Shown piece after piece: positions 1-64,000 of a stretch of DNA of 64,000 nucleotides; position 1 is the stretch's first letter; every line of letters starts with the position of its first letter. A program made the translations under genes and the position numbers. Under the pieces are notes generated by a model. That model was given only the letters and a program-made list of their open reading frames with translations, searched no databases and was not told where the DNA came from. Source of the stretch: Acidobacteriota bacterium (lineage in GTDB: Bacteria > Acidobacteriota > Vicinamibacteria > Vicinamibacterales > UBA823); NCBI GenBank assembly GCA_002730735.1, contig PCAU01000001.1, positions 148,925 to 212,924 on the forward strand, given 5' to 3'.

Positions 1-54
1 TGCACGTGTTTGGTTAACTAGGTCGATCGCTTCGTCGTACATCATCGTCACCAT
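1..54 (-). CDS. 5' end of an unidentified gene, cut by the window edge
   Basis: An open frame begins with ATG at 54, reads M-V-T-M-M-Y-D-E-A-I-D-L-V-N and runs off the left edge without a stop. It lies 11 bases downstream of the wzt-like stop, on the same strand, so it would be the next gene of the polysaccharide-export operon. Later ATGs at 45 and 42 are possible starts, and no clear Shine-Dalgarno sequence is visible. With only 18 codons, no family can be assigned. A glycosyltransferase or methyltransferase would fit the context, but that is a guess from position. Confidence 0.35.
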   Translation of the reverse strand, partial: MVTMMYDEAIDLVNQTRA

Positions 55-65
55 AGAGGTCTTAT

Positions 66-1379
66 CTAGTCGAGATATCCTGTGAAACGAATGTTGTCTG
101 GAAACTTCCAACGATGGCGCGGGCGGAAGATTCCTATGTCATTAGTACGCGATTTAACGCGAAAGGTATGCAATAGGCGGTGATAGTCATACGGATATCC
201 GTCACGCTTGTGCACCGCGACGTCAAGTTTGTAGGTACCTGCGACCAGGTCTAGGCTGTCAATGGTAAAAACAATTTCTCCCTCACCGTCCATACGTTCG
301 GAGGTCAACTTCTCAAGAGCCGTGTTGGTACCGTAACAGCACACACCCTCAGCATTAAATAAACTGATCCCGAATACGAAGTCGCCTACGGGCTTTGCAG
401 CCCGGACACGCAACCGGATGGACATCCGTGCACCGCAGGGAAAAACGTGCGAGGGTTGGTCATCATCACCCACCATCGAGACTTCCACGATTTCAACCTC
501 GCGTGACCCCCAGCGGCCCTCGGTGGCCTGGAACATGTCGGGTGGATGGTCATCGGTGGGCGGTCCGGCCGTTCTCGCCTGCTCCCTCGTCTTCGCATCG
601 GCAGAGGCTATCTGCCGCTCTTCCGCCTTCTCCACGTCAACTAAATACGCATCGACAACTCGAGTTGGATCGCCGGTCGCGCGGATCCGCCCGTCGTCTA
701 ACCACACAGCCTCGTCGCAAAGTCGCTCCACTAGATCCAGAGAGTGAGTTACCAGTAGGACGGTCTTACCTCGCCGACGAAACTCGGCAAATTTATCAAG
801 ACACTTATGGGTGAAACTCTGATCGCCGACCGCCAGTACTTCATCAATCAGTAACACGTCCGGGTCGACATGGATTGCCACAGCGAATCCGAGTCGCATA
901 TACATGCCTGACGAGTAGGTTTTCACTGGTGCGTCAATAAAATCTTCTAGCTCGGCGAACTCTACAATCTCGTCGAACTTCCTGGTGACCTCCCGTTTTG
1001 ACAGGCCTAGCATGATGCCGTTAATGAAGATATTCTCCCGCCCACTGATCTCAGGATGGAAGCCAGCTCCGAGTTCAATCAGCGCTGAAATGCGCCCGTC
1101 GACTCTGACCGTGCCCAACGTCGGCTTGGCGATACCAGCGACCAATTTCAACAAGGTGCTCTTTCCCGATCCGTTCGAACCGATCACCCCCACCGTCCGC
1201 CCTTTCTCTACAGTAAGCGACACGTCCTGAAGGGCGGAAAATGTTTCGTGAGGCCGAAGGTCAGAGATCAGGCTACCCGACAACAGAGCGCTCTTCAGCG
1301 TGGCGAATTGCCGGCGACGGCTAAATCGACGGTAGACCTTAGACACTCCTTCGACGGCGATTACGTTCGTCAACTCCAC
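66..1379 (-). CDS. wzt: ABC transporter ATP-binding protein, polysaccharide export (Wzt-like)
   Basis: ATPase subunit of an ABC-2 exporter that moves lipid-linked O-antigen, teichoic-acid or capsule-type polysaccharide across the inner membrane. Counted from the GTG at 1379, Walker A (GSNGSGKST) is near residue 67, the signature SSGM near 156 and Walker B (LLIDE) near 176. About 180 further residues (from ~260) form the C-terminal beta-rich domain that in Wzt proteins binds the modified glycan end. The frame stays open to 1463, but that would overlap the permease gene by 80 bases. GTG at 1379, or TTG at 1373 with GAGAGG upstream, fits better. It is paired with the permease just upstream (4-base gap). 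Confidence 0.9.
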   Translation of the reverse strand: MELTNVIAVEGVSKVYRRFSRRRQFATLKSALLSGSLISDLRPHETFSALQDVSLTVEKGRTVGVIGSNGSGKSTLLKLVAGIAKPTLGTVRVDGRISALIELGAGFHPEISGRENIFINGIMLGLSKREVTRKFDEIVEFAELEDFIDAPVKTYSSGMYMRLGFAVAIHVDPDVLLIDEVLAVGDQSFTHKCLDKFAEFRRRGKTVLLVTHSLDLVERLCDEAVWLDDGRIRATGDPTRVVDAYLVDVEKAEERQIASADAKTREQARTAGPPTDDHPPDMFQATEGRWGSREVEIVEVSMVGDDDQPSHVFPCGARMSIRLRVRAAKPVGDFVFGISLFNAEGVCCYGTNTALEKLTSERMDGEGEIVFTIDSLDLVAGTYKLDVAVHKRDGYPYDYHRLLHTFRVKSRTNDIGIFRPRHRWKFPDNIRFTGYLD

Positions 1380-1383
1380 CCTC

Positions 1384-2178
1384 TCATACTTCTTCGGCAA
1401 ACGAGTCGCGTAGCCTGTCGAACAGAAAATATCCCAGGAGAAACAATACGATTGACACGCCACCCAGGGCTAACAGCCACTTCCAATGCCCAAACGGCCC
1501 GTCGTAGAACAAGATCTCCTGATAGGAGATGACCAAGTGGGTGAACGGGTTCAGGTCCAGTAGGACCTTGCCACTCGGCGGAGCTAATGACATCGGATAG
1601 ATAATAGGCGTGGCGAAAAACCAGAAGGTCATCAGGTTTCCTAAGATATCTCTTAGGTCACGAAAGTGGACCGTTAGCGACGCCACAATCAGCGCTAAGC
1701 CAAGTGTAAAGAAAAGCTGTACGAGCACGACAACCGGCAACCAGAGTAATTCCAATGGACGGACTGGCACCGCGAAGTACACCAGTGCAGCAGCAATTAT
1801 CGGTAGCCCTAGCAAGAAATGGATCATGTTCGCGAGAACAGTAACAACCGGCAGCACTTCGGCAGGAAACAGCACCTTCTTGATCAAATTGCCGCCTGCG
1901 ATCAGCACATTCGACGCCTCTAGGACAGATGACGAAAACCATGTCCAAGGCAGAAGACCGCAAAACATGAACAACGCGTAGGGCTCAATGTCGATCGGAC
2001 GGATGCCCGGGAGAACGACGCTGAAGACAAACCAATAGACCAACAGAAGCAGAAGGGGGTTGATAAAGGACCAAAAAAACCCAAGAACCGATCCACGGTA
2101 GCGCGCCTTGAGTTCACGGGCCACCAGGCTTTGAATGAGGCTTCGGTGGCGGAGTAAGCGAACCAGGTTATGCAGCAT
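1384..2178 (-). CDS. wzm: ABC-2 type transporter permease (Wzm-like)
   Basis: Inner-membrane permease partner of the adjacent ATPase. The 264-residue protein has an N-terminal amphipathic stretch with the family motif R-E-L-K-A-R-Y-R-G-S-V-L-G (residues ~20-32), followed by about six hydrophobic segments, as in ABC-2 polysaccharide and teichoate exporters. ATG at 2178 overlaps the stop of a phosphatase remnant (stop at 2170-2168), so translation may once have been coupled to that gene. The ATPase starts 4 bases after its stop. The exported sugar is unknown because no biosynthetic genes are in view. Confidence 0.9.
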   Translation of the reverse strand: MLHNLVRLLRHRSLIQSLVARELKARYRGSVLGFFWSFINPLLLLLVYWFVFSVVLPGIRPIDIEPYALFMFCGLLPWTWFSSSVLEASNVLIAGGNLIKKVLFPAEVLPVVTVLANMIHFLLGLPIIAAALVYFAVPVRPLELLWLPVVVLVQLFFTLGLALIVASLTVHFRDLRDILGNLMTFWFFATPIIYPMSLAPPSGKVLLDLNPFTHLVISYQEILFYDGPFGHWKWLLALGGVSIVLFLLGYFLFDRLRDSFAEEV

Positions 2179-2338
2179 CGACCTGAAGCACTAGCGTAGT
2201 GATGTTGTCGGGTCCGCCCCCAGCATTAGCTGCCTCGACCAACGATTTACAGATATCAGAAAGGGGACCGTCCTGCTCCAATAGTTCATGTAGATGTCTG
2301 GGCCTAAATAATAGTCGACTTCGAATCAAGACCGAAGG
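2168..2338 (-). pseudogene. C-terminal remnant of a PP2C-type serine/threonine phosphatase
   Basis: Directly after the atpC stop codon, in the same frame, 56 open codons end at TAA (2170-2168). The last ~38 residues, ending S-L-V-E-A-A-N-A-G-G-G-P-D-N-I-T-T-L-V-L-Q-V, match the C-terminal signature of bacterial PP2C/Stp phosphatases (A-A-N-x-x-G-G-x-D-N-I-T-x-V). The metal-binding N-terminal domain (about 200 residues) is absent, and there is no start codon context. The first ~18 codons do not look like PP2C. The likeliest reading is a deletion that joined the 3' end of a phosphatase gene to atpC. Activity is not expected. Confidence 0.7.
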
Positions 2339-2764
2339 CTAGCTGCGGACCTGGGCGCGTGCAGCGACCTGTATTCGAACGAGCGACCGGTGCAGCGAGA
2401 CGCGCGCTCGCTCAACATCAATATCCAAGGACCGCTCAGCCAGCCGCTTCTCAGCACGCTGCTTGGCCAACCGTGAACGCTCAACGTCGATCTCCTCAGC
2501 GCGCTCAGCTACCTTTGCAAGCACTGTGACACGGTCGGACTGGACCTCGACGAACCCTGAGAGGATCGAAATAAATGATCGTTCTTGATTCGTACGAAAC
2601 CAGAGTTGCCCAACATCCATCATCGTCGCTAGGAGCGGAGTGTGCCCGGGTAAAACATCAAAATACCCTTCCGCGCCAGGAATGTGCACCTCGTCAACCA
2701 ACTGGCTGACCAGCGACCTGTCTGGGGTGACAACCTCGAGTGTGAGTTGTGATGGTAATACCAT
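2339..2764 (-). CDS. atpC: F1Fo ATP synthase epsilon subunit
   Basis: Central-stalk subunit of the F1 sector, coupling rotation to catalysis and restraining ATP hydrolysis. The 141-residue protein has the typical N-terminal beta sandwich (L-E-V-V-T-P-D-R near residue 8, V-D-E-V-H-I-P-G-A-E-G-Y-F-D near 24, L-P-G-H-T-P-L near 38) followed by an Arg/Glu-rich helical hairpin from ~90. It is the last gene of the ATP synthase block, 26 bases after atpD. Its stop TAG is followed in frame by the phosphatase remnant. Confidence 0.96.
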   Translation of the reverse strand: MVLPSQLTLEVVTPDRSLVSQLVDEVHIPGAEGYFDVLPGHTPLLATMMDVGQLWFRTNQERSFISILSGFVEVQSDRVTVLAKVAERAEEIDVERSRLAKQRAEKRLAERSLDIDVERARVSLHRSLVRIQVAARAQVRS

Positions 2765-2790
2765 GGGATCCCTACACGACGCGCCCTGCC

Positions 2791-5177
<2,387 letters not shown>

Positions 5178-5180
5178 CGA

Positions 5181-6710
5181 TCAAGCTGCCTCAGTTTTCC
5201 TATTGGCCACAAAGTCGGCAGTAAACTCTTTGATGGCAGCGGTCAGATCAGTTTTGAGCTGTTCGTCTAACTGTGACTTCTCTCGAATCGCTGCGCAAAT
5301 AGCACTATGTCGTGTTTCGACAAACCGATAGAGTTCTCGTTCGAACTTTTGAACATCGGTCACGGCTACCTCATCGAGCAACCCAGTGGTGCCAGCAAAG
5401 ATAATCATTATCTGCTGCTCGACAGCCAGTGGCTCATACTGGGGTTGCTTGAGGAGTTCGACTAGTCGCTGCCCCCGCGAGAGCTGGGCCTGAGTCGCTT
5501 TGTCTAGCTCGCTACCAAACTGTGCAAAGGCCGCCAGTTCTCGATACTGCGCGAGGTCGAGCCGAAGCGTGCCGGCCACTTGGCGCATTGCCTTGACTTG
5601 CGCCGACCCCCCGACTCGCGAAACAGAGTTGCCAACATTGATCGCCGGTCGCACGCCTTGGTGAAACAGATCGCTCTCAAGAAAGATCTGGCCGTCGGTG
5701 ATTGAGATAACGTTGGTTGGAATATAGGCCGAAAGATCGCCGGCTTGGGTCTCAATGATAGGCAGGGCAGTCAAAGAACCGCCGCCCCGTGTGTCACTCA
5801 GCTTGGCCGCCCTCTCAAGTAACCGGGAGTGCAGATAGAAAACATCACCTGGGTAGGCTTCACGGCCAGGCGGTCGACGCAGAAGCAACGAGATCTCGCG
5901 GTAGGCCTGCGCGTGCTTTGATAAATCATCATAGATACAGAGGGCGTGTCGTCCGGAGTCTCGGAAGTGCTCGCCGATTGAGCATGCTGCGTACGGACTA
6001 ACAAAAAGCAACGATGCCGGGTCCGAAGCAGCTGCAGCGACAACGATTGTGTAGGTCATCGCACCCGCGTCTTCAAGGGTCTTAACGACTTGGGCGATTG
6101 TGGACTGTTTCTGCCCAATAGCGTTATAGATGCAAATAACGCCGGTGTCCTTCTGATTAATGATTGTGTCAACGGCTACAGCGGTTTTACCAGTCTGGCG
6201 GTCACCAATGATCAATTCTCGCTGGCCTCTGCCGATCGGAATCATGGCGTCGATCGCCTTTAGACCAGTTTGCAGTGGCTCACGAACCGGTTGGCGATCG
6301 ACCACGCCAGGGGCGATTTGTTCGATAGGCCGGTACTGATTGCTCGTAATCGGCCCTTTGCCATCAATTGGCTGGCCCAGAGCGTTGATAACACGGCCCA
6401 ACATCTCGTCACCTAACGGCACCGAAATAATCCGGCCGGTGCGTTTCACGGTGTCGCCCTCGCGGATCTTGGTGTAGTCACCGAGCAATACAGCACCAAC
6501 GCTTGATTCTTCGAGGTTAAGCGCGATGCCAAAAACTCCGTGAGAAAACTCCAACATTTCACCAGCCATGACGCTTTCAACACCGTGCAGCCTTGCAATG
6601 CCGTCGCCGATGGCAATTACGGTGCCGACCTCGCTCACGTCGACGTTGACCGCGTAGTTCCCTATTTGATCGCGGATTATTTTAGAAATTTCTTCAGCTT
6701 TGATATCCAT
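5181..6710 (-). CDS. atpA: F1Fo ATP synthase alpha subunit
   Basis: Non-catalytic nucleotide-binding subunit of F1. The P-loop GDRQTGKT is at residues 169-176, the same position as in E. coli. The [16 protein letters not shown] signature contains the arginine that contacts the beta catalytic site. Length 509 is standard. Its ATG overlaps the atpH stop by one base (TGATG), a coupled arrangement typical of the operon. Confidence 0.98.
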
Positions 6711-7264
6711 CAGGTTCCACTCTCTAGTTGCTCTCTCAGCCGTTCAAGCTGGGTTGCAACACTGCCGTCGTAAACAGTACTACTGACCTTTGCCACGACG
6801 CCACCGATGATCGATGGGTCGACCCGTGCATCAATCAACACCTGTTTTCCGGTCACCTCCCCAAGCCGTTGGGCAATCGCGCCGCGCCGATCGGCTGATA
6901 GTTTCACCGCTGTCGTCACTTCAGCGCGTACGATCTGTAACCGGTCTTGCACACGGGCTCGAAAAGCCGAGAGGATTTCCTGGACCAAGTTCATCCGGTC
7001 ACGTGCAGCCAGTAGATCTAGCAATCTTGTGACCGCGGCTGACACATTCTTTTTATGCCTTAGAACCGCGGTCACAGCAGCCTGCTTGTGCGAAGGCGGC
7101 ACGGATGGGTTTATGAGCGCCTCCTGCAACGAGGGGTGGACTTCCAGCAAGGTGACAAACTCCTCTAAATCGTGCTCAGCGGTCGAGGGCTCCTCGTCCT
7201 TGTCTCTAACCGTCACCTCAAACAACGCGCGTGCATAACGTCCTGCGATAACCCGTTCAGTCAT
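6710..7264 (-). CDS. atpH: F1Fo ATP synthase delta subunit (OSCP-like)
   Basis: Peripheral-stalk subunit linking the b subunits to the top of F1. The 184-residue protein starts with the family pattern R-Y-A-R-A-L-F-E-V (residues 9-17) and ends with a beta-rich domain containing [12 protein letters not shown] (around 148-160), the hallmark of delta/OSCP proteins. It lies between the b-subunit genes and atpA, the usual position. Confidence 0.95.
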
Positions 7265-7306
7265 TTTCTTTCAACACCCTTCGGTGCTGGTTCTAGCACC
7301 CGGTTA

Positions 7307-7924
7307 TCAACCGGGCCGTACTTGGTCAACGTACCGGTCAACAAGTCTCAGCTGGTCTGTCGCTGACAGATTATCTTGAATCCGCTGCGCCGCCACTCGC
7401 GTGGCTAACGCGGCCGCGTGCTGCGTCAGCTGCTGCTTCGCGACCCGTAACTGGAGGGCCAACTCTCTACGACTTTCCTCGATCAGCCTCTGACGAGCCG
7501 CCTCGGTCGACTCTCGCAGCCGTTTCTCCTCAGCAGCAACCTCCTCCTGGCCGCGCACCCGAAGCGTCTCCAGCTCATCAGGAAGGGTTAGTAGCCTCTC
7601 CTTGATCGCTTCCAATTGCTGGGCTGCTTCGGCACTAGTCGCCCGCGCTTGGGCGAGACCCGCACGCACCTGGTCGCTTCGATCACTCAGATAAATGCTG
7701 AGAGGTCCCCGAAGTAATACAAATAGGATACCCGCGAGCACAGCGAAATTAGTAAGCCGTGCGATTGTTTCCAGTAGAGGCGTGTCGTGCTCTTCCTCAG
7801 CATGTACTGAGTCGGCTTGTGTTGGTTGGGAAGCCGCGGCTAAGACGCCGCTAACGCCAGCCCATTGAATCGCCGGCAGAACCACGGCGAAGCTGAGGCA
7901 AATGAAGAGAACGGACGACCGCAT
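7307..7924 (-). CDS. atpF: F1Fo ATP synthase b-type subunit with signal-peptide-like N terminus
   Basis: Stator subunit of the Fo sector. From ATG 7924 the protein is 205 residues: a hydrophobic, signal-like start (residues 3-30), an acidic linker, one membrane segment around L-T-N-F-A-V-L-A-G-I-L-F-V-L-L (about 50-68), then a long Glu/Arg/Ala coiled coil. The frame stays open upstream to a TTG at 8038 that overlaps the preceding b-gene stop (TTGA); the 38 extra residues look unstructured, so the ATG is preferred, although its Shine-Dalgarno match is weak. Having two unequal b-type genes side by side suggests a b/b' heterodimeric stalk. Confidence 0.85.
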   Translation of the reverse strand: MRSSVLFICLSFAVVLPAIQWAGVSGVLAAASQPTQADSVHAEEEHDTPLLETIARLTNFAVLAGILFVLLRGPLSIYLSDRSDQVRAGLAQARATSAEAAQQLEAIKERLLTLPDELETLRVRGQEEVAAEEKRLRESTEAARQRLIEESRRELALQLRVAKQQLTQHAAALATRVAAQRIQDNLSATDQLRLVDRYVDQVRPG

Positions 7925-8034
7925 AAAACTCGACCATTCAGAGCTACGAGTGGAGGCAATGGCAAGCGAATGGCGGATGCGGGTCAACGATCTCCAACTT
8001 AACGGGACGCCCGGTGCACCTTCCGCGCCAGTAG

Positions 8035-8466
8035 TCAATTCGACGAAATCTTCCGGCCTAGCACCTGCTCGGCGGCGGCGAGGCCGAGCGCCTCCGCATC
8101 GCGCTCGAGTTGGGCGCGAGCTTCAGCGGTCTGCGTCTTCAGGCGTTCGGTCGCATCAGCGAGGTTCGACTCGGCATCCCGTTGCGTTTCATTGAGGATT
8201 TCAGCGCGACGAGCCAGTAACTCTCGACGGTTCTCCTCCATCTGTTGGTAAATCTCTGCACGCGCAGCCGCTGTCTTCGTTTCGAACTCTGCTGTCGCTT
8301 CAGCGGCTTTTCTTGCCGCTGACTCGGCCAGCTCAAGCGCTGACCGAATGGCACGCTCACGCGTTTCCATCACCTCGGTAAGTGGTGCAATTAAAAAACG
8401 CTTGAGGGTCCATGCCAGTAACAACACCAACCCAATTACCCAGAAGACCGTCAGGTCTGGAATCAA
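8035..8466 (-). CDS. atpF: F1Fo ATP synthase b-type subunit
   Basis: First gene of the ATP synthase block as transcribed. The 143-residue protein has an N-terminal membrane segment (residues 6-26, F-W-V-I-G-L-V-L-L-L-A-W), then L-I-A-P-L-T-E-V-M-E-T-R-E-R-A-I, the typical junction of b subunits, and an alanine-rich charged coiled coil to the end. The start codon is TTG at 8466, preceded by GGGAG six bases upstream. No c or a subunit gene precedes it; the next gene upstream is selD. Confidence 0.92.
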   Translation of the reverse strand: MIPDLTVFWVIGLVLLLAWTLKRFLIAPLTEVMETRERAIRSALELAESAARKAAEATAEFETKTAAARAEIYQQMEENRRELLARRAEILNETQRDAESNLADATERLKTQTAEARAQLERDAEALGLAAAEQVLGRKISSN

Positions 8467-8591
8467 AGAGAACTCCCGCTTGGTAGAGCGACGACCCAGA
8501 AGGGTTTCGAACGCCCGTGCAGAACGCCGATTTTAGCATCTGCACTGCACGACGACAAGAGCGGCCAGGCTAAAACTTGTGTTCGTAAAGC

Positions 8592-9647
8592 CTACCCCAC
8601 GTAAACCCTAGAGCCAGATTCCACGAACGACTCAACTGTGCCAATCTTGACTGCCTGGCTACCAGTTGCCGCTAATGCACTCATCGCTCGGTCCACCACA
8701 GTGGCCGCCACTGCGACCAGCAACCCTCCAGATGTTTGGGGATCGTAGAGCAAGGTTGCAATCTCTCCAACTAGCCCCGCTTCGAACCTCGTCCGCTGGC
8801 CGAAGTGCTCCGCGTTGGTGTCGCCCCCGCCAGTTCGATTCTGTCGCACCAGAGCAGATGCCCCCTCAAGTAATGGAACCGCTGCTGATTCAATCCGAAA
8901 GGCAACGCTTGAAGCCGAGGCCATCTCACAGGCATGACCCACTAGACCGAAACCAGTAACGTCGGTGCAGGCATGGACTTCATCCCGGCCCAAGGTGCAT
9001 AGCGCATCAGCGGAGGCGCGGTTGAGTGTCGTCATCGACTCGATAGCAGCCGTTTCGATATTCTCTGCGGCACGTCTTTTCTTGATCGCGGTTGCAATAA
9101 TCCCGGTGCCTATCGGCTTGGTTAGCAACAACTTGTCTCCAACCTGTGCCCCCGCGTTTGACAGCACCCGGCCTGGGTCTACACGGCCGGTTACGGCATA
9201 CCCGAATTTGACCTCGGCATCCTGCACTGTGTGTCCCCCGATAAGGGCTACTCCGGCTTCACTCAGTTTGCTCAATCCTCCCTCGAAGATCGCCTTCACC
9301 ACAGTTGGGTCGAACTCCTGGCTCGGAAAACCCGCAATGGCCATTGCTGTGAGTGGTTTCCCGCCCATAGCGTAAATATCACTCAAGGAGTTCGCTGCAG
9401 CGATTTGTCCATAGGCGAAAGGGTCGTCCACGATTGGCGTGAGGAAATCAACGGATTGGACTAGCGCTGAACTGGCATCCCACCGGTAGACACCCGCGTC
9501 GTCGGAAGTGCGGAAATCGACCAGCACCCGTTCGTTTTCCAACGAAGGTAAATCGCCCAGGACCTGAGCGAGCTCGCCGGCAGCGAGCTTACTCGCTCAA
9601 CCCGCGCAACTGGAGTAGTCGGTCAGTCGTCGTTTGGTCCAACGCAT
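8592..9647 (-). CDS. selD: Selenide, water dikinase (selenophosphate synthetase), likely selenocysteine-containing
   Basis: Makes selenophosphate from selenide and ATP for selenocysteine and selenouridine synthesis. A plain ORF search gives only 8592-9542 (TTG start), which lacks the catalytic N terminus. Reading the same frame upstream through one TGA (9599-9597) to ATG 9647 gives L-T-D-Y-S-S-C-A-G-U-A-S-K. The UGA is codon 17 and aligns exactly with Cys17 of E. coli SelD (L-T-Q-Y-S-H-G-A-G-C-G-C-K). Total length is 351 (E. coli 347). Downstream are the family motifs S-V-D-F-L-T-P, G-G-H-T, T-D-V-T-G-F-G-L-V-G-H and D-P-Q-T-S-G-G. A GTG at 9680 is an alternative start. No selA, selB or tRNA-Sec is in the window. 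Confidence 0.93.
9565..9599 (-). promoter_or_regulatory. Putative bacterial SECIS hairpin after the selD UGA codon
   Basis: Starting at the UGA itself, the mRNA can fold as TGAGCG / AGTA / AGCTCGC / TGCCG / GCGAGCT / CGCTCA: an outer stem of 6 pairs, a four-base one-sided bulge, an inner perfect stem of 7 pairs and a five-base loop containing G. The loop starts 17 bases after the first base of UGA, in the spacing expected for bacterial SECIS elements read by SelB. The structure was paired by eye, not by folding software. Confidence 0.75.
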
Positions 9648-9697
9648 GTCTAGTTCACTGATACTACAGCCCTCTTCCACGGTGACCCAGAATTCGT

Positions 9698-10546
9698 TCA
9701 CCGCTTTGTCAATTGCTCGTAGATTCGTTGTAGCTCTTCCTCCGAACTGAAGTCGATCTCAATCCGCCCTCCCTTCCGTTTTCGGATGACACGTACCCGT
9801 GTACCTAGGGCGAATCGGAGCTGCTCCTCGGCCGCACGGACATGTACGTCGGGCGCCTCCGGCCTACCTGCTCTGATCCCTTGTCCTGTGAGCTTACGGA
9901 TGAACGCCTCGGTTTCTCGAACCGACAGTCGCCGCCTCATTACCTCACGGGCCGCTCGCCGTTGAGCCGACTCGTCTGGCACGCCCAACAGCGCACGGGC
10001 ATGGCCAACGGTCAGACCACCAGACATAAGGTTGGCCTTAATTTCCTCTGGCAACTTCAATAGACGTAGAGCATTTGCGATGGTCGAACGATCTTTCCCA
10101 ATCGCACTAGCAATCGCGTCGTGTGTCAGCTGATGCTGTTCCACCAGACGCTGGTAAGCAACGGCTTCCTCAATAGGATTCAGGTCTTCACGCTGTAAAT
10201 TCTCGATGAGTGCGAGCGGCAATAATTGGTCGTTTGTTACCTCGCGGACAACGATGGGCACACGCAACAAACCCGCCCGTTGCGCGGCACGCCACCGCCG
10301 CTCCCCCGCGACGATTTCGTACCTATCCTCAACTTTTCGCACGACGAGCGGTTGAATAACACCGTTGGCTCGGATCGACTGTGCCAACTCATCCAGTTTC
10401 GCCCCGTCTACCTCCGTCCGTGGTTGGTCGGGATTCGGAATGAGTTGATCGATGTCAATTTCGTTGAGCGCAACCTTGGGAGTTGGCGACACGTCAGGAA
10501 TAAGTGCGCTCAGTCCCCGGCCGAGCGCTGGGCGCTTTTCAGTCAT
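9698..10546 (-). CDS. parB: Chromosome-partitioning protein ParB
   Basis: CTPase and centromere-binding protein that loads on parS and organises the origin region. It has an A-L-G-R-G-L-S-A-L start, the ParB/Srx motif A-G-E-R-R-W-R-A-A-Q-R-A-G, the E-N-L-Q-R-E-D-L-N-P-I-E-E-A segment, a helix-turn-helix (A-I-G-K-D-R-S-T-I-A-N-A-L-R-L-L-K-L-P) and a C-terminal dimerisation domain. The frame stays open to 10735, but ATG 10546 has GGGAGAG a few bases upstream and overlaps parA by 8 bases, so it is the chosen start (282 residues). Confidence 0.96.
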   Translation of the reverse strand: MTEKRPALGRGLSALIPDVSPTPKVALNEIDIDQLIPNPDQPRTEVDGAKLDELAQSIRANGVIQPLVVRKVEDRYEIVAGERRWRAAQRAGLLRVPIVVREVTNDQLLPLALIENLQREDLNPIEEAVAYQRLVEQHQLTHDAIASAIGKDRSTIANALRLLKLPEEIKANLMSGGLTVGHARALLGVPDESAQRRAAREVMRRRLSVRETEAFIRKLTGQGIRAGRPEAPDVHVRAAEEQLRFALGTRVRVIRKRKGGRIEIDFSSEEELQRIYEQLTKR

Positions 10547-11339
10547 ACTTCTCTCCCAGAATAATCGAGTCCTTGTTGAGAATTTCTTTGGCAAGGGAAA
10601 CATAAGCCTTCGCGCCTCGTGATTTCTTGTCGTAGAGAATAGCCGGTAATCCGTGGCTTGGTGCCTCACCCAACCGTACGTTCCTGGGTATAACCGTATC
10701 GAACACTTTCGCTTTAAAGAATTCCCTGATTTCACGTGAGACCTGTTGTGAGAGATTGGTGCGACCGTCGTGCATCGTCAGTAAGACGCCTTCGATATCA
10801 AGACTAGGGTTGAGCGAAGCACGGACACGCTGAAGGGTCGAGACCAACTCGGCTAAGCCCTCCAAGGCGAAGTACTCGCTGAGCATAGGGATTAAAACGG
10901 TGTCCGCAGCAACAAGACCATTGAGGGTTAGAAGGCCCAGGGACGGTGGGGTGTCGATAAAAACGTAATCGTACCGATCGACGAGTTGTTTTACCAGCGA
11001 GCGGAGTCGCTTTTCGCGATTTTCGAGCGAGACCATTTCGAGCTCTGCCCCGGTCAGGTTGCGCTCTGCCGGCACCACAGATAGGCCGCTCACGGTGGTC
11101 TGCAACACAAATCCCGAAAAGTCAGGAATCGTTTTGGCTGTGAGAGCTTCGTAAACAGTGCCTTGACTGCTGGACTGTCCTTTCAGACCAACCCCGCTGG
11201 TTAAATTAGCTTGAGGATCGACGTCGACAGCTAACACACGGCGCTCCACAAGCGCCAAAGAGGCAGCCAGATTGATTGCGGTTGTGGTCTTGCCAACCCC
11301 GCCCTTCTGATTAGCAACAGTAATGACCCTGGCAGCCAT
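10539..11339 (-). CDS. parA: Chromosome-partitioning ATPase ParA (Soj)
   Basis: Deviant Walker-type ATPase that moves ParB-parS complexes. The N terminus has K-G-G-V-G-K-T-T-T-A-I-N-L-A (residues ~11-24), followed by V-D-V-D-P-Q-A-N-L (Walker A') and D-T-P-P-S-L-G-L-L-T-L-N-G-L. Length 266 matches chromosomal ParA. It is the first gene of a parA-parB pair whose upstream region carries two parS sites. Confidence 0.97.
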   Translation of the reverse strand: MAARVITVANQKGGVGKTTTAINLAASLALVERRVLAVDVDPQANLTSGVGLKGQSSSQGTVYEALTAKTIPDFSGFVLQTTVSGLSVVPAERNLTGAELEMVSLENREKRLRSLVKQLVDRYDYVFIDTPPSLGLLTLNGLVAADTVLIPMLSEYFALEGLAELVSTLQRVRASLNPSLDIEGVLLTMHDGRTNLSQQVSREIREFFKAKVFDTVIPRNVRLGEAPSHGLPAILYDKKSRGAKAYVSLAKEILNKDSIILGEKYD

Positions 11340-11429
11340 GAAACTTAACCGTTGGTATAAATTATGTTAAATGACCTATAATACAAAACTTCTAGATTAG
11401 GATACGTCCAGAGGCTTGTTTGGTCAAGC

Positions 11430-11445
11430 TGTTTCACGTGAAACA
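11430..11445. promoter_or_regulatory. parS: parS centromere site 1
   Basis: Perfect match to the 16-base ParB-binding palindrome TGTTTCACGTGAAACA. It lies in the 176-base region between the parA start and the rsmG stop. Confidence 0.95.
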
Positions 11446-11477
11446 GTCACCTTTGAGACTTCTGCTTTCACTAACCA

Positions 11478-11493
11478 TGTTTCACGTGAAACA
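11478..11493. promoter_or_regulatory. parS: parS centromere site 2
   Basis: Second perfect copy of the same palindrome, 48 bases from the first (same-base distance). The pair lies about 8-9 kb from the dnaA-dnaN region, the usual origin-proximal location of parS. Confidence 0.95.
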
Positions 11494-11515
11494 GCTTGCG
11501 CGAGATATTCGTCAG

Positions 11516-12178
11516 CTATCTTGAAACTTTTTCCTTCTGAAGCACGACTAATCGACTTCCAAGTGATTCAACGAGTTGAACAGTTTGCCTCAAAACAAGT
11601 GGGGGGCTGAGCGACCTTGACTCTTTCGTTTTGCCGCTGCTTTCAAACAGAAGCATCTTTCCCTCATATTGCAGGAAACTCTGAAGCTTGTTAAGTGAGG
11701 CCCTGTCTACACCGATAGCCCTTACGCTCACAAAGGCCATCGACTCGAGCAGGTCTTTACGAAGTAGTAAATCCTCCCAACGAACCGTTTCAACCTTTGA
11801 ATCCTTCAGGTCAAGTGTCCTCAAGGCCTCCCGAAGAAAGGCTGATTTCCTTGTTTTTGATTCAACCATTGTAAGGTGGAGATTTGGCCTAAATAGCTTG
11901 ATTGGGATGGCTGGGGAACCGTTACCGGAACCTACATCGAGGAGGCTCAGCTCGCCACCTGGGATTACTTTCGCCGCAATTAAAGGCTCGATGATCAATC
12001 TTTTCAGCGACGAGTCAGTGTCGACGCTGGAGGTTAGGTTGACCGTTGAGTTCCAGCGGGCTAAGAGAGCCAGGTAGGCCCTCAGATTTTCAGCCTGTTC
12101 ACCGTTGAGCCGAAGCCCTGATTGAGCGGCTAGGCGCTCGAGCCTTAGAATCGGTTCCTTTGCGCTCATGGCCGACAT
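11516..12178 (-). CDS. rsmG: 16S rRNA (guanine527-N7)-methyltransferase RsmG
   Basis: SAM-dependent methylation of G527 in 16S rRNA. The 220-residue protein has the N-terminal Y-L-A-L-L-A-R-W-N-S-T-V-N-L-T-S region (about 50-66) and the SAM-binding motif L-D-V-G-S-G-N-G-S-P-A-I-P (near 99-111; usually G-S-G-A-G-F-P-G, so two positions differ). Its start overlaps the end of mnmG by 13 bases, in the conserved gidA-gidB order. Confidence 0.93.
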   Translation of the reverse strand: MSAMSAKEPILRLERLAAQSGLRLNGEQAENLRAYLALLARWNSTVNLTSSVDTDSSLKRLIIEPLIAAKVIPGGELSLLDVGSGNGSPAIPIKLFRPNLHLTMVESKTRKSAFLREALRTLDLKDSKVETVRWEDLLLRKDLLESMAFVSVRAIGVDRASLNKLQSFLQYEGKMLLFESSGKTKESRSLSPPLVLRQTVQLVESLGSRLVVLQKEKVSR

Positions 12179-14046
12179 GCATGATATCGCGGTCTTGTCT
12201 TATCTTTCCCCCAAGTTCTCTTACTACCACTAAAAAGTAGGCTACCAAGAATTGCGATCGCGGCTGGTGTCATACCAGGAATTCGACGGGCCTGACCGAG
12301 TGTTGTCGGCAAAGTCTGCGTAAGCCTTTCGATGACTTCTGTCGACAAACCTGGGATCTTCGCGTAAATGAACCCTCGGGGAATTTCGCATTCTGCTTGT
12401 TGTTGCTCTCGCTCCACAGCAGCCATCTGACGTTTGAGATAACCCTCATACTTGATTTCAGTCTCCACAGTCGCCAGATCTATTATCTTCGTATTTTCTT
12501 CGCCTTTAAGTTCTATCTCGCCGCTATCAATCAATGATTTGAGTCTGAGTTGTGGACGACGAATGGCCTCAGAGGCGCGAACACGACAACCGTCTGGTAA
12601 CGTAACCGTTGTCTTTCTCAAAGTCTTAAGATTCTGCTCAAAACGTCGCCGACGACCAACGAATCGCTCCCATCGTTTTTTTGTAACGAGGCCGATGTTC
12701 CACCCGTGTTGGGTAAGTCGCAGGTCCGCGTTGTCGGTTCGAAGAAGCAACCGATGTTCGGCCCGTGAGGTAAACAGGCGGTAAGGCTCGAGGCACCCCT
12801 GCGTAGTGAGGTCGTCAATCATCACGGCCAAATATGCCTCATCACGACGGAGCACGAGGGGCTCATCCCCTGCGATGGTGCGTGCGGCGTTGATGCCAGC
12901 TATTAATCCTTGACCCGCCGCTTCTTCATACCCTGAGGTCCCGTTTACCTGTCCTGCTAGGTAAAGATTGTTAAGTCGTTTGGTCTCTAGACTCGGCCGA
13001 AGCTCAGTTGGCTGGATGAAATCGTACTCGACCGCATAGCCAGGTCGCAGCAACGTAGCAGCCTCGAGGCCCGGCAGATTCCTGATGATCGCCCTTTGGA
13101 CCTCACGCGGCAAACACATCGACATCCCGTTTACATAAATCTGTTCGACATCAATCCCTTCGGGTTCAAGAAAGACTTGATGGCGTTCTCGGTCGGGAAA
13201 CCTCACAACCTTGTCCTCAAGTGACGGGCAGTAACGCGGACCGATTCCTTGGATTTGTCCGTTGAATAAAGGGGAGTCGTCAAGATGTGTGCGGACCAAA
13301 GCGTGAACTTTTTCGTTGGTGTGTACGAGGTAACAGTTGATTTGCGGATTCCTAATCCGATCAGTCATGAATGAAAACGGAGTCGGCTGATCATCCCCGC
13401 GCGTCACTTCCACACGATCCCATTCGATCGTGTCGCGATGTAAGCGGGGCGGCGTGCCAGTCTTGAGCCGCCCCCAGCGAAACTCCAATCGCTTCAACGA
13501 CTCGGCGAGGGCGGTCGACGGCAGTTCGCCGTACCGGCCAGCAGGACGTTGCTCCCGCCCAATATGAATTAGACCATTGAGAAACGTGCCAGCAGTGACC
13601 ACCAGTGCCTGACAGATCAGTAATCGACCATCTGCCATCCGTAGTCCTCGAACAGCGTTGTTGCGAACCACGATTTCGGCAGCCGCGCCAAAGATCCACT
13701 CAATTCGTGGTTCGCGCTCGAGGGACGCTAGAACCCAACGAGAGTACCTTTGTTTGTCGGCCTGGGCGCGAGGCGACCGGACAGCCGGTCCACGACTTCG
13801 ATTTAGTAATTTGAACTGAATTCCGGTTGCGTCAATTGCCTCCCCCATGAGACCACCAAGGGCATCAATCTCGCGCACCAGATGACCTTTCGCAGTACCG
13901 CCAATCGCCGGGTTGCAGGACATCGTCGCCACAGTTTCGCGCGAGAGCGTGCATAGGCCCACCCGCCGCCCCATGCGCGCTGCAGCTCGCGCCGCTTCAC
14001 ATCCTGCATGTCCTGCGCCAACGATGACCAGGTCGTAGTACGACAT
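12166..14046 (-). CDS. mnmG: tRNA uridine-5-carboxymethylaminomethyl modification enzyme MnmG (GidA)
   Basis: FAD- and NADH-dependent partner of MnmE that modifies U34 of certain tRNAs. The FAD dinucleotide fold G-A-G-H-A-G-C-E-A-A is at residues 10-19, followed by C-N-P-A-I-G-G (45-51) and L-N-R-S-R-G-P-A-V. The middle domain carries D-D-L-T-T-Q-G-C-L-E-P-Y-R-L-F-T-S-R-A-E-H-R, diagnostic for GidA. Length 626 (E. coli 629). The last ~20 residues are a basic tail that overlaps rsmG. Confidence 0.97.
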   Translation of the reverse strand: MSYYDLVIVGAGHAGCEAARAAARMGRRVGLCTLSRETVATMSCNPAIGGTAKGHLVREIDALGGLMGEAIDATGIQFKLLNRSRGPAVRSPRAQADKQRYSRWVLASLEREPRIEWIFGAAAEIVVRNNAVRGLRMADGRLLICQALVVTAGTFLNGLIHIGREQRPAGRYGELPSTALAESLKRLEFRWGRLKTGTPPRLHRDTIEWDRVEVTRGDDQPTPFSFMTDRIRNPQINCYLVHTNEKVHALVRTHLDDSPLFNGQIQGIGPRYCPSLEDKVVRFPDRERHQVFLEPEGIDVEQIYVNGMSMCLPREVQRAIIRNLPGLEAATLLRPGYAVEYDFIQPTELRPSLETKRLNNLYLAGQVNGTSGYEEAAGQGLIAGINAARTIAGDEPLVLRRDEAYLAVMIDDLTTQGCLEPYRLFTSRAEHRLLLRTDNADLRLTQHGWNIGLVTKKRWERFVGRRRRFEQNLKTLRKTTVTLPDGCRVRASEAIRRPQLRLKSLIDSGEIELKGEENTKIIDLATVETEIKYEGYLKRQMAAVEREQQQAECEIPRGFIYAKIPGLSTEVIERLTQTLPTTLGQARRIPGMTPAAIAILGSLLFSGSKRTWGKDKTRPRYHACRP

Positions 14047-14163
14047 CGAAATTTAGAGATAACGAGTTTCCAGAAACCTCATCGGGTTAGGTCTCTAGCA
14101 TTGACATAGAGACTGTTGAGATGAACGACGGCAACTGTATCACTGTGACAAAGACTACAGAAT

Positions 14164-15537
14164 CTACTTACCGATGCAGAACCGCTTGAAGATGTGCTGC
14201 AGAAGATCTTCGGTGGTGCGTTGGCCAGTAATCTCTTCCACGATCGCGCGTGCTCGCTGTAGGTCAGCGAGCACGAATTCTTCCGATATCTCTGTGGAAA
14301 CAGCCTGTGCGGCTTGGTCGAGTTCACCGCGCGCTCGTTCCAGCAGGTCAAGATGCCGAGTGTTTGTGATCGCTGGTGAGTCGCGGCGCGGTTCCTCGGC
14401 AGCCAGCTCGGCCGTTAGCGCCTCTCGAAGAGCTTCAAGACCGGCTTCTGTCGTGGCCGTAGCCTTCACGATGCGACTGGACACCGCGGTGAATGGATCT
14501 GACGCCCACGCCAACGGCAGGTCGTCTTTATTGGCAACGATTAATCGCTGGCACGACGAAGTTTCCTCGAGCAACTGAAGGTCGCTGTTGTCAAATGGAC
14601 GGGATTGGTCGAAGACTAGGAGGGAAAGGTCGGCCACCGCCATTACTGAACGAGCGCGGAGCACGCCTTCGATTTCAACCGCATCGCCTGTTTCTCGTAT
14701 CCCGGCAGTGTCTACCAATCGAACAGGGACACCGCACACATCAATTGTTTCAGTGACAAGGTCGCGCGTCGTGCCGGCCACGTCGGTGACAATTGCCCGA
14801 CCGGCACCCACAAGACCATTGAAAATGCTGGACTTCCCCGTGTTTGGGCTCCCAATAATTGCGACTTGCCTACCCTCACGAATCACCCGACCGCGACGCC
14901 CACCTGCGAGCAATCCGCTTATTCGGGCGCCAATGTCGACGATCGCCGTAACCGTTTTCCGTCGGTCGATAAAATGGTAGCCCTCCTCGGGAAAGTCGAG
15001 CGAGGCTTCGAGGCCAGCGATCAAGTCGAAGAGGGTCGCGTCGATCGCTTTTATTTCAGTACTAAGTGTGCCCTCTAATTGATCGTAAGCTAGTCGAGCC
15101 TGCAGTGGTGTAACGGAGTCAACCAAGTCAGCGACTGCCTCAGCCTGTACGAGGTCTATACGCCCGTTGAGGAAACCGCGAAGCGTAAACTCCCCTGGTT
15201 CGGCTAACCGAGCACCGGAACGCATTGCGGCCTCAACGATCGCTTCGAGCACCACTGGGCTCCCATGCGCGCTTAGTTCGACAACGTCGTCACCGGTGTA
15301 GGACGCTGGGCCCGGGAAAGAAGTGGCTAGTACCTGATCGATCCGTTCCGTGTCATTATCACTGGCAATCTCCTCGAGCGTCGCGAGTGTCGCCGTGCGT
15401 GGTTTAAGCCGCGCGCGGTTCCCCAGCAGCGCCCCAGCAATCGACTGGGCATTTGGGCCACTTAGGCGGACAATACCAATGCCACCGCGTCCCGGTGGGG
15501 TCGCAATGGCGACGATTGTGTCGTCGGTGTTAAACAC
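14164..15537 (-). CDS. mnmE: tRNA modification GTPase MnmE (TrmE)
   Basis: GTPase partner of MnmG. The N-terminal tetrahydrofolate-binding domain begins D-T-I-V-A-I-A-T-P-P-G-R-G-G-I; the G1 loop G-S-P-N-T-G-K-S is at residues 229-236, G3 D-T-A-G-I-R-E-T near 277, and the protein ends in C-I-G-K, the conserved C-terminal motif with the functionally important cysteine. Length 457, start GTG at 15537. The 117 bases between its stop and mnmG hold no gene that I can see. Confidence 0.97.
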   Translation of the reverse strand: MFNTDDTIVAIATPPGRGGIGIVRLSGPNAQSIAGALLGNRARLKPRTATLATLEEIASDNDTERIDQVLATSFPGPASYTGDDVVELSAHGSPVVLEAIVEAAMRSGARLAEPGEFTLRGFLNGRIDLVQAEAVADLVDSVTPLQARLAYDQLEGTLSTEIKAIDATLFDLIAGLEASLDFPEEGYHFIDRRKTVTAIVDIGARISGLLAGGRRGRVIREGRQVAIIGSPNTGKSSIFNGLVGAGRAIVTDVAGTTRDLVTETIDVCGVPVRLVDTAGIRETGDAVEIEGVLRARSVMAVADLSLLVFDQSRPFDNSDLQLLEETSSCQRLIVANKDDLPLAWASDPFTAVSSRIVKATATTEAGLEALREALTAELAAEEPRRDSPAITNTRHLDLLERARGELDQAAQAVSTEISEEFVLADLQRARAIVEEITGQRTTEDLLQHIFKRFCIGK

Positions 15538-15588
15538 GGGATGGATATGCCCGCTGGTGGGCGAATGGTGGCGGGGTGGCGCCCGGCG

Positions 15589-16056
15589 TTAACCACTCCC
15601 CTTGACTGTAATACTAATCGTCTTGAGCAAAGCGTCACCAATGCTCTCAGAGTCCACGTCCGGCTCCTCGGCAATGGCCAAGTGCACGATACGCCGTGCG
15701 TAGGCATTCAATGGTCCAAGTTCCTGCGCCTCACCCGTTTGCTTCGCACGGTCAGCGAGCAACCGAGCCGTTTGCCGCAACTCCTCGTCTTGGCCCTGCC
15801 TAAAATCACGATAGTCGACGACAACGCGGTGGCGGTCAGGAAGCTCGTGACGAAAAACGGAGTTCATGACATGTTGTAGCGCGTCAAGTGCAGCAGCGCG
15901 TTTTTCCAACAACACCTCGCCCCCGTCACCATCAAGTCGTATGCGCAGGCAATCGTCGTGCTCTTCAACCACCGGTTCTAGTGGGAGAGCAAGGTTTAAC
16001 AGAACCTCTTTGACCAGATCTTGCACTCGAGTTTTCAGTTCCGTATCTGCGTTCAT
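15589..16056 (-). CDS. khpB: RNA-binding protein KhpB (Jag), KH and R3H domains
   Basis: Single-strand RNA-binding protein found next to yidC in many bacteria. At 155 residues it has a KH-like region (about 15-80) and a C-terminal R3H domain with P-L-N-A-Y-A-R-R-I-V-H-L-A, the Arg-x3-His signature. The N-terminal Jag-N domain of longer homologues is missing, so this is the short form. It starts 3 bases after yidC and is followed by mnmE. Confidence 0.9.
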   Translation of the reverse strand: MNADTELKTRVQDLVKEVLLNLALPLEPVVEEHDDCLRIRLDGDGGEVLLEKRAAALDALQHVMNSVFRHELPDRHRVVVDYRDFRQGQDEELRQTARLLADRAKQTGEAQELGPLNAYARRIVHLAIAEEPDVDSESIGDALLKTISITVKGSG

Positions 16057-16059
16057 CGT

Positions 16060-17820
16060 CTAGCCGCCCCCGTGCTCACGTGAGCCCTTCTTTTTCACCT
16101 TCGCTTTTTTGGTTCGACGTTCAGCGGGCGGCCTGACCGTGTGCACCTTCGGCGGGCCGATAATCCGATTGGTCACCACTTGTTGCCCCACGCCCCACAG
16201 ATTACTTACGAGCCAGTACAGGACCAATCCGCTCGGTGCCCCCAAGAACATAAACGTGAAGACGACCGGCATCACCATCATTACCTTCTGCTGAGTCGCA
16301 TCTGCCGTTGATGGTGTCATTCGTTGCTGCGCCATCATCGTCACGCCCATCAGTAAAGGAGTGACATACAGCGGATCAGGCTTCGCAAGGTCTTGAATCC
16401 AAAACATAAACGGAGCGTCTCGGATTTCGATAGCGACTGATAGTAATGAATAAAACGCAAACAAAACCGGCATCGTCGCCAACATCGGCAAACAGCCGCT
16501 TGCGGGGTTTACTCCGCGGTCGCGATACAAACCCATTAGCTCCTGATTCATTTTCTGTTTAGCCGGGTCGGTGGCCTTTAGACCTTTGTAGCGATCCTGA
16601 ATGGATTTAATTTCTGGCTGCAACTCTTGCATCTTACGCATCGACACGACGCTTTTGTGACGCAAGGGAAACATGGCGGCATTGATCATGATGGTAAGAA
16701 TGATGATCGACCACCCGTAGTTCCCAACATGGCCATACACCCACTTGAGCGAACGATGCAGTGGAACGACCAACCACGAAAAAAAGCCAAAGTGCACGGC
16801 TTGCACAAGTTCGCCATCGATGATGCCGAGAATGTCAAAATCTTTTGGCCCCATATAGAAGCGGGTTTCGGTGGGCGGTTCGGCAAACTGTAGGGAGTAA
16901 TCTATTAGCACAACCTGGTCGTCGCCGGAACCCAGCGTTACTGGCCGATAATTAACTTGTGCTGGGTTGGTATCAGGCAACGCCGCCGACAGAAAATAGT
17001 GGTCGTCAACACCGACAAACCCGAAAGTGCCTTCGTAGGCAGGCGTCTCTTCCAGGTCTGAGCTGTCCAGTCGAGAGACCTCTTCCTCTTGAAAAAAGAT
17101 CGCCTGCGACGCCTGGCTATAAGTGAAGCCGAACCCGCCACCGGTGCTGCTGCCCAGCCCGGGACCCCATCGCACTACCGGATTTACTGCGCCTCTAGAA
17201 GTCCTCACGCTGGCGCTGAAGCGAACCACGAACGGCTCGTTTTGGGGATCGAAGCGGTACTCCTTACGAACTTGTAGGCCACCGCTGTCTTCGTACTCAA
17301 AGACTAATGACCGTGGCGCTGCTCCTACCTGTAACGACCCAGCACTTGGCCGAAACAATGCCTCGCGTAACTGAACGTTCAGCTGTTCGTCAGCAACCTC
17401 GAGGGTAAACGGAAGCGGTGCTTCTTGGTCGTCTAGAACCGGCACTAGCTCATTTGACTCACCGGAGTCCTCTAAATACTCTTTCAGCTGCCAACTTTTC
17501 AGTACGCCGCCCCTGTTAGAGAAAGTTGCTATCACTTGTTCGGTTTCAACAACGATATCTCGCGGAGTCTCATCAGCGATAACAGTAGACACCCCTACTG
17601 CGCCCGATGCATCGGTCGTTTGTGGTGGTTCTGTGGAGGGCGGCGTTTCAATAATCGGCGCCTGGGGCTCAACAGGTGAAAGGTCGCGTAAACCAGTCGA
17701 CCTTGTCTCTGTGGATACAGTCTCATCATCCGGTAATTGAGCGGGGGGTACTATCAGGCTCTGGTACACGAATAACACCAGGAATGAGAGAAAAACGGCG
17801 AGTAAGACTCTTTTTTCCAT
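16060..17820 (-). CDS. yidC: Membrane protein insertase YidC
   Basis: Inserts and folds inner-membrane proteins, alone or with SecYEG. The 586-residue protein has an N-terminal membrane helix (residues 5-23), a linker rich in Thr, Pro and Glu, a large periplasmic beta domain (about 80-340), and a C-terminal insertase core with W-S-I-I-I-L-T-I, K-M-Q-E-L-Q-P-E-I-K-S-I-Q-D-R-Y-K and a C-terminal basic tail. It follows yidD and rnpA in the standard order. Confidence 0.97.
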   Translation of the reverse strand: MEKRVLLAVFLSFLVLFVYQSLIVPPAQLPDDETVSTETRSTGLRDLSPVEPQAPIIETPPSTEPPQTTDASGAVGVSTVIADETPRDIVVETEQVIATFSNRGGVLKSWQLKEYLEDSGESNELVPVLDDQEAPLPFTLEVADEQLNVQLREALFRPSAGSLQVGAAPRSLVFEYEDSGGLQVRKEYRFDPQNEPFVVRFSASVRTSRGAVNPVVRWGPGLGSSTGGGFGFTYSQASQAIFFQEEEVSRLDSSDLEETPAYEGTFGFVGVDDHYFLSAALPDTNPAQVNYRPVTLGSGDDQVVLIDYSLQFAEPPTETRFYMGPKDFDILGIIDGELVQAVHFGFFSWLVVPLHRSLKWVYGHVGNYGWSIIILTIMINAAMFPLRHKSVVSMRKMQELQPEIKSIQDRYKGLKATDPAKQKMNQELMGLYRDRGVNPASGCLPMLATMPVLFAFYSLLSVAIEIRDAPFMFWIQDLAKPDPLYVTPLLMGVTMMAQQRMTPSTADATQQKVMMVMPVVFTFMFLGAPSGLVLYWLVSNLWGVGQQVVTNRIIGPPKVHTVRPPAERRTKKAKVKKKGSREHGGG

Positions 17821-17830
17821 CGATAGCTAA

Positions 17831-18082
17831 TCAGGACTCGACCCGTCGTGAACGCTTCGCCGGAATAGGGTCGTATCCACCCGGGGTGAGCGGTTGACAA
17901 CGAACCAGCCTCCAGCCTGCAAGTAGAAGTCCTCGCCACGGACCATGGCGCGTTACGGCTTCGGCCGCATAGGTCGAGCATGACGGTGTGAACCTGCAGG
18001 TGCCCGTGAAAAGTGGTGAGAATGTCACCTTGTATACGCGGAGCAGCCCAATCAGTAGTGCCGTGATTAACCGATTCACCAT
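17831..18082 (-). CDS. yidD: Membrane protein insertion efficiency factor YidD
   Basis: Small protein (83 residues) assisting membrane insertion. It shows the family core C-R-F-T-P-S-C-S-T-Y-A-A-E-A (about residues 29-42), then G-W-R-L-V-R-C-Q-P-L-T-P-G-G-Y-D-P-I-P. It lies between rnpA (4 bases) and yidC (10 bases). Confidence 0.95.
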   Translation of the reverse strand: MVNRLITALLIGLLRVYKVTFSPLFTGTCRFTPSCSTYAAEAVTRHGPWRGLLLAGWRLVRCQPLTPGGYDPIPAKRSRRVES

Positions 18083-18086
18083 ATCG

Positions 18087-18431
18087 TCATCTTTGGTGAC
18101 GCTCGTGTCGAGCTAAGGTCGAGCGATAGTCTGACTCCAGGCTTGCAAAATCAGTGTTCGGGAACTCACGTCGCGGTAGGACGACAACATCCAGTCCAAT
18201 GTTTGCCTTTGTCCTTCGAAAGAGCTCCCGTGCAAGACGTTTTGCGCGGTTCCGTAACACCGCGCCACCAAGACGTCTCGACGCTGTGATTCCAAGCCTG
18301 CTCCTCGACAAGTCGTTAGGCAAAATAAGAAGAGTTAGGTACCGGCCATGTGTCCGAATCCCGTTCTTCTGGATCCGCTGGTATTCCGGTCGGCGTTTGA
18401 TTCGCTCGTTACGCTTGAGCGTCTGTAGCAC
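18087..18431 (-). CDS. rnpA: Ribonuclease P protein component
   Basis: Protein cofactor of RNase P, which trims tRNA 5' ends. The 114-residue basic protein begins L-K-R-N-E-R-I-K-R-R-P-E-Y and carries the RNR motif R-N-R-A-K-R-L-A-R-E-L-F-R (about 60-72). The start is GTG at 18431. It lies 88 bases after rpmH, with no other gene between. The RNase P RNA gene is not in the window. Confidence 0.95.
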   Translation of the reverse strand: MLQTLKRNERIKRRPEYQRIQKNGIRTHGRYLTLLILPNDLSRSRLGITASRRLGGAVLRNRAKRLARELFRRTKANIGLDVVVLPRREFPNTDFASLESDYRSTLARHERHQR

Positions 18432-18519
18432 TGGTTGGACTCTGGCGCCGCGGGTAGGCTAAGACTGATGACCCTTCAGGGTAACCTGTGATTCGATCGG
18501 AATTACGGAATCGCGATTG

Positions 18520-18657
18520 TCAGAAAGCTGCAAGGCGCTTCCGACCCTTTGCACGACGACGTTTCAAAATCCGGCGCCCGGCTTTCGTGGCCATCCGCAC
18601 GAGAAATCCGTGAGTTCGTCGACGGTGTCGACGGTTTGGCTGGAACGTGCGCTTCAC
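18520..18657 (-). CDS. rpmH: 50S ribosomal protein L34
   Basis: Small basic ribosomal protein (45 residues) found by translating the region upstream of rnp[18 protein letters not shown], then [11 protein letters not shown], ending K-G-R-K-R-L-A-A-F. The start is GTG at 18657, with AGGG and GGGGAG stretches upstream. The usual K at position 8 is N. It heads the leftward rpmH-rnpA-yidD-yidC-khpB run and marks the left edge of the origin region. Confidence 0.96.
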
Positions 18658-19113
18658 TAACCCTTTGCTCCCCGGTTGCGCCTGATGAACAGCTGAGAAA
18701 CCTTAATGGTAGTGGAGGCGCTTAATCAGTGTCAATGCAGCCAACTCGTTTGTGAATGGTTCCCGCTACAGTAGCCGAAGGAGGGGCAATCTGCCTTGGT
18801 TGGGTTAATATTGTGAAATTATTCACTAGAGATGTCAAAACGTGCAAATGTTGGAAAAAGGTCCCTAGATATTATTGAAAGTGTTCAATATTCTAGACGT
18901 TTGGCTAGGTGGCATCTATGTGCTAAAGTCCTCGTTTTCAATTATTTGCGTGGTTCATTTGACAAGAATTTCCACAGGTGTGGAAAAAAATGTGGAAGAA
19001 ATCGTTGTTTTACTTAGGTTTATTAGAAATTGGCCGAATAAGGGTGTCCTCAGCTTATCAAATGTGGCCAGTCATAAAACACCGCTCCAAGCAACTTGGA
19101 TTGGATTTTGCTG
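18658..19113. other. Intergenic region upstream of dnaA with DnaA-box-like sites
   Basis: This 456-base, relatively AT-rich stretch separates the divergent rpmH and dnaA genes. It holds an inverted pair TTTCCACA-GG-TGTGGAAA (18969-18986), i.e. two facing DnaA-box-like sites (consensus TTATCCACA, 7-8 of 9), and another TGTGGAAGA at 18991. A second small palindrome, GTGAAATTATTCAC, is at 18813-18826. A weak dnaA promoter is possible (TTGGCT 18901-18906, 17-base gap, TAAAGT 18924-18929). DnaA autoregulation or part of a two-part origin would fit. I found no gene here. Confidence 0.6.
18706..18735 (-). promoter_or_regulatory. Possible sigma-70-type promoter of the rpmH operon
   Basis: On the minus strand, TTGACA (18735-18730) is followed after 18 bases by TACCAT (18711-18706), a perfect -35 with a 4/6 -10. 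A start near 18699 would give a leader of about 40 bases before the rpmH GTG. Judged by eye only. Confidence 0.4.
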
Positions 19114-20445
19114 ATGAGTGACAGTGTTTGGGACCAGGCATTGGGACGGATAGAAACCAAGATAAACCAACACAGTTTCTACACTTGGTTTAAACCGACT
19201 ACTTTCATAGACGACTCTGGAGAGGTAATTCAAGTAAAGGTTAGAAACAAGCTGGTCAAAGACTGGCTAACAAAACATTACAAAGGTGTCATTTCTGAAG
19301 CGCTAGACGAGGTCAATCGTTCCTCCACTACAATCTCGTTTGTGACCGATGAGGGAAAGGGTCAGGCCAGCAGGCCTCCTCAGGACGTGCCACCTCAGCC
19401 AACCACCGACATGAAAACTAGTCCTTCAGCGACTGGCTTAAACCCCCGCTATTCTTTCGATGCTTTTATTGTTGGTCCATCAAATCAATTTGCCCACGCT
19501 GCATGTCGGGCCGTCGCTGAAGCACCGTCCCGCTCATATAACCCCCTCTATATATACGGTGGTGTGGGGCTTGGTAAAACGCACCTAATGCATGCGATTG
19601 GCCATTTTGTACTTGAACACAACCCGCGACTGAAGCTCACTTACATCTCATCAGAACGGTTTATGAATGAAATGATCAATGCCGTGCGCTTTGATAGCAT
19701 CCTTGAGTTCCGAGAACGTTATCGCAGCGTTGATGTTCTTCTTGTTGATGATGTCCAGTTTATGGCTGGCAAGGAGGGGACGCAAACCGAGTTTTTTCAT
19801 ACATTTAACTCCCTTTATGACCTCCAAAAGCAAATTGTTATAAGTAGTGACTACCCCCCTCACCAAATCCCCTCACTAGAAGAACGATTAAGGTCACGCT
19901 TCGAGTGGGGGCTTATTGTTGATATCCAAGCGCCAGACCTGGAAACCAAGGTTGCTATTCTTAAAAAGAAGGCAGATGCTGAATCTGTCCCCCTGCCTGA
20001 TAACGTAGCTATCTATATCGCCGGCAAGATCAAATCGAATGTTCGCGAGCTTGAGGGGTCGCTCATTCGTTTAATCGCGTATGCATCGCTCACTGGACAC
20101 GAGATTTCCGTGCCGCTGGCCCAAGACGTTTTGAGAAATGTTTTAGCGCACGGCGACCGAGCTGTCACAATTGAAATCATCCAAAAGGCTGTCGCTGACT
20201 ACTATAAGCTCAGGTTGGCCGAATTAAAATCTCGGAACAGTTCAAAGTCGATTTCTGGACCAAGACAAATTGCAATGTATTTATGTAAATCTCTAACCAG
20301 TGCTTCGTTGCCGGAAATTGGCCGGAGTTTTGGTGGAAAACACCACTCGACCGTAATTCATTCAATTAAAAAAGTTGAAGCACAGCGTAAGCACGATGGG
20401 GATTTCAACATGGTTATCAACAACCTTATAGAATCCTTGAAGTAG
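19114..20445 (+). CDS. dnaA: Chromosomal replication initiator DnaA
   Basis: AAA+ ATPase that binds DnaA boxes and opens oriC. From ATG 19114 (443 residues): domain I begins S-V-W-D-Q-A-L-G-R-I-E; Walker A G-G-V-G-L-G-K-T is at ~149-156; Walker B V-L-L-V-D-D-V-Q-F follows; domain IV ends with the DNA-binding signature G-G-K-H-H-S-T-V-I-H-S. A TTG at 19096 is open in frame but an unlikely start. Base composition is more AT-rich than most of the window. It is the first gene of the rightward arm. Confidence 0.98.
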   Translation: MSDSVWDQALGRIETKINQHSFYTWFKPTTFIDDSGEVIQVKVRNKLVKDWLTKHYKGVISEALDEVNRSSTTISFVTDEGKGQASRPPQDVPPQPTTDMKTSPSATGLNPRYSFDAFIVGPSNQFAHAACRAVAEAPSRSYNPLYIYGGVGLGKTHLMHAIGHFVLEHNPRLKLTYISSERFMNEMINAVRFDSILEFRERYRSVDVLLVDDVQFMAGKEGTQTEFFHTFNSLYDLQKQIVISSDYPPHQIPSLEERLRSRFEWGLIVDIQAPDLETKVAILKKKADAESVPLPDNVAIYIAGKIKSNVRELEGSLIRLIAYASLTGHEISVPLAQDVLRNVLAHGDRAVTIEIIQKAVADYYKLRLAELKSRNSSKSISGPRQIAMYLCKSLTSASLPEIGRSFGGKHHSTVIHSIKKVEAQRKHDGDFNMVINNLIESLK

Positions 20446-20737
20446 TGTTATCAACAGTTTCCAGCCAGTATCCACAGGGGTCCTAGATTGCTCCCTAGTT
20501 CCTTTGGTGGCCCCTTTTCCTCCACAATAAATTAACCAAAAAGACCTGTTTTTTCCTATTCCTGTGGTGTTGTCTAACCTGTTGATTTTAAAGGATTAGG
20601 CATTAAAAATAACAGTATCAACACACACTTTATTCTTATATAATTTTGTTACTTCATGATCTCTTTTTAGTAAGAGAGATTATGTTGGTCTCGCCAGTTT
20701 CGGATCGATGATATCCAAACATGAGGTCTTTAGAAGC
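20446..20737. other. oriC: Probable replication origin (oriC), dnaA-dnaN intergenic region
   Basis: DnaA-box-like sequences cluster here: TTATCAACA (20448-20456), GTATCCACA (20468-20476) and GTATCAACA (20615-20623), with another TTATCAACA inside the dnaA end (20414-20422). They are followed by a strongly AT-rich stretch, about 20590-20690, suitable for unwinding; it also contains TATAAT (20639-20644), which could serve the dnaN promoter. Together with the strand switch of genes around dnaA and the nearby parS sites, this makes the region the best origin candidate, although the 18658-19113 region may also contribute. Confidence 0.7.
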
Positions 20738-21862
20738 ATGGATTTAGTTGTTCGCAAAAAAGAATTCTTTCACGAACTCCAGCTTTTTCAAGGAATTGTG
20801 GAGAGGAAGAACACTATTCCCGTTTTGGCAAATGTTTTACTCGAAGCCGAGGGTGATAAGGCCAGAATGGTGGCAACCGACTTGGAAGTTGCGCTGGACG
20901 TGCGCTTCTCAGCTAAAGTAAAAAAAGGCGGAACACTTACCCTACCAGCAAAAAAATTATTTGAAATTGTTCAGGCATTACCTGACACAAACATCACAAT
21001 TCGCGAGGAAGGGCAAGGCGCAGTTAACGTCTCGGCCGACAATTTTGAATCCAGAATAAGAACGTTGCCGCGCCAGGACTTCCCAACACTACCCAAAGCG
21101 GATAACAAGGAAACCTTAAAACTCCCAGGGCAAACACTTCGGAACTTAATCACAAGGACCAAGTTTGCGATCACCAGTGAGGATACGCGGTATTTCCTTA
21201 ATGGCGCACTGTTCTATTTCACTGCGGACGAACTGACCCTGGTTGCAACCGATGGTCACCGCTTAGCTCTTATCACTGGCAAGCAGAAAAGTGGCGGTAA
21301 AACAAAGAAGGGTAAAGGCGAGGCCCCGAGGGTAATTTTGCCAAAGAAAACCCTAACCGAACTGGCCAAATTGTTAACCGACGATGTTAAAGAAATTGGC
21401 TATCAACAAAGCGAAAACCACCTCTTTTTTGAAGTTGGGGACCGAGTGTTGATTTCTAGGATGATTGATGGGCAATTTCCAGCTTACGAGCGAGTGATTC
21501 CAAAAGGCAACGACAAAGTGGTGGAGTTTGACAACGATCGCTTGGCGGCCGCCATTAAACGGGTTGCGGTTTTATCGAACGACCGCTCGCAAGCTGTAAA
21601 AATTCAAATAAACAAGAATAAGGTTGAGATTACCTCCAACACCCCAGATGTTGGGGAAGCAAGCGAGGAGCTGGACGTTCAATACACAGGTGACAGCGTA
21701 CAAATTTGTTTAAACGCTAAATACATACTCGATTTCTTAAGAGAGGTTGAGACTGACAGTATTCGTTTTGAATTTAAAGACGAGACAACCCAGGCGGTAA
21801 TGCAACCAGTTGGGTTAGAGGGCTACAACTACACCTATGTGATTATGCCAATGCGCATATAG
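20738..21862 (+). CDS. dnaN: DNA polymerase III beta subunit (sliding clamp)
   Basis: Ring-shaped processivity clamp. From ATG 20738 the 374-residue protein begins M-D-L-V-V-R-K-K-E-F-F, then G-I-V-E-R-K-N-T-I-P-V-L-A-N-V-L-L, a classic DnaN start; the A-T-D-G-H-R-L-A-L segment and the C-terminal Y-V-I-M-P-M-R-I end are present. An upstream ATG at 20708 would add ten unconserved residues. A Lys/Gly-rich insertion (S-G-G-K-T-K-K-G-K-G) lies near residue 190. Confidence 0.97.
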   Translation: MDLVVRKKEFFHELQLFQGIVERKNTIPVLANVLLEAEGDKARMVATDLEVALDVRFSAKVKKGGTLTLPAKKLFEIVQALPDTNITIREEGQGAVNVSADNFESRIRTLPRQDFPTLPKADNKETLKLPGQTLRNLITRTKFAITSEDTRYFLNGALFYFTADELTLVATDGHRLALITGKQKSGGKTKKGKGEAPRVILPKKTLTELAKLLTDDVKEIGYQQSENHLFFEVGDRVLISRMIDGQFPAYERVIPKGNDKVVEFDNDRLAAAIKRVAVLSNDRSQAVKIQINKNKVEITSNTPDVGEASEELDVQYTGDSVQICLNAKYILDFLREVETDSIRFEFKDETTQAVMQPVGLEGYNYTYVIMPMRI

Positions 21863-21910
21863 CTAACCATTTAGAACCCCAGCTCCTTTTTGTAATTGAA
21901 GTTCACTTAG

Positions 21911-24547
<2,637 letters not shown>

Positions 24548-24606
24548 CCCAGGCCCAGCCTGCGGTCAACGTACGCTGTGCGTGCGTTAAGGCGGCGTGA
24601 CCTCGC

Positions 24607-27096
24607 ATGACCGATTCCGAATCAAAAATCCCTGTCAACATCGAAGACGAAATGAAGCGCTCGTACATGGATTACGCCATGAGCGTAATCATTGGGCGAG
24701 CGCTGCCTGATGTACGAGACGGGCTGAAACCCGCCCACCGACGCGTGTTGTATGGCATGCGAAGCATGGGCCTAGCGTCGAATCGCGGGTATCGGAAGTG
24801 CGCCAAGATTGTGGGCGAGGTGATGGGCAACTTCCATCCCCACGGCGACGCCTCGATCTACGACACGCTTGTTCGCATGGCACAAGACTTCAACATGCGG
24901 TACATGCTCATTGATTCACAGGGGAACTTTGGATCCATTGACGGGGATCCACCCGCCGCAATGCGGTACACCGAAGCTCGACTGCGGACGCTCGCCGAGC
25001 AGTTGATGGCCGATCTTGATAAAGAGACCGTTGATTCTGTTCCTAACTACGATGAGACGACCGAGGAGCCAACAGTGCTCCCAGCGCCCTTCCCAAATTT
25101 ATTAGTGAACGGCTCAGCCGGCATTGCGGTCGGTATGGCAACAAACGTCCCGCCGCATAACCTCCGAGAGATTATTGACGGGCTTGTGTGGCTAGCTGAG
25201 CATCCAGGTGAGACAGAAGAAGAAAAACTAACCAAACTACTAACTTTTATCCCTGGTCCAGATTTTCCTACCGGGGGCTATATCGTCGGCCGGCGCGGCA
25301 TCCGGTCAGCGTACCAGACTGGTCGAGGGTCGATCCGAATGCGTGCCAGGACCAGCATTGAAGCACTACAAAGAGGCGACCGGGCGGCGATTGTTATTGT
25401 CGAGCTTCCCTACCAGGTCAACAAGGCGAGACTGCTCGAGAAGATAGCTAGATTGGCGCGTGAGAAAGTCATTGAGGGAATTGCAGATTTGCGGGACGAA
25501 TCGGACCGTGACGGAATGCGCGTCGTGATTGAGCTGAAGCGGGGCGAAGTGCCGGAAGTAGTGTTGAACAATCTCTGGAAGCACACGCCACTGCAAACCA
25601 CTTTCGGCGTGATCATGCTGGCCATCGTCGGCGGACGTCCCCGTGTTCTCACTCTTGCGGAAGTGCTCGAACAATTCTTGGAGTTCAGGCGTGAGGTGGT
25701 GCGGCGTCGCACCGAGTTTGATTTGCGTAAGGCGCTGGCGCGCGCTCACATCCTCGAAGGACTGAAGATAGCGCTCAGTCAACTTGACGCAATTATCAAA
25801 TTAATTCGTGGTTCGAAGGCGCCAGCGGAGGCGCGCTCAGGCCTGATGTCGGAGTTCAGGCTGACCCGGCTGCAGGCTCAAGCCATTCTTGACATGCAAC
25901 TTCAGCGCCTCACGGGACTTGAGCGACAGAAGATTGTTGACGAATTGACCGAGCTCCTGAAAACGATCGAACAGCTTCGGTCCGTACTCGGGAGTGACGC
26001 TCTGCTGCTGGAAATCGTTTTAAATGAACTCCGTGCCGTGCGTGAGAAGTTCGGCGACGACCGTCGGAGTGAGATCGTGGACGAAACGGGTGAACTCAGC
26101 ATCGAGGATCTTATTGCTGAAGAGAACATGGCGATTACGGTAACGAACACCGGCTATATCAAGCGGACTGCAATCGCCACTTACCGTAACCAGCGGCGGG
26201 GTGGAAAAGGCCGAATCGGCATGCGGATGCGCGAAGAGGATTTTGTCTCGCAACTCTTCATTGCGTCGACTCATGCCTACATCCTGATTTTCACAAACCG
26301 TGGACGCGTATATTGGCTGAAGGTCCACGAAATTCCCGACGTTGGACCTTCCGGAAAGGGCAAGGCGATCGCAAACCTTGTTTCGATGTCGGCCGGTGAG
26401 CGGGTTGCCGCCCTAGTCGCCGTTCGCGAGTGGCCCGAGAACGACGGTGAGCGGTTCATTGTCATGGGCACGCGGCAGGGCAAGGTGAAGAAGACCGACA
26501 TACGAGCCTTCCGGCATCCAAGGGCCGGGGGCATTATCGCTCAGGCTGTGGGTGCTAATGATGCCGTCATCGCGGTGGTGGCGACTGACGGCACTGGAGA
26601 GCTCTTTTTGGGCACCCAGGGCGGCATGGCGATCAGATTTACTGAAACGGGCGTCCGACCCATGGGCCGGCCGGCCACCGGTGTTCGGGGCATCACCCTT
26701 CGGACCGGTGATGAAGTGGTGGCCATGACCGAAGTTCGGCCTGGTGGCGCGCTGATGACTGTCTGCGAAAATGGCTATGGAAAACGGACAGAATTGGCCG
26801 AATATCGCGTGCAGTCTAGGGGTGGAGTGGGTATTATTAGCATCCAGAGTAGTGAGCGGAACGGTAAGGTCGTCGGCGTCGAGCACGTCCGGGGTGAGGA
26901 CGAGTTGATGTTGGTGACCAAACAGGGCAAAATCCTCCGGATGCTGACCTGGAGCATCCGGGCAATCGGCCGGGCGACTCAGGGTGTCAGGCTGATCGAG
27001 ATGGAGGAAGACGACCGCGTAGTCTCAATTGCTCGCCTCGCTGACCATGAGCGCGATGAGAACCAGGCGGGTGAACCGGGCGGAAACGAGGGGTAG
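24607..27096 (+). CDS. gyrA: DNA gyrase subunit A
   Basis: DNA-cleaving subunit of gyrase. The active-site tyrosine is Y121 in [10 protein letters not shown]; the quinolone-determining region reads [10 protein letters not shown] (78-87), with Ala at the position of E. coli Ser83 and Asp retained at 87. The C-terminal beta-pinwheel carries the GyrA box Q-R-R-G-G-K-G, which separates gyrase from topoisomerase IV. Length 829. It follows gyrB by 59 bases and is probably co-transcribed. Confidence 0.97.
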
Positions 27097-27177
27097 GGTA
27101 TCGTGCGTAACACGCGCCCTCGGTTGGCGACCCAGTGAAGCGAGAAAACTAGTCATTGATTGAAGGAGGCTGACGAC

Positions 27178-27894
27178 ATGCATCGGCCACGATTCACGGC
27201 TTTAGCACTTTTCGTTCTGACGACGGCCTTTGCCGGATGCTCGAGTCCACCACCCGAGGAGACGTTGATCTCAAGTTTCTTCCGCGCATCCCGCTTTCGG
27301 GACAACATGACGTCCGCTAATCTTTCGATGGTGACGTTTAGTCCTGCTGAGAGAGGCGTTGTCTCGAGCTTTGAGGTGGAAAGCATCTCCGAAGAAACAA
27401 CGGCGCCGATGCGCGCCCGTGCGCTTAATGAAGCATTAATGGCAAGCCAGGCGTCGGAGTCAGAATTCTCTGAACGGAAGCAGGCTTACCAAGACGAGAA
27501 TCTTGAAGCGATTGAACGGGTCCTTGAAACTGAGCAAGCGGGCAACGCACCAAGCCGCCGAGCCGATCGAACGGTCCAGGAAGAATGGACACAGTGGCGC
27601 GCAGAGATGGCCCAACATGCCCAGGAAGTCTCCGATGCGCGTGCGGCGTTGAGCGATGGGCGCATTGTGGCAGAGGGTAGCACCTACAGCCCAACGGACA
27701 TGATCGACGTCGCGCTGTATGACGGCGAGATTATGTCAAAGACCGTCCGCATCATTGCGGATGTGGTCACACCGGACGAGCAAGATGTTCAGCAAACGCT
27801 CGAGGTCGAGATTCAGCGGGCCGAACTTGTTGGAGACGACGGCACGCCGGTCAGCGGGCGCTGGATCATCACGGCTATCGACGAAGTTGGGTAG
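27178..27894 (+). CDS. Predicted lipoprotein of unknown function
   Basis: The 238-residue product begins with a basic-hydrophobic signal ending in the lipobox F-A-G-C (Cys near residue 21), so it is probably lipidated and exported. Start ATG 27178 has AAGGAGG eight bases upstream; an earlier in-frame start at 27160 lacks this. The middle (about 80-160) is Glu/Ala/Gln-rich and likely helical or coiled-coil; the C-terminal ~70 residues look like a small beta domain ending G-R-W-I-I-T-A-I-D-E-V. I do not recognise the family. It sits between gyrA and the antiporter cluster. Confidence 0.8.
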   Translation: MHRPRFTALALFVLTTAFAGCSSPPPEETLISSFFRASRFRDNMTSANLSMVTFSPAERGVVSSFEVESISEETTAPMRARALNEALMASQASESEFSERKQAYQDENLEAIERVLETEQAGNAPSRRADRTVQEEWTQWRAEMAQHAQEVSDARAALSDGRIVAEGSTYSPTDMIDVALYDGEIMSKTVRIIADVVTPDEQDVQQTLEVEIQRAELVGDDGTPVSGRWIITAIDEVG

Positions 27895-27942
27895 ATCGCG
27901 CGCCGAGCTGCACTCTTAGACTTCGACCTTTTCGACTTATCA

Positions 27943-27968
27943 GTGCGGCGTCCGCTGGGGCGCCGCAC
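27943..27968. terminator. GC-rich hairpin between the lipoprotein gene and the antiporter cluster
   Basis: Perfect 8-pair stem GTGCGGCG / CGCCGCAC with a 10-base loop, 48 bases after the lipoprotein stop. No run of T follows on either strand, so it is not a standard intrinsic terminator. It could end or pause transcription before the antiporter operon, or stabilise an mRNA end. Confidence 0.4.
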
Positions 27969-28029
27969 CACCCTCGTGTCGTCCTGACCCGGAGGTTTAA
28001 GTTGCTCATCGAGATTCGAATGGTGCTCC

Positions 28030-28668
28030 ATGCGCGCGCCAGTCGACGAAAGATTGATGCGAGATCGTACGGCGATCGATGAACCGGGCATGGCGGAACA
28101 TGAACCAAGTCAGTCGCATCTTGGGCATCTAATCCACGAGTTCTGGCGCGGCCTGCCGTTTACCATCCTTCTCTTTGCCTTTTGGATTGTTCTATCGGGA
28201 AAGCTCGACAGGAGCCATTTGTTTGCCGGCGCTATCTGCGCCATTGCGATTTCGTTGTGGACCGGCCGACTTCTCAGCCTTCCGCCCCAGGTCGGTTCAT
28301 CGGCATCTCACCCGTTGGCTGGTGTGTTCTGGTCACGTTTTCCGATGTATTTGCTGTGGCTAGCCTGGCAGGTCATCAGGGCGAATCTACACGTGGCTAG
28401 GATCGTGCTGCATCCGCGAATGCCAATTGAGCCGAGTCTAGTGAGGCTGGATAAACCAGCGCCGCATACATTTGCCCGTCTGGTGCTCGCGAATTCCATC
28501 ACTTTAACGCCCGGGACTGTAACCCTTGATGTTGATGATGCCGGTTATCTGGTACACGCCTTGACCTCACGTAGCGCATCTGGCCTGAGAAGTGGTGACA
28601 CGGTGCAGCGATGCCAGGCGCTCTTCTTACGCTCAGATCTCGAGTTGGACCGAGAGGTGACCCAATGA
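28030..28668 (+). CDS. mrpE: Mrp-type cation/proton antiporter subunit E (MnhE)
   Basis: First gene of the antiporter cluster. The protein has two or three membrane helices near the N terminus (F-T-I-L-L-F-A-F-W-I-V-L-S-G; then a helix before L-L-S-L-P) and a soluble C-terminal domain with N-S-I-T-L-T-P-G-T-V-T-L-D-V, the MnhE signature. The start is uncertain: ATG 28030 (212 residues), ATG 28057 and ATG 28090 (192 residues) are all in frame, and none has a good Shine-Dalgarno sequence. The only strong one, GGAGG at 27991, serves a different short frame. Confidence 0.85.
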   Translation: MRAPVDERLMRDRTAIDEPGMAEHEPSQSHLGHLIHEFWRGLPFTILLFAFWIVLSGKLDRSHLFAGAICAIAISLWTGRLLSLPPQVGSSASHPLAGVFWSRFPMYLLWLAWQVIRANLHVARIVLHPRMPIEPSLVRLDKPAPHTFARLVLANSITLTPGTVTLDVDDAGYLVHALTSRSASGLRSGDTVQRCQALFLRSDLELDREVTQ

Positions 28669-28937
28669 GCCCGTTGCTACTCGGCACAGCGTTCGTGCTT
28701 GCCGCGGCGATGGTGTTTTCACTCTACCGCGTGCTTGCCGGACCAACCGTTTTCGACCGCCTAACGGGCTTAGGTCTCATCTCGACCAAGACCATTGTGT
28801 TTCTACTGGTGCTCGGATTTCTGACGGACCGCGTCGAAGTCTTCGTCGATATCACGCTCTCGTACACGTTGATCAGCTTCGTGGGCACACTTGCCTTAGC
28901 TAAGTACTTCGAGGCCAAAAAGGCGGATCAGCCATGA
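28665..28937 (+). CDS. mrpF: Mrp-type antiporter subunit F (MnhF)
   Basis: 90-residue membrane protein with three hydrophobic helices and the MnhF core Y-R-V-L-A-G-P-T-V-F-D-R-L (about 20-32). ATG 28665 overlaps the mrpE stop in an ATGA junction. The open frame runs further upstream to 28611, but that part only shadows mrpE. Confidence 0.92.
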   Translation: MSPLLLGTAFVLAAAMVFSLYRVLAGPTVFDRLTGLGLISTKTIVFLLVLGFLTDRVEVFVDITLSYTLISFVGTLALAKYFEAKKADQP

Positions 28938-29236
28938 TCCCTGTTGCTGACCTCGTGTTACTCGTAGGGCTTTTCTTTATTGCGGCTGGTGTGGTGGGCG
29001 TGCTCAGGCTGCCAGACTTCTACACGCGGTTACACGCCTTGGGCAAATCCGACACGCTGGGCGTGGCCCTAACCGTTGGCGCTTTGGCGCTACGCAGCGG
29101 TGCCACACTTACCAGTTTGAAGATCTTGCTAATTGTTGCCTTCGTAACGCTCGCCAATCCGACCGCTACCCACGCGCTTGGCCGGGCGGCATATCGGGCC
29201 GGCATTGCTCCGTGGCGACGGAAGGATGCTTTGTGA
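28934..29236 (+). CDS. mrpG: Mrp-type antiporter subunit G (MnhG)
   Basis: 100-residue, three-helix membrane protein with the MnhG pattern G-V-V-G-V-L-R-L-P-D-F-Y-T-R-L-H-A-L-G-K-S-D-T-L-G. It overlaps mrpF by 4 bases (ATGA) and the next gene by 4 bases (GTGA), so E, F and G are translationally coupled. Confidence 0.94.
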   Translation: MIPVADLVLLVGLFFIAAGVVGVLRLPDFYTRLHALGKSDTLGVALTVGALALRSGATLTSLKILLIVAFVTLANPTATHALGRAAYRAGIAPWRRKDAL

Positions 29237-29484
29237 CGCCAATGCTTGATCCATTGGCAGTTGTTTTTCTGATACTCATGATCATCTGTGCAATTTCGGT
29301 GCTCTCGGCGCGCGATTTACTGGCCGCTGTGACCGTTTTCGGCACGTTCAGTTTTTTTTCGGCTACTTACTTTGCGATTCTCGGCGCAGTTGATGTTGCA
29401 TTCACCGAGGCGGCAGTCGGTGCCGCCATCACGGCAGTTTTCTTTGTCACGGCGATTTTCCGGACTGACCGAGGTGCTGATTAG
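29233..29484 (+). CDS. MbhD-like (DUF4040) antiporter subunit
   Basis: 83-residue membrane protein, mostly hydrophobic, with A-R-D-L-L-A-A-V-T-V-F-G and V-A-F-T-E-A-A-V-G-A-A, the pattern of DUF4040/MbhD subunits. These correspond to the C-terminal part of MrpA in Bacillus-type complexes and to MbhD in membrane-bound hydrogenases. GTG 29233 overlaps the mrpG stop (GTGA); ATG 29242 is an alternative. Confidence 0.85.
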   Translation: MTPMLDPLAVVFLILMIICAISVLSARDLLAAVTVFGTFSFFSATYFAILGAVDVAFTEAAVGAAITAVFFVTAIFRTDRGAD

Positions 29485-29774
29485 TGGGCCGACTGTCGCT
29501 TGTCCCGCTCGTCGTGCTGGGCGCCCTCCTTATGACGGCGGCAGGCAGCTTACCGGCGGTCGGCGACCCCGAGTCTCCAGCGGCCACGCACGTGTCGCCA
29601 CGATACATTAGTCACGGGCATCAAGAAACGGGCGCCGCCAATCTCGTCACAGGTGTGTTAGCCGACTATCGATCCTACGACACACTAGGTGAGACGGCGG
29701 TGATCTGTGCGGCGGGTCTTGCCTGCTGGCTCATCCTCGGCGCGCGATGGCGAGAAGATGGTGAGGCGCAATGA
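29484..29774 (+). CDS. MbhE-like antiporter subunit
   Basis: 96-residue membrane protein with a signal-like first helix, a short extracytoplasmic loop and a second helix. N-L-V-T-G-V-L-A-D-Y-R-S-Y-D-T-L-G-E (about 51-68) is the conserved MbhE / MrpA C-terminal motif. GTG 29484 shares one base with the preceding TAG stop; the next gene overlaps by 4 bases. With its neighbour it supplies as separate genes what Bacillus MrpA carries fused to a large NuoL-like part. Confidence 0.85.
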   Translation: MGRLSLVPLVVLGALLMTAAGSLPAVGDPESPAATHVSPRYISHGHQETGAANLVTGVLADYRSYDTLGETAVICAAGLACWLILGARWREDGEAQ

Positions 29775-30205
29775 ATTTAGCGTTCGGTAGCCCAGCACTC
29801 GACGCGGCGAGCCGTCTGATGACACCGTTCATGCTGATGTTTGGTGCCTATGTGGTCGTACACGGTCACGACAGTCCAGGCGGAGGATTTCAAGGCGGTG
29901 TGATTATTGCAGCCTGCGTCATCCTGATTAGACTCGTCCGCGGACGAGCCGGGGGCTGGACACTCGCGCCCGAGCGTGCGCTGGTGTTTGCATGCGCGGG
30001 GCTGGGCATTTTTGTAGCGGTTGGGTTACTCGGCCCGCTTTTCGGTGGCAACTTTCTTGATTATTCTGTGCTTCCACTGTGGCTTGAGACCCCAGAAGTT
30101 CGAGCCGTTGGCAGTATGGCGATTGAGGTTGGTGTTGCGGTGACGGTAACTGGTGTTCTGACGCTCATTTTCGATGCGCTGGCCGAAGTGCGCAGTGACG
30201 GATGA
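29771..30205 (+). CDS. mrpB: Mrp-type antiporter subunit B (MnhB)
   Basis: 144-residue membrane protein with four predicted helices and the MnhB signature Y-V-V-V-H-G-H-D-S-P-G-G-G-F-Q-G-G-V-I (about 27-45). The C-terminal part has the usual E-V-G-V-A-V-T-V-T-G-V-L. It overlaps the MbhE-like gene by 4 bases. Confidence 0.94.
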   Translation: MNLAFGSPALDAASRLMTPFMLMFGAYVVVHGHDSPGGGFQGGVIIAACVILIRLVRGRAGGWTLAPERALVFACAGLGIFVAVGLLGPLFGGNFLDYSVLPLWLETPEVRAVGSMAIEVGVAVTVTGVLTLIFDALAEVRSDG

Positions 30206-30206
30206 A

Positions 30207-30581
30207 ATGGAAGGAATCTGGAACAGCGGAACGGCGGAATACTTTCTGACCATTGTGCTGCTACTGGTTGGACTCTACGGAATCGTCGCCCGTCAGCATT
30301 TCCTACGTAAGCTCATGGCGATGAACATCCTTCAGGTGGCGGTCATCGTGTTCTTCATCGCGTTGTCCGCTAAATCCGGCGCAACAGTGCCCGTGGTTAT
30401 CGAGGACGGGCACGAAATCAACGTCGCTTCATACGTCAATCCACTTCCCCACGCCCTGATGCTGACGGCGATTGTTGTGTCGGTTAGCACGACAGGGGTT
30501 GCTCTTGCCTTACTCATTCGTATCCGGCGGCGCTACGGTACGCTCAGTGAAACGGCGCTTCTCGCCAAGTTACGAGAATGA
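30207..30581 (+). CDS. mrpC: Mrp-type antiporter subunit C (MnhC, NuoK-like)
   Basis: 124-residue, three-helix protein homologous to NuoK of complex I: L-L-V-G-L-Y-G-I, then R-K-L-M-A-M-N-I-L-Q-V-A-V, then P-L-P-H-A-L-M-L-T-A-I-V-V-S-V-S-T-T-G-V-A. ATG 30207 is one base after the mrpB stop; a GTG at 30195 is an alternative. It overlaps the next gene by 4 bases. Confidence 0.92.
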   Translation: MEGIWNSGTAEYFLTIVLLLVGLYGIVARQHFLRKLMAMNILQVAVIVFFIALSAKSGATVPVVIEDGHEINVASYVNPLPHALMLTAIVVSVSTTGVALALLIRIRRRYGTLSETALLAKLRE

Positions 30582-32047
30582 GTGCGCATTTACCGGCTCT
30601 CGTCGTTGTGGCTCCTCTTCTCGCTGCGGTCGTGGTGCCGCTGCTTGGCCGCCGTTCACCGGGTGCAGCACACCTGGTCACTCTGGCCGCTCTAGGCTTT
30701 ACGCTGGCGGCTTCAACCTTTTTGCTTTCGGTGGTCGTAGCCAACGGCGTATGGCGGTATGCATTTGCCGGGTGGGCGCCGCCGTGGGGGATCGAATACG
30801 TTCTTGATCCACTAAGCGCTGGGATGATGGTGCTTGTCAGCTTTCTTGCGCTGGCCACATCGATTTACGCGTGGTCCTACCTCTTTGCAAGCGACCCACA
30901 GCGAATCGGAATTTTCGATTCGCTCTATCTTTTGTTAGTGACCGGACTACTTGGAATCGTGGCGACCGGGGATCTTTTTAATCTTTACGTATTCTTGGAA
31001 ATCTCTGCCATTGCAGCCTACGCGTTGCTTTCCACTGGCGGTGATCGCGCGACAGTGGCGACGTTTCGCTACCTACTGATCGGAACGGTGGCCGCGTCGT
31101 GCTATTTATTAGGCGTTGGCTTTCTCTACGCACTGACGGGCACGTTGAACATGGCTGACCTTACGGCCCGTTTGGCAGACGTCGATGACTCAACGGCCAA
31201 GGCTGCAGGCATTGGTTTGATTGTTATTGGCTTGGCTATCAAGGCCGCACTCTTTCCGTTCCATGGCTGGCAACCTGATGTCTACACCTACGCTCCACCA
31301 CCCGTCACCGGCTTTGTAGCCGCGGTTATGACAAAGGTGAGCGCCTACGCTATTTTTCGGGTGCTTTACTTTACCCTCGGCGGTGAGCCGACGGCGGGCA
31401 GCGCCCTGGTGTTTCTCGGCTGGGCAGGAGTAATAGCGATCCTGGCGGGTGCTTGGTTGGCGCTATCGCAAACCGATATCCGCCGGATGTTGGCTTACTC
31501 CAGTGTTAGCCAGATGGGCTACATTTTTTTTGGGTTTTCACTCGGCTCCCCGATTGCGCTTGTCGGAGCACTCTTCCACGTGCTGAATCATGCTGTGGTG
31601 AAGGGATGCCTCTTCCTCGTGGTGGGTGGTGTGAGGTGGCGTACCGGGGCATCAAACGTTGCCGAGTTTGTCGGTATGGGCCGGCGATTACCGCTGAGCA
31701 TGTTGGCCTTTGCGGTGGCCGCTGTGTCGTTGGTCGGCTTACCGCCCACCGCTGGTTTCTTTAGTAAATGGTACCTATTACTCGGTGCATTTGAGGCAGA
31801 GGCATGGATTGGAGTGGGAGCGGTTGTGGTGAGCACGGGGCTGAGCGCTGTCTACTTCTTTCGGATTTTTGAACGAGCGTTCGTTGTAACTGACGACAAG
31901 CTGTCGTCAGTCCGGTCAAACGACCTGCCCGTTGGAATGCTAGGCCCTGCGTTGGTGCTGGCCGCGGTGGTGCTACTGCTGGGCCTGTTCCAACAGCCAC
32001 TCATCACACACGTGCTACAGCGCGCCCTGCCGATCGCCGTGTCCTAA
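30578..32047 (+). CDS. mrpD: Mrp-type antiporter subunit D, NuoL/M/N family (first copy)
   Basis: Large ion-translocating subunit (489 residues, about 14 helices), homologous to complex I subunits NuoL, M and N. The key charged residues are visible: Glu141 in V-F-L-E-I-S-A-I, Lys222 in L-A-I-K-A-A-L-F-P-F-H-G-W and Lys253 in A-V-M-T-K-V-S-A-Y. This is the first of three homologues in the cluster, and the next gene starts directly after its stop. Confidence 0.93.
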   Translation: MSAHLPALVVVAPLLAAVVVPLLGRRSPGAAHLVTLAALGFTLAASTFLLSVVVANGVWRYAFAGWAPPWGIEYVLDPLSAGMMVLVSFLALATSIYAWSYLFASDPQRIGIFDSLYLLLVTGLLGIVATGDLFNLYVFLEISAIAAYALLSTGGDRATVATFRYLLIGTVAASCYLLGVGFLYALTGTLNMADLTARLADVDDSTAKAAGIGLIVIGLAIKAALFPFHGWQPDVYTYAPPPVTGFVAAVMTKVSAYAIFRVLYFTLGGEPTAGSALVFLGWAGVIAILAGAWLALSQTDIRRMLAYSSVSQMGYIFFGFSLGSPIALVGALFHVLNHAVVKGCLFLVVGGVRWRTGASNVAEFVGMGRRLPLSMLAFAVAAVSLVGLPPTAGFFSKWYLLLGAFEAEAWIGVGAVVVSTGLSAVYFFRIFERAFVVTDDKLSSVRSNDLPVGMLGPALVLAAVVLLLGLFQQPLITHVLQRALPIAVS

Positions 32048-33532
32048 ATGGATTTAGCCCTTCGTCCACTCGCCGCCGTGCTCGTCTCGCTGCTTGCCGC
32101 GGTGCTGTTGCCGTTAGTGGGCAGGCGACCAACCGTCCGAGAGACCATTACCATCACGGCCGCCATCTTAAAACTTGCTCTCGTTTCGTCGATGTTACCG
32201 GCTGTGCTTGCCGGGCAAGGGGTCGAAGGCGTGTCCTTCGCACTTGGGATGGGGTTATCACTACAATTTCGAGTTGATGCCCTGGGGCTGCTCTTCGCTT
32301 TGACGGCATCAAGCCTTTGGTTGCTGACCTCGATTTATTCGATTGGTTATCTCCGAGCGACTACTTCGACACACCAAACATCGTATTATTCTGCCTTTGC
32401 GGTTTGTTTATCGGCGACGGTCGGCATCGCGTTTTCGGGCAACCTTCTGACCTTCTTCGTGTGCTACGAAGTGCTGACGCTAGCGACCTACCCGCTTGTT
32501 GTACACGGCCGCACGCCAGAGGCGCAGGCTGCTGGCCGTCGGTATCTTGTGTACACACTAGCCGCTGGCCAGGCACTACTCGTCGCGACCGTGTGGGCGG
32601 AGACTCTTGTACCGGGAAGCGAGTTTAGGCCAGGTGGTTTCCTCAATAGCCAAACATCAAGTCTGACCGTCTGGATGCTCTTCGTGCTTTTTGTTGTCGG
32701 TTGCGGCGTCAAAGCCGCAATCATGCCACTACACGGATGGCTGCCCGCAGCCATGGTTGCCCCAACGCCAGTGAGTGCCTTGTTACACGCTGTAGCTGTT
32801 GTGAAAGCGGGTGTTTTCGGCATCGTTCGAATGGTGGGCTACGTGTTTGGCCTCGACACCCTTCGTGCGACCGGTGCCGATACTGTGTTGATCATCTTCG
32901 CCGTAGCAACCATCTTGATCGCGTCCATAAGAGCGCTGGGCGAAGACCGTCTGAAACGCCGACTAGCCTACTCAACCATCGGACAACTCTCCTATATTGT
33001 GCTCGGTGCCGCGGTGGGGTCGGTGGCAGCGTTGACTGGCGCGATGTTTCACATTGCTGGTCATGGGTTCATGAAAATCACCATGTTCTTCTGTGCAGGA
33101 ACGGTGCACACGCAGGCTCATCGCGACGGTGTCAAAGGCTTAGACGGACTGGGTCGGCAAATGCCTGTGACAATGACTGCTTTTGCTATCGGCGCGTGTG
33201 GATTGGCCGGCGTACCCCTACTGGCTGGTTTTATCGCGAAGTGGAATCTTGGCGTAGGTGCGGTCGAGGTCGACCACTTACTACTGGTCGGCGTGCTCGT
33301 AGTAAGTGGACTGCTAAATGTTGCCTACTTCTTTCCTATTCTTTTCGATGCGTTCTTCAGAGCACCGACTAGCGACGTGCGCGAGGCCGGGTGGGCGATG
33401 GTCTTACCGCTTGGCGTGACGGCAGTAGTGGCGCTACTTCTCGGAGTCATACCGGATTTCGGCCTCCACTTTTTTACCTTAGCCCGCCTCGCCGCCGAGA
33501 GTGTGGTCACTGGTGCTGGAGTGCTGCAATGA
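32048..33532 (+). CDS. Mrp-type antiporter subunit D, NuoL/M/N family (second copy)
   Basis: Second large antiporter-like subunit (494 residues). It keeps Glu141 (F-V-C-Y-E-V-L-T-L), Lys222 (G-V-K-A-A-I-M-P-L-H-G-W-L-P-A-A) and Lys253 (A-V-V-K-A-G-V-F), so it is expected to translocate ions. It is clearly diverged from the first copy rather than a recent duplicate. The next small gene overlaps its stop by 4 bases (ATGA). Confidence 0.92.
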   Translation: MDLALRPLAAVLVSLLAAVLLPLVGRRPTVRETITITAAILKLALVSSMLPAVLAGQGVEGVSFALGMGLSLQFRVDALGLLFALTASSLWLLTSIYSIGYLRATTSTHQTSYYSAFAVCLSATVGIAFSGNLLTFFVCYEVLTLATYPLVVHGRTPEAQAAGRRYLVYTLAAGQALLVATVWAETLVPGSEFRPGGFLNSQTSSLTVWMLFVLFVVGCGVKAAIMPLHGWLPAAMVAPTPVSALLHAVAVVKAGVFGIVRMVGYVFGLDTLRATGADTVLIIFAVATILIASIRALGEDRLKRRLAYSTIGQLSYIVLGAAVGSVAALTGAMFHIAGHGFMKITMFFCAGTVHTQAHRDGVKGLDGLGRQMPVTMTAFAIGACGLAGVPLLAGFIAKWNLGVGAVEVDHLLLVGVLVVSGLLNVAYFFPILFDAFFRAPTSDVREAGWAMVLPLGVTAVVALLLGVIPDFGLHFFTLARLAAESVVTGAGVLQ

Positions 33533-33756
33533 CGACACGTCAAGTGTTTGGCGCGATGACGGTGTGCACGGTTGGTCTTATCGCCATCGAAATCGCCATC
33601 GTGCAAGAAGTGCACGGCGGGTGGTGGCACCGTGTTGCAGGGTTCGACTTATTGGCTGGCTTCACCGGTTGCCTAGCGTTAATTTGGGGAGCCAAGGCGT
33701 TGGGTCGATTGGGGCTGCAACGGTCTGAGCACGAACATCCTGAGACTGAGCCCTAA
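33529..33756 (+). CDS. Small two-helix membrane protein in the antiporter cluster
   Basis: 75 residues from ATG 33529, which overlaps the preceding stop (ATGA). Two hydrophobic segments (about 6-26 and 38-56) are separated by H-G-G-W-W-H-R, and the tail is charged, ending E-H-E-H-P-E-T-E-P. Its own stop overlaps the next gene by one base. The tight coupling on both sides suggests a subunit or assembly factor of the complex. I do not recognise the family. Confidence 0.75.
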   Translation: MTTRQVFGAMTVCTVGLIAIEIAIVQEVHGGWWHRVAGFDLLAGFTGCLALIWGAKALGRLGLQRSEHEHPETEP

Positions 33757-35477
33757 TGATGACGCTCCCACATCCAGCGCTTGTGTTGATTGTCGCCGCC
33801 TCGTTCGCGGCGCTCACTCGCGGTCGAGCGCGCCAGGTGGGCTTAGTGCTGGCGACCCTCGCCGCACTGATCGCTGCGTTTGCATTGCCCGACGGTGACC
33901 GTGGTGTTGTCGAGCTCACTGGCCAAGGCCTCGTCCTGCTGAGAGTTGATCCAGTCAGCCGTTTCTTTGGCTTGATTTTCACGGCGATTGCGTTCATCGG
34001 CACTATTTACGGCCTCCACATTGATCGCGGCGGTGAGCACTTCACAAAGCTAATCTATGCTGCGGGCGCGCTTACCGTTATCTATGCGGGCGATTGGCTC
34101 ACCGTGTTTGCAGGCTGGGAGTTAATGGCCGTTACGTCACTAGCACTCATTTGGTTCGGTGGAACGACGCGCGCGCGAATGGCCGGGCTCCGGTACATTT
34201 ATGTGCACTTGACCGGCGGCTCGTTGCTTTTTTCAGGGATTGCACTGCTGTGGGCAAGCGGCGGTGAACTCACACTCACACGGCTGTCCCCTGGTACTGG
34301 CCTAGCCTCCGGCTTGATTCTCGCTGGCGTGCTTGTGAATGCCGCCGTGCCGCCCGTGCACGCTTGGTTGACCGATGCTTATCCCGAAGCCTCGGTCACA
34401 GGAACAGTCTTTCTGAGTGCATTCACGACGAAAACAGCCGTCTATCTGCTGATTCGCGTGTTTCCCGGAACCGAGGCTCTCATGTGGGCTGGCGCGATCA
34501 TGGCGGTCTACGGTGCTCTGTTTGCCGTGCTTGAAAACGACATTCGGCGGTTGCTCTCGTACCACATCATCAGTCAGGTCGGCTACATGGTGGCTGGCGT
34601 TGGCATGGGTACTGCACTCGCTGTTAACGGTGCGGCCGCCCACGCGTTCTCACACATTCTGTATAAGGCGCTCTTGCTCATGGGGGCAGGTGCCGTCTTA
34701 CAAGCGACCGGACGGAACAAACTAACCGAGTTGGGTGGCCTTGCACGTTCAATGCCTGGCGTTACGATGCTTTACCTGATTGGCGCCTGCTCGATATCTG
34801 GCGTGCCGTTGTTTAGTGGCTTTGTCAGTAAATCGCTGATTGTGTCGGCCGCGTCAGAGCATGGCCACGTAATGGTCGAATGGCTGCTGATCGTGGCCAG
34901 TGTCGGCACGTTCCTCCATACCGGACTGAAACTCCCCTATTTCACGTTTTTTGGACCGGACCGTGGCCTCAAGCCGACCCGTCTTCCACGGAACATGGTG
35001 GTCGCGATGGGATTGGCGGCGGCAGCCTGCATTGGGATCGGCGTGATACCCGACTGGTTGTACGCGCGGCTTCCAGTGCCGGAGGTCTCCTATGCACCGT
35101 ACACTTTTGACCATGTGTTATCGACATTACAGCTCCTGATCGGTACCGGAGTGGCGTTCTGGCTAGCACGGCAGTCACTGGGCGGTACACCAACAGTGAC
35201 CCTCGATACCGACCGGCTGTGGCGGCGCCCGGTCTGGATGTTAGTCACCTGTCTGGTCAACGGTGTTGCGATGGCCGGACAGCGCTGGCGGTTTGGCACA
35301 CTTGCTGTCGCCGAACGAGTTGCGGTGACCCTACAAAGCCCATTCCACGTGGCCCGGCCAGGGATGTTACCCTACGACGCGGATCGACATCGCTTGCCGA
35401 TCGGTGCGAATGTCGTCTGGATTGCGGTCGGGTTCGTAGCGCTCATGTTAGCCATTTGGCAGCTGACTGGCGTGTGA
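33756..35477 (+). CDS. Antiporter-like membrane subunit, NuoL/M/N family (third copy)
   Basis: 573-residue membrane protein with about 14 helices plus a longer C-terminal part. Glu122 (F-A-G-W-E-L-M-A-V) and the second lysine, Lys226 (S-A-F-T-T-K-T-A-V-Y), are conserved, but the central lysine of the G-x-x-K-A-A-x-x-P-x-H-x-W motif is Asn195 (V-L-V-N-A-A-V-P-P-V-H-A-W). Possible roles are a variant ion channel or a structural end unit. It is the last gene of the cluster and converges with pcrA, only 12 bases away. Confidence 0.9.
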   Translation: MMTLPHPALVLIVAASFAALTRGRARQVGLVLATLAALIAAFALPDGDRGVVELTGQGLVLLRVDPVSRFFGLIFTAIAFIGTIYGLHIDRGGEHFTKLIYAAGALTVIYAGDWLTVFAGWELMAVTSLALIWFGGTTRARMAGLRYIYVHLTGGSLLFSGIALLWASGGELTLTRLSPGTGLASGLILAGVLVNAAVPPVHAWLTDAYPEASVTGTVFLSAFTTKTAVYLLIRVFPGTEALMWAGAIMAVYGALFAVLENDIRRLLSYHIISQVGYMVAGVGMGTALAVNGAAAHAFSHILYKALLLMGAGAVLQATGRNKLTELGGLARSMPGVTMLYLIGACSISGVPLFSGFVSKSLIVSAASEHGHVMVEWLLIVASVGTFLHTGLKLPYFTFFGPDRGLKPTRLPRNMVVAMGLAAAACIGIGVIPDWLYARLPVPEVSYAPYTFDHVLSTLQLLIGTGVAFWLARQSLGGTPTVTLDTDRLWRRPVWMLVTCLVNGVAMAGQRWRFGTLAVAERVAVTLQSPFHVARPGMLPYDADRHRLPIGANVVWIAVGFVALMLAIWQLTGV

Positions 35478-35489
35478 CCCAACCACCAA

Positions 35490-37763
35490 TCAGGCGAGAG
35501 TCAGCTTGGCGTACTTGGCTAAGAGTTTTTTCTGCCCAACCGTCCTGAATCTCACTGTCAGCTTAGCGTCGTCGCGTGAAGGTTCGACCGCGACGACGAT
35601 GCCAACCCCAAATTGCGGATGCCGGACTTGGGTGCCGGGTCCGACAGCGCTAAGAGATTGGTCTTCATCTTCGTATGCGTAAGTTGAGTCGACCGTCTCT
35701 TCACCAGACTGGAACTGTCTCGAGCGTCCACCACGAGAGAAGCCTTCCGAAGGCCGGTTGGTGCTGCGCAACTTGTCCCGGGATGATGTGCGTAGCGATG
35801 ATGCAAGGTGGTCGACGAGTTCGGCTGGCACCTCGTCAATGAATCGTGACGGGTCACTCGGTTGGTATTCACCAAACACGCGTCGCCGAGCCGAACCGGT
35901 AAGGACGAGCCGCTCCTGTGCCCGGGTTATCCCCACGTAACAAAGCCGTCGTTCTTCTTCCAACTCCTCTTCGTCGTCGCATGAGCGGGAATGTGGAAAT
36001 AGCCCTTCTTCAAGACCGGCAATGATGACAGTCGGAAATTCAAGCCCTTTGGAGGCGTGGAGCGTCATTAAAGACACACACGCACTTTTGTCACCCTCAA
36101 CCTCGTCAGTTTCCGACAATAACGACAATCTGTCGACGAAGCCTGCGAGTGACGGCTCGACGTCCGCAGTTTCGTATTCGCGTGCAGCTGAGACGAGTTC
36201 GTGAAGATTTTCGATTCTCGCTTGCGCTTCTTCGCTTCGTTCGTCCTGTAGGTCTTGAAGGTAGCCGGAGTGATCGAGAACGCCCTCGATGGTTGCCGAG
36301 GCCGTTTGGGTCCTCGCGACGGTGCTGATGTGTTCAACGAGCTTTCGAAACACAGACAAACTGCTCAGGGCACGGGTCGGGACGAGCTGTTTGTCCACTA
36401 CCTGGATGATGCGTGTCCACAGCGACGGTGGTGGCGTTACCTTTTCTGGGACATCTAGCAGCGGGGTTTCTTCACCACTGGTGGGGTTCATCTGGTCCAG
36501 TGTATTCATGACGCCTTTGCCGATTCCCCGCGTAGGAACATTGATCACTCGGCGCAGGCTGACATCATCGTGCGGATTGATCGCTAGCTTGAGATAGGCC
36601 AGCGTGTCCTTAATCTCCTTCCGCTCGTAGAAGCGAACACCACCGACCATTTGATAGGCCACCCCGAGGCGGAGTAGCGCATCCTCGACCGCCCGCGACT
36701 GCGCATTAGTGCGGTAGAGAATGGCTATTTCGGCGCCGGCCTCAGTTGAGGCACCTGCTGTGGAAGCGATGAAAGCAGCCTCCTCCAGCTCGTCGCTCCC
36801 CCGGAAGTAATTGATTCGCGCCCCGCCCTCTTGCTCGGTCCATAGTCGTTTTTCCTTCCTGTTACGGTTCTGGCGGATGACGGCTGACGCCGCGTCGAGA
36901 ATGATTTGCGTTGAACGATAGTTTCGTTCGAGGCGGACGATTGTTGTTTCGGGAAAGTCTTCCTCAAAATCAAGGATGTTACGGAGATCGGCGCCCCGCC
37001 ATTTGTAGATCGACTGGTCGGGGTCGCCCACGACACACAGGTTACGATGCTTCTCGGCCAGCTGACGGACCAGCAGGTATTGCGGGCGGTTGGTGTCCTG
37101 ATATTCGTCTACCAGAATGTATCGGAACTGCTCGGCGTATTTTGTTCTCACCCGACCGGACCTCTCGAACAGCTCAACTGTTTTGAGGAGCAAGTCATCA
37201 AAGTCAAGCGCGCTTGCGTCGGCCAGTGCGCGCACGTATCGCCTATAGATCTGAGCCACGCGTTCCTCGAACGGCCCCCACCCGCCCTCGGCCACCTCGT
37301 CAGGGCCCTGCATCCGATTCTTGGCCGAGCTGATTCGCCCGAGCGCAGCTCTTGGCGCTACCAACTTGTCATCGAAGCCCAAGTCTCGGATTATCTTCTT
37401 GACCAAGGTGAGTTGATCACTTGAGTCATAGATAACGAAGTCGCGTGACAAACCAAGCTCCGGAGCCTCGCGGCGTAACAAGCGGGCGCACAGCGAATGA
37501 AAGGTCGAAATCCAGAGCCTCTTGTGGGCGACACCAAGGAGACCCTCGACACGCTCGCGCATCTCTTGGGCGGCCTTGTTTGTAAAGGTGACTGCCAGGA
37601 CGTGCTCTGGCTTGGCGTGACCATCGCCGATCACATACGCGAGGCGTGACGCGATGACGCGAGTCTTTCCCGACCCTGCTCCTGCCAAGATTAACAACGG
37701 GCCGTTCAGTTTTAGTACGGCGTCACGCTGTTCAGGATTCAGCTGCGAGAGAAAGTCCGTCAT
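35490..37763 (-). CDS. pcrA: ATP-dependent DNA helicase PcrA/UvrD
   Basis: Superfamily 1A 3'-5' helicase in nucleotide-excision repair and in removing recombinase filaments. Motif I A-G-A-G-S-G-K-T (about residues 27-34), T-F-T-N-K-A-A, V-D-E-Y-Q-D-T-N and V-G-D-P-D-Q-S-I-Y-K-W-R-G-A are present, with A-S-K-G-L-E-F and V-G-I-T-R-A at the C-terminal half. A C-terminal Tudor-like domain, G-T-Q-V-R-H-P-Q-F-G-V-G, supports PcrA/UvrD over Rep. Length 757. Its ATG overlaps the glmS stop by 4 bases. Confidence 0.96.
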   Translation of the reverse strand: MTDFLSQLNPEQRDAVLKLNGPLLILAGAGSGKTRVIASRLAYVIGDGHAKPEHVLAVTFTNKAAQEMRERVEGLLGVAHKRLWISTFHSLCARLLRREAPELGLSRDFVIYDSSDQLTLVKKIIRDLGFDDKLVAPRAALGRISSAKNRMQGPDEVAEGGWGPFEERVAQIYRRYVRALADASALDFDDLLLKTVELFERSGRVRTKYAEQFRYILVDEYQDTNRPQYLLVRQLAEKHRNLCVVGDPDQSIYKWRGADLRNILDFEEDFPETTIVRLERNYRSTQIILDAASAVIRQNRNRKEKRLWTEQEGGARINYFRGSDELEEAAFIASTAGASTEAGAEIAILYRTNAQSRAVEDALLRLGVAYQMVGGVRFYERKEIKDTLAYLKLAINPHDDVSLRRVINVPTRGIGKGVMNTLDQMNPTSGEETPLLDVPEKVTPPPSLWTRIIQVVDKQLVPTRALSSLSVFRKLVEHISTVARTQTASATIEGVLDHSGYLQDLQDERSEEAQARIENLHELVSAAREYETADVEPSLAGFVDRLSLLSETDEVEGDKSACVSLMTLHASKGLEFPTVIIAGLEEGLFPHSRSCDDEEELEEERRLCYVGITRAQERLVLTGSARRRVFGEYQPSDPSRFIDEVPAELVDHLASSLRTSSRDKLRSTNRPSEGFSRGGRSRQFQSGEETVDSTYAYEDEDQSLSAVGPGTQVRHPQFGVGIVVAVEPSRDDAKLTVRFRTVGQKKLLAKYAKLTLA

Positions 37764-39604
37764 TCGACGGTGACGCTCTTGGCGAGGTTGCGAGGTTGGT
37801 CGACGTCACAGCCTCGGCGGACAGCGATGTGGTAGGCAAGGAGTTGCAACGGCACGACCATCAGCACGGGCGTCAGTAATGGGTGTGTGCTGGGGACCGT
37901 TAGGATGTGGTCGTTCGACCGGTCGAGCATTTGACCAAGCACGTTCGGTTCACCATCGGTCAAGGCGATAATCGCGCCGCCGCGAGCCTTGGCCTCGGCG
38001 ATATTGCTCGTCATTTTCTCGAAAACGTGATCATGCGGCGCCAGAGCGACAACTGGAACGTTCTCTTCGATGAGCGCAATCGGCCCATGCTTCATCTCAC
38101 CAGCTGGGTAGCCTTCTGCGTGAATATACGAGATTTCTTTCAGCTTGAGTGCGCCCTCTAATGCGATCGGGTAATTAATGCCGCGGCCGATGTAGAGAAA
38201 GTCCGACTGCTCATAGAACCGGCCCGCAAGTTGCTCAATAATCGGATTCAGCTTGAGCGTTTCCTCAACGAGTCGGGGCAGTTGCGCGAGAGCCTGAAGA
38301 TGCGGTCGTGCAGCTTCTGACGTCAGGGTCCCCCGCAGGCGCGCTAAGTGTAACGCCAGTAAATGTAGTGCGATCAGCTGGGAGGTGAAGGCCTTGGTTG
38401 ATGCCACCCCGATCTCTGGACCGGCGTGGGTGTAAACCGTGCCTTCGGCCTCGCGTGTCACCATGCTGCCGACGACGTTACAAATCGCGATGGTATGTGC
38501 ACCCCGGTCTCTGGCCTCGCGGAGCGCGGCCAGCGTGTCGGCCGTTTCACCGGATTGAGTGATGACAACGGTCAAGCTCCGACTGTCGATGATCGGGTCG
38601 CGATACCTGGATTCCGAGCCATAGTCGACATCGACAGGGAGGCGTGCGAGTTGCTCGAAGAGAAACTTCCCGACGAGGCCTGCGTGCCAGGAGGTGCCGC
38701 AGGCCACGATCGCGACACGGTCGATGGTTCGGAGGATATCCTCCGAAATGCCGAGCTCGCCAGGAAAAACATCGCCAGTTTCTAGGGAGGTCCGTCCGAG
38801 CAAGGTTTCTTGGATCCCGTCGGGCTGTTCGAAGATCTCCTTCTGCATGAAGTGCTTGTAGCCAGCTTTTTCGGCCATCACGGCGTCCCAGGCGACGTGC
38901 TGTGGTTTGAGTGCGCGCGGGTTCCCCTCAAAATCTGTAAACGTTGCTCCATCACGTCGCACGACTGCCATCTCGTGATCGCCTAAAAAGATGACATCCC
39001 GAGTATGGCTAAGCACGCCAGGAATGTCCGACGCCACTAGGTATTCCCCGTCGCCCACGCCGATGACAATCGGAGGCCCACTACGGGCAGCAACGATGGT
39101 GCCGGGGTCGTCAACCGAGATGAGCACCAGAGCGAACAGACCACGGAGAGCCGAGAGGGATCGTTGCACCGCAGCTGCAAGACCGTCATCGCGCATTTCG
39201 CTCTCCACTAGGTGCGCGATCGTCTCAGTGTCAGTCTCACTAACGAACGTGTGCCCATCCCGCTCGAGTTTCTGCTTCAGTTCGAGGTAATTTTCGATGA
39301 TGCCGTTATGGACAACTACCAGCCGGCTCTTACAATCGACATGCGGATGGGCGTTCTCTTCGGTCGGTCGCCCGTGCGTCGCCCATCGGGTATGTCCCAA
39401 GCCGTAGTCCCCGTTGGCGGACTCCAGATTGAGGGTCTCTTCAAAGTGTGCCAATTTCCCGGCTGAGCGCTGGCGTTCAAGCTTCCCTTCACGGACCAAT
39501 GCAATTCCCGCGGAATCGTAACCGCGGTACTCCAGCCGCCGCAGCCCGTCGAGAATCACAGGCAGAGCAGGTTTTGAGCCAACGTAGCCGATAATGCCGC
39601 ACAT
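37760..39604 (-). CDS. glmS: Glutamine-fructose-6-phosphate aminotransferase (isomerizing) GlmS
   Basis: Makes glucosamine-6-phosphate from fructose-6-phosphate and glutamine, the first step to UDP-GlcNAc. The N-terminal glutaminase begins M-C-G-I-I-G-Y-V-G with catalytic Cys2; two SIS domains follow (A-C-G-T-S-W-H-A-G and later), and the C terminus ends N-L-A-K-S-V-T-V-E as is usual. Length 614. Only 24 bases separate it from glmU, so there is no room for a glmS ribozyme. Confidence 0.97.
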   Translation of the reverse strand: MCGIIGYVGSKPALPVILDGLRRLEYRGYDSAGIALVREGKLERQRSAGKLAHFEETLNLESANGDYGLGHTRWATHGRPTEENAHPHVDCKSRLVVVHNGIIENYLELKQKLERDGHTFVSETDTETIAHLVESEMRDDGLAAAVQRSLSALRGLFALVLISVDDPGTIVAARSGPPIVIGVGDGEYLVASDIPGVLSHTRDVIFLGDHEMAVVRRDGATFTDFEGNPRALKPQHVAWDAVMAEKAGYKHFMQKEIFEQPDGIQETLLGRTSLETGDVFPGELGISEDILRTIDRVAIVACGTSWHAGLVGKFLFEQLARLPVDVDYGSESRYRDPIIDSRSLTVVITQSGETADTLAALREARDRGAHTIAICNVVGSMVTREAEGTVYTHAGPEIGVASTKAFTSQLIALHLLALHLARLRGTLTSEAARPHLQALAQLPRLVEETLKLNPIIEQLAGRFYEQSDFLYIGRGINYPIALEGALKLKEISYIHAEGYPAGEMKHGPIALIEENVPVVALAPHDHVFEKMTSNIAEAKARGGAIIALTDGEPNVLGQMLDRSNDHILTVPSTHPLLTPVLMVVPLQLLAYHIAVRRGCDVDQPRNLAKSVTVE

Positions 39605-39628
39605 GGCAGATCTCTGGGCACTACGGCG

Positions 39629-41005
39629 TCAAGAGCGACGCTTCCGTTTCACCCAGCCCTCCTTGATAGTCTGGCGACCACGCGCGACCGCAAGCGACCC
39701 AGGCGGTACGTCATCCGTGATTGACGACCCTGATGCAACGTAGGCGCCCTTCCCCACCGTCACCGGTGCGATGAGCTGGGTGTCGCTGCCAATAAATGCA
39801 CCATCCTCGATCACGGTTTGGTGTTTGGCGGTGCCGTCGTAGTTGCAAATGATTGTACCGGCACCGATATTGACGTTCTCTCCTACGGTGGCATCGCCGA
39901 GGTAGGCGAGATGATTGGCTTTTGAGCCGGGGCCTACGACAGCATGCTTCACTTCAACAAAATTACCAATCTTGACCTTACGCCGAATATCAGCATCCGG
40001 TCGCAGGTGGGCAAACGGGCCGACGCGCGCGCCGGTTGCCACGCGGGCACCAGTGATCACACAGTGATTGTTGATCGTCACGTCGTTCTCAATCGTTGAG
40101 TCCACAATCCGTACGCCACTGTGAATCTCGCACGCGGTGCCGATAGCCGTCCGACCCTCGAGTGTAACTCCCGGGTGTAGCACAGTGTCGGCGCCCACGG
40201 TTACATCGGCGTCGACGTAAGTCGTCGCCGGGTCCTCGATCGTCACACCGGCTGCCATTAATTCTTCGTTCTTTTTTTGTCTCACGACGGCCCCCACTTC
40301 TGCCAGTTCAGTCCGGCTGTTGATGCCGCGAACCTCCCCTGCCTTCTCGATGGAAACGGTTTCAACGACTAGCTTCCGCCGCCGATAAATTGAAATGAGA
40401 TCGGTCAGGTAATACTCATCCTGCGCGTTCTCCGAGGCGATCTGCCGAAGCGCGTCAAACAACGGTTTCAGTTTGAGTGCATAAATGCCGCTGTTGATCT
40501 CACGGATGTTTCGCTGCGCCGGTGTTGCGTCACGTTCTTCAACGATGCGCGTGATCTGCCCACGTGACCGAACGATTCGACCATAGCCGAACGGCCGTGG
40601 CACGGTTGCGGTGAGCACTGTGGCAGCTGCGTCGGTGTCCCTATGGAATGCCACTAGATCTTGCAGTGTGGCGCTGCGGACCATGGGCACGTCGCCAGCC
40701 AAAAGGACAAGGGTGCCATCTGAGCCGCTGAGCGCCGATTCGGACTGCATGAGTGCGTGACCTGTCCCGAGTTGCGGTTCTTGGATAACAAACCGCACGC
40801 CGGGCCACCCACGCACTGCTGTTTGAACCTGTTCGGCTCCACAACCCACAACTACCGTAGTCGACGCAACATTAAGTGTGGAAATGGCACGAAGCGCGTA
40901 CTCGATCATCGGTCGTCCGGCCACGCGGTGCAAAACCTTTGGGAACGCCGATTTCATGCGCGTGCCCATACCCGCCGCCAAGATCAAGACGTGCGTGTCA
41001 ACCAT
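39629..41005 (-). CDS. glmU: Bifunctional UDP-GlcNAc pyrophosphorylase / GlcN-1-P acetyltransferase GlmU
   Basis: Makes UDP-GlcNAc for peptidoglycan and outer-layer glycans. The N-terminal uridylyltransferase has L-A-A-G-M-G-T-R-M-K-S (from residue 8); the C-terminal left-handed beta helix has many hexapeptide repeats and ends with the acetyltransferase signature (N-I-G-A-G-T-I-I-C-N-Y-D-G). ATG 41005 is preferred over the open frame to 41062. Length 458. With glmS just downstream it forms a UDP-GlcNAc unit. Confidence 0.96.
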   Translation of the reverse strand: MVDTHVLILAAGMGTRMKSAFPKVLHRVAGRPMIEYALRAISTLNVASTTVVVGCGAEQVQTAVRGWPGVRFVIQEPQLGTGHALMQSESALSGSDGTLVLLAGDVPMVRSATLQDLVAFHRDTDAAATVLTATVPRPFGYGRIVRSRGQITRIVEERDATPAQRNIREINSGIYALKLKPLFDALRQIASENAQDEYYLTDLISIYRRRKLVVETVSIEKAGEVRGINSRTELAEVGAVVRQKKNEELMAAGVTIEDPATTYVDADVTVGADTVLHPGVTLEGRTAIGTACEIHSGVRIVDSTIENDVTINNHCVITGARVATGARVGPFAHLRPDADIRRKVKIGNFVEVKHAVVGPGSKANHLAYLGDATVGENVNIGAGTIICNYDGTAKHQTVIEDGAFIGSDTQLIAPVTVGKGAYVASGSSITDDVPPGSLAVARGRQTIKEGWVKRKRRS

Positions 41006-41066
41006 AGTTGCTAGAAATTGTAGTGTACCGGATCGTCGAACTGGCGTCCCGCCGGCACTCAAGGAG

Positions 41067-41720
41067 CTACCGCGCCGGCCGGTGGCCCCGCCGGCGTTTT
41101 TGCACGGGTGGTTTGAGTAATTTCTGAACCCGTTGATCTTCCCGCAGAGATTTGAAATCTGGCTCTTGACGCGCGACTGTTCGATTTTCTGGTTCGAGCT
41201 CCACCGCCCGCTCTAGATGGGAGATTGCTAGGTCTGGGCATTCAGCTTGGGCATAGACGATGGCAAGCATGTAGTGGGCTTGTTCAGCTTCAGCATCTTG
41301 GCTGATAGCCTGCTGTAAGTGACGCAGTGACTCATCTTGAGCTGCATTATTAAGGGCTATCGTCGCCGCGTAGACCAACTCCTCTGTTGTTGTTGGTCCC
41401 GGCGTGAGTGGCATCGTTTGGCGTTCACACACCCGTAGATGTACCCGGGACCGGTCGTGCAACTCACGCTCATCGTGAAACTCCTCAATTACTGACTTGA
41501 AAGCAATGGCTGCTGACGCAAAATCACGAATTTGGAGGGCGCCCAGGCCATGTTCATAAGTGCTGACGGCCTCTCGGTGCCTGGCTAACTTGGCTTCTCT
41601 GGCTGCCTCCTCCTGAGGACTGGGTTTCGGAGCCGGCGGGCTGACTTCCCGGCCGGTCTGCGCTTTTCTCTTTCCTCGCACTGTCCGCTTTGCTTTGGTC
41701 GCTCGGCGTTGCTTAGCCAT
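41067..41720 (-). CDS. TPR-repeat protein of unknown function
   Basis: 217 residues: a very basic, low-complexity start (K-Q-R-R-A-T-K-A-K-R), then helical repeats of TPR type, clearest at A-H-Y-M-L-A-I-V-Y-A-Q-A and A-I-S-H-L-E-R-A-V-E-L-E-P, and a basic tail ending R-R-R-G-H-R-P-A-R. No signal peptide, so probably cytoplasmic and possibly nucleic-acid or ribosome associated because of the charge. ATG 41720 has AGGAG at good distance. It lies between rsmI and glmU on the same strand. Confidence 0.8.
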   Translation of the reverse strand: MAKQRRATKAKRTVRGKRKAQTGREVSPPAPKPSPQEEAAREAKLARHREAVSTYEHGLGALQIRDFASAAIAFKSVIEEFHDERELHDRSRVHLRVCERQTMPLTPGPTTTEELVYAATIALNNAAQDESLRHLQQAISQDAEAEQAHYMLAIVYAQAECPDLAISHLERAVELEPENRTVARQEPDFKSLREDQRVQKLLKPPVQKRRRGHRPAR

Positions 41721-41762
41721 CTAATCTCCTGATTTGGGCGCGGTAGGTTAACAGAAGCTATA

Positions 41763-41785
41763 TCTGGGGTCAACATGGCCCCAGA
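41763..41785. terminator. Possible terminator hairpin downstream of rsmI
   Basis: Seven-pair stem TCTGGGG / CCCCAGA with a 9-base loop, in the 108-base gap between the rsmI stop and the TPR gene start. The minus-strand RNA continues with a U-containing but not uniform tract (tatagcttctgtt), so termination would be weak or partial. Confidence 0.35.
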
Positions 41786-41828
41786 CATGCGACTGGTTCC
41801 TAACGTTGCTAGTCATTGAGTGAGCCGG

Positions 41829-42668
41829 TCAATATTTCTTTGCTTCTTCGATTGCCTTGTAAACTGCCTTAGAGGACATTCCATGTCTACGAGACAACCT
41901 CAGAACAGCCTCTCTTCTCATAAGGTCCTTTTTATCTGTTAAATGACAGAACTCCTTATAAATAAGCATCTTATCGACTGACTGATTTTTTCTTTTGTCT
42001 GGAGTAGAAGGGCTAATAACGAGGGTAAATTCACCTTTGATAGAAGTTAACTTGTTTATTACAAATGAGATAGGTCCTTTAACCAACTCCTCGTGTTTCT
42101 TTGTGAGTTCTCTACCGAGACTAATTTCTCTGTCGCCGAATATATCTCTCATATGACCTAATAACTTGAGAATTCTGTGAGGAGATTCAAAAATTACGAT
42201 CGGCCGAGGCTCGTCTGCGAGTCTCTCGAGCCAAGCCGTTCTCTCTTTGGCCTTGGGAGGTGGAAATCCTGCAAAAAGAAACTGGTCCGTTGTCATTCCT
42301 GATGAGACCAATGCGGTGAGAATAGCGCTGGCGCCAGGAACAGCCTCCACACGAATACCTCGTGTGTGAGCAGCCGCGATGAGTCGTGTTCCGGGGTCAG
42401 ACAGTGTTGGAGTGCCCGCATCCGAGACCAGTGCAACCAGTTGGCCCTGTTCGAGCTTAGAGAGCAGGGAAGCCTGTTTTTGTTGTTCGTTGTGCGCGTG
42501 AAAGCTCGTGGTCGGAGTCGAGATCGAGTAATGTCTAAGTAGAGTTGCAGTGCGGCGGGTGTCCTCGGCCGCGATGAGGTGGACCTCTTGGAGGACGCGG
42601 ATCGCCCGTAACGTGAAATCTTCAAGGTTGCCGATGGGCGTGGCGACCACGTAGAGGGTGCCGGGCAT
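41829..42668 (-). CDS. rsmI: 16S rRNA (cytidine1402-2'-O)-methyltransferase RsmI
   Basis: SAM-dependent methylation of C1402 in the 16S rRNA decoding centre. The N terminus has L-Y-V-V-A-T-P-I-G-N-L-E-D and A-E-D-T-R-R-T, then V-S-D-A-G-T-P-T-L-S-D-P-G, all diagnostic. Length 279. The C-terminal ~100 residues are unusually Lys/Ile-rich and coded by clearly AT-richer DNA than the first half, ending in a helix-turn-helix-like segment (R-E-A-V-L-R-L-S-R-R-H-G-M-S-S-K-A-V-Y-K). Confidence 0.94.
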   Translation of the reverse strand: MPGTLYVVATPIGNLEDFTLRAIRVLQEVHLIAAEDTRRTATLLRHYSISTPTTSFHAHNEQQKQASLLSKLEQGQLVALVSDAGTPTLSDPGTRLIAAAHTRGIRVEAVPGASAILTALVSSGMTTDQFLFAGFPPPKAKERTAWLERLADEPRPIVIFESPHRILKLLGHMRDIFGDREISLGRELTKKHEELVKGPISFVINKLTSIKGEFTLVISPSTPDKRKNQSVDKMLIYKEFCHLTDKKDLMRREAVLRLSRRHGMSSKAVYKAIEEAKKY

Positions 42669-42769
42669 GCGAAATACCGTGCGTCAACCGGCGCCGGCAA
42701 GCGTATTCTACCATTCCCGCGAGGCGTCGTTCGAGAGATCGCTCGCCTAGGCGATAGACGACATCCTGA

Positions 42770-44425
42770 ATGTACTCAGGCGAACCGCTGTCACCGTTTG
42801 TTGAGAACTACCTGAATTACCTATACGAGACTCAGCCCACCGCCGCAGCCTTCGACGGTGTTCATCAATACGATGACCTTCTAGAGGATCCAAGCCGCAC
42901 CGTACTTGAGGGACAGGGCCGTGAGTTGGGGGGACTGGTAAGACAGCTGGCTGCTGTTGGCAAGTCGGGGATGACGAAGACCGAACAGGTCGAGCGCGAA
43001 ATGCTCACTGCCAACATCCGTGCAAGGATATTTGAACTTGAGAATATACGTTCATGGGAACGTAACCCACAGCGGCACTCCGAGATTCTCGCCACGAGCT
43101 TGGCGGGGCAGGTCTTGTTTCCCTACGCTCCGGTAGGGGAGCGCGCACGCCGCATTCTCTCGAAACTAAAACAAACGCCCCGGCTAATCGAAACGGCGAG
43201 GAAGACGATTCAAGATCCGCCGGGTATCTTCATTAGAGAAGGCATTACGTCGCTTAACGGGGTAGTCGAGTTCATTGAGCACGACCTACCACGAGCCCTG
43301 ACCAGTCTGGACGACATGCATCTGTTAAGTGATCTCGCCGATGCGTCCACAGAAGCAGTTACAGCAATCCACGGCTACACCGAGTATCTACGCAACGAGG
43401 TGGCACCGAAGGCTCGAGGTTCGTTCCGGCTCGGCCGGGAAAACTTTGATGGAAAGCTTGAACTTGAAGAAGGCGTAACACTAGGTGCTGACCGCCTCCT
43501 CGCGATTGCACAGCGGGAACTCCGCGAGACCCAAGAAGAATTTCGCAGCGTCGCTGGGCGGCTTGGCGGGGATGTGGCATCGGCACTTGAACGTCTAAAA
43601 CAGGATCATCCGTCTGCCGCCACGTTGGTGTCGACGGCCCAAGGTCAGGTGACGGAACTCGCCGCATTCGTAGAACGAAAGGGTCTCGTTTCCGTGACCG
43701 ATGGCGAGGTGCCCGTGGTAGCTCCCACGCCACCCTTTTACCGGTGGACGTTTGCCAGCCTCTGGGCGCCGGGCCCCTTTGAGGCTAGACCGCTGCCGAC
43801 CTACTACTACCTGACTGATGTCGACCCCGCTTGGACACCCGACCGCCAGGAGCAACATCTTCGCGATTTTCATATCGGAGCACTCTGGGCGATCTCGATG
43901 CACGAAACCTACCCCGGGCACTTTCTTCAGCACCAGCATGTGTGCCGGATCGAGTCGAAACTTCGCAAATCGGGACTTCTTGCGTCGATTGGGTTTATCG
44001 AGGGCTGGGCGCACTATGGCGAGCAGGTCATGATCGAGGCTGGGTTTGGTGGGAAGGATAATCACGTCAAGCTTGGTCAGCTCGCCGAGGCGCTAATTCG
44101 TCTCGCACGACTTGTTGTCGGTATCCGGTTGCATGTCGAAGATATGTCAGTCGAGCAGGGCGTACGATTCTTTCGTGACGAAGCGTTCATGGAAGAGGGG
44201 AGCGCACGCCGGGAAGCCGAGCGGGGCACCTTCGACCCTGGCTATGTTGTCTATTCGCTCGGCAAACTGATGATTCTTAAACTCAGGGCAGACTACGAAG
44301 CCAAACACCCGAGCAAGTTCTCTCTCAAGACCTTCCACGACCGTCTCCTTGGCAACGGGAACTTGCCGATTTGGGCGCATCGTCGCCTCATGCTCGGTGG
44401 TAATGCCGGGAGCGCGTTGGCGTGA
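42770..44425 (+). CDS. DUF885 family protein, putative metallopeptidase
   Basis: 551-residue helical protein of the DUF885 family. The candidate zinc site is H-E-T-Y-P-G-H (near residue 383), with the downstream E-G-W-A-H-Y-G-E (near 414) supplying the third ligand, as described for this family. No signal peptide is seen at ATG 42770, so it may act in the cytoplasm, possibly as a carboxypeptidase or on peptide derivatives. The substrate is not known. It is divergent from rsmI. Confidence 0.88.
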   Translation: MYSGEPLSPFVENYLNYLYETQPTAAAFDGVHQYDDLLEDPSRTVLEGQGRELGGLVRQLAAVGKSGMTKTEQVEREMLTANIRARIFELENIRSWERNPQRHSEILATSLAGQVLFPYAPVGERARRILSKLKQTPRLIETARKTIQDPPGIFIREGITSLNGVVEFIEHDLPRALTSLDDMHLLSDLADASTEAVTAIHGYTEYLRNEVAPKARGSFRLGRENFDGKLELEEGVTLGADRLLAIAQRELRETQEEFRSVAGRLGGDVASALERLKQDHPSAATLVSTAQGQVTELAAFVERKGLVSVTDGEVPVVAPTPPFYRWTFASLWAPGPFEARPLPTYYYLTDVDPAWTPDRQEQHLRDFHIGALWAISMHETYPGHFLQHQHVCRIESKLRKSGLLASIGFIEGWAHYGEQVMIEAGFGGKDNHVKLGQLAEALIRLARLVVGIRLHVEDMSVEQGVRFFRDEAFMEEGSARREAERGTFDPGYVVYSLGKLMILKLRADYEAKHPSKFSLKTFHDRLLGNGNLPIWAHRRLMLGGNAGSALA

Positions 44426-44494
44426 ATGACCCTCTTCCCCGTTGACAGGTGGAGAGGGCGAGCGTACGATGGTCGCTTCTAACGTCCTGAAAAC

Positions 44495-44854
44495 ATGCCC
44501 CTTTACGAGTACGAATGTAACACCTGCGGTGACCGTTTTGAGCGGATTCAGCGATTTTCTGATCCACTCGAGAAAAAATGTCCGGCCTGTGGCGGACCGG
44601 TGCGGAAACTGTTGTCGTCGCCCGCCATTCAGTTCAAGGGCACCGGCTGGTATGTGACCGACTACGCCAAGAAGTCGGGTGCTGCTTCCCGGTCGGATGA
44701 CGGCGCGAAACCCAGTTCGCCGAGCGACTCCAAAACCAAGAAAGACAAGCAGAAAACTAGTTCCTCTTCTGACACCCCCGCTTCATCATCGAGTTCGTCG
44801 TCGACGTCTCAATCAGCATCGAAGAGCTCGTCTGGCTCCCCCTCCAAAAAGTAG
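44495..44854 (+). CDS. FmdB-type zinc-ribbon protein with a Ser-rich tail
   Basis: Small regulator-like protein (119 residues). The N-terminal FmdB zinc ribbon M-P-L-Y-E-Y-E-C-N-T-C-G, with a second pair C-P-A-C-G-G (near 34), is typical; the ~50-residue tail is almost entirely Ser, Lys, Thr and Pro. The role of FmdB proteins is unsettled, though a regulatory function has been proposed. It is followed by an inverted-repeat region before convergent galU. Confidence 0.92.
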   Translation: MPLYEYECNTCGDRFERIQRFSDPLEKKCPACGGPVRKLLSSPAIQFKGTGWYVTDYAKKSGAASRSDDGAKPSSPSDSKTKKDKQKTSSSSDTPASSSSSSSTSQSASKSSSGSPSKK

Positions 44855-44866
44855 GCCGCGGGGTTC

Positions 44867-44930
44867 CCTGCCGGCAGAGGTTCCGATCAGTGAAGACGGA
44901 AAGGGGTTAAATCCGTCAGTTGCCGGCAGG
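44867..44930. terminator. Nested inverted repeats between convergent fmdB-like and galU genes
   Basis: An outer arm CCTGCCGGCA (44867-44876) pairs exactly with TGCCGGCAGG (44921-44930); inside it GACGGA (44895-44900) pairs with TCCGTC (44912-44917). The second arms overlap the last codons of galU. This could end transcription from both sides, or form a cruciform. No T-runs are present. Confidence 0.45.
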
Positions 44931-45830
44931 CCTGTTGACGCCGACCTTGCAGAGATATTCGCGAAAGGTGTCCGACAAGTCAGGGTGCTTGAGCGCGAAG
45001 TAGGCGGTTGCCCGGAGAAAGCCAAGTTTGCTACCGGTGTCGTGGCGAACGCCGTCGATTTCGCATGCGTAGATCGGCCGGCCGGTCAGCAGTTGTCGGA
45101 GTGCGTCGGTCAACTGGATTTCACCTTGCGCGTCTGGCGGTGTCGTGTCGAGAATGGGGAAAATGTCTGGAGTGAGGATGTAGCGGCCAACAATGGCAAG
45201 GTCGGAAGGCGAATCTTCCCTTGTGGGTTTCTCAACCATGTCATGAATCCGATAAACACCGGCGTGGTTCGAAACCGGTTCGGCATCGACGATCCCGTAG
45301 TCACTAATCCGATCAGCAGACACTCGTTCAACCCCGACAACAGGGCCGTCAAGCTTTTCGTAGACATCGATCAGTTGACGCAACGCTGGTGGGGTGGCAT
45401 CGATCACATCGTCGCTTAAAATAACGGCGAATGCTTCGTCGCCGATTAGCTCGTGCGCCAAGATCACGGCATGCCCCAGACCCAACGGCTCACCCTGCTG
45501 GACTGTGGAGATGCTGGCGGGGCAGGGGACATTCCGGACCTCCGCGAGCAGGTCCCCCTTGCCACGTGATTCGAGTAGCGCCTCCAGTTCGGCGTTAATC
45601 TTGAAATGGTCTTCGACAAGCTTGGTTCCCTGGCCGGTCACCAGGACGACATGGTCAATGCCAGCGGCGGCGGCCTCTTCAACGCTGTACTGAATAATTG
45701 GCTTATCAACCAATGTCAGCATCTCTTTTGGCTGTGCCTTGGTCGCCGGCAGGAACCGGGTTCCGAGACCGGCGGCTGGAAAGACTGCTTTGCGGATGGT
45801 TGGCAACACGCGTAACCTCTCGGCGGGCAT
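44916..45830 (-). CDS. galU: UTP-glucose-1-phosphate uridylyltransferase GalU
   Basis: Makes UDP-glucose for surface polysaccharides and other glycans. The N-terminal motif F-P-A-A-G-L-G-T-R-F-L-P-A-T-K-A is present and is followed by P-K-E-M-L-T-L-V-D-K-P, where Thr replaces the usual Pro after P-K-E-M-L. The later D-T-G-S-K-L-G (near 268) is canonical. Length 304. The start may lie some residues inside the ATG at 45830, since the first ~10 residues are not conserved. Confidence 0.95.
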   Translation of the reverse strand: MPAERLRVLPTIRKAVFPAAGLGTRFLPATKAQPKEMLTLVDKPIIQYSVEEAAAAGIDHVVLVTGQGTKLVEDHFKINAELEALLESRGKGDLLAEVRNVPCPASISTVQQGEPLGLGHAVILAHELIGDEAFAVILSDDVIDATPPALRQLIDVYEKLDGPVVGVERVSADRISDYGIVDAEPVSNHAGVYRIHDMVEKPTREDSPSDLAIVGRYILTPDIFPILDTTPPDAQGEIQLTDALRQLLTGRPIYACEIDGVRHDTGSKLGFLRATAYFALKHPDLSDTFREYLCKVGVNRPAGN

Positions 45831-45917
45831 CCTACCTCAGGTGCCACCGTGGGGATAAACGATTTAGAATGCTCCTAGCGCACACGGCGCAACGATGGTA
45901 ACAGCAAGGCCGTCATC

Positions 45918-47210
45918 ATGCTTGACCCAGCAATAGTTAGAGATCATCTCGACGAGGTTGAAAAGGGGCTCACTGAGCGAGGGGCTACTAATCTTAAGGC
46001 CGACCTCGCCACGATTAAGGAGCTCGATACTAGGCGCAAGGCGATCATTCCTAACCTCGAGGAGGCGCGTCGGGAGCGCAAGGAATTGGGCGCTAGGGTC
46101 GCTTTAGCCAAGAGGGCTGGTGAGTCGGCGGATGACTTGCTGAAGAAAGGCCGAGCCCTCTCCGACGGGATTCATGAGCAGGAGAAAGACCTCGCAGCTG
46201 TTGAACAGGAACGGCAGAAGCTCTTACTCCGGCTGCCAAATTTGCCGCACAAGAGCGTGCCGCGAGGTGCCAACGAGAAGGCAAATCAGGAAATCAACCG
46301 CTGGGGTGAAGTAACTCGCTTTGACTTCACGCCGAAAGCGCACTGGGACCTGGGTCCCGAATTGGGCATTCTCGATTTTGAGCGTGCTACGCAAATGTCT
46401 GGAGCTCGTTTTGCTGTGTTGCTTGGCGTGGGCGCAAAACTGAACCGCGCAATAATTAATTTCATGCTTGCAGTCCACACGAAGGAGCATGGATATGTTG
46501 AGGTAGCCCCACCGTTTCTTGTCAACGAAGAAGCTCTGATCGGCACCGGCAACTTGCCTAGGTTTGAAGCCGACCTGTTCAAAATGGCAGGGAACTCGAA
46601 TCTTTACTTAGTACCAACCGCTGAGGTTCCACTTGCCAATCTTCACCGGGAGGAGATTCTGGATGGTCGAAGACTACCACTCAGCTACGTGGCCTACACG
46701 CCGTGCTTCCGTAGCGAGGCCGGTTCTTACGGCAAGGACGTAAGAGGCCTCATTCGACAGCACCAGTTTGAGAAAATTGAGCTGTTCAAGTTCACGACCC
46801 CTGACCAATCGTACAGAGAGCACGAAACACTAACCCGCCATGCGGAGGTCATCCTTGAGAAGCTCGGTCTACCGTATCGACGGATGGTTCTGAGCACCGG
46901 TGATATGGGTTTTGCCGCGGCGAAGACATATGACCTTGAGGTGTGGTTACCTGGACAGGAAACCTATCGTGAGATCTCTTCATGTAGTAACACAGAAGCG
47001 TTCCAGGCCAGACGTGCAGGGATCAAGTTCCGTCCCGACGGCGTGGGTAAAGCTGAGTTCGCCCACACTCTTAATGGCTCCGGACTTGCCGTTGGTCGTA
47101 CCCTCATTGCTGTGCTGGAAAATGGCCAACAGGCGGACGGTTCGGTCGTCGTGCCCGAAGCGCTCCGACCGTTCATGGACGGGCAGGAGGTCATCGAACC
47201 CGCACGCTAG
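45918..47210 (+). CDS. serS: Seryl-tRNA synthetase
   Basis: Class II synthetase charging tRNA-Ser, and tRNA-Sec where present, which matters here given the UGA-containing selD. An N-terminal long coiled coil (residues ~25-105) is followed by the catalytic core with motif 2 F-R-S-E-A-G-S-Y-G-K-D and motif 3 G-S-G-L-A-V-G-R-T-L-I-A. Length 430. A serine tRNA gene follows 10 bases after its stop. Confidence 0.97.
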   Translation: MLDPAIVRDHLDEVEKGLTERGATNLKADLATIKELDTRRKAIIPNLEEARRERKELGARVALAKRAGESADDLLKKGRALSDGIHEQEKDLAAVEQERQKLLLRLPNLPHKSVPRGANEKANQEINRWGEVTRFDFTPKAHWDLGPELGILDFERATQMSGARFAVLLGVGAKLNRAIINFMLAVHTKEHGYVEVAPPFLVNEEALIGTGNLPRFEADLFKMAGNSNLYLVPTAEVPLANLHREEILDGRRLPLSYVAYTPCFRSEAGSYGKDVRGLIRQHQFEKIELFKFTTPDQSYREHETLTRHAEVILEKLGLPYRRMVLSTGDMGFAAAKTYDLEVWLPGQETYREISSCSNTEAFQARRAGIKFRPDGVGKAEFAHTLNGSGLAVGRTLIAVLENGQQADGSVVVPEALRPFMDGQEVIEPAR

Positions 47211-47220
47211 TTTTTATATT

Positions 47221-47310
47221 GGAGGGATGGCCGAGCGGTTGAAGGCGGCGGTCTTGAAAACCGCTGTGGGGGAAACTCCACCCTGGGTTCGAATCCCAGT
47301 CCCTCCGCCA
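47221..47310 (+). tRNA. tRNA-Ser (anticodon UGA)
   Basis: The 90-base sequence has the acceptor stem GGAGGGA/TCCCTCC, an encoded CCA end, anticodon stem GCGGT/ACCGC with loop CTTGAAA (anticodon TGA at 47255-47257), a T loop in GGGTTCGAATCCC, and the long variable arm (GTGGGGGAAACTCCAC) that marks serine tRNAs. It lies immediately downstream of serS. Confidence 0.97.
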
Positions 47311-47401
47311 GTATCCATACTGACTGCAGGCCTAGGAATCTGGGATCTGCATAGCATTGTAGACAGGCGGTAGCCCGAATTTCGCCCAAAGGATTCAGAC
47401 A

Positions 47402-48364
47402 ATGGCAAATGAGCCAAACGCTACATCTAGGTTCGCGCCGCGCTACTCGGAAATTCCGACCTTTATGCGGGCGCCGTTAATCCGTGACCCATCAAAGTTG
47501 GATATCGCCTTGGTCGGGGTTCCATTCGACGCTGGGGCGGAAAATCGACCCGGTCAGCGTCACGGGCCGCGTGAGATTCGCAATATGTCGAGTTTGACTC
47601 GTTCGGTTCACCATGTCACAAAGATTAACCCCTATGAGTTGTGTCGCATCGGCGATATGGGGGACGTAGCGTTCCCTTGGGCCTTCGACTTAGAGAAAAG
47701 TTATGCCGATATCACTCGGTTCTATGAAACCTTGCGGGAGGCGGATGTAGCGCCTCTGAGCGCCGGCGGCGACCATTCAATCAGCCTCCCAATTCTTCGC
47801 GCGATTGCTGCCAGACAGCCGGTGGGTATGGTCCACATCGATGCTCATACAGATACCTGCGACGAGGAACTCGGATCTCGATTTACTCACGGCACCCCAT
47901 TTCGTCGAGCGGTGGAGGAAGGGTTCCTCGACCCGAAACGGGTCGTACAAATCGGTATCCGGGGGGCGCAGAACTCGGAAGAAGGATGGGCGTTCTCCCT
48001 TGACTCCGGAATGCGCGTTATCTTCATCGAAGAATTTAGTCGGCTTGGTGTGGAGGCGGTCATTGCGGAGCTGCGGCGGTCGGTCGGGGACGGTCCGACC
48101 TACGTGTCTTTCGATATAGACAGCCTTGATCCAGCGTTCGCGCCTGGAACAGGGACACCTGAAGTGGGTGGGCTCACCACTATCGAGGCGCAGGGATTAT
48201 TGCGTGGTCTCCGAGGACTTAACCTAATTGGAGGCGACGTAGTTGAGGTCTCGCCGCCATTCGATTCCACAGGAAACACCGCGCTTGTCGGGGCCACCAT
48301 GATGTATGAGATCCTGTGCGTACTAGCCGACGCCGTCTCACAAAGGAAGGAGACCGGTAAGTGA
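47402..48364 (+). CDS. speB: Agmatinase (SpeB-type ureohydrolase)
   Basis: Mn-dependent ureohydrolase giving putrescine and urea from agmatine. The metal-binding motifs are G-G-D-H-S (near 121), H-I-D-A-H-T-D (near 144) and S-F-D-I-D-S-L-D-P (near 237). Length 320. Other members of the family act on guanidinobutyrate or related compounds, so the exact substrate is inferred. AAGGA lies at suitable distance before ATG 47402. Confidence 0.88.
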   Translation: MANEPNATSRFAPRYSEIPTFMRAPLIRDPSKLDIALVGVPFDAGAENRPGQRHGPREIRNMSSLTRSVHHVTKINPYELCRIGDMGDVAFPWAFDLEKSYADITRFYETLREADVAPLSAGGDHSISLPILRAIAARQPVGMVHIDAHTDTCDEELGSRFTHGTPFRRAVEEGFLDPKRVVQIGIRGAQNSEEGWAFSLDSGMRVIFIEEFSRLGVEAVIAELRRSVGDGPTYVSFDIDSLDPAFAPGTGTPEVGGLTTIEAQGLLRGLRGLNLIGGDVVEVSPPFDSTGNTALVGATMMYEILCVLADAVSQRKETGK

Positions 48365-48373
48365 ACACTTTAT

Positions 48374-48401
48374 CAGGGTGGAACTGGAACGAGACACCCT
48401 G
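48374..48401. terminator. Possible bidirectional terminator between convergent genes
   Basis: A 7-pair stem CAGGGTG / CACCCTG with a 14-base loop lies in the 59-base gap between agmatinase and the P1 peptidase. No T-tract follows on either strand. Confidence 0.35.
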
Positions 48402-48423
48402 CCGTTCACTCTACTAGCTGCGG

Positions 48424-49599
48424 TTAGCCATTTTCCAACCGGTTGTAACGTTGGAGAATCTCTTGCAGTTGGTCATGCGACAAGGCCTCTGAGCGATTAC
48501 CGTCACGGCCCACCATCGTTTCTGCAGCGACTAGTGCGTTGATGATCGCTTCTTCAGTTGCTTCCACCGTAGCCTCGAAGAGCGTACTTATCTGAGAGTT
48601 ACTCAACAGGGTAATGTTCGCGGTCGGCTGTGCGCTGGCAGCACCTGTGTTAGCGGTGGAGAATGCAACAAAAATGTCTCCGGACCCGTTACTCGCGGTT
48701 CCACCGGTGCGCGCTACGCCCAGTGAAGCCCGGCGGGCGATCCGCTTAAGCTGGTGAGGTAGCAAGGGCGCGTCAGTCGCCACAACAATGATAATCGACC
48801 CACGATCTGACCCACTAGGTGGCGCAGTTAGCCTCGCTCGACGGTCGCCGAAAATCTCTCGACCCACAGGTACTCCCGCAATGGTGAGTTGCCGGCCGCC
48901 ACCGAAATTGGCTTGCACCAGCACGCCAACGGTGTAAACACTGGCCGCTTGCGTCACCCTCGACGAAGTACCAACGCCGCATTTGAAGCCGAGGCACCGC
49001 ATACCGGTGCCGCCACCGACATTACCTTCTGCCACCGGTCCAGAGGACGCACTCTCGATGGCTTCGAGAACGTGTCCCGCTTTTACGTGGAAGCCGTTAA
49101 TGTCGTTGAGTGATCCATCGTAAGTTTCAGCGACAACCGGCAATGACCAGGGCTGAAACGCGGCACCGCGTTCGACCTGCCAGGCGATGATCGCATCGCG
49201 CACGGTTCCCACGCTATGTGTGTTAGTGATTGAAATTGGTCCTTCAAGGAAACCCGACTCCTCGATCCAGGTCGTGCCGGTCATTTCTCCGTTGCCGTTT
49301 AATGCAAACCAGCCGGCAAACGCCGGGTCAGCGGGGTTCTCAGCCCGTGGCAGGATTACCGTAACACCGGTTCTAACCGGCCCCTGGCCCACTTGAAGTG
49401 CTCCCTCGCCACGAATCAGTGTGGCGTGGCCGACATGGACGCCCCTAACGTCGGTAATCGCATTAAAGGGACCTGGGGTTCCCTGGAATGGCACGCCCAA
49501 ATCCCGAGCTCGCGGCTTGGACTGCGCAAGCCCGGGATTGCCTGACAGCGTGAGTGCTAATCCGCTGAAGATCACCAGCCCGAGAAGTTTCTTGGTCAT
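48424..49599 (-). CDS. P1 family peptidase (DmpA/L-aminopeptidase type), exported
   Basis: Ntn-fold aminopeptidase (DmpA/BapA family) cutting N-terminal residues, often from D- or beta-peptides. A signal peptide (residues 1-25, L-G-L-V-I-F-S-G-L-A-L) ends at A-L-A-Q-type cleavage. The G-T-S-S segment (~210-213), after G-N-V-G-G-G-T-G-M, holds the expected autocatalytic cleavage site and N-terminal nucleophilic Ser. Length 391; AGGAGA precedes ATG 49599. Confidence 0.9.
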   Translation of the reverse strand: MTKKLLGLVIFSGLALTLSGNPGLAQSKPRARDLGVPFQGTPGPFNAITDVRGVHVGHATLIRGEGALQVGQGPVRTGVTVILPRAENPADPAFAGWFALNGNGEMTGTTWIEESGFLEGPISITNTHSVGTVRDAIIAWQVERGAAFQPWSLPVVAETYDGSLNDINGFHVKAGHVLEAIESASSGPVAEGNVGGGTGMRCLGFKCGVGTSSRVTQAASVYTVGVLVQANFGGGRQLTIAGVPVGREIFGDRRARLTAPPSGSDRGSIIIVVATDAPLLPHQLKRIARRASLGVARTGGTASNGSGDIFVAFSTANTGAASAQPTANITLLSNSQISTLFEATVEATEEAIINALVAAETMVGRDGNRSEALSHDQLQEILQRYNRLENG

Positions 49600-49641
49600 G
49601 ACATTCTCCTACTGCAGATTCCGGAATTCCGGGGCGAGAGT

Positions 49642-50955
49642 CTAGCTTTCTGCGATGCAGTAAAGATGGTTGTAGCCACGCAGATACAGTTCATTGCCGA
49701 CGAGTGCTGGTGATGCATCGAATCCATCGTCGAGTGTGTTAGCTGCGAGTATCTCAAACATCCCACCATGCTTGATCACGAGGGTAGTTCCGTCTCGGCC
49801 TGGGATGTAAATGCGCTCCGACGCTCCCACCGGTGACGCGAAGATGTTCGGGACGTCGGTGAGCCGCTGGAGTTGGTAGTGTGGTTCACCAGTCTTGACA
49901 TCGAACACCGACAAAATACCGTTGTTGCGCTTCAGCAAATAGAGGAAATTACCGTAGAGTAGTGGCGACGGGACATACGGTGTATCCCGGTCTAGCGTCC
50001 AGACGATTGCTGCGGTGTCCGTGATGTCGCCCTGAGCCACGCCCAGGTCGATCGCCTTCAGGTCATTGCCCCGATAACCGGCTGTAACGATCACGAGACC
50101 GTCGGCACCGACCGGCGACGGAATTGGGTTCATGGTGAGGCCCTCGGTGTGCCAGATGACCTCACCGGACTCGAAGTCGTAGCTACGTAGCCGGTTCATG
50201 CCATTAACAACAACCTGCTTACGTCCGTCATGTTCAACCACTAGCGGGGTGGCCCATGAATCGATCTCGTCGCGGTTCGTACGCCACACCTCTTTACCAG
50301 TTTGTGTGTCGAGAGCGACGATGAATGACTGACCTTGGTGATCCCAGACCACGAACAGGCGGTCGCTATGTACTGTAGGCGTGGTCCCCTCACCGAACTG
50401 GTTCCGCATGGTTTTGTTGCCGAGGTCGTTTTCCCAGACGAGATTGCCGTCAAGGTCGTAGGCATAAACACCCTGCGACTCAAATGACGCGAAGACCAAC
50501 TCGCCGTTAGTCACTGCCGAGCTGGAGGCCCAACTGCCGTTTTCGCCGTGCGTTGCTTCATGCGGCTGAGCTTCACGCGCCACCCGTTCCCAGAGGATCT
50601 GACCATCGCTCCGGTTGATCGCTAGCACCAGGAACTGGTGCGTGTCCCTGGGCTCATATCCACCGCGTGGCGCGTGGGAGGCCTCCCCTGCGATACCAAG
50701 TGGTACTGCGGTAAGTAGAAAGATGCGATCCCTCCAAACGATCGGTGAGGACGAACCGCGCCCGGGAATGTCAATCTTCCAGCGAATATTCTCTGTCTCG
50801 CTCCATTTTAGAGGGGGATTAGCATTCGTGGACACACCAGTCGCCCTCGGACCGCGCCATTCCGGCCAGAAGTCCTCATCTTCCTGTGCGGCGACGGATG
50901 TGGCCCAGACTGTTACGCCTAAGAACACCAAGAGTCTGATCAAAGTTCGGTCCAC
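49642..50955 (-). CDS. PQQ-binding-like beta-propeller repeat protein, exported
   Basis: Secreted or periplasmic eight-bladed-propeller-type protein of 437 residues. From GTG 50955, which has AAGGAG six bases upstream, it begins with a signal peptide ending S-V-A-A-Q. Blade motifs of W-x-(8-10)-A-x-x-x-x-G type recur (for example A-L-D-T-Q-T-G-K-E-V-W, S-Y-D-F-E-S-G-E-V-I-W, V-F-D-V-K-T-G-E-P). The enzymatic residues of quinoprotein dehydrogenases are not evident, so it may be structural or a binding protein. The frame continues upstream without signal-like features. Confidence 0.85.
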   Translation of the reverse strand: MDRTLIRLLVFLGVTVWATSVAAQEDEDFWPEWRGPRATGVSTNANPPLKWSETENIRWKIDIPGRGSSSPIVWRDRIFLLTAVPLGIAGEASHAPRGGYEPRDTHQFLVLAINRSDGQILWERVAREAQPHEATHGENGSWASSSAVTNGELVFASFESQGVYAYDLDGNLVWENDLGNKTMRNQFGEGTTPTVHSDRLFVVWDHQGQSFIVALDTQTGKEVWRTNRDEIDSWATPLVVEHDGRKQVVVNGMNRLRSYDFESGEVIWHTEGLTMNPIPSPVGADGLVIVTAGYRGNDLKAIDLGVAQGDITDTAAIVWTLDRDTPYVPSPLLYGNFLYLLKRNNGILSVFDVKTGEPHYQLQRLTDVPNIFASPVGASERIYIPGRDGTTLVIKHGGMFEILAANTLDDGFDASPALVGNELYLRGYNHLYCIAES

Positions 50956-50998
50956 GAAATTCTCCTTAAGACCCGAGACGCCTGTTCCTAACAAAGTA

Positions 50999-53302
50999 TT
51001 ATCGTCCGGCCACGGTGCCAAGCTTGTACCCCTTGGGTGGCTCAGCTCCAAGTAGATGTCGTACGAAGTAGTCCCACCGACGCCGCAGCCAGTATGGTTC
51101 ACGGCCGAAACCATGGCGCCGGTTTGGGAACATTACGAGATCGAAGTCCTTGTTGGCTGCGATAAGGGCGTCCACTAAAAGCAGCGTGTTCGATGGCGGC
51201 ACGTTGCTATCCATCGTGCCGTGTCCTAGTAACAATTTCCCTGTTAGGTTTTCGGCAAGGAGTTGATTCGCTTGGTTATCGTAGTTCGTTGTACCGTCGG
51301 GGTTCGTTTCGAGGAGCCCTTGCCATTTCTCCCCCCAATCGTCCTCGTAGTTCCGGTTGTCGTGATTTCCGGCGCCTGAGACCGCTACTTTGTAGAAGTC
51401 CGGGTAGCGCAAAATAGCATCAGTCGAGGCGTAGCCTCCCCCTGAGTGTCCCCAGATGCCCACGCGTTCGAGGTCCATCCACGCGTGTCGTCTTGCCAAC
51501 TCTTTGATCATGGCGATTTGATCCGGCAGGCCGTTATCACCCATGTTGCCGTAGTAGGTGTCGTGGAAAGACTTTGACCGACCGGGTGAGCCCATAGCGT
51601 CCACTTCAACAACGATGAATCCAAGCTCAGCCAGCGCCTGCTTATCACTCCGCGAGGGCCGGAAGGAGCGACTGCCGACGCTACCTGTCTGTGGACCTGG
51701 GTAGAGATAATTCACAACCGGGTACGAGCCTGCCGTGTTGAGATTCGTTGGCTGGTACATCAGACCGTAAAGGTCAGTTACGTTATCTCGCGCCTTGACT
51801 GTAAATGGAAACGGTGGCTGCCAACCGGCTTCTTCCAGACGGGAGATGTCCATCTCCTCGACGGTCAACAGATGTTCACCAGCAGCGGTCCGGAGAATCG
51901 TGGTTGCCGGAACAGTTGGGGTCGAATAGTTATCGACGAAATAGGCGCCCGTTACCGAAAGGGTGATGGTGTGGTGCGCTGGTTCGGGCGTCAGAAGTTC
52001 GAGGTTTGTGCCATCCATCCCAATACGGTAGAGGTAATGGAAATAAGGGTCGCCAGGCTCACGCCCGGCACCCATAAAGTACAGGGTGCGGTTCGCCTTA
52101 TCGATCCGAAGCAGTTGCAAGACGGTCCAGTCACCGGTCGTGATCTGGTGTTTAAGGTCACCAGTTTCCAGGTCATACAGGTAGAGATGTCCCCAATTAT
52201 CTCGTTGGGAAAACCAGATCGCTTCATTTGTTTCGGGTAGTGCGTGCCAGTTAATTCGTCCTCTCCCAGACTCGAAGAACGTTTCAACCGTCTCTGTTAA
52301 AACATTTCGCACTTCACCAGTCTCGGGGTCGGCGAGCTTGAGTCTGGCTTCTTTGTGGTTCCGTGACGAAGAAACGAACGCAAGCAGTGATGAGTCGTCA
52401 CTCCACTCCACATCGAGCCACTGGCCGTTACGGCTAGCCACGTGATCGGAGATCGTGGACCGGTGGGGGTCGGGTGGGACCAGCAGGTCCACCACGCGAG
52501 CTTCGTCCACATGAATAACAACGCGCCGCATCATGAAGATGTGTTCGTCGCCGGGCAACGGATACTTCCATGCTTCTAGTTCGGAATGCCCGACTTGGGT
52601 GGACACAAGATACATCTCACCGACGAAGCGGCCGTCATGCTGGAAGGTTGCAATTTTCTCAGAGTCTGGTGACCAGAGGACCACTGGTTGATCGCGTCGG
52701 ACCCATCCCGCATTGTTGGTTGCGTAGCCGTAATGTTCAATACCATCAGTCGTGAGTTGTGTCTCTCTGCCAGAGGTCAAGTCACGCATCCAGAGATTAT
52801 GCTCTCGGATAAATGCTGCTCTCTGTCCATCGGGGGCAACAACGGCGTTCCGTAAGTTCTGCGCATCTAGGCGCGCTACCTCGTGGCAGGCATATGTCTC
52901 GATGATGCAGGTGTACTGCCGCTCTTGGTGGCCAAACGTGATTGACGCACCGTCATCTGAAAATCTCGCTTGAGCAGGTAAGTTGAAAGCACTGTAATCC
53001 GTATTGACTGCAGCCGAGAGTGCCGCTGCCATGTTGGCATGGTCGAAGGCACGCGCCCGCACGCCCTCCTCGGGATCGGCCATCACGAATTCCCGACCCT
53101 CTGGAATCCGATTCTGGTAGACGAGCCTGTCGCTAGTCAGCCAGGCCGGACTGGTCATAACGCCCGAAACGAGTGAGTCAGTCTGACCACTCAGAAAGCT
53201 TTCGGCACGAGTGTAGTCTTCAGCGGTCACGACGGGCTGCGCTTCGACGAGCGCCGGCATCAAAGCGGTGAAGACTGATAGCAATAAGAGCGTAATCCGC
53301 AT
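50999..53302 (-). CDS. Dipeptidyl-peptidase IV-like S9 family serine peptidase, exported
   Basis: Prolyl-specific dipeptidyl peptidase family. A signal peptide (residues 1-21, ending V-E-A-Q) is followed by an eight-bladed propeller region and the alpha/beta hydrolase domain. The catalytic triad is Ser620 in G-I-W-G-H-S-G-G-G-Y-A, Asp698 in G-T-M-D-S-N-V-P and His730 in R-R-H-G-F. Length 767. A strong AAGGGGAG lies before ATG 53302. Probably periplasmic or outer-surface. Confidence 0.93.
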   Translation of the reverse strand: MRITLLLLSVFTALMPALVEAQPVVTAEDYTRAESFLSGQTDSLVSGVMTSPAWLTSDRLVYQNRIPEGREFVMADPEEGVRARAFDHANMAAALSAAVNTDYSAFNLPAQARFSDDGASITFGHQERQYTCIIETYACHEVARLDAQNLRNAVVAPDGQRAAFIREHNLWMRDLTSGRETQLTTDGIEHYGYATNNAGWVRRDQPVVLWSPDSEKIATFQHDGRFVGEMYLVSTQVGHSELEAWKYPLPGDEHIFMMRRVVIHVDEARVVDLLVPPDPHRSTISDHVASRNGQWLDVEWSDDSSLLAFVSSSRNHKEARLKLADPETGEVRNVLTETVETFFESGRGRINWHALPETNEAIWFSQRDNWGHLYLYDLETGDLKHQITTGDWTVLQLLRIDKANRTLYFMGAGREPGDPYFHYLYRIGMDGTNLELLTPEPAHHTITLSVTGAYFVDNYSTPTVPATTILRTAAGEHLLTVEEMDISRLEEAGWQPPFPFTVKARDNVTDLYGLMYQPTNLNTAGSYPVVNYLYPGPQTGSVGSRSFRPSRSDKQALAELGFIVVEVDAMGSPGRSKSFHDTYYGNMGDNGLPDQIAMIKELARRHAWMDLERVGIWGHSGGGYASTDAILRYPDFYKVAVSGAGNHDNRNYEDDWGEKWQGLLETNPDGTTNYDNQANQLLAENLTGKLLLGHGTMDSNVPPSNTLLLVDALIAANKDFDLVMFPNRRHGFGREPYWLRRRWDYFVRHLLGAEPPKGYKLGTVAGR

Positions 53303-53660
53303 GCCACTCCCCTTGATGGTAATGATGAGGAAAAGAAAATGATGCTCACGCCAACCAAGCTACCGTGGCAGTCTACGACTGCATCTCCCAAGATGACAAG
53401 GGATAGAAGACAATGTTTCGCTAGGGTCCGTGACCGCAGCTATTTAGGCGGCTGGCGGGGGGGCAAAGACCAAGCCTCTGTCGCCAGAACTAACTGACAA
53501 AAGGGACGTTCCAGCCGAGAATGCTTTCCGAAAGCCTAATCCAGTGAGGCGCCCTCGTTCCCAGCTATAATTCTTGTCTTCGATGACGACGCCAAACCTG
53601 TCGTGTTGCGGTCTATGGGATGGGGTCGCTGTGGTCCAGTTGTCAGGGGAGGGTTAGCAC
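53303..53660. other. Intergenic region between divergent exported-protein genes
   Basis: 358 bases between the divergent peptidase and PQQ dehydrogenase genes. I see a TATAAT at 53566-53571 without a good -35, and a weak inverted repeat CTGGCG/CGCCAG (53452-53457 and 53482-53487). No gene is evident; promoters for both flanking genes are expected here. Confidence 0.5.
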
Positions 53661-55649
53661 GTGTCACAGTATTCGCGTAACAACGTCAGCCTTTTACTCT
53701 TCAGCGGTCTGTGCTGTGTGACTGTGTCACTAAGTGCACAGACGGTGATTCCTGACACTGAATGGCGCACCTACGGCGGCAACCTCGCAAGTACCCGCTA
53801 TTCGTCACTTGATCAGGTCACTGCTCAAAACTTTGGTGACTTGGAACTAGCGTGGACCTTCCAGACCGACAGCTTCGGCCCGCGGCCGGAGTCGAACTAC
53901 CAAGTCACTCCGCTCATGGTGGGTGGCGTGATTTACACAACCGCGGGTTCACGCCGAGCGCTTGCTGCGCTGGATGCGAGGACCGGGGAACTGCTGTGGA
54001 TGCATCGCCTTGACGAGGGCGAACGAGGTCAGCAGGCTCCTCGTCGGCTTTCGGGACGCGGGCTCGCTTTTTGGGACGATGGTGCAGCGGGTCGAATCCT
54101 CTATGTCACGCCTGGGTACCATCTCGTTGCACTCGATGCGTCAACCGGTGACCAAGTTCCGAACTTTGGTTTGGACGGCATCGTTGATTTAAAGCGAGAC
54201 CTTGACCAGGAGATTGATCCTGTCACGGGCGAGGTTGGCTTACACGCGGCTCCGGTTGTTGCTGGCAATACGATCATCATTGGCGCTGCGCACGCGGTAG
54301 GCAGCGCGCCGGTCAGCCGGGAGAATGTCAAGGGATACGTACGCGGCTACGACGTCCGCACTGGGGAGCGGAAGTGGATCTTTCATACGATCCCGCAGCC
54401 AGGCGAGTACGGTCACGAGACTTGGTTAAATGAGTCCTGGCGCTACACTGGTAATACGGGCTTGTGGGGGCAAGTAACCGTTGACCTTGACCTGGGCTTA
54501 GCCTATCTGCCGCTTGAGATGCCGACAGGTGATTACTACGGTGGGCACCGGCTGGGTGACAATCTCTTCGGTGATAGTTTGGTAGCGGTCGATCTTGAGA
54601 CCGGAGAACGCGTGTGGCACTACCAGACTGTACATCACGATGTCTGGGATTTTGACCTTCCATGTGCGCCTATCCTTGCTGACATTACAGTTGACGGCCG
54701 TGCCATAAAGGCGATCGTTCAGCCGACGAAGCAGGGTTTTCTGTTCGTCTTCGACCGCGTAACAGGGGAACCGGTCTGGCCGATTGAAGAGCGTCCGGTC
54801 CCTCCCTCGGACGTGCCTGGTGAAGTGCTGGCGCCGACTCAGCCCTATCCGACGAAGCCACCCCCTTTCGACCGTCAGGGGATTGGCCCAAACGATCTAA
54901 TTGACTTCACACCTGCGCTTCGAGCCGAGGCACTCGAAGTTGCCTCACGATACCGTCTCGGACCTCTTTACACCCCTCCATCGGTTGCGACAGCCGACGG
55001 CACCTACGGAACCCTGATGATTCCATCGGCTACTGGTGGGCCCAACTGGCCAGGCGGTGCTTTAGACCCGGAAACCGGAATTTTCTACATCTATTCAAAG
55101 ACGCAGGTCGTGTCGCTCGGTCTTGTCAACAATCCCGAGCGATCGGATATGGATTTCATTCGTGGCCGTCCGGCGGGCGTCAACGCTGCGCGGGCGGCGT
55201 TGAGCGTCTCTGGTCTGCCGTTGGTGAAACCGCCGTGGGGACGGATTACGGCGATTGATCTCAATGCTGGAGAGCTTCTCTGGCAAGTCGCACACGGCGA
55301 GACGGCGGACCGTGTACGTGACCATCCGGCGCTTCAGGATTTTGACATCCCGCGTACTGGTCGCGTCGGGCGGGTTGGAACACTCGTGACCAAGACGCTT
55401 GTCATTGCGGGTGACGGCGGGGTGTTTACTTCAGCCGACGAGCGCCAGGGCGCGCGGCTCCGGGCTTACGACAAAATGACCGGTCAGGAGATTGACGCAG
55501 TGTTTCTGCCATCCTCACAGACCGGATCTCCGATGACCTACAGCATTGACGGTGTCCAGTACATCGTTGTCGCTGTGGGCGGTGGCACCTACGCTGGAGA
55601 GTTACTCGCGTATCGACTGCCTGAGTCAGAAGACAACGGAGGAGCTTAG
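53661..55649 (+). CDS. PQQ-dependent dehydrogenase (quinoprotein), exported
   Basis: Quinoprotein alcohol or sugar dehydrogenase family. A signal peptide (residues 1-26, ending L-S-A-Q) is followed by eight-bladed propeller W-motifs such as A-L-D-A-R-T-G-E-L-L-W, G-Y-D-V-R-T-G-E-R-K-W and D-L-E-T-G-E-R-V-W. The V-H-H-D-V-W-D-F-D-L motif (near 319) resembles the active-site region of glucose dehydrogenase-type enzymes. There is no C-terminal heme domain. Length 662; AGGGGAGGG lies upstream of GTG 53661. The substrate is unknown. Confidence 0.9.
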   Translation: MSQYSRNNVSLLLFSGLCCVTVSLSAQTVIPDTEWRTYGGNLASTRYSSLDQVTAQNFGDLELAWTFQTDSFGPRPESNYQVTPLMVGGVIYTTAGSRRALAALDARTGELLWMHRLDEGERGQQAPRRLSGRGLAFWDDGAAGRILYVTPGYHLVALDASTGDQVPNFGLDGIVDLKRDLDQEIDPVTGEVGLHAAPVVAGNTIIIGAAHAVGSAPVSRENVKGYVRGYDVRTGERKWIFHTIPQPGEYGHETWLNESWRYTGNTGLWGQVTVDLDLGLAYLPLEMPTGDYYGGHRLGDNLFGDSLVAVDLETGERVWHYQTVHHDVWDFDLPCAPILADITVDGRAIKAIVQPTKQGFLFVFDRVTGEPVWPIEERPVPPSDVPGEVLAPTQPYPTKPPPFDRQGIGPNDLIDFTPALRAEALEVASRYRLGPLYTPPSVATADGTYGTLMIPSATGGPNWPGGALDPETGIFYIYSKTQVVSLGLVNNPERSDMDFIRGRPAGVNAARAALSVSGLPLVKPPWGRITAIDLNAGELLWQVAHGETADRVRDHPALQDFDIPRTGRVGRVGTLVTKTLVIAGDGGVFTSADERQGARLRAYDKMTGQEIDAVFLPSSQTGSPMTYSIDGVQYIVVAVGGGTYAGELLAYRLPESEDNGGA

Positions 55650-55681
55650 GTAGTGCTGCTGCGTGGACCCATTAAGCTGGG

Positions 55682-57052
55682 CTATTCGATAAAACCAGAG
55701 ATTAAGATTACAAGAACTGCGGCCGGCGCGACGTAACGCATTAGTATCTGCCAGACCGTAAAGAAAACGTCGTGTTTCATTGCTAACTCCTGCTGAAACG
55801 CGTTTCCCGCGATAACCCATCCCGAGAATAGTGCAATCAGTAGTGCGTTAATTGGTAGCAAGACCGACGCTGTTACAAAATCGAACACTTCAAAGAACGA
55901 CATTTCCGCCATCGCGCCGATGAAGCTGAGCGGTCTAATATCTGCCAACACATTGTCAGACAATGCGGGAAGGAAGCCGACTATCCAAATTGAACTGCCG
56001 GCCACAATAGCCAGTGTACGCCGTGAAGTCTGCCACCGTTCCTCCAGGCACGACACGATCGGCTCAAGCATGCCGAGCGTCGTTGTGTAGGCTGCGAGCG
56101 ACAGTAGCAGGAAGAACAGCACGCCGATTGCATGTCCTAGGCCCATTCCGCCGAAGGCAACTGGCATCGTGACAAACACGAGTCCTGGACCCTCAGCTGG
56201 ATTCAGATTTGAGGCGAAGACAATTGGAAAGATCACAAGGCCGGCCAGTAGTGCGATGGCTGTATCGACTGCACCAATCACGAACGCCGCGTGGGGAACC
56301 GAGACTTCTCTGGGAAGATAAGCACCATAGGTCATCATAAAGCCAACACCCACGCCGACTGAGAAGAATGCCTGACCGAGCGCGAGCAGCAGCGACGTGC
56401 CAGTGAGTTGCGAGAAGTCGGGTGTGAAGAGAAAAGCTAAGGCAGCGGTAACATCGGCCGCGAAGACGTTGTAAACGATCATGATCAGCATGATGAACAC
56501 GAGGCTGGGCATCATGACCCTCGTGGCACGCTCGATGCCGCGATGGAGACCACTCCCGACGACCACAGCGGTGAGTCCGATCACGACGCCTTGCAGGAAC
56601 ACAGTGAGCCACGGTGAGGCCGCTAGGTCTTGAAACAGACGCTGCGAATCGGCAGCACCCATGCTGTTGAAAGTATTCCGTACGGCCTCGACTGTGTAGT
56701 ACAGGGACCAGCCGGCGACGATGCTGTAATAGGTAAAGCCGAGAAAAGGAACCAATAAACTAACGACACCGATTATCTGCCACCCTGCGTGGGCGCCCTG
56801 TTCTCGGATGATCGTCTTGGCCGAACCGATGGGACTTCGGTGTCCCATGCGCCCCAGTGCCAACTCGGCCGTGATCACAGGGACTCCGATGAGAAAGGCA
56901 AAGGCGAGATAAACCAAGACGAACGCCGCACCGCCGTTTTCACCAGCGAGAAACGGGAACCGCCAGATGTTCCCTAAGCCGACCGCCGCGCCCGTGGTAG
57001 CGAGTATGAACGACCCGCGCGAAGACCAACGTTTACGACCAGGTTCCACCAT
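55682..57052 (-). CDS. Sodium-dependent transporter, NSS (SNF) family
   Basis: Neurotransmitter:sodium symporter family permease (456 residues, ~11-12 helices), importing an amino acid or related solute with Na+. The opening W-S-S-R-G-S-F-I-L-A-T-T-G-A-A-V-G-L-G-N-I-W-R-F-P (residues 8-32, contains the Na+ site 1/substrate-binding G-A-A-V-G-L-G-N motif) is diagnostic. It lies 10 bases after the polyferredoxin-like gene and on the same strand. Confidence 0.93.
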   Translation of the reverse strand: MVEPGRKRWSSRGSFILATTGAAVGLGNIWRFPFLAGENGGAAFVLVYLAFAFLIGVPVITAELALGRMGHRSPIGSAKTIIREQGAHAGWQIIGVVSLLVPFLGFTYYSIVAGWSLYYTVEAVRNTFNSMGAADSQRLFQDLAASPWLTVFLQGVVIGLTAVVVGSGLHRGIERATRVMMPSLVFIMLIMIVYNVFAADVTAALAFLFTPDFSQLTGTSLLLALGQAFFSVGVGVGFMMTYGAYLPREVSVPHAAFVIGAVDTAIALLAGLVIFPIVFASNLNPAEGPGLVFVTMPVAFGGMGLGHAIGVLFFLLLSLAAYTTTLGMLEPIVSCLEERWQTSRRTLAIVAGSSIWIVGFLPALSDNVLADIRPLSFIGAMAEMSFFEVFDFVTASVLLPINALLIALFSGWVIAGNAFQQELAMKHDVFFTVWQILMRYVAPAAVLVILISGFIE

Positions 57053-57062
57053 ACTGCTTGGG

Positions 57063-58046
57063 TTAGGAGGAGGTTATTATCTGGGCTCGCGGTTTTTTCT
57101 GTAGCACGATCCAGTGCACACACTTCTTCTGGTCGTGGTAGATACGTTCGCAGTCGTCGCAGCGGACACACTCGGCAACCGAGATCTTTGGTCCGTCAAT
57201 TGCGCCCCACTCACAGGCTTTCTCGCAGATCTTGCAAGTCTGACATTCACCCCAACGCCTAATCCGAAACACGGTGAAGTTCGAAATGAGGCCAAGCGCT
57301 GCGCCGACTGAGCACAAATACCGACAATAGAGATTACGGACGAAAACCGTGGCTACTAGAAGAATAGCGACAAGCGTCCACATAACCGCGTTGCCATTTA
57401 GCGTGAACATCCAGAACGGCTCGACATACCGATAGATGAGGAAATCACCTGTGCCGAGGAAGTAGACCAACACCCCGCCGAGGATGCCGTACTTGAGATA
57501 AGCCAGCCGTCGGTCGAGCCACGCTGGTGGATCGATGCGAAGCCGCGACGGCAGAAGGCGATCAAGCACTTGGGTGAGTGCCCCGAATGCGCAAATCCGT
57601 CCGCAGTAGAGCCGCCCCCAGAGCACGGTCGATACCACCGTGAAGCCGATAAGCAGGTACCACGGGATGCTATGCCTGAACCCAGGAAGATTGCCTTGAA
57701 GAATCGCGAAAATGTTAACGATCGAGACGAGGTTTGATTTGTATAAACCAAGATATGCAATCGACATAGCAAACGAGATGTATTTGAGGGCGACACTCTT
57801 CCTTGCAAAGCTGAAAAACGCAAAACCGAGCACGGCCACGATCCCGATAATGTCCGCGACCTCGCTCGAGTTAAGCGAGGCCATCGACTCTTCGACTTCA
57901 TCTTCCTCCAACAATGCGTCGAGGTCTTCGAGAGAGAGGGTGGGCTGACCGGTCTCGACGGCTTGGGATGGTGGTTCCGCGCGGACCGGCACAAAGCCTA
58001 GGCAACTGGCCATCGCGCAGGCTGCGACGATCTTGGCAACGGTCAC
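57063..58046 (-). CDS. Membrane polyferredoxin-like protein (NosR C-terminal/NapH type)
   Basis: 327 residues: an N-terminal hydrophobic segment, an acidic linker, about five membrane helices and a cytoplasmic C-terminal domain. Cys148/152 (C-G-R-I-C) and Cys241/245 (C-R-Y-L-C) match the CxxxC membrane-edge pairs of NosR and NapH; C268-C271-C274-C278 and C293-C296-C299-C309 are likely [4Fe-4S] ligands. GTG 58046 overlaps the FMN-protein stop by 4 bases. It likely passes electrons across or along the membrane, but no nosZ is in the window. Confidence 0.88.
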   Translation of the reverse strand: MTVAKIVAACAMASCLGFVPVRAEPPSQAVETGQPTLSLEDLDALLEEDEVEESMASLNSSEVADIIGIVAVLGFAFFSFARKSVALKYISFAMSIAYLGLYKSNLVSIVNIFAILQGNLPGFRHSIPWYLLIGFTVVSTVLWGRLYCGRICAFGALTQVLDRLLPSRLRIDPPAWLDRRLAYLKYGILGGVLVYFLGTGDFLIYRYVEPFWMFTLNGNAVMWTLVAILLVATVFVRNLYCRYLCSVGAALGLISNFTVFRIRRWGECQTCKICEKACEWGAIDGPKISVAECVRCDDCERIYHDQKKCVHWIVLQKKPRAQIITSS

Positions 58047-58654
58047 GGTTGCGCCTCTAATTGTTCCTTGACGAATTCACGAAACATTCGCCGCGTTGAT
58101 CGCCGGATGGCGGATGTGGCGGCGTTTACCGTAATCGTTGCACCTGAGATGCCATCAACGTCGTCGCCGACCCGTAGCCGTTCGCGGTATCGGCGGTTAG
58201 GGAACTGATCTCTGAAACGCGCTAGATCGATTGACCGATAGCCGTAGGGTTCGTCATGAGTGACGACAGTGACTGCGGTTATGGTGCCGACTGGTCGAAG
58301 CCCGACCATGACGACGATCTCACTTGCGTATCCCGTAATAACATGTCCGACATCACTGTTGAGATAGGCTAGGCCAACTAGTGTCCCGACGTCGTCGTCT
58401 GTGCTATGGGTGTACCCGCGGAAGTGTGGATACTCTCCGTCTTTACTAACGAAATGATCAGCTTCCGGCAACACAGTTCTCAGGTGCTCCAAGTACTGCT
58501 CAACGCGCGCGCGGTCGGCCTGCTCATTGCCATAAAGGAAGAGCGTTCCGGGCACACCGAGCGCTAGGAGTGCAATCACCAGTGCCGTAGCGTATTTCCT
58601 CGCAATGCGGGAACTCTTGGTCAAGCTCGCTGACATGGTATCGGGCTCGCACAT
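58043..58654 (-). CDS. FMN-binding protein (NosR N-terminal/RnfG-like)
   Basis: 203 residues: one N-terminal membrane helix (about 22-41) followed by an extracytoplasmic FMN-binding domain. D167-G-I-S-G-A-T173 matches the flavinylation motif D-x-x-(S/T)-G-A-T, so Thr173 is the probable site of covalent FMN added by ApbE; apbE itself is not visible here. It is coupled to the polyferredoxin gene by a 4-base overlap. ATG 58636 is an alternative start. Confidence 0.88.
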   Translation of the reverse strand: MCEPDTMSASLTKSSRIARKYATALVIALLALGVPGTLFLYGNEQADRARVEQYLEHLRTVLPEADHFVSKDGEYPHFRGYTHSTDDDVGTLVGLAYLNSDVGHVITGYASEIVVMVGLRPVGTITAVTVVTHDEPYGYRSIDLARFRDQFPNRRYRERLRVGDDVDGISGATITVNAATSAIRRSTRRMFREFVKEQLEAQP

Positions 58655-58833
58655 TCCCGCTGGGATTCTATCTTGCTTGTATCTGATTCAGCTAAAATTG
58701 ATTGCCGTGAGAGGCCCAAATGTCAGCGATGAAAATCAAGGGGCAAGCCTAGATCGGTTGAAGTAAAACATTCCGTCTACCGGACCGAAAGTTTCACTAC
58801 TGGTAGATAATGTTGGACCTTAAGGAAACTTCG

Positions 58834-60120
58834 ATGCTGATCGACCAAGAGTTAATAACTGAGCAGAACACTGAACTCGAACCCGAACTGTTTTCAGACT
58901 TTGAACACCTTGGTGCGTATCTAGAACGCCGCGGGGTAGCGATCGACGGAGTTGTGCAGCGTGTGCGAGCTTTTACCGTAGCAATTCCCACCTGGGGCGT
59001 TAGCACGGGTGGCACACGATTCTCGCGATTTCCAATGCCGGGCGAACCGCGCAACATCTTCGAGAGACTCGAAGATTGCGCTGTGGTACAACAACTCGGG
59101 CGAGCGACGCCGAGAGTCTCACCACACATGCCGTGGGACCACGTGGATGATATCCACGCCCTACGCCTGCACGCTGAAGCACTCGGCCTGGGATTCGATG
59201 CTGTTAACTCCAACACCTTTCAAGACCAACTTGGGCAGGACCACTCATACAAGTACGGTAGTCTGACGCATACCGATCCGGCGGTGCGCGCGCAAGCGAT
59301 CACGCACAACCTTGAGTGTATTGCGATCGGCGAACAGCTCGGGTCAACGGCGCTCACAGTTTGGATCGCTGACGGCGCGAATTTTCCTGGCCAGCAGCAC
59401 TTTGCCTTGGCGCTTGATCGCTATCTTGGGTCGATGCGTGAGATCTACGCGCAGCTGCCTGAGGGCTGGAAAGTGTTTCTTGAGCACAAACTCTATGAAC
59501 CGGCTCTTTACGCAACAGTCATTGCGGATTGGGGCACGAGCTATTTCTGTGCCGAGTCGCTGGGGCCGAAAGCGCAATGTTTGGTCGACCTCGGGCACCA
59601 CGCACCGACGACCAACGTTGAAATGATCGTCGCCCGCCTAATCCAATTAGGAAAGCTGGGCGGATTTCACTTTAACGACTCAAAGTACGGTGATGACGAT
59701 CTCGATACAGGCGCTATCGACCCGTTTCGCATCTTCCTCGTGTTCAATGAGTTGATCGACGCTGAGGTGCGACAAGTCGATGGGTTCGCTCCAGCCTATA
59801 TGCTTGATCAATCGCATAACGTAACTGATCCGATTGAAAGCTTGATCGAAAGTACAGCCGCAGTACAACGCGCCCTGGCGCAGGCACTGGTAGTTAACCG
59901 TGAAGCGCTAGCGGTCGCGCAGGAGACAAACGATGCGCTCGGTGCTGCTCGGCTATTGCGGGAGGCGACCCAGATCAATGTTGAGCCTATCGTCCAAAGA
60001 GCTCGGCTAGATGCAGGCGGTGCAATCGACCCTGTCACGGTCTATCGTGCATCGACTTACCGGAAGGACAAAGTAACCACGCGCCCGGCGGAGCGCGGCG
60101 GCCATTCTGGCATCGTGTGA
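58834..60120 (+). CDS. rhaI: L-rhamnose isomerase (RhaI type)
   Basis: TIM-barrel isomerase interconverting L-rhamnose and L-rhamnulose and often other aldoses and ketoses. Metal ligands are visible in L-E-H-K-L-Y, D-L-G-H-H and H-F-N-D-S-K-Y-G-D-D-D-L; length 428 is close to Pseudomonas stutzeri L-rhamnose isomerase. ATG 58834 has AAGGAA six bases upstream and is preferred to ATG 58810. No rhamnulose kinase, aldolase or transporter gene adjoins it in the window. Confidence 0.88.
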   Translation: MLIDQELITEQNTELEPELFSDFEHLGAYLERRGVAIDGVVQRVRAFTVAIPTWGVSTGGTRFSRFPMPGEPRNIFERLEDCAVVQQLGRATPRVSPHMPWDHVDDIHALRLHAEALGLGFDAVNSNTFQDQLGQDHSYKYGSLTHTDPAVRAQAITHNLECIAIGEQLGSTALTVWIADGANFPGQQHFALALDRYLGSMREIYAQLPEGWKVFLEHKLYEPALYATVIADWGTSYFCAESLGPKAQCLVDLGHHAPTTNVEMIVARLIQLGKLGGFHFNDSKYGDDDLDTGAIDPFRIFLVFNELIDAEVRQVDGFAPAYMLDQSHNVTDPIESLIESTAAVQRALAQALVVNREALAVAQETNDALGAARLLREATQINVEPIVQRARLDAGGAIDPVTVYRASTYRKDKVTTRPAERGGHSGIV

Positions 60121-60305
60121 TGCCATGTCTGAGCCGGCTCTTTGTTACAGGCACGTTGTTCGTGCGCGGCCGGAAACAGCGACGATCGTCAAGGTGATGA
60201 TAAGGGCTTGGAGGCCAGGTCGAGTGCCTATTTATTCGTCACCGATCGGCACTAAGCGTAAGATGTAGTTACCGCGGTATGGGAATGTTTCTAGAGGGGG
60301 TCCCA

Positions 60306-63300
60306 ATGACGAAGTTGGTCGAACGGATGAAGACGCGCGTTTTTGCCTGCCTAGTGACGCTTGCACCTATTTTTTTTTTCGCCGGAACAGCGACGGGCCA
60401 GGATATATCACCCGATCATTACGAGGGCCTTCGCTACCGGCATATCGGTCCGGTCGGAAACCGAATTGCTTCAGTGGCTGGGGTTTCGGGCAACCCAAAC
60501 ATTTATTACGTTGGCGCCGCGTCGGGTGGCGTCTGGAAGACTGTAGATGGTGGTCTGTTCTGGGAACCGGTGTTTGATGACCATCCATCCCACGCGATTG
60601 GCGCGCTGGCGGTTGCGGCCTCCGACCCTGAAATCGTCTGGGTTGGGACGGGCGAACCACACATCCGGTCGAATGTGACGATCGGTGATGGAGTGTGGAA
60701 GTCAACCGACGGCGGTAGCACGTGGAGCAACATGGGGCTCGGCGCAACCGGTCGGATTTCTCGCGTTCTCATTCATCCATCGGACCCGAACATCGTCTAT
60801 GTCGGGGCTCTGGGCCACGCGCACGCCTCGCAACCTGAGCGCGGGGTGTATCGGACCATGGATGGCGGTGAGACTTGGGAGCACATCCTTTTTGTAGATG
60901 AGAATACTGGTGCCTCAAGTGTTGAGATGGATCCAAACAACCCCAGAATCCTATATGCAGGGATGTGGCACGTTATCTTTAACACCTGGGGTCGCGAAAG
61001 CGGCGGGCCTGGTAGCGGATTGTTCGTGTCACGCGATGCGGGTGATACCTGGAGAAAACTTGAGGGCAATGGTTTACCTCTCCGAACCATCGGGAAAGTT
61101 GATGTCTGCCTGACGCCGGCCGACTCCAACCGAATCTACGCGCTTATTGAGACTGGTGATGGGGTGCCACTAAATGGCGAGGAGACTGATAACGGTGAAT
61201 TGTGGCGCTCGGATGATGGGGCCAAGACCTGGCAGCTTGTGACCTACGACCAGAATTTCGGTGGTCGGACCGCCTACTACAACAACTGTGCCGTCGCCCC
61301 AGACGATCCTGACGAAGCGTATTTCCTAACTGCGCCGCTCGTAAAGTCGATTGACGGGGGGCAGACTGGCGTTGTTCAAAATGGCCGGCGGCGCCCGGGC
61401 GGCGATAACCACGACATCTGGATTGATCCGACCAACGGCGACAGGATGATCATCGGTAATGACGGTGGTCTCGCTATTTCAGAGAACCGAGGTGCGACTT
61501 GGCTGCGGGTGAATCTGCCGATTGCTCAGATGTACCACGTGACGACCGACACGAAAGTGCCCTACAACGTCTACGGTAATCGGCAGGACGGACCATCCTT
61601 TCGTGGGCCGAGCAACAGTCGAACCGGGGGCTTCGGTGGTAGCCGCATTCCGCGTGGCATGTGGCACTCAGTCGGTGGAGGGGAGAGCGGTTTTGCAACC
61701 CCGGATCCGGTGGAGCCGGACATCATTTGGTCATCGGCGTCCGGTTCCGGTGCGGTTGGCGGGATCGTCGTTAGGTTCGACGAGCGCACCCGACAATTCA
61801 GGCAAGTTGAGGTGTGGCCAGAGAGCACGATTGGATGGCCGGCCGAGACACTGCGTTACCGATTCCAGTGGACCTTCCCGCTGCTCATCTCGCCCCACGA
61901 CCACGACACGATCTACGTAACCAGCCAGCATGTGCATCGGACGGTGAACGATGGGCAGAGTTGGGAGGTTATTAGCCCTGATTTAACGACGAATGATAAA
62001 AGCAAGCAGGGACTGTCTGGAGGTCTCACGCCTGACAACATCGGTGTTGAGTACTGCTGTGTTGTTTATGCCTTCGATGAGTCGCCGGCGCAGCCCGGTG
62101 TGTTCTACGCCGGGTCGAACGACGGGCTCGTGCATGTCAGTCGTGACAATGGTCTTAGTTGGCAAGATGTCACGGCGAACATTCCCGACTTGCCGGAGCT
62201 TGGTGTTGTTCGGGGCATTGATGCATCGAAGTGGGATGCTGGCAAGGCGTATCTCGCAGTTGAGTTCCACCAGGTGGGCAACTTTGCACCGTACGTCTAC
62301 CGTACTGACAATTACGGTGAATCGTGGACGAAGATCACTGATGGCATTTCTGACAGCGTCCTCAGCTTTGCACGAAGCATTCAGGAAGACCCGGTGCGCC
62401 CGGGCTTGGTGTACTTAGGTACTGAGAACGCCGTCTATGTTTCGTTCAACGACGGCGACCAGTGGCAGCCGCTGCAAACGAACATGCCAGCCGCGCCGAA
62501 CTACGGTCTTGTCATCCAGGAACACTTCAACGACCTAGTCGTCGGAACCTACGGCCGGGGGTTCTGGATTCTTGACGACCTGTCCCCATTGCAACAACTC
62601 ACACCGGAGGTGGCTAGCTCCGAGGCGCACTTATTTGAACCGCGCCCGACCTATCGCCTACATAACATTACGTCACCACAGGCGATGCCGAACGATCCGT
62701 CTGACGGTGAGAACCCACCGTATGGTGCCTCGATCAACTACTGGCTCGGGTCTGATGGTCACGGTGACGTGAGTATTAGAATCGAAAACGACCGCGGCGA
62801 AACTGTTCGTATCCTCGATGGAACTACGCACGAGGGGATCAACCGAGTTTGGTGGGACCTCCGAAGTGAACCGTCAGCAGAGATCAAGCTGCGGACGAAG
62901 CCGACCTACGGAGAGTGGTTGGATCTGGGCGACGAGCGCTGGAGGTCGGGTGGTGGTGAAATCACTATTCTTGAACCACCGGGAACCTACACGGTTGTTC
63001 TGGACCTAGACGGCAGTGAACAGCGCCGGCAGCTTCAGGTTTTGAAAGACCCGAATTCCGAGGGAAGCGAGGACGACATCGCGGAACAAACCGCGCTGCT
63101 GTATCAACTACGTGACGATCACGAACAGGTGACAGCGGCCATCAACCAACTGGAGTGGCTCCGCCGGCAGCTTTATGACCTGCAGGCGGTTCTGGCCGAT
63201 GCTCCCGCAGGCCGTGACTCACTCATTGAAGCGACCGAGGAAGTGGACGGTACCCTCATCGCGGTCGAGGAAAAGCTAGTCCAGATGAAGCTGACCGGCA

Positions 63301-63545
63301 CCGGGCAGGATAATGTCCGATGGCCGACGATGTTGTCTGGACGGATCGGATATCTCATCAGGAATGTAGCCACCTACGATTTCCCGCCAAATGACCAGCA
63401 GCGCGAAGTGCAAGACGTGCTCGAAACGCGGATGCGGGATACGCTGGTCGAGGTGCGTAGAGCGATCGAGAATGTCAGGTCGCTCAACGAAACCCTGGCA
63501 GGGCAAGGGGTCCCGCCGGTCTTGATTGGAACACCGCAACCGTAA
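60306..63545 (+). CDS. Large exported BNR/sortilin-type beta-propeller protein
   Basis: 1079 residues from ATG 60306, which is preceded by GAGGGGG. A signal peptide (residues ~8-34, ending A-T-G-Q) leads into many BNR repeats of S-x-D-x-G-x-x-W type (W-K-T-V-D-G-G, W-K-S-T-D-G-G-S-T-W, Y-R-T-M-D-G-G-E-T-W), forming sortilin/sialidase-like propellers. The C-terminal ~250 residues have a different, charged domain that may be helical. Proteins like this are abundant in Acidobacteriota; a glycosidase or binding function is possible, but no catalytic set is seen. A run of ten T occurs at 60370-60379 inside the signal sequence. Confidence 0.85.
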   Translation: MTKLVERMKTRVFACLVTLAPIFFFAGTATGQDISPDHYEGLRYRHIGPVGNRIASVAGVSGNPNIYYVGAASGGVWKTVDGGLFWEPVFDDHPSHAIGALAVAASDPEIVWVGTGEPHIRSNVTIGDGVWKSTDGGSTWSNMGLGATGRISRVLIHPSDPNIVYVGALGHAHASQPERGVYRTMDGGETWEHILFVDENTGASSVEMDPNNPRILYAGMWHVIFNTWGRESGGPGSGLFVSRDAGDTWRKLEGNGLPLRTIGKVDVCLTPADSNRIYALIETGDGVPLNGEETDNGELWRSDDGAKTWQLVTYDQNFGGRTAYYNNCAVAPDDPDEAYFLTAPLVKSIDGGQTGVVQNGRRRPGGDNHDIWIDPTNGDRMIIGNDGGLAISENRGATWLRVNLPIAQMYHVTTDTKVPYNVYGNRQDGPSFRGPSNSRTGGFGGSRIPRGMWHSVGGGESGFATPDPVEPDIIWSSASGSGAVGGIVVRFDERTRQFRQVEVWPESTIGWPAETLRYRFQWTFPLLISPHDHDTIYVTSQHVHRTVNDGQSWEVISPDLTTNDKSKQGLSGGLTPDNIGVEYCCVVYAFDESPAQPGVFYAGSNDGLVHVSRDNGLSWQDVTANIPDLPELGVVRGIDASKWDAGKAYLAVEFHQVGNFAPYVYRTDNYGESWTKITDGISDSVLSFARSIQEDPVRPGLVYLGTENAVYVSFNDGDQWQPLQTNMPAAPNYGLVIQEHFNDLVVGTYGRGFWILDDLSPLQQLTPEVASSEAHLFEPRPTYRLHNITSPQAMPNDPSDGENPPYGASINYWLGSDGHGDVSIRIENDRGETVRILDGTTHEGINRVWWDLRSEPSAEIKLRTKPTYGEWLDLGDERWRSGGGEITILEPPGTYTVVLDLDGSEQRRQLQVLKDPNSEGSEDDIAEQTALLYQLRDDHEQVTAAINQLEWLRRQLYDLQAVLADAPAGRDSLIEATEEVDGTLIAVEEKLVQMKLTGTGQDNVRWPTMLSGRIGYLIRNVATYDFPPNDQQREVQDVLETRMRDTLVEVRRAIENVRSLNETLAGQGVPPVLIGTPQP

Positions 63546-63601
63546 TGGAACGGTAAACAACCGAGGGGTGTGTCGATCCGTCGCACCCTTCTTTCATCAC
63601 G

Positions 63602-64000
63602 ATGACCAATGTAGGTAACGGTGGGAGCAAACCGCTCGGTCTAACGACGGCCACGGCGTTCGTTATTGCGGCGATGGTCGGCACTGGCGTTTTCACGACG
63701 CTCGGGTTTCAGGTTGCCGACATCCGGTCACCGTTCGCCATTATGATGCTGTGGCTCGTTGGTGGGGTGGTCGCACTATGTGGCGCGCTCAGCTACGGCG
63801 AGCTGGGAGCAGCACTACCACGCTCAGGCGGTGAGTATCACATCCTCCGTCGGGTCTACACGCCGGCGTTGGGGTTTTTGGCCGGGTGGGTCTCGGCGAC
63901 AGTTGGGTTTGCCGGGCCGTCGGCTTTGGCTGCTATAGCCTTGGCGTCATACACCGACGCGTTCATTCCTGGCCTGCCTGCAAAACATCTAGCCGCTGGG
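63602..64000 (+). CDS. APC-family amino-acid permease, N-terminal part cut by the window edge
   Basis: 133 codons from ATG 63602 to the right edge: T-T-A-T-A-F-V-I-A-A-M-V-G-T-G-V-F, then a second and third hydrophobic helix with A-L-S-Y-G-E-L-G-A-A-L-P-R-S-G-G-E-Y, the signature of amino-acid/polyamine/organocation permeases. The unwound G-T-G-V-F segment in helix 1 is the typical substrate-binding stretch. The substrate is unknown. Confidence 0.88.
   Translation, partial: MTNVGNGGSKPLGLTTATAFVIAAMVGTGVFTTLGFQVADIRSPFAIMMLWLVGGVVALCGALSYGELGAALPRSGGEYHILRRVYTPALGFLAGWVSATVGFAGPSALAAIALASYTDAFIPGLPAKHLAAG

Follow-up and report, generated by a model that had tools for sequence, protein, structure and literature searches.

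Group 3 Mrp antiporters are defined, in the available part of PMC8415708, by the absence of the mrpA gene and the presence of mrpD-type genes only, sometimes several. In the Group 1 Mrp complexes of Bacillus and Anoxybacillus, whose subunit families are shared by the cluster described here, MrpA is a single protein, and the MrpF aspartate and the MrpC histidine pair are present. The MrpF residue D35f is termed invariably conserved in Mrp in the accessible section of PMC7419157. Complexes with extra subunits have been proposed to move 5-6 protons or ions (PMC9040806, in the excerpt available).

The window (the whole 64-kb stretch of DNA that was analysed) carries eleven genes on the + strand at positions 28030-35477, in the order E-F-G-MbhD-MbhE-B-C-D1-D2-U-D3, and every named reading frame was found there in its ORF list. 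A sequence-only reading had given this same order, which the located frames and Pfam families bear out; its title spoke of ten genes, although its own list counts eleven. The Pfam matches cited here all lie above the curated cut-offs. The first three genes encode an MrpE-like protein of 212 aa (28030..28668; MNHE, 111 bits against a cut-off of 27), an MrpF-like protein of 90 aa (28665..28937; MrpF_PhaF), and an MrpG-like protein of 100 aa (28934..29236; PhaG_MnhG_YufB). The proposal that MbhD- and MbhE-like proteins are separate was upheld by a Pfam match for each: the MbhD-like gene (29233..29484; MbhD; PDB matches to subunit D of MBS and MBH) is taken to start with the GTG that overlaps G by 4 bases, and the MbhE-like gene (29484..29774; 96 aa; MbhE) matches MBH subunit E in the PDB. 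An mrpB-like gene (29771..30205; 144 aa; MnhB) and an mrpC/NuoK-like gene (30207..30581; Oxidored_q2) precede three large antiporter-type subunits, likewise as anticipated, all of them Proton_antipo_M proteins: D1 (30578..32047; 489 aa; 220 bits), D2 (32048..33532; 494 aa; 196 bits), and D3 (33756..35477). The one gene that had been called unknown, U (33529..33756), encodes 75 aa. With the start codons as placed in this analysis, the ten junctions comprise six 4-base overlaps, two 1-base overlaps, the abutting D1/D2 pair, and a 1-base gap between B and C, so that the overlaps of 1-4 bases claimed earlier hold at 8 of the 10. Genes that we take from their translations to be gyrB, gyrA, and possibly a lipoprotein gene lie upstream, and presumably a UvrD/PcrA-type helicase lies downstream on the other strand; the ORF list between roughly 22 and 41 kb contained nothing that we recognised as a hydrogenase or complex I gene.

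No single protein of the cluster joins an antiporter core with an MbhD/E domain, as Group 3 is defined; the three separate PF00361 proteins are the only ones in the genome (61% complete), and B, C, E, F, and G are each represented by a Pfam match above cut-off. Judged by its genes, the cluster is a stand-alone Group 3 Mrp rather than a stripped hydrogenase, and a new variant of an already known Mrp type, with a predicted activity. Among the matches listed (at least 587), the same layout was found in Acidobacteria, Chloroflexi, Clostridia, Nitrospirae, Methanoperedenaceae, and others; with one gene order repeated across phyla, a chance arrangement can reasonably be dismissed. In a set of 91 rows (the window, 10 relatives, and 80 loci, with up to six genomes entered twice), D1-D2-U-D3 stands in an Mrp context in 37. 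D3 stands in a complex I context in 46, accompanied by D2 and U wherever the contig shows them, except at one locus (L123), a complex I operon in which D3 is present and D2 and U were not detected. The other eight rows were assigned to neither context. At L073, D3 and U occur with a shortened D2; this locus was considered as a third context and rejected as an apparent broken piece, because regulators, an aconitase, a TauE-type protein, a CBS-domain protein, and a LeuA-like synthase were among the products of the eight ORFs scanned around it. Three sequences (L105_m_D1, L105_m_D1bb, and L134_m_D2b) fall with other complexes in the tree and were excluded from the residue counts.

The sequence-only reading had treated all three large subunits as "D" copies, but they are not interchangeable: D1, D2, and D3 form separate clades (SH-aLRT 98, 100, and 100). 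At depth, the placement of D2 and D3 relative to NuoL, NuoM, and MrpA has a support of 48 in this quick LG+G4 tree with long branches. The best PDB sequences for D1 are MbsH, MrpD, and MbhH, and its residue signatures resemble those of MrpD; the MrpD-type glutamate of helix 5 is kept (34/34). D2 resembles the MrpA/NuoL core in its signatures: the helix-8 histidine and valine, found in MrpA (3/3) and NuoL (3/3) and absent from MrpD (0/5), are present in all 85 D2 rows. D2 ends where the core does and has no C-terminal extension of the kind seen in D3. D3 matches NCBIfam PRK12668 (Na(+)/H(+) antiporter subunit D) at 665.8 bits, against a curated cut-off of 564, and models as a NuoL/MrpA fold (pLDDT 90), with an antiporter core, a lateral helix (residues 483-527), and a last helix (549-571). 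For this model, Foldseek ranks MrpA chains first; VIA-align puts mostly NuoL/ND5 chains at the top, together with a tied MrpD chain. The helix-8 residues of D2 and the MrpA/NuoL-type lateral helix of D3 make the split MrpA suggested earlier better supported. An acid supposed to gate protons in the end subunit, the one following the helix-12 lysine (NuoL D400, MrpA E409), is missing from both D2 (0/85) and D3 (0/91), which we count against the explanation preferred below. The length of the D3 tail was tried as a strict count of large subunits and set aside, as the ranges overlap; this mismatch, too, counts against that explanation. The medians, from which the eight unassigned rows (tails of 79 to 118) were excluded, are 90 in 35 Mrp-type rows, 104 in 43 complex I rows, and 131 in three complex I rows with two NuoM; 9 of the 35 Mrp-type tails exceed 104, and five measure 115-116.

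U is modelled as a two-helix membrane protein (residues 3-23 and 39-63) of an unnamed family. The window protein has no Pfam match, and its relatives have no convincing Pfam or NCBIfam match; their best hits (E = 0.0015 and 0.0045) are scattered over families, with at most 4 of 37 members each, and were taken as chance. No PDB match was found by sequence or by Foldseek of the model, which proves little for so short a protein. U adjoins D3 even in genomes where D3 lies away from the operon, is annotated as a "hypothetical protein" on the symbiotic plasmid of S. meliloti examined, and is probably an overlooked conserved subunit; we recognised no published description of it in the open-licence PMC literature, outside which the 2016 paper on green complex I lies. 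A haloarchaeal cluster lacks U, and at L123 neither U nor D2 was detected; both cases are counted against our preferred explanation.

That explanation, to which we give a probability of about 0.68, is a stand-alone Group 3 Mrp, predicted to act as a pmf-driven monovalent cation/H+ antiporter, with a changed cation path and with MrpA divided into D2, D3 plus U, MbhD, and MbhE. D1 would be the MrpD proton unit adjoining C, and D2 would contribute the switching histidine within a proton unit of MrpA/NuoL type. At the end of the row would sit D3, kept in place by U, with its lateral helix running back along D2 and D1 to hold the row together. The MbhD-like protein is the counterpart of part of the MrpA C-terminal domain; it and MbhE would jointly make up that domain and would share the cation side with C, F, G, B, and E. 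The proton switch and the lateral helix of MrpA apparently lie on different proteins, which can be deleted singly.

The cation path differs from that of the studied Mrp complexes, which raises the possibility, a serious one although the less favoured, that the complex exchanges an ion different from Na+ (K+, NH4+, or chiefly protons). In the window, MrpF has Gly at the D35f position, and in all 32 rows of this type (28 distinct genomes, with four duplicates), the residue is non-acidic (G in 23, N in 6, S in 3), whereas it is Asp in five solved F chains, in Thermomicrobium, and in two acidobacterial Group 2-like clusters. Among 199 Acidobacteriota sampled, this position is acidic in 21/21 F genes from other Mrp clusters, and in 0/20 from genomes with U-D3 or U; of the 44 MrpF matches, a weak second one in G013 and two below cut-off (G201, G157) were left unread. 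The MrpC pair H37c/H40c, which coordinates the cation, is replaced in the window by Val and Ile preceded by Gln, in an NxxQ near that position (in the MrpC table, L105b comes from another Mrp cluster, and L090 is cut there), and a haloarchaeal relative likewise has Asn at the D35f position and Gln in MrpC. The absence of D35f and H37c/H40c makes canonical Na+ exchange doubtful. Against a different ion, however, stand the retention of the D29f Asp (32/32), of the MrpD-type Glu of D1, and, by motif matching, of the E706a-type Glu of MbhD (29/29) and the D792a/E796a pair of MbhE (30/30; DTLxE in 28, including the DTLGE of the window, and DTFGE in 2). The His pair is also altered in MBH and MBS, and partly in some Group 2-like controls and in Thermomicrobium. 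The MrpC Gln is also shared by one cluster (G180, L186) that has an acidic D35f position and in which no D2, U, or D3 was found. Moreover, changing D35 to Glu or Asn was mild in Bacillus subtilis itself, and harmful upon expression in E. coli (PMC7419157, in the portion available). Clusters of this type are a test case for whether Mrp requires its "invariant" cation residues.

It is rather unlikely, in our estimate, that D3 works as a genuine third proton unit and thereby raises the number of protons exchanged per cation, as proposed for the extra subunits of complex I in the excerpt cited above. D3 retains the helix-5 Glu and the helix-8, helix-11, and helix-12 Lys (91/91), as well as the helix-11 His pair (at least 90/91). 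The helix-7 Lys of the Glu-Lys ion pair, however, is Asn or Ser in 91/91 rows (Asn in the window), whereas it is present in D1 (34/34), D2 (85/85), NuoM (51/52), and NuoN (46/46). From these residues, D3 probably carries no protons by the usual pair, so the number of protons exchanged need not exceed that of an ordinary Mrp. Loss of the lysine need not mean loss of function, because the K229A variant of NuoL could still complement the deletion of mrpA in B. subtilis (PMC4938563, as partially available). We recognised no published account of the missing lysine in the same open-licence literature, which excludes the 2016 paper. The clusters offer a test case for whether extra subunits mean extra pumped protons.

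In other genomes, D2-U-D3 occupies the place of nuoL in complex I (the published "green complex I"), and the copies from complex I are nested within those from Mrp clusters; by sequence, the three genes form a cassette common to both contexts. The same cassette would serve an antiporter and a redox pump, with one subunit devoid of the ion-pair lysine in all rows, and it offers a natural comparison for the question of how coupling proceeds along the long rows of antiporter subunits in complex I and Mrp. A bolder, joint reading, to which we give only about one chance in four of holding as a whole, is that D2-U-D3 is a portable end-piece, in which D3 has given up ion pumping, as the absence of the lysine from every row would suggest, and acts with U as a mechanical or gating clamp, and that the Mrp-form clade moves another ion. 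If so, the canonical Na+ path is gone from a widespread clade, and green complex I gains no fifth pumped proton from its fourth large subunit, contrary to the published proposal.

Finally, it is very improbable that the cluster acts as the antiporter module for a hydrogenase, or for another redox complex, whose genes lie elsewhere in the genome. In favour of this reading, the first eight genes are ordered by homology as in Mbh (PMC8415708, available part), MbsH is the best PDB sequence for D1, complex I operons of other organisms contain D2-U-D3, and nuo-type genes flank the Mrp cluster of L134 (Balneola) on both sides on the opposite strand. Against it, profiles for NuoA, B, CD, J, K, M, and N found nothing on either strand of the stretches examined in the other 31 of 32 Mrp-type rows with mrpF, the cluster's own genome (61% complete) has no PF00346 match, and all four same-family genomes examined have a standard complex I that includes NuoL, M, and N. 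The suggestion of an electron-input module elsewhere was not borne out, and an orphan hydrogenase module was rejected. Of the likeness to the Mbh antiporter module proposed from sequence, the lack of hydrogenase genes here stands; the picture of a module missing its electron input gives way to a recurring Mrp type.

The stand-alone Group 3 antiporter can be set beside four described systems. Green complex I, recognised by two MrpD-like subunits at the NuoL position of a nuo operon, likewise has D2-U-D3 there (PMC9040806, PMC7415380, accessible parts), as on pSymA of S. meliloti M162 (NuoJ-NuoK-D2-hypothetical-D3-NuoM-NuoN), but, as far as those parts describe it, has NuoA-D and other redox genes, and lacks E, F, G, MbhD, MbhE, and B; here, no nuo genes lie beside the cassette, so that it does not replace NuoL inside a nuo operon. 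Pyrococcus MBH and MBS share the order of the first eight genes, and MBS chains are the best-scoring matches for D1, C, F, and MbhD, as MBH is for MbhE; they differ in their hydrogenase-like module, of which neither large nor small subunit was found among the ORFs around the cluster, in having Asp at the D35f position, and in having two fewer large subunits. The pHTUR04 cluster of Haloterrigena turkmenica (E-F-G-DUF4040-B-C-D-D-D) has its D2 and D3 in the same clades as those of the window, but carries the MbhD- and MbhE-type parts on a single DUF4040 protein, and U was not found there; a fusion of U to D2 in haloarchaea was considered and rejected, as the longer haloarchaeal D2 gives no U match. 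The Group 3 Mrp of Pyrococcus furiosus (mrpEFGBB'CD), as described in the available text of PMC8415708, shares the leading E-F-G, the MbhD/E-type and MnhB-type subunits, C, and D, and, like the present cluster, has neither mrpA nor redox genes; it has one large subunit, where the present cluster has three plus U, and its MbhD and MbhE are fused as MrpB, where they are separate here.

The eleven genes E, F, G, MbhD, MbhE, B, C, D1, D2, U and D3, which occupy positions 28030-35477 on the plus strand, form an Mrp cluster of a Group 3 type that is well conserved and widespread. Ten of them, including the large antiporter-type subunits D1, D2 and D3, scored above their own Pfam cut-offs; the exception, the small membrane protein U, had no Pfam match up to E 1. 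The sequence-only reading had almost every junction overlapping by 1-4 bases. Of the ten junctions, eight are overlaps of 1 or 4 bases, one is abutting and one has a 1-base gap; co-translation of the eleven genes is therefore likely. Of the ten cluster proteins scanned against NCBIfam, just two reached a curated cut-off among the matches listed: G, with TIGR01300, and D3, with PRK12668 ('Na(+)/H(+) antiporter subunit D'). A possible lipoprotein gene lies immediately upstream on the same strand (27160-27894).

In the source genome (1.58 Mb, 18 contigs, 61% complete), D1, D2 and D3 were the only matches to the antiporter core family PF00361. No PF00346 match was found, which at this completeness is weak evidence of absence; the family is present in 13 of 14 compared genomes. 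In four genomes of the same family as the source (G001, G004, G005 and G007), the NuoL, NuoM and NuoN genes adjoin one another, and thus the source organism probably has an ordinary complex I alongside this Mrp.

Recurrence of the layout was examined by scanning named genomes with a D3 alignment and reading the gene order around D3 by profile search. The best 80 of at least 567 relatives were kept, giving 91 rows (the window, 10 relatives and 80 loci, with 6 genomes counted twice). An Mrp context with D1-D2-U-D3 was found in 37 rows, from Acidobacteria, Chloroflexi, Clostridia, Nitrospirae, Methanoperedenaceae, Delta- and Gammaproteobacteria, Ignavibacteriales, Balneola and others. mrpF was in view in 32 of the 37, and among these MbhD was undetected in 3 and MbhE in 2. 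A further 46 rows had a nuo-gene context, 42 of them with an unbroken NuoK-D2-U-D3-NuoM order and no further large-subunit match between; three were cut at a contig end and one (L123) deviated. The context of the last 8 rows could not be assigned. U was detected in 89 of the 91 rows, the exceptions being L075, whose contig starts at D3, and L123, a complex I operon of Candidatus Troglogloeales in which D3 directly follows NuoK, and neither D2 nor U was detected. L123 also has two NuoM-like genes and the longest D3 tail measured (139 residues).

Several individual loci were unusual. In Balneola sp. EAC52 (L134, 1-20154), opposite-strand genes flank the eleven-gene cluster, NuoL/NuoM-type on one side and NuoJ/NuoK-type on the other, which looks like a nuo operon split around it. 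Acidobacteria BJ1 (L105) carries a second Mrp cluster, with MrpA/MrpD, at 3-3914 on the minus strand, close to the eleven-gene one. The U-D3 locus of Nitrospiraceae bin899 (L073, 9863-12546), where D2 is shortened and the stretch gave no profile match to other Mrp genes or to nuo genes, is probably a remnant. Plasmid pHTUR04 of Haloterrigena turkmenica carries a haloarchaeal Mrp cluster (L144, 4765-13335) that has three D genes but lacks U; it is bordered by site-specific integrase genes at one end and by CbtA/CbtB genes at the other.

U is partnered with D3, not with D2. In a sample of 199 Acidobacteriota genomes, D3 scored above cut-off at 23 places in 22 genomes, with a U match immediately upstream at all 23; the sole other U match was partial (G134). 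The cassette D2-U-D3 is naturally split in G090, G160 and G227 (L193-L198), where the E-to-D2 operon and U-D3 lie far apart, and the locations of mrpF and D3 point to such a split in six more genomes from the genus that includes G160 and G227. Since U stays with D3 where D3 is away from the operon, it goes with D3. U was modeled as two helices (mean pLDDT 83). Searches of Pfam and NCBIfam (U relatives included), and of the PDB by sequence and by Foldseek with the model, gave no convincing match.

The D3 model (pLDDT 90.3, built with 43 sequences) contains the antiporter core, followed by a helix (451-470), a long helix (483-527) in a lower-confidence part (means over ten residues between 57 and 81), and a final helix (549-571). 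The highest-ranking Foldseek hits were MrpA chains of Bacillus and Anoxybacillus. VIA-align ranked mostly NuoL/ND5 chains first, with one MrpD chain tied (E. coli 7z84_L, Z 45.2, rmsd 2.8, 488 aligned; 7qru_D, Z 44.9, rmsd 2.1, 438 aligned).

Equivalent positions were taken from a single alignment of the large subunits, with a few duplicate genomes among its rows. The helix-5 Glu is present in every row. The helix-7 Lys, described in PMC9271201 as belonging to an ion pair (E. coli NuoL K229), is kept in D1 (34/34), D2 (85/85), NuoM (51/52), NuoN (46/46), NuoL (3/3), MrpA (3/3) and MrpD (5/5), and is absent from all 91 D3 rows (Asn in 89, Ser in 2); the residue is Glu in MbsH and Leu in HycC. 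D2 shares the helix-8 His and Val with NuoL and MrpA (85/85), without their Thr and Met. PMC9568556 describes switching of His248 in B. pseudofirmus MrpA as critical, and by our reading of the motif this His is its equivalent. The Val position is Lys in D1 (31/34), D3 (91/91), MrpD and NuoM. The acid that follows the helix-12 Lys in NuoL and MrpA is absent from D2 and D3.

The cation path is also changed. PMC7419157 assigns D29f, D35f, E706a, H37c/H40c, E137d, E796a and D792a to this path, and reports that D35L in MrpF inactivates the complex. D29f is retained throughout the 32 Mrp-type rows (28 distinct genomes), and the D35f position is G in 23, N in 6 and S in 3. Among the MrpF genes read in the Acidobacteriota sample, all 21 from other clusters have an acidic residue at this position (20 D, 1 E), against 0 of 20 from U-D3 genomes, G134 (U alone seen) included. 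Because the MrpF genes are related by descent, the pattern marks a clade, not 41 independent events. In 32 of 34 MrpC rows, a Gln immediately precedes the lost His pair (the other two being one gap and one sequence from another cluster). It is less specific, as it also occurs in G180, where the D35f position is acidic and the stretch yielded no D2, U or D3.

The cassette is common to the window's Mrp cluster and the published complex I version. The pSymA nuo genes of S. meliloti run J, K, 'monovalent cation/H+ antiporter subunit D family protein', 'hypothetical protein', 'Na(+)/H(+) antiporter subunit D', M, N, A, B, C, D, E, F, G, and the 'hypothetical protein' is U by profile match. In a 139-row tree of the large subunits, cassette D2 and D3 each formed one clade (support 100 each), with haloarchaeal members inside. 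The 12 complex I D2 formed one group (97), joined to Mrp D2 of one Nitrospirae and one gammaproteobacterial genome (99). Thirteen complex I D3 clustered with four Mrp D3 (99), from Nitrospirae, Methanoperedenaceae (two) and the same gammaproteobacterium. Complex I D3 was not monophyletic: D3 of L095 paired with the gammaproteobacterial Mrp D3 (99), and D3 of L123 fell among Mrp rows. These placements, in a quick tree rooted for display only, suggest that the cassette passed from Mrp to complex I, for D3 perhaps repeatedly. Two Deltaproteobacteria MAGs (L076 and L094) have complex I operons with the cassette and two NuoM genes, giving five large subunits; according to PMC9040806, this number is unique to Candidatus Manganitrophaceae.

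For this Mrp type, the ion, the stoichiometry and the role of U are things that we infer. Both the layout of the genes and the version in complex I are already known or annotated. Within the literature searched, four features appear to be new: the way MrpA functions are divided, the U family, the missing helix-7 lysine of D3 and the altered cation path.
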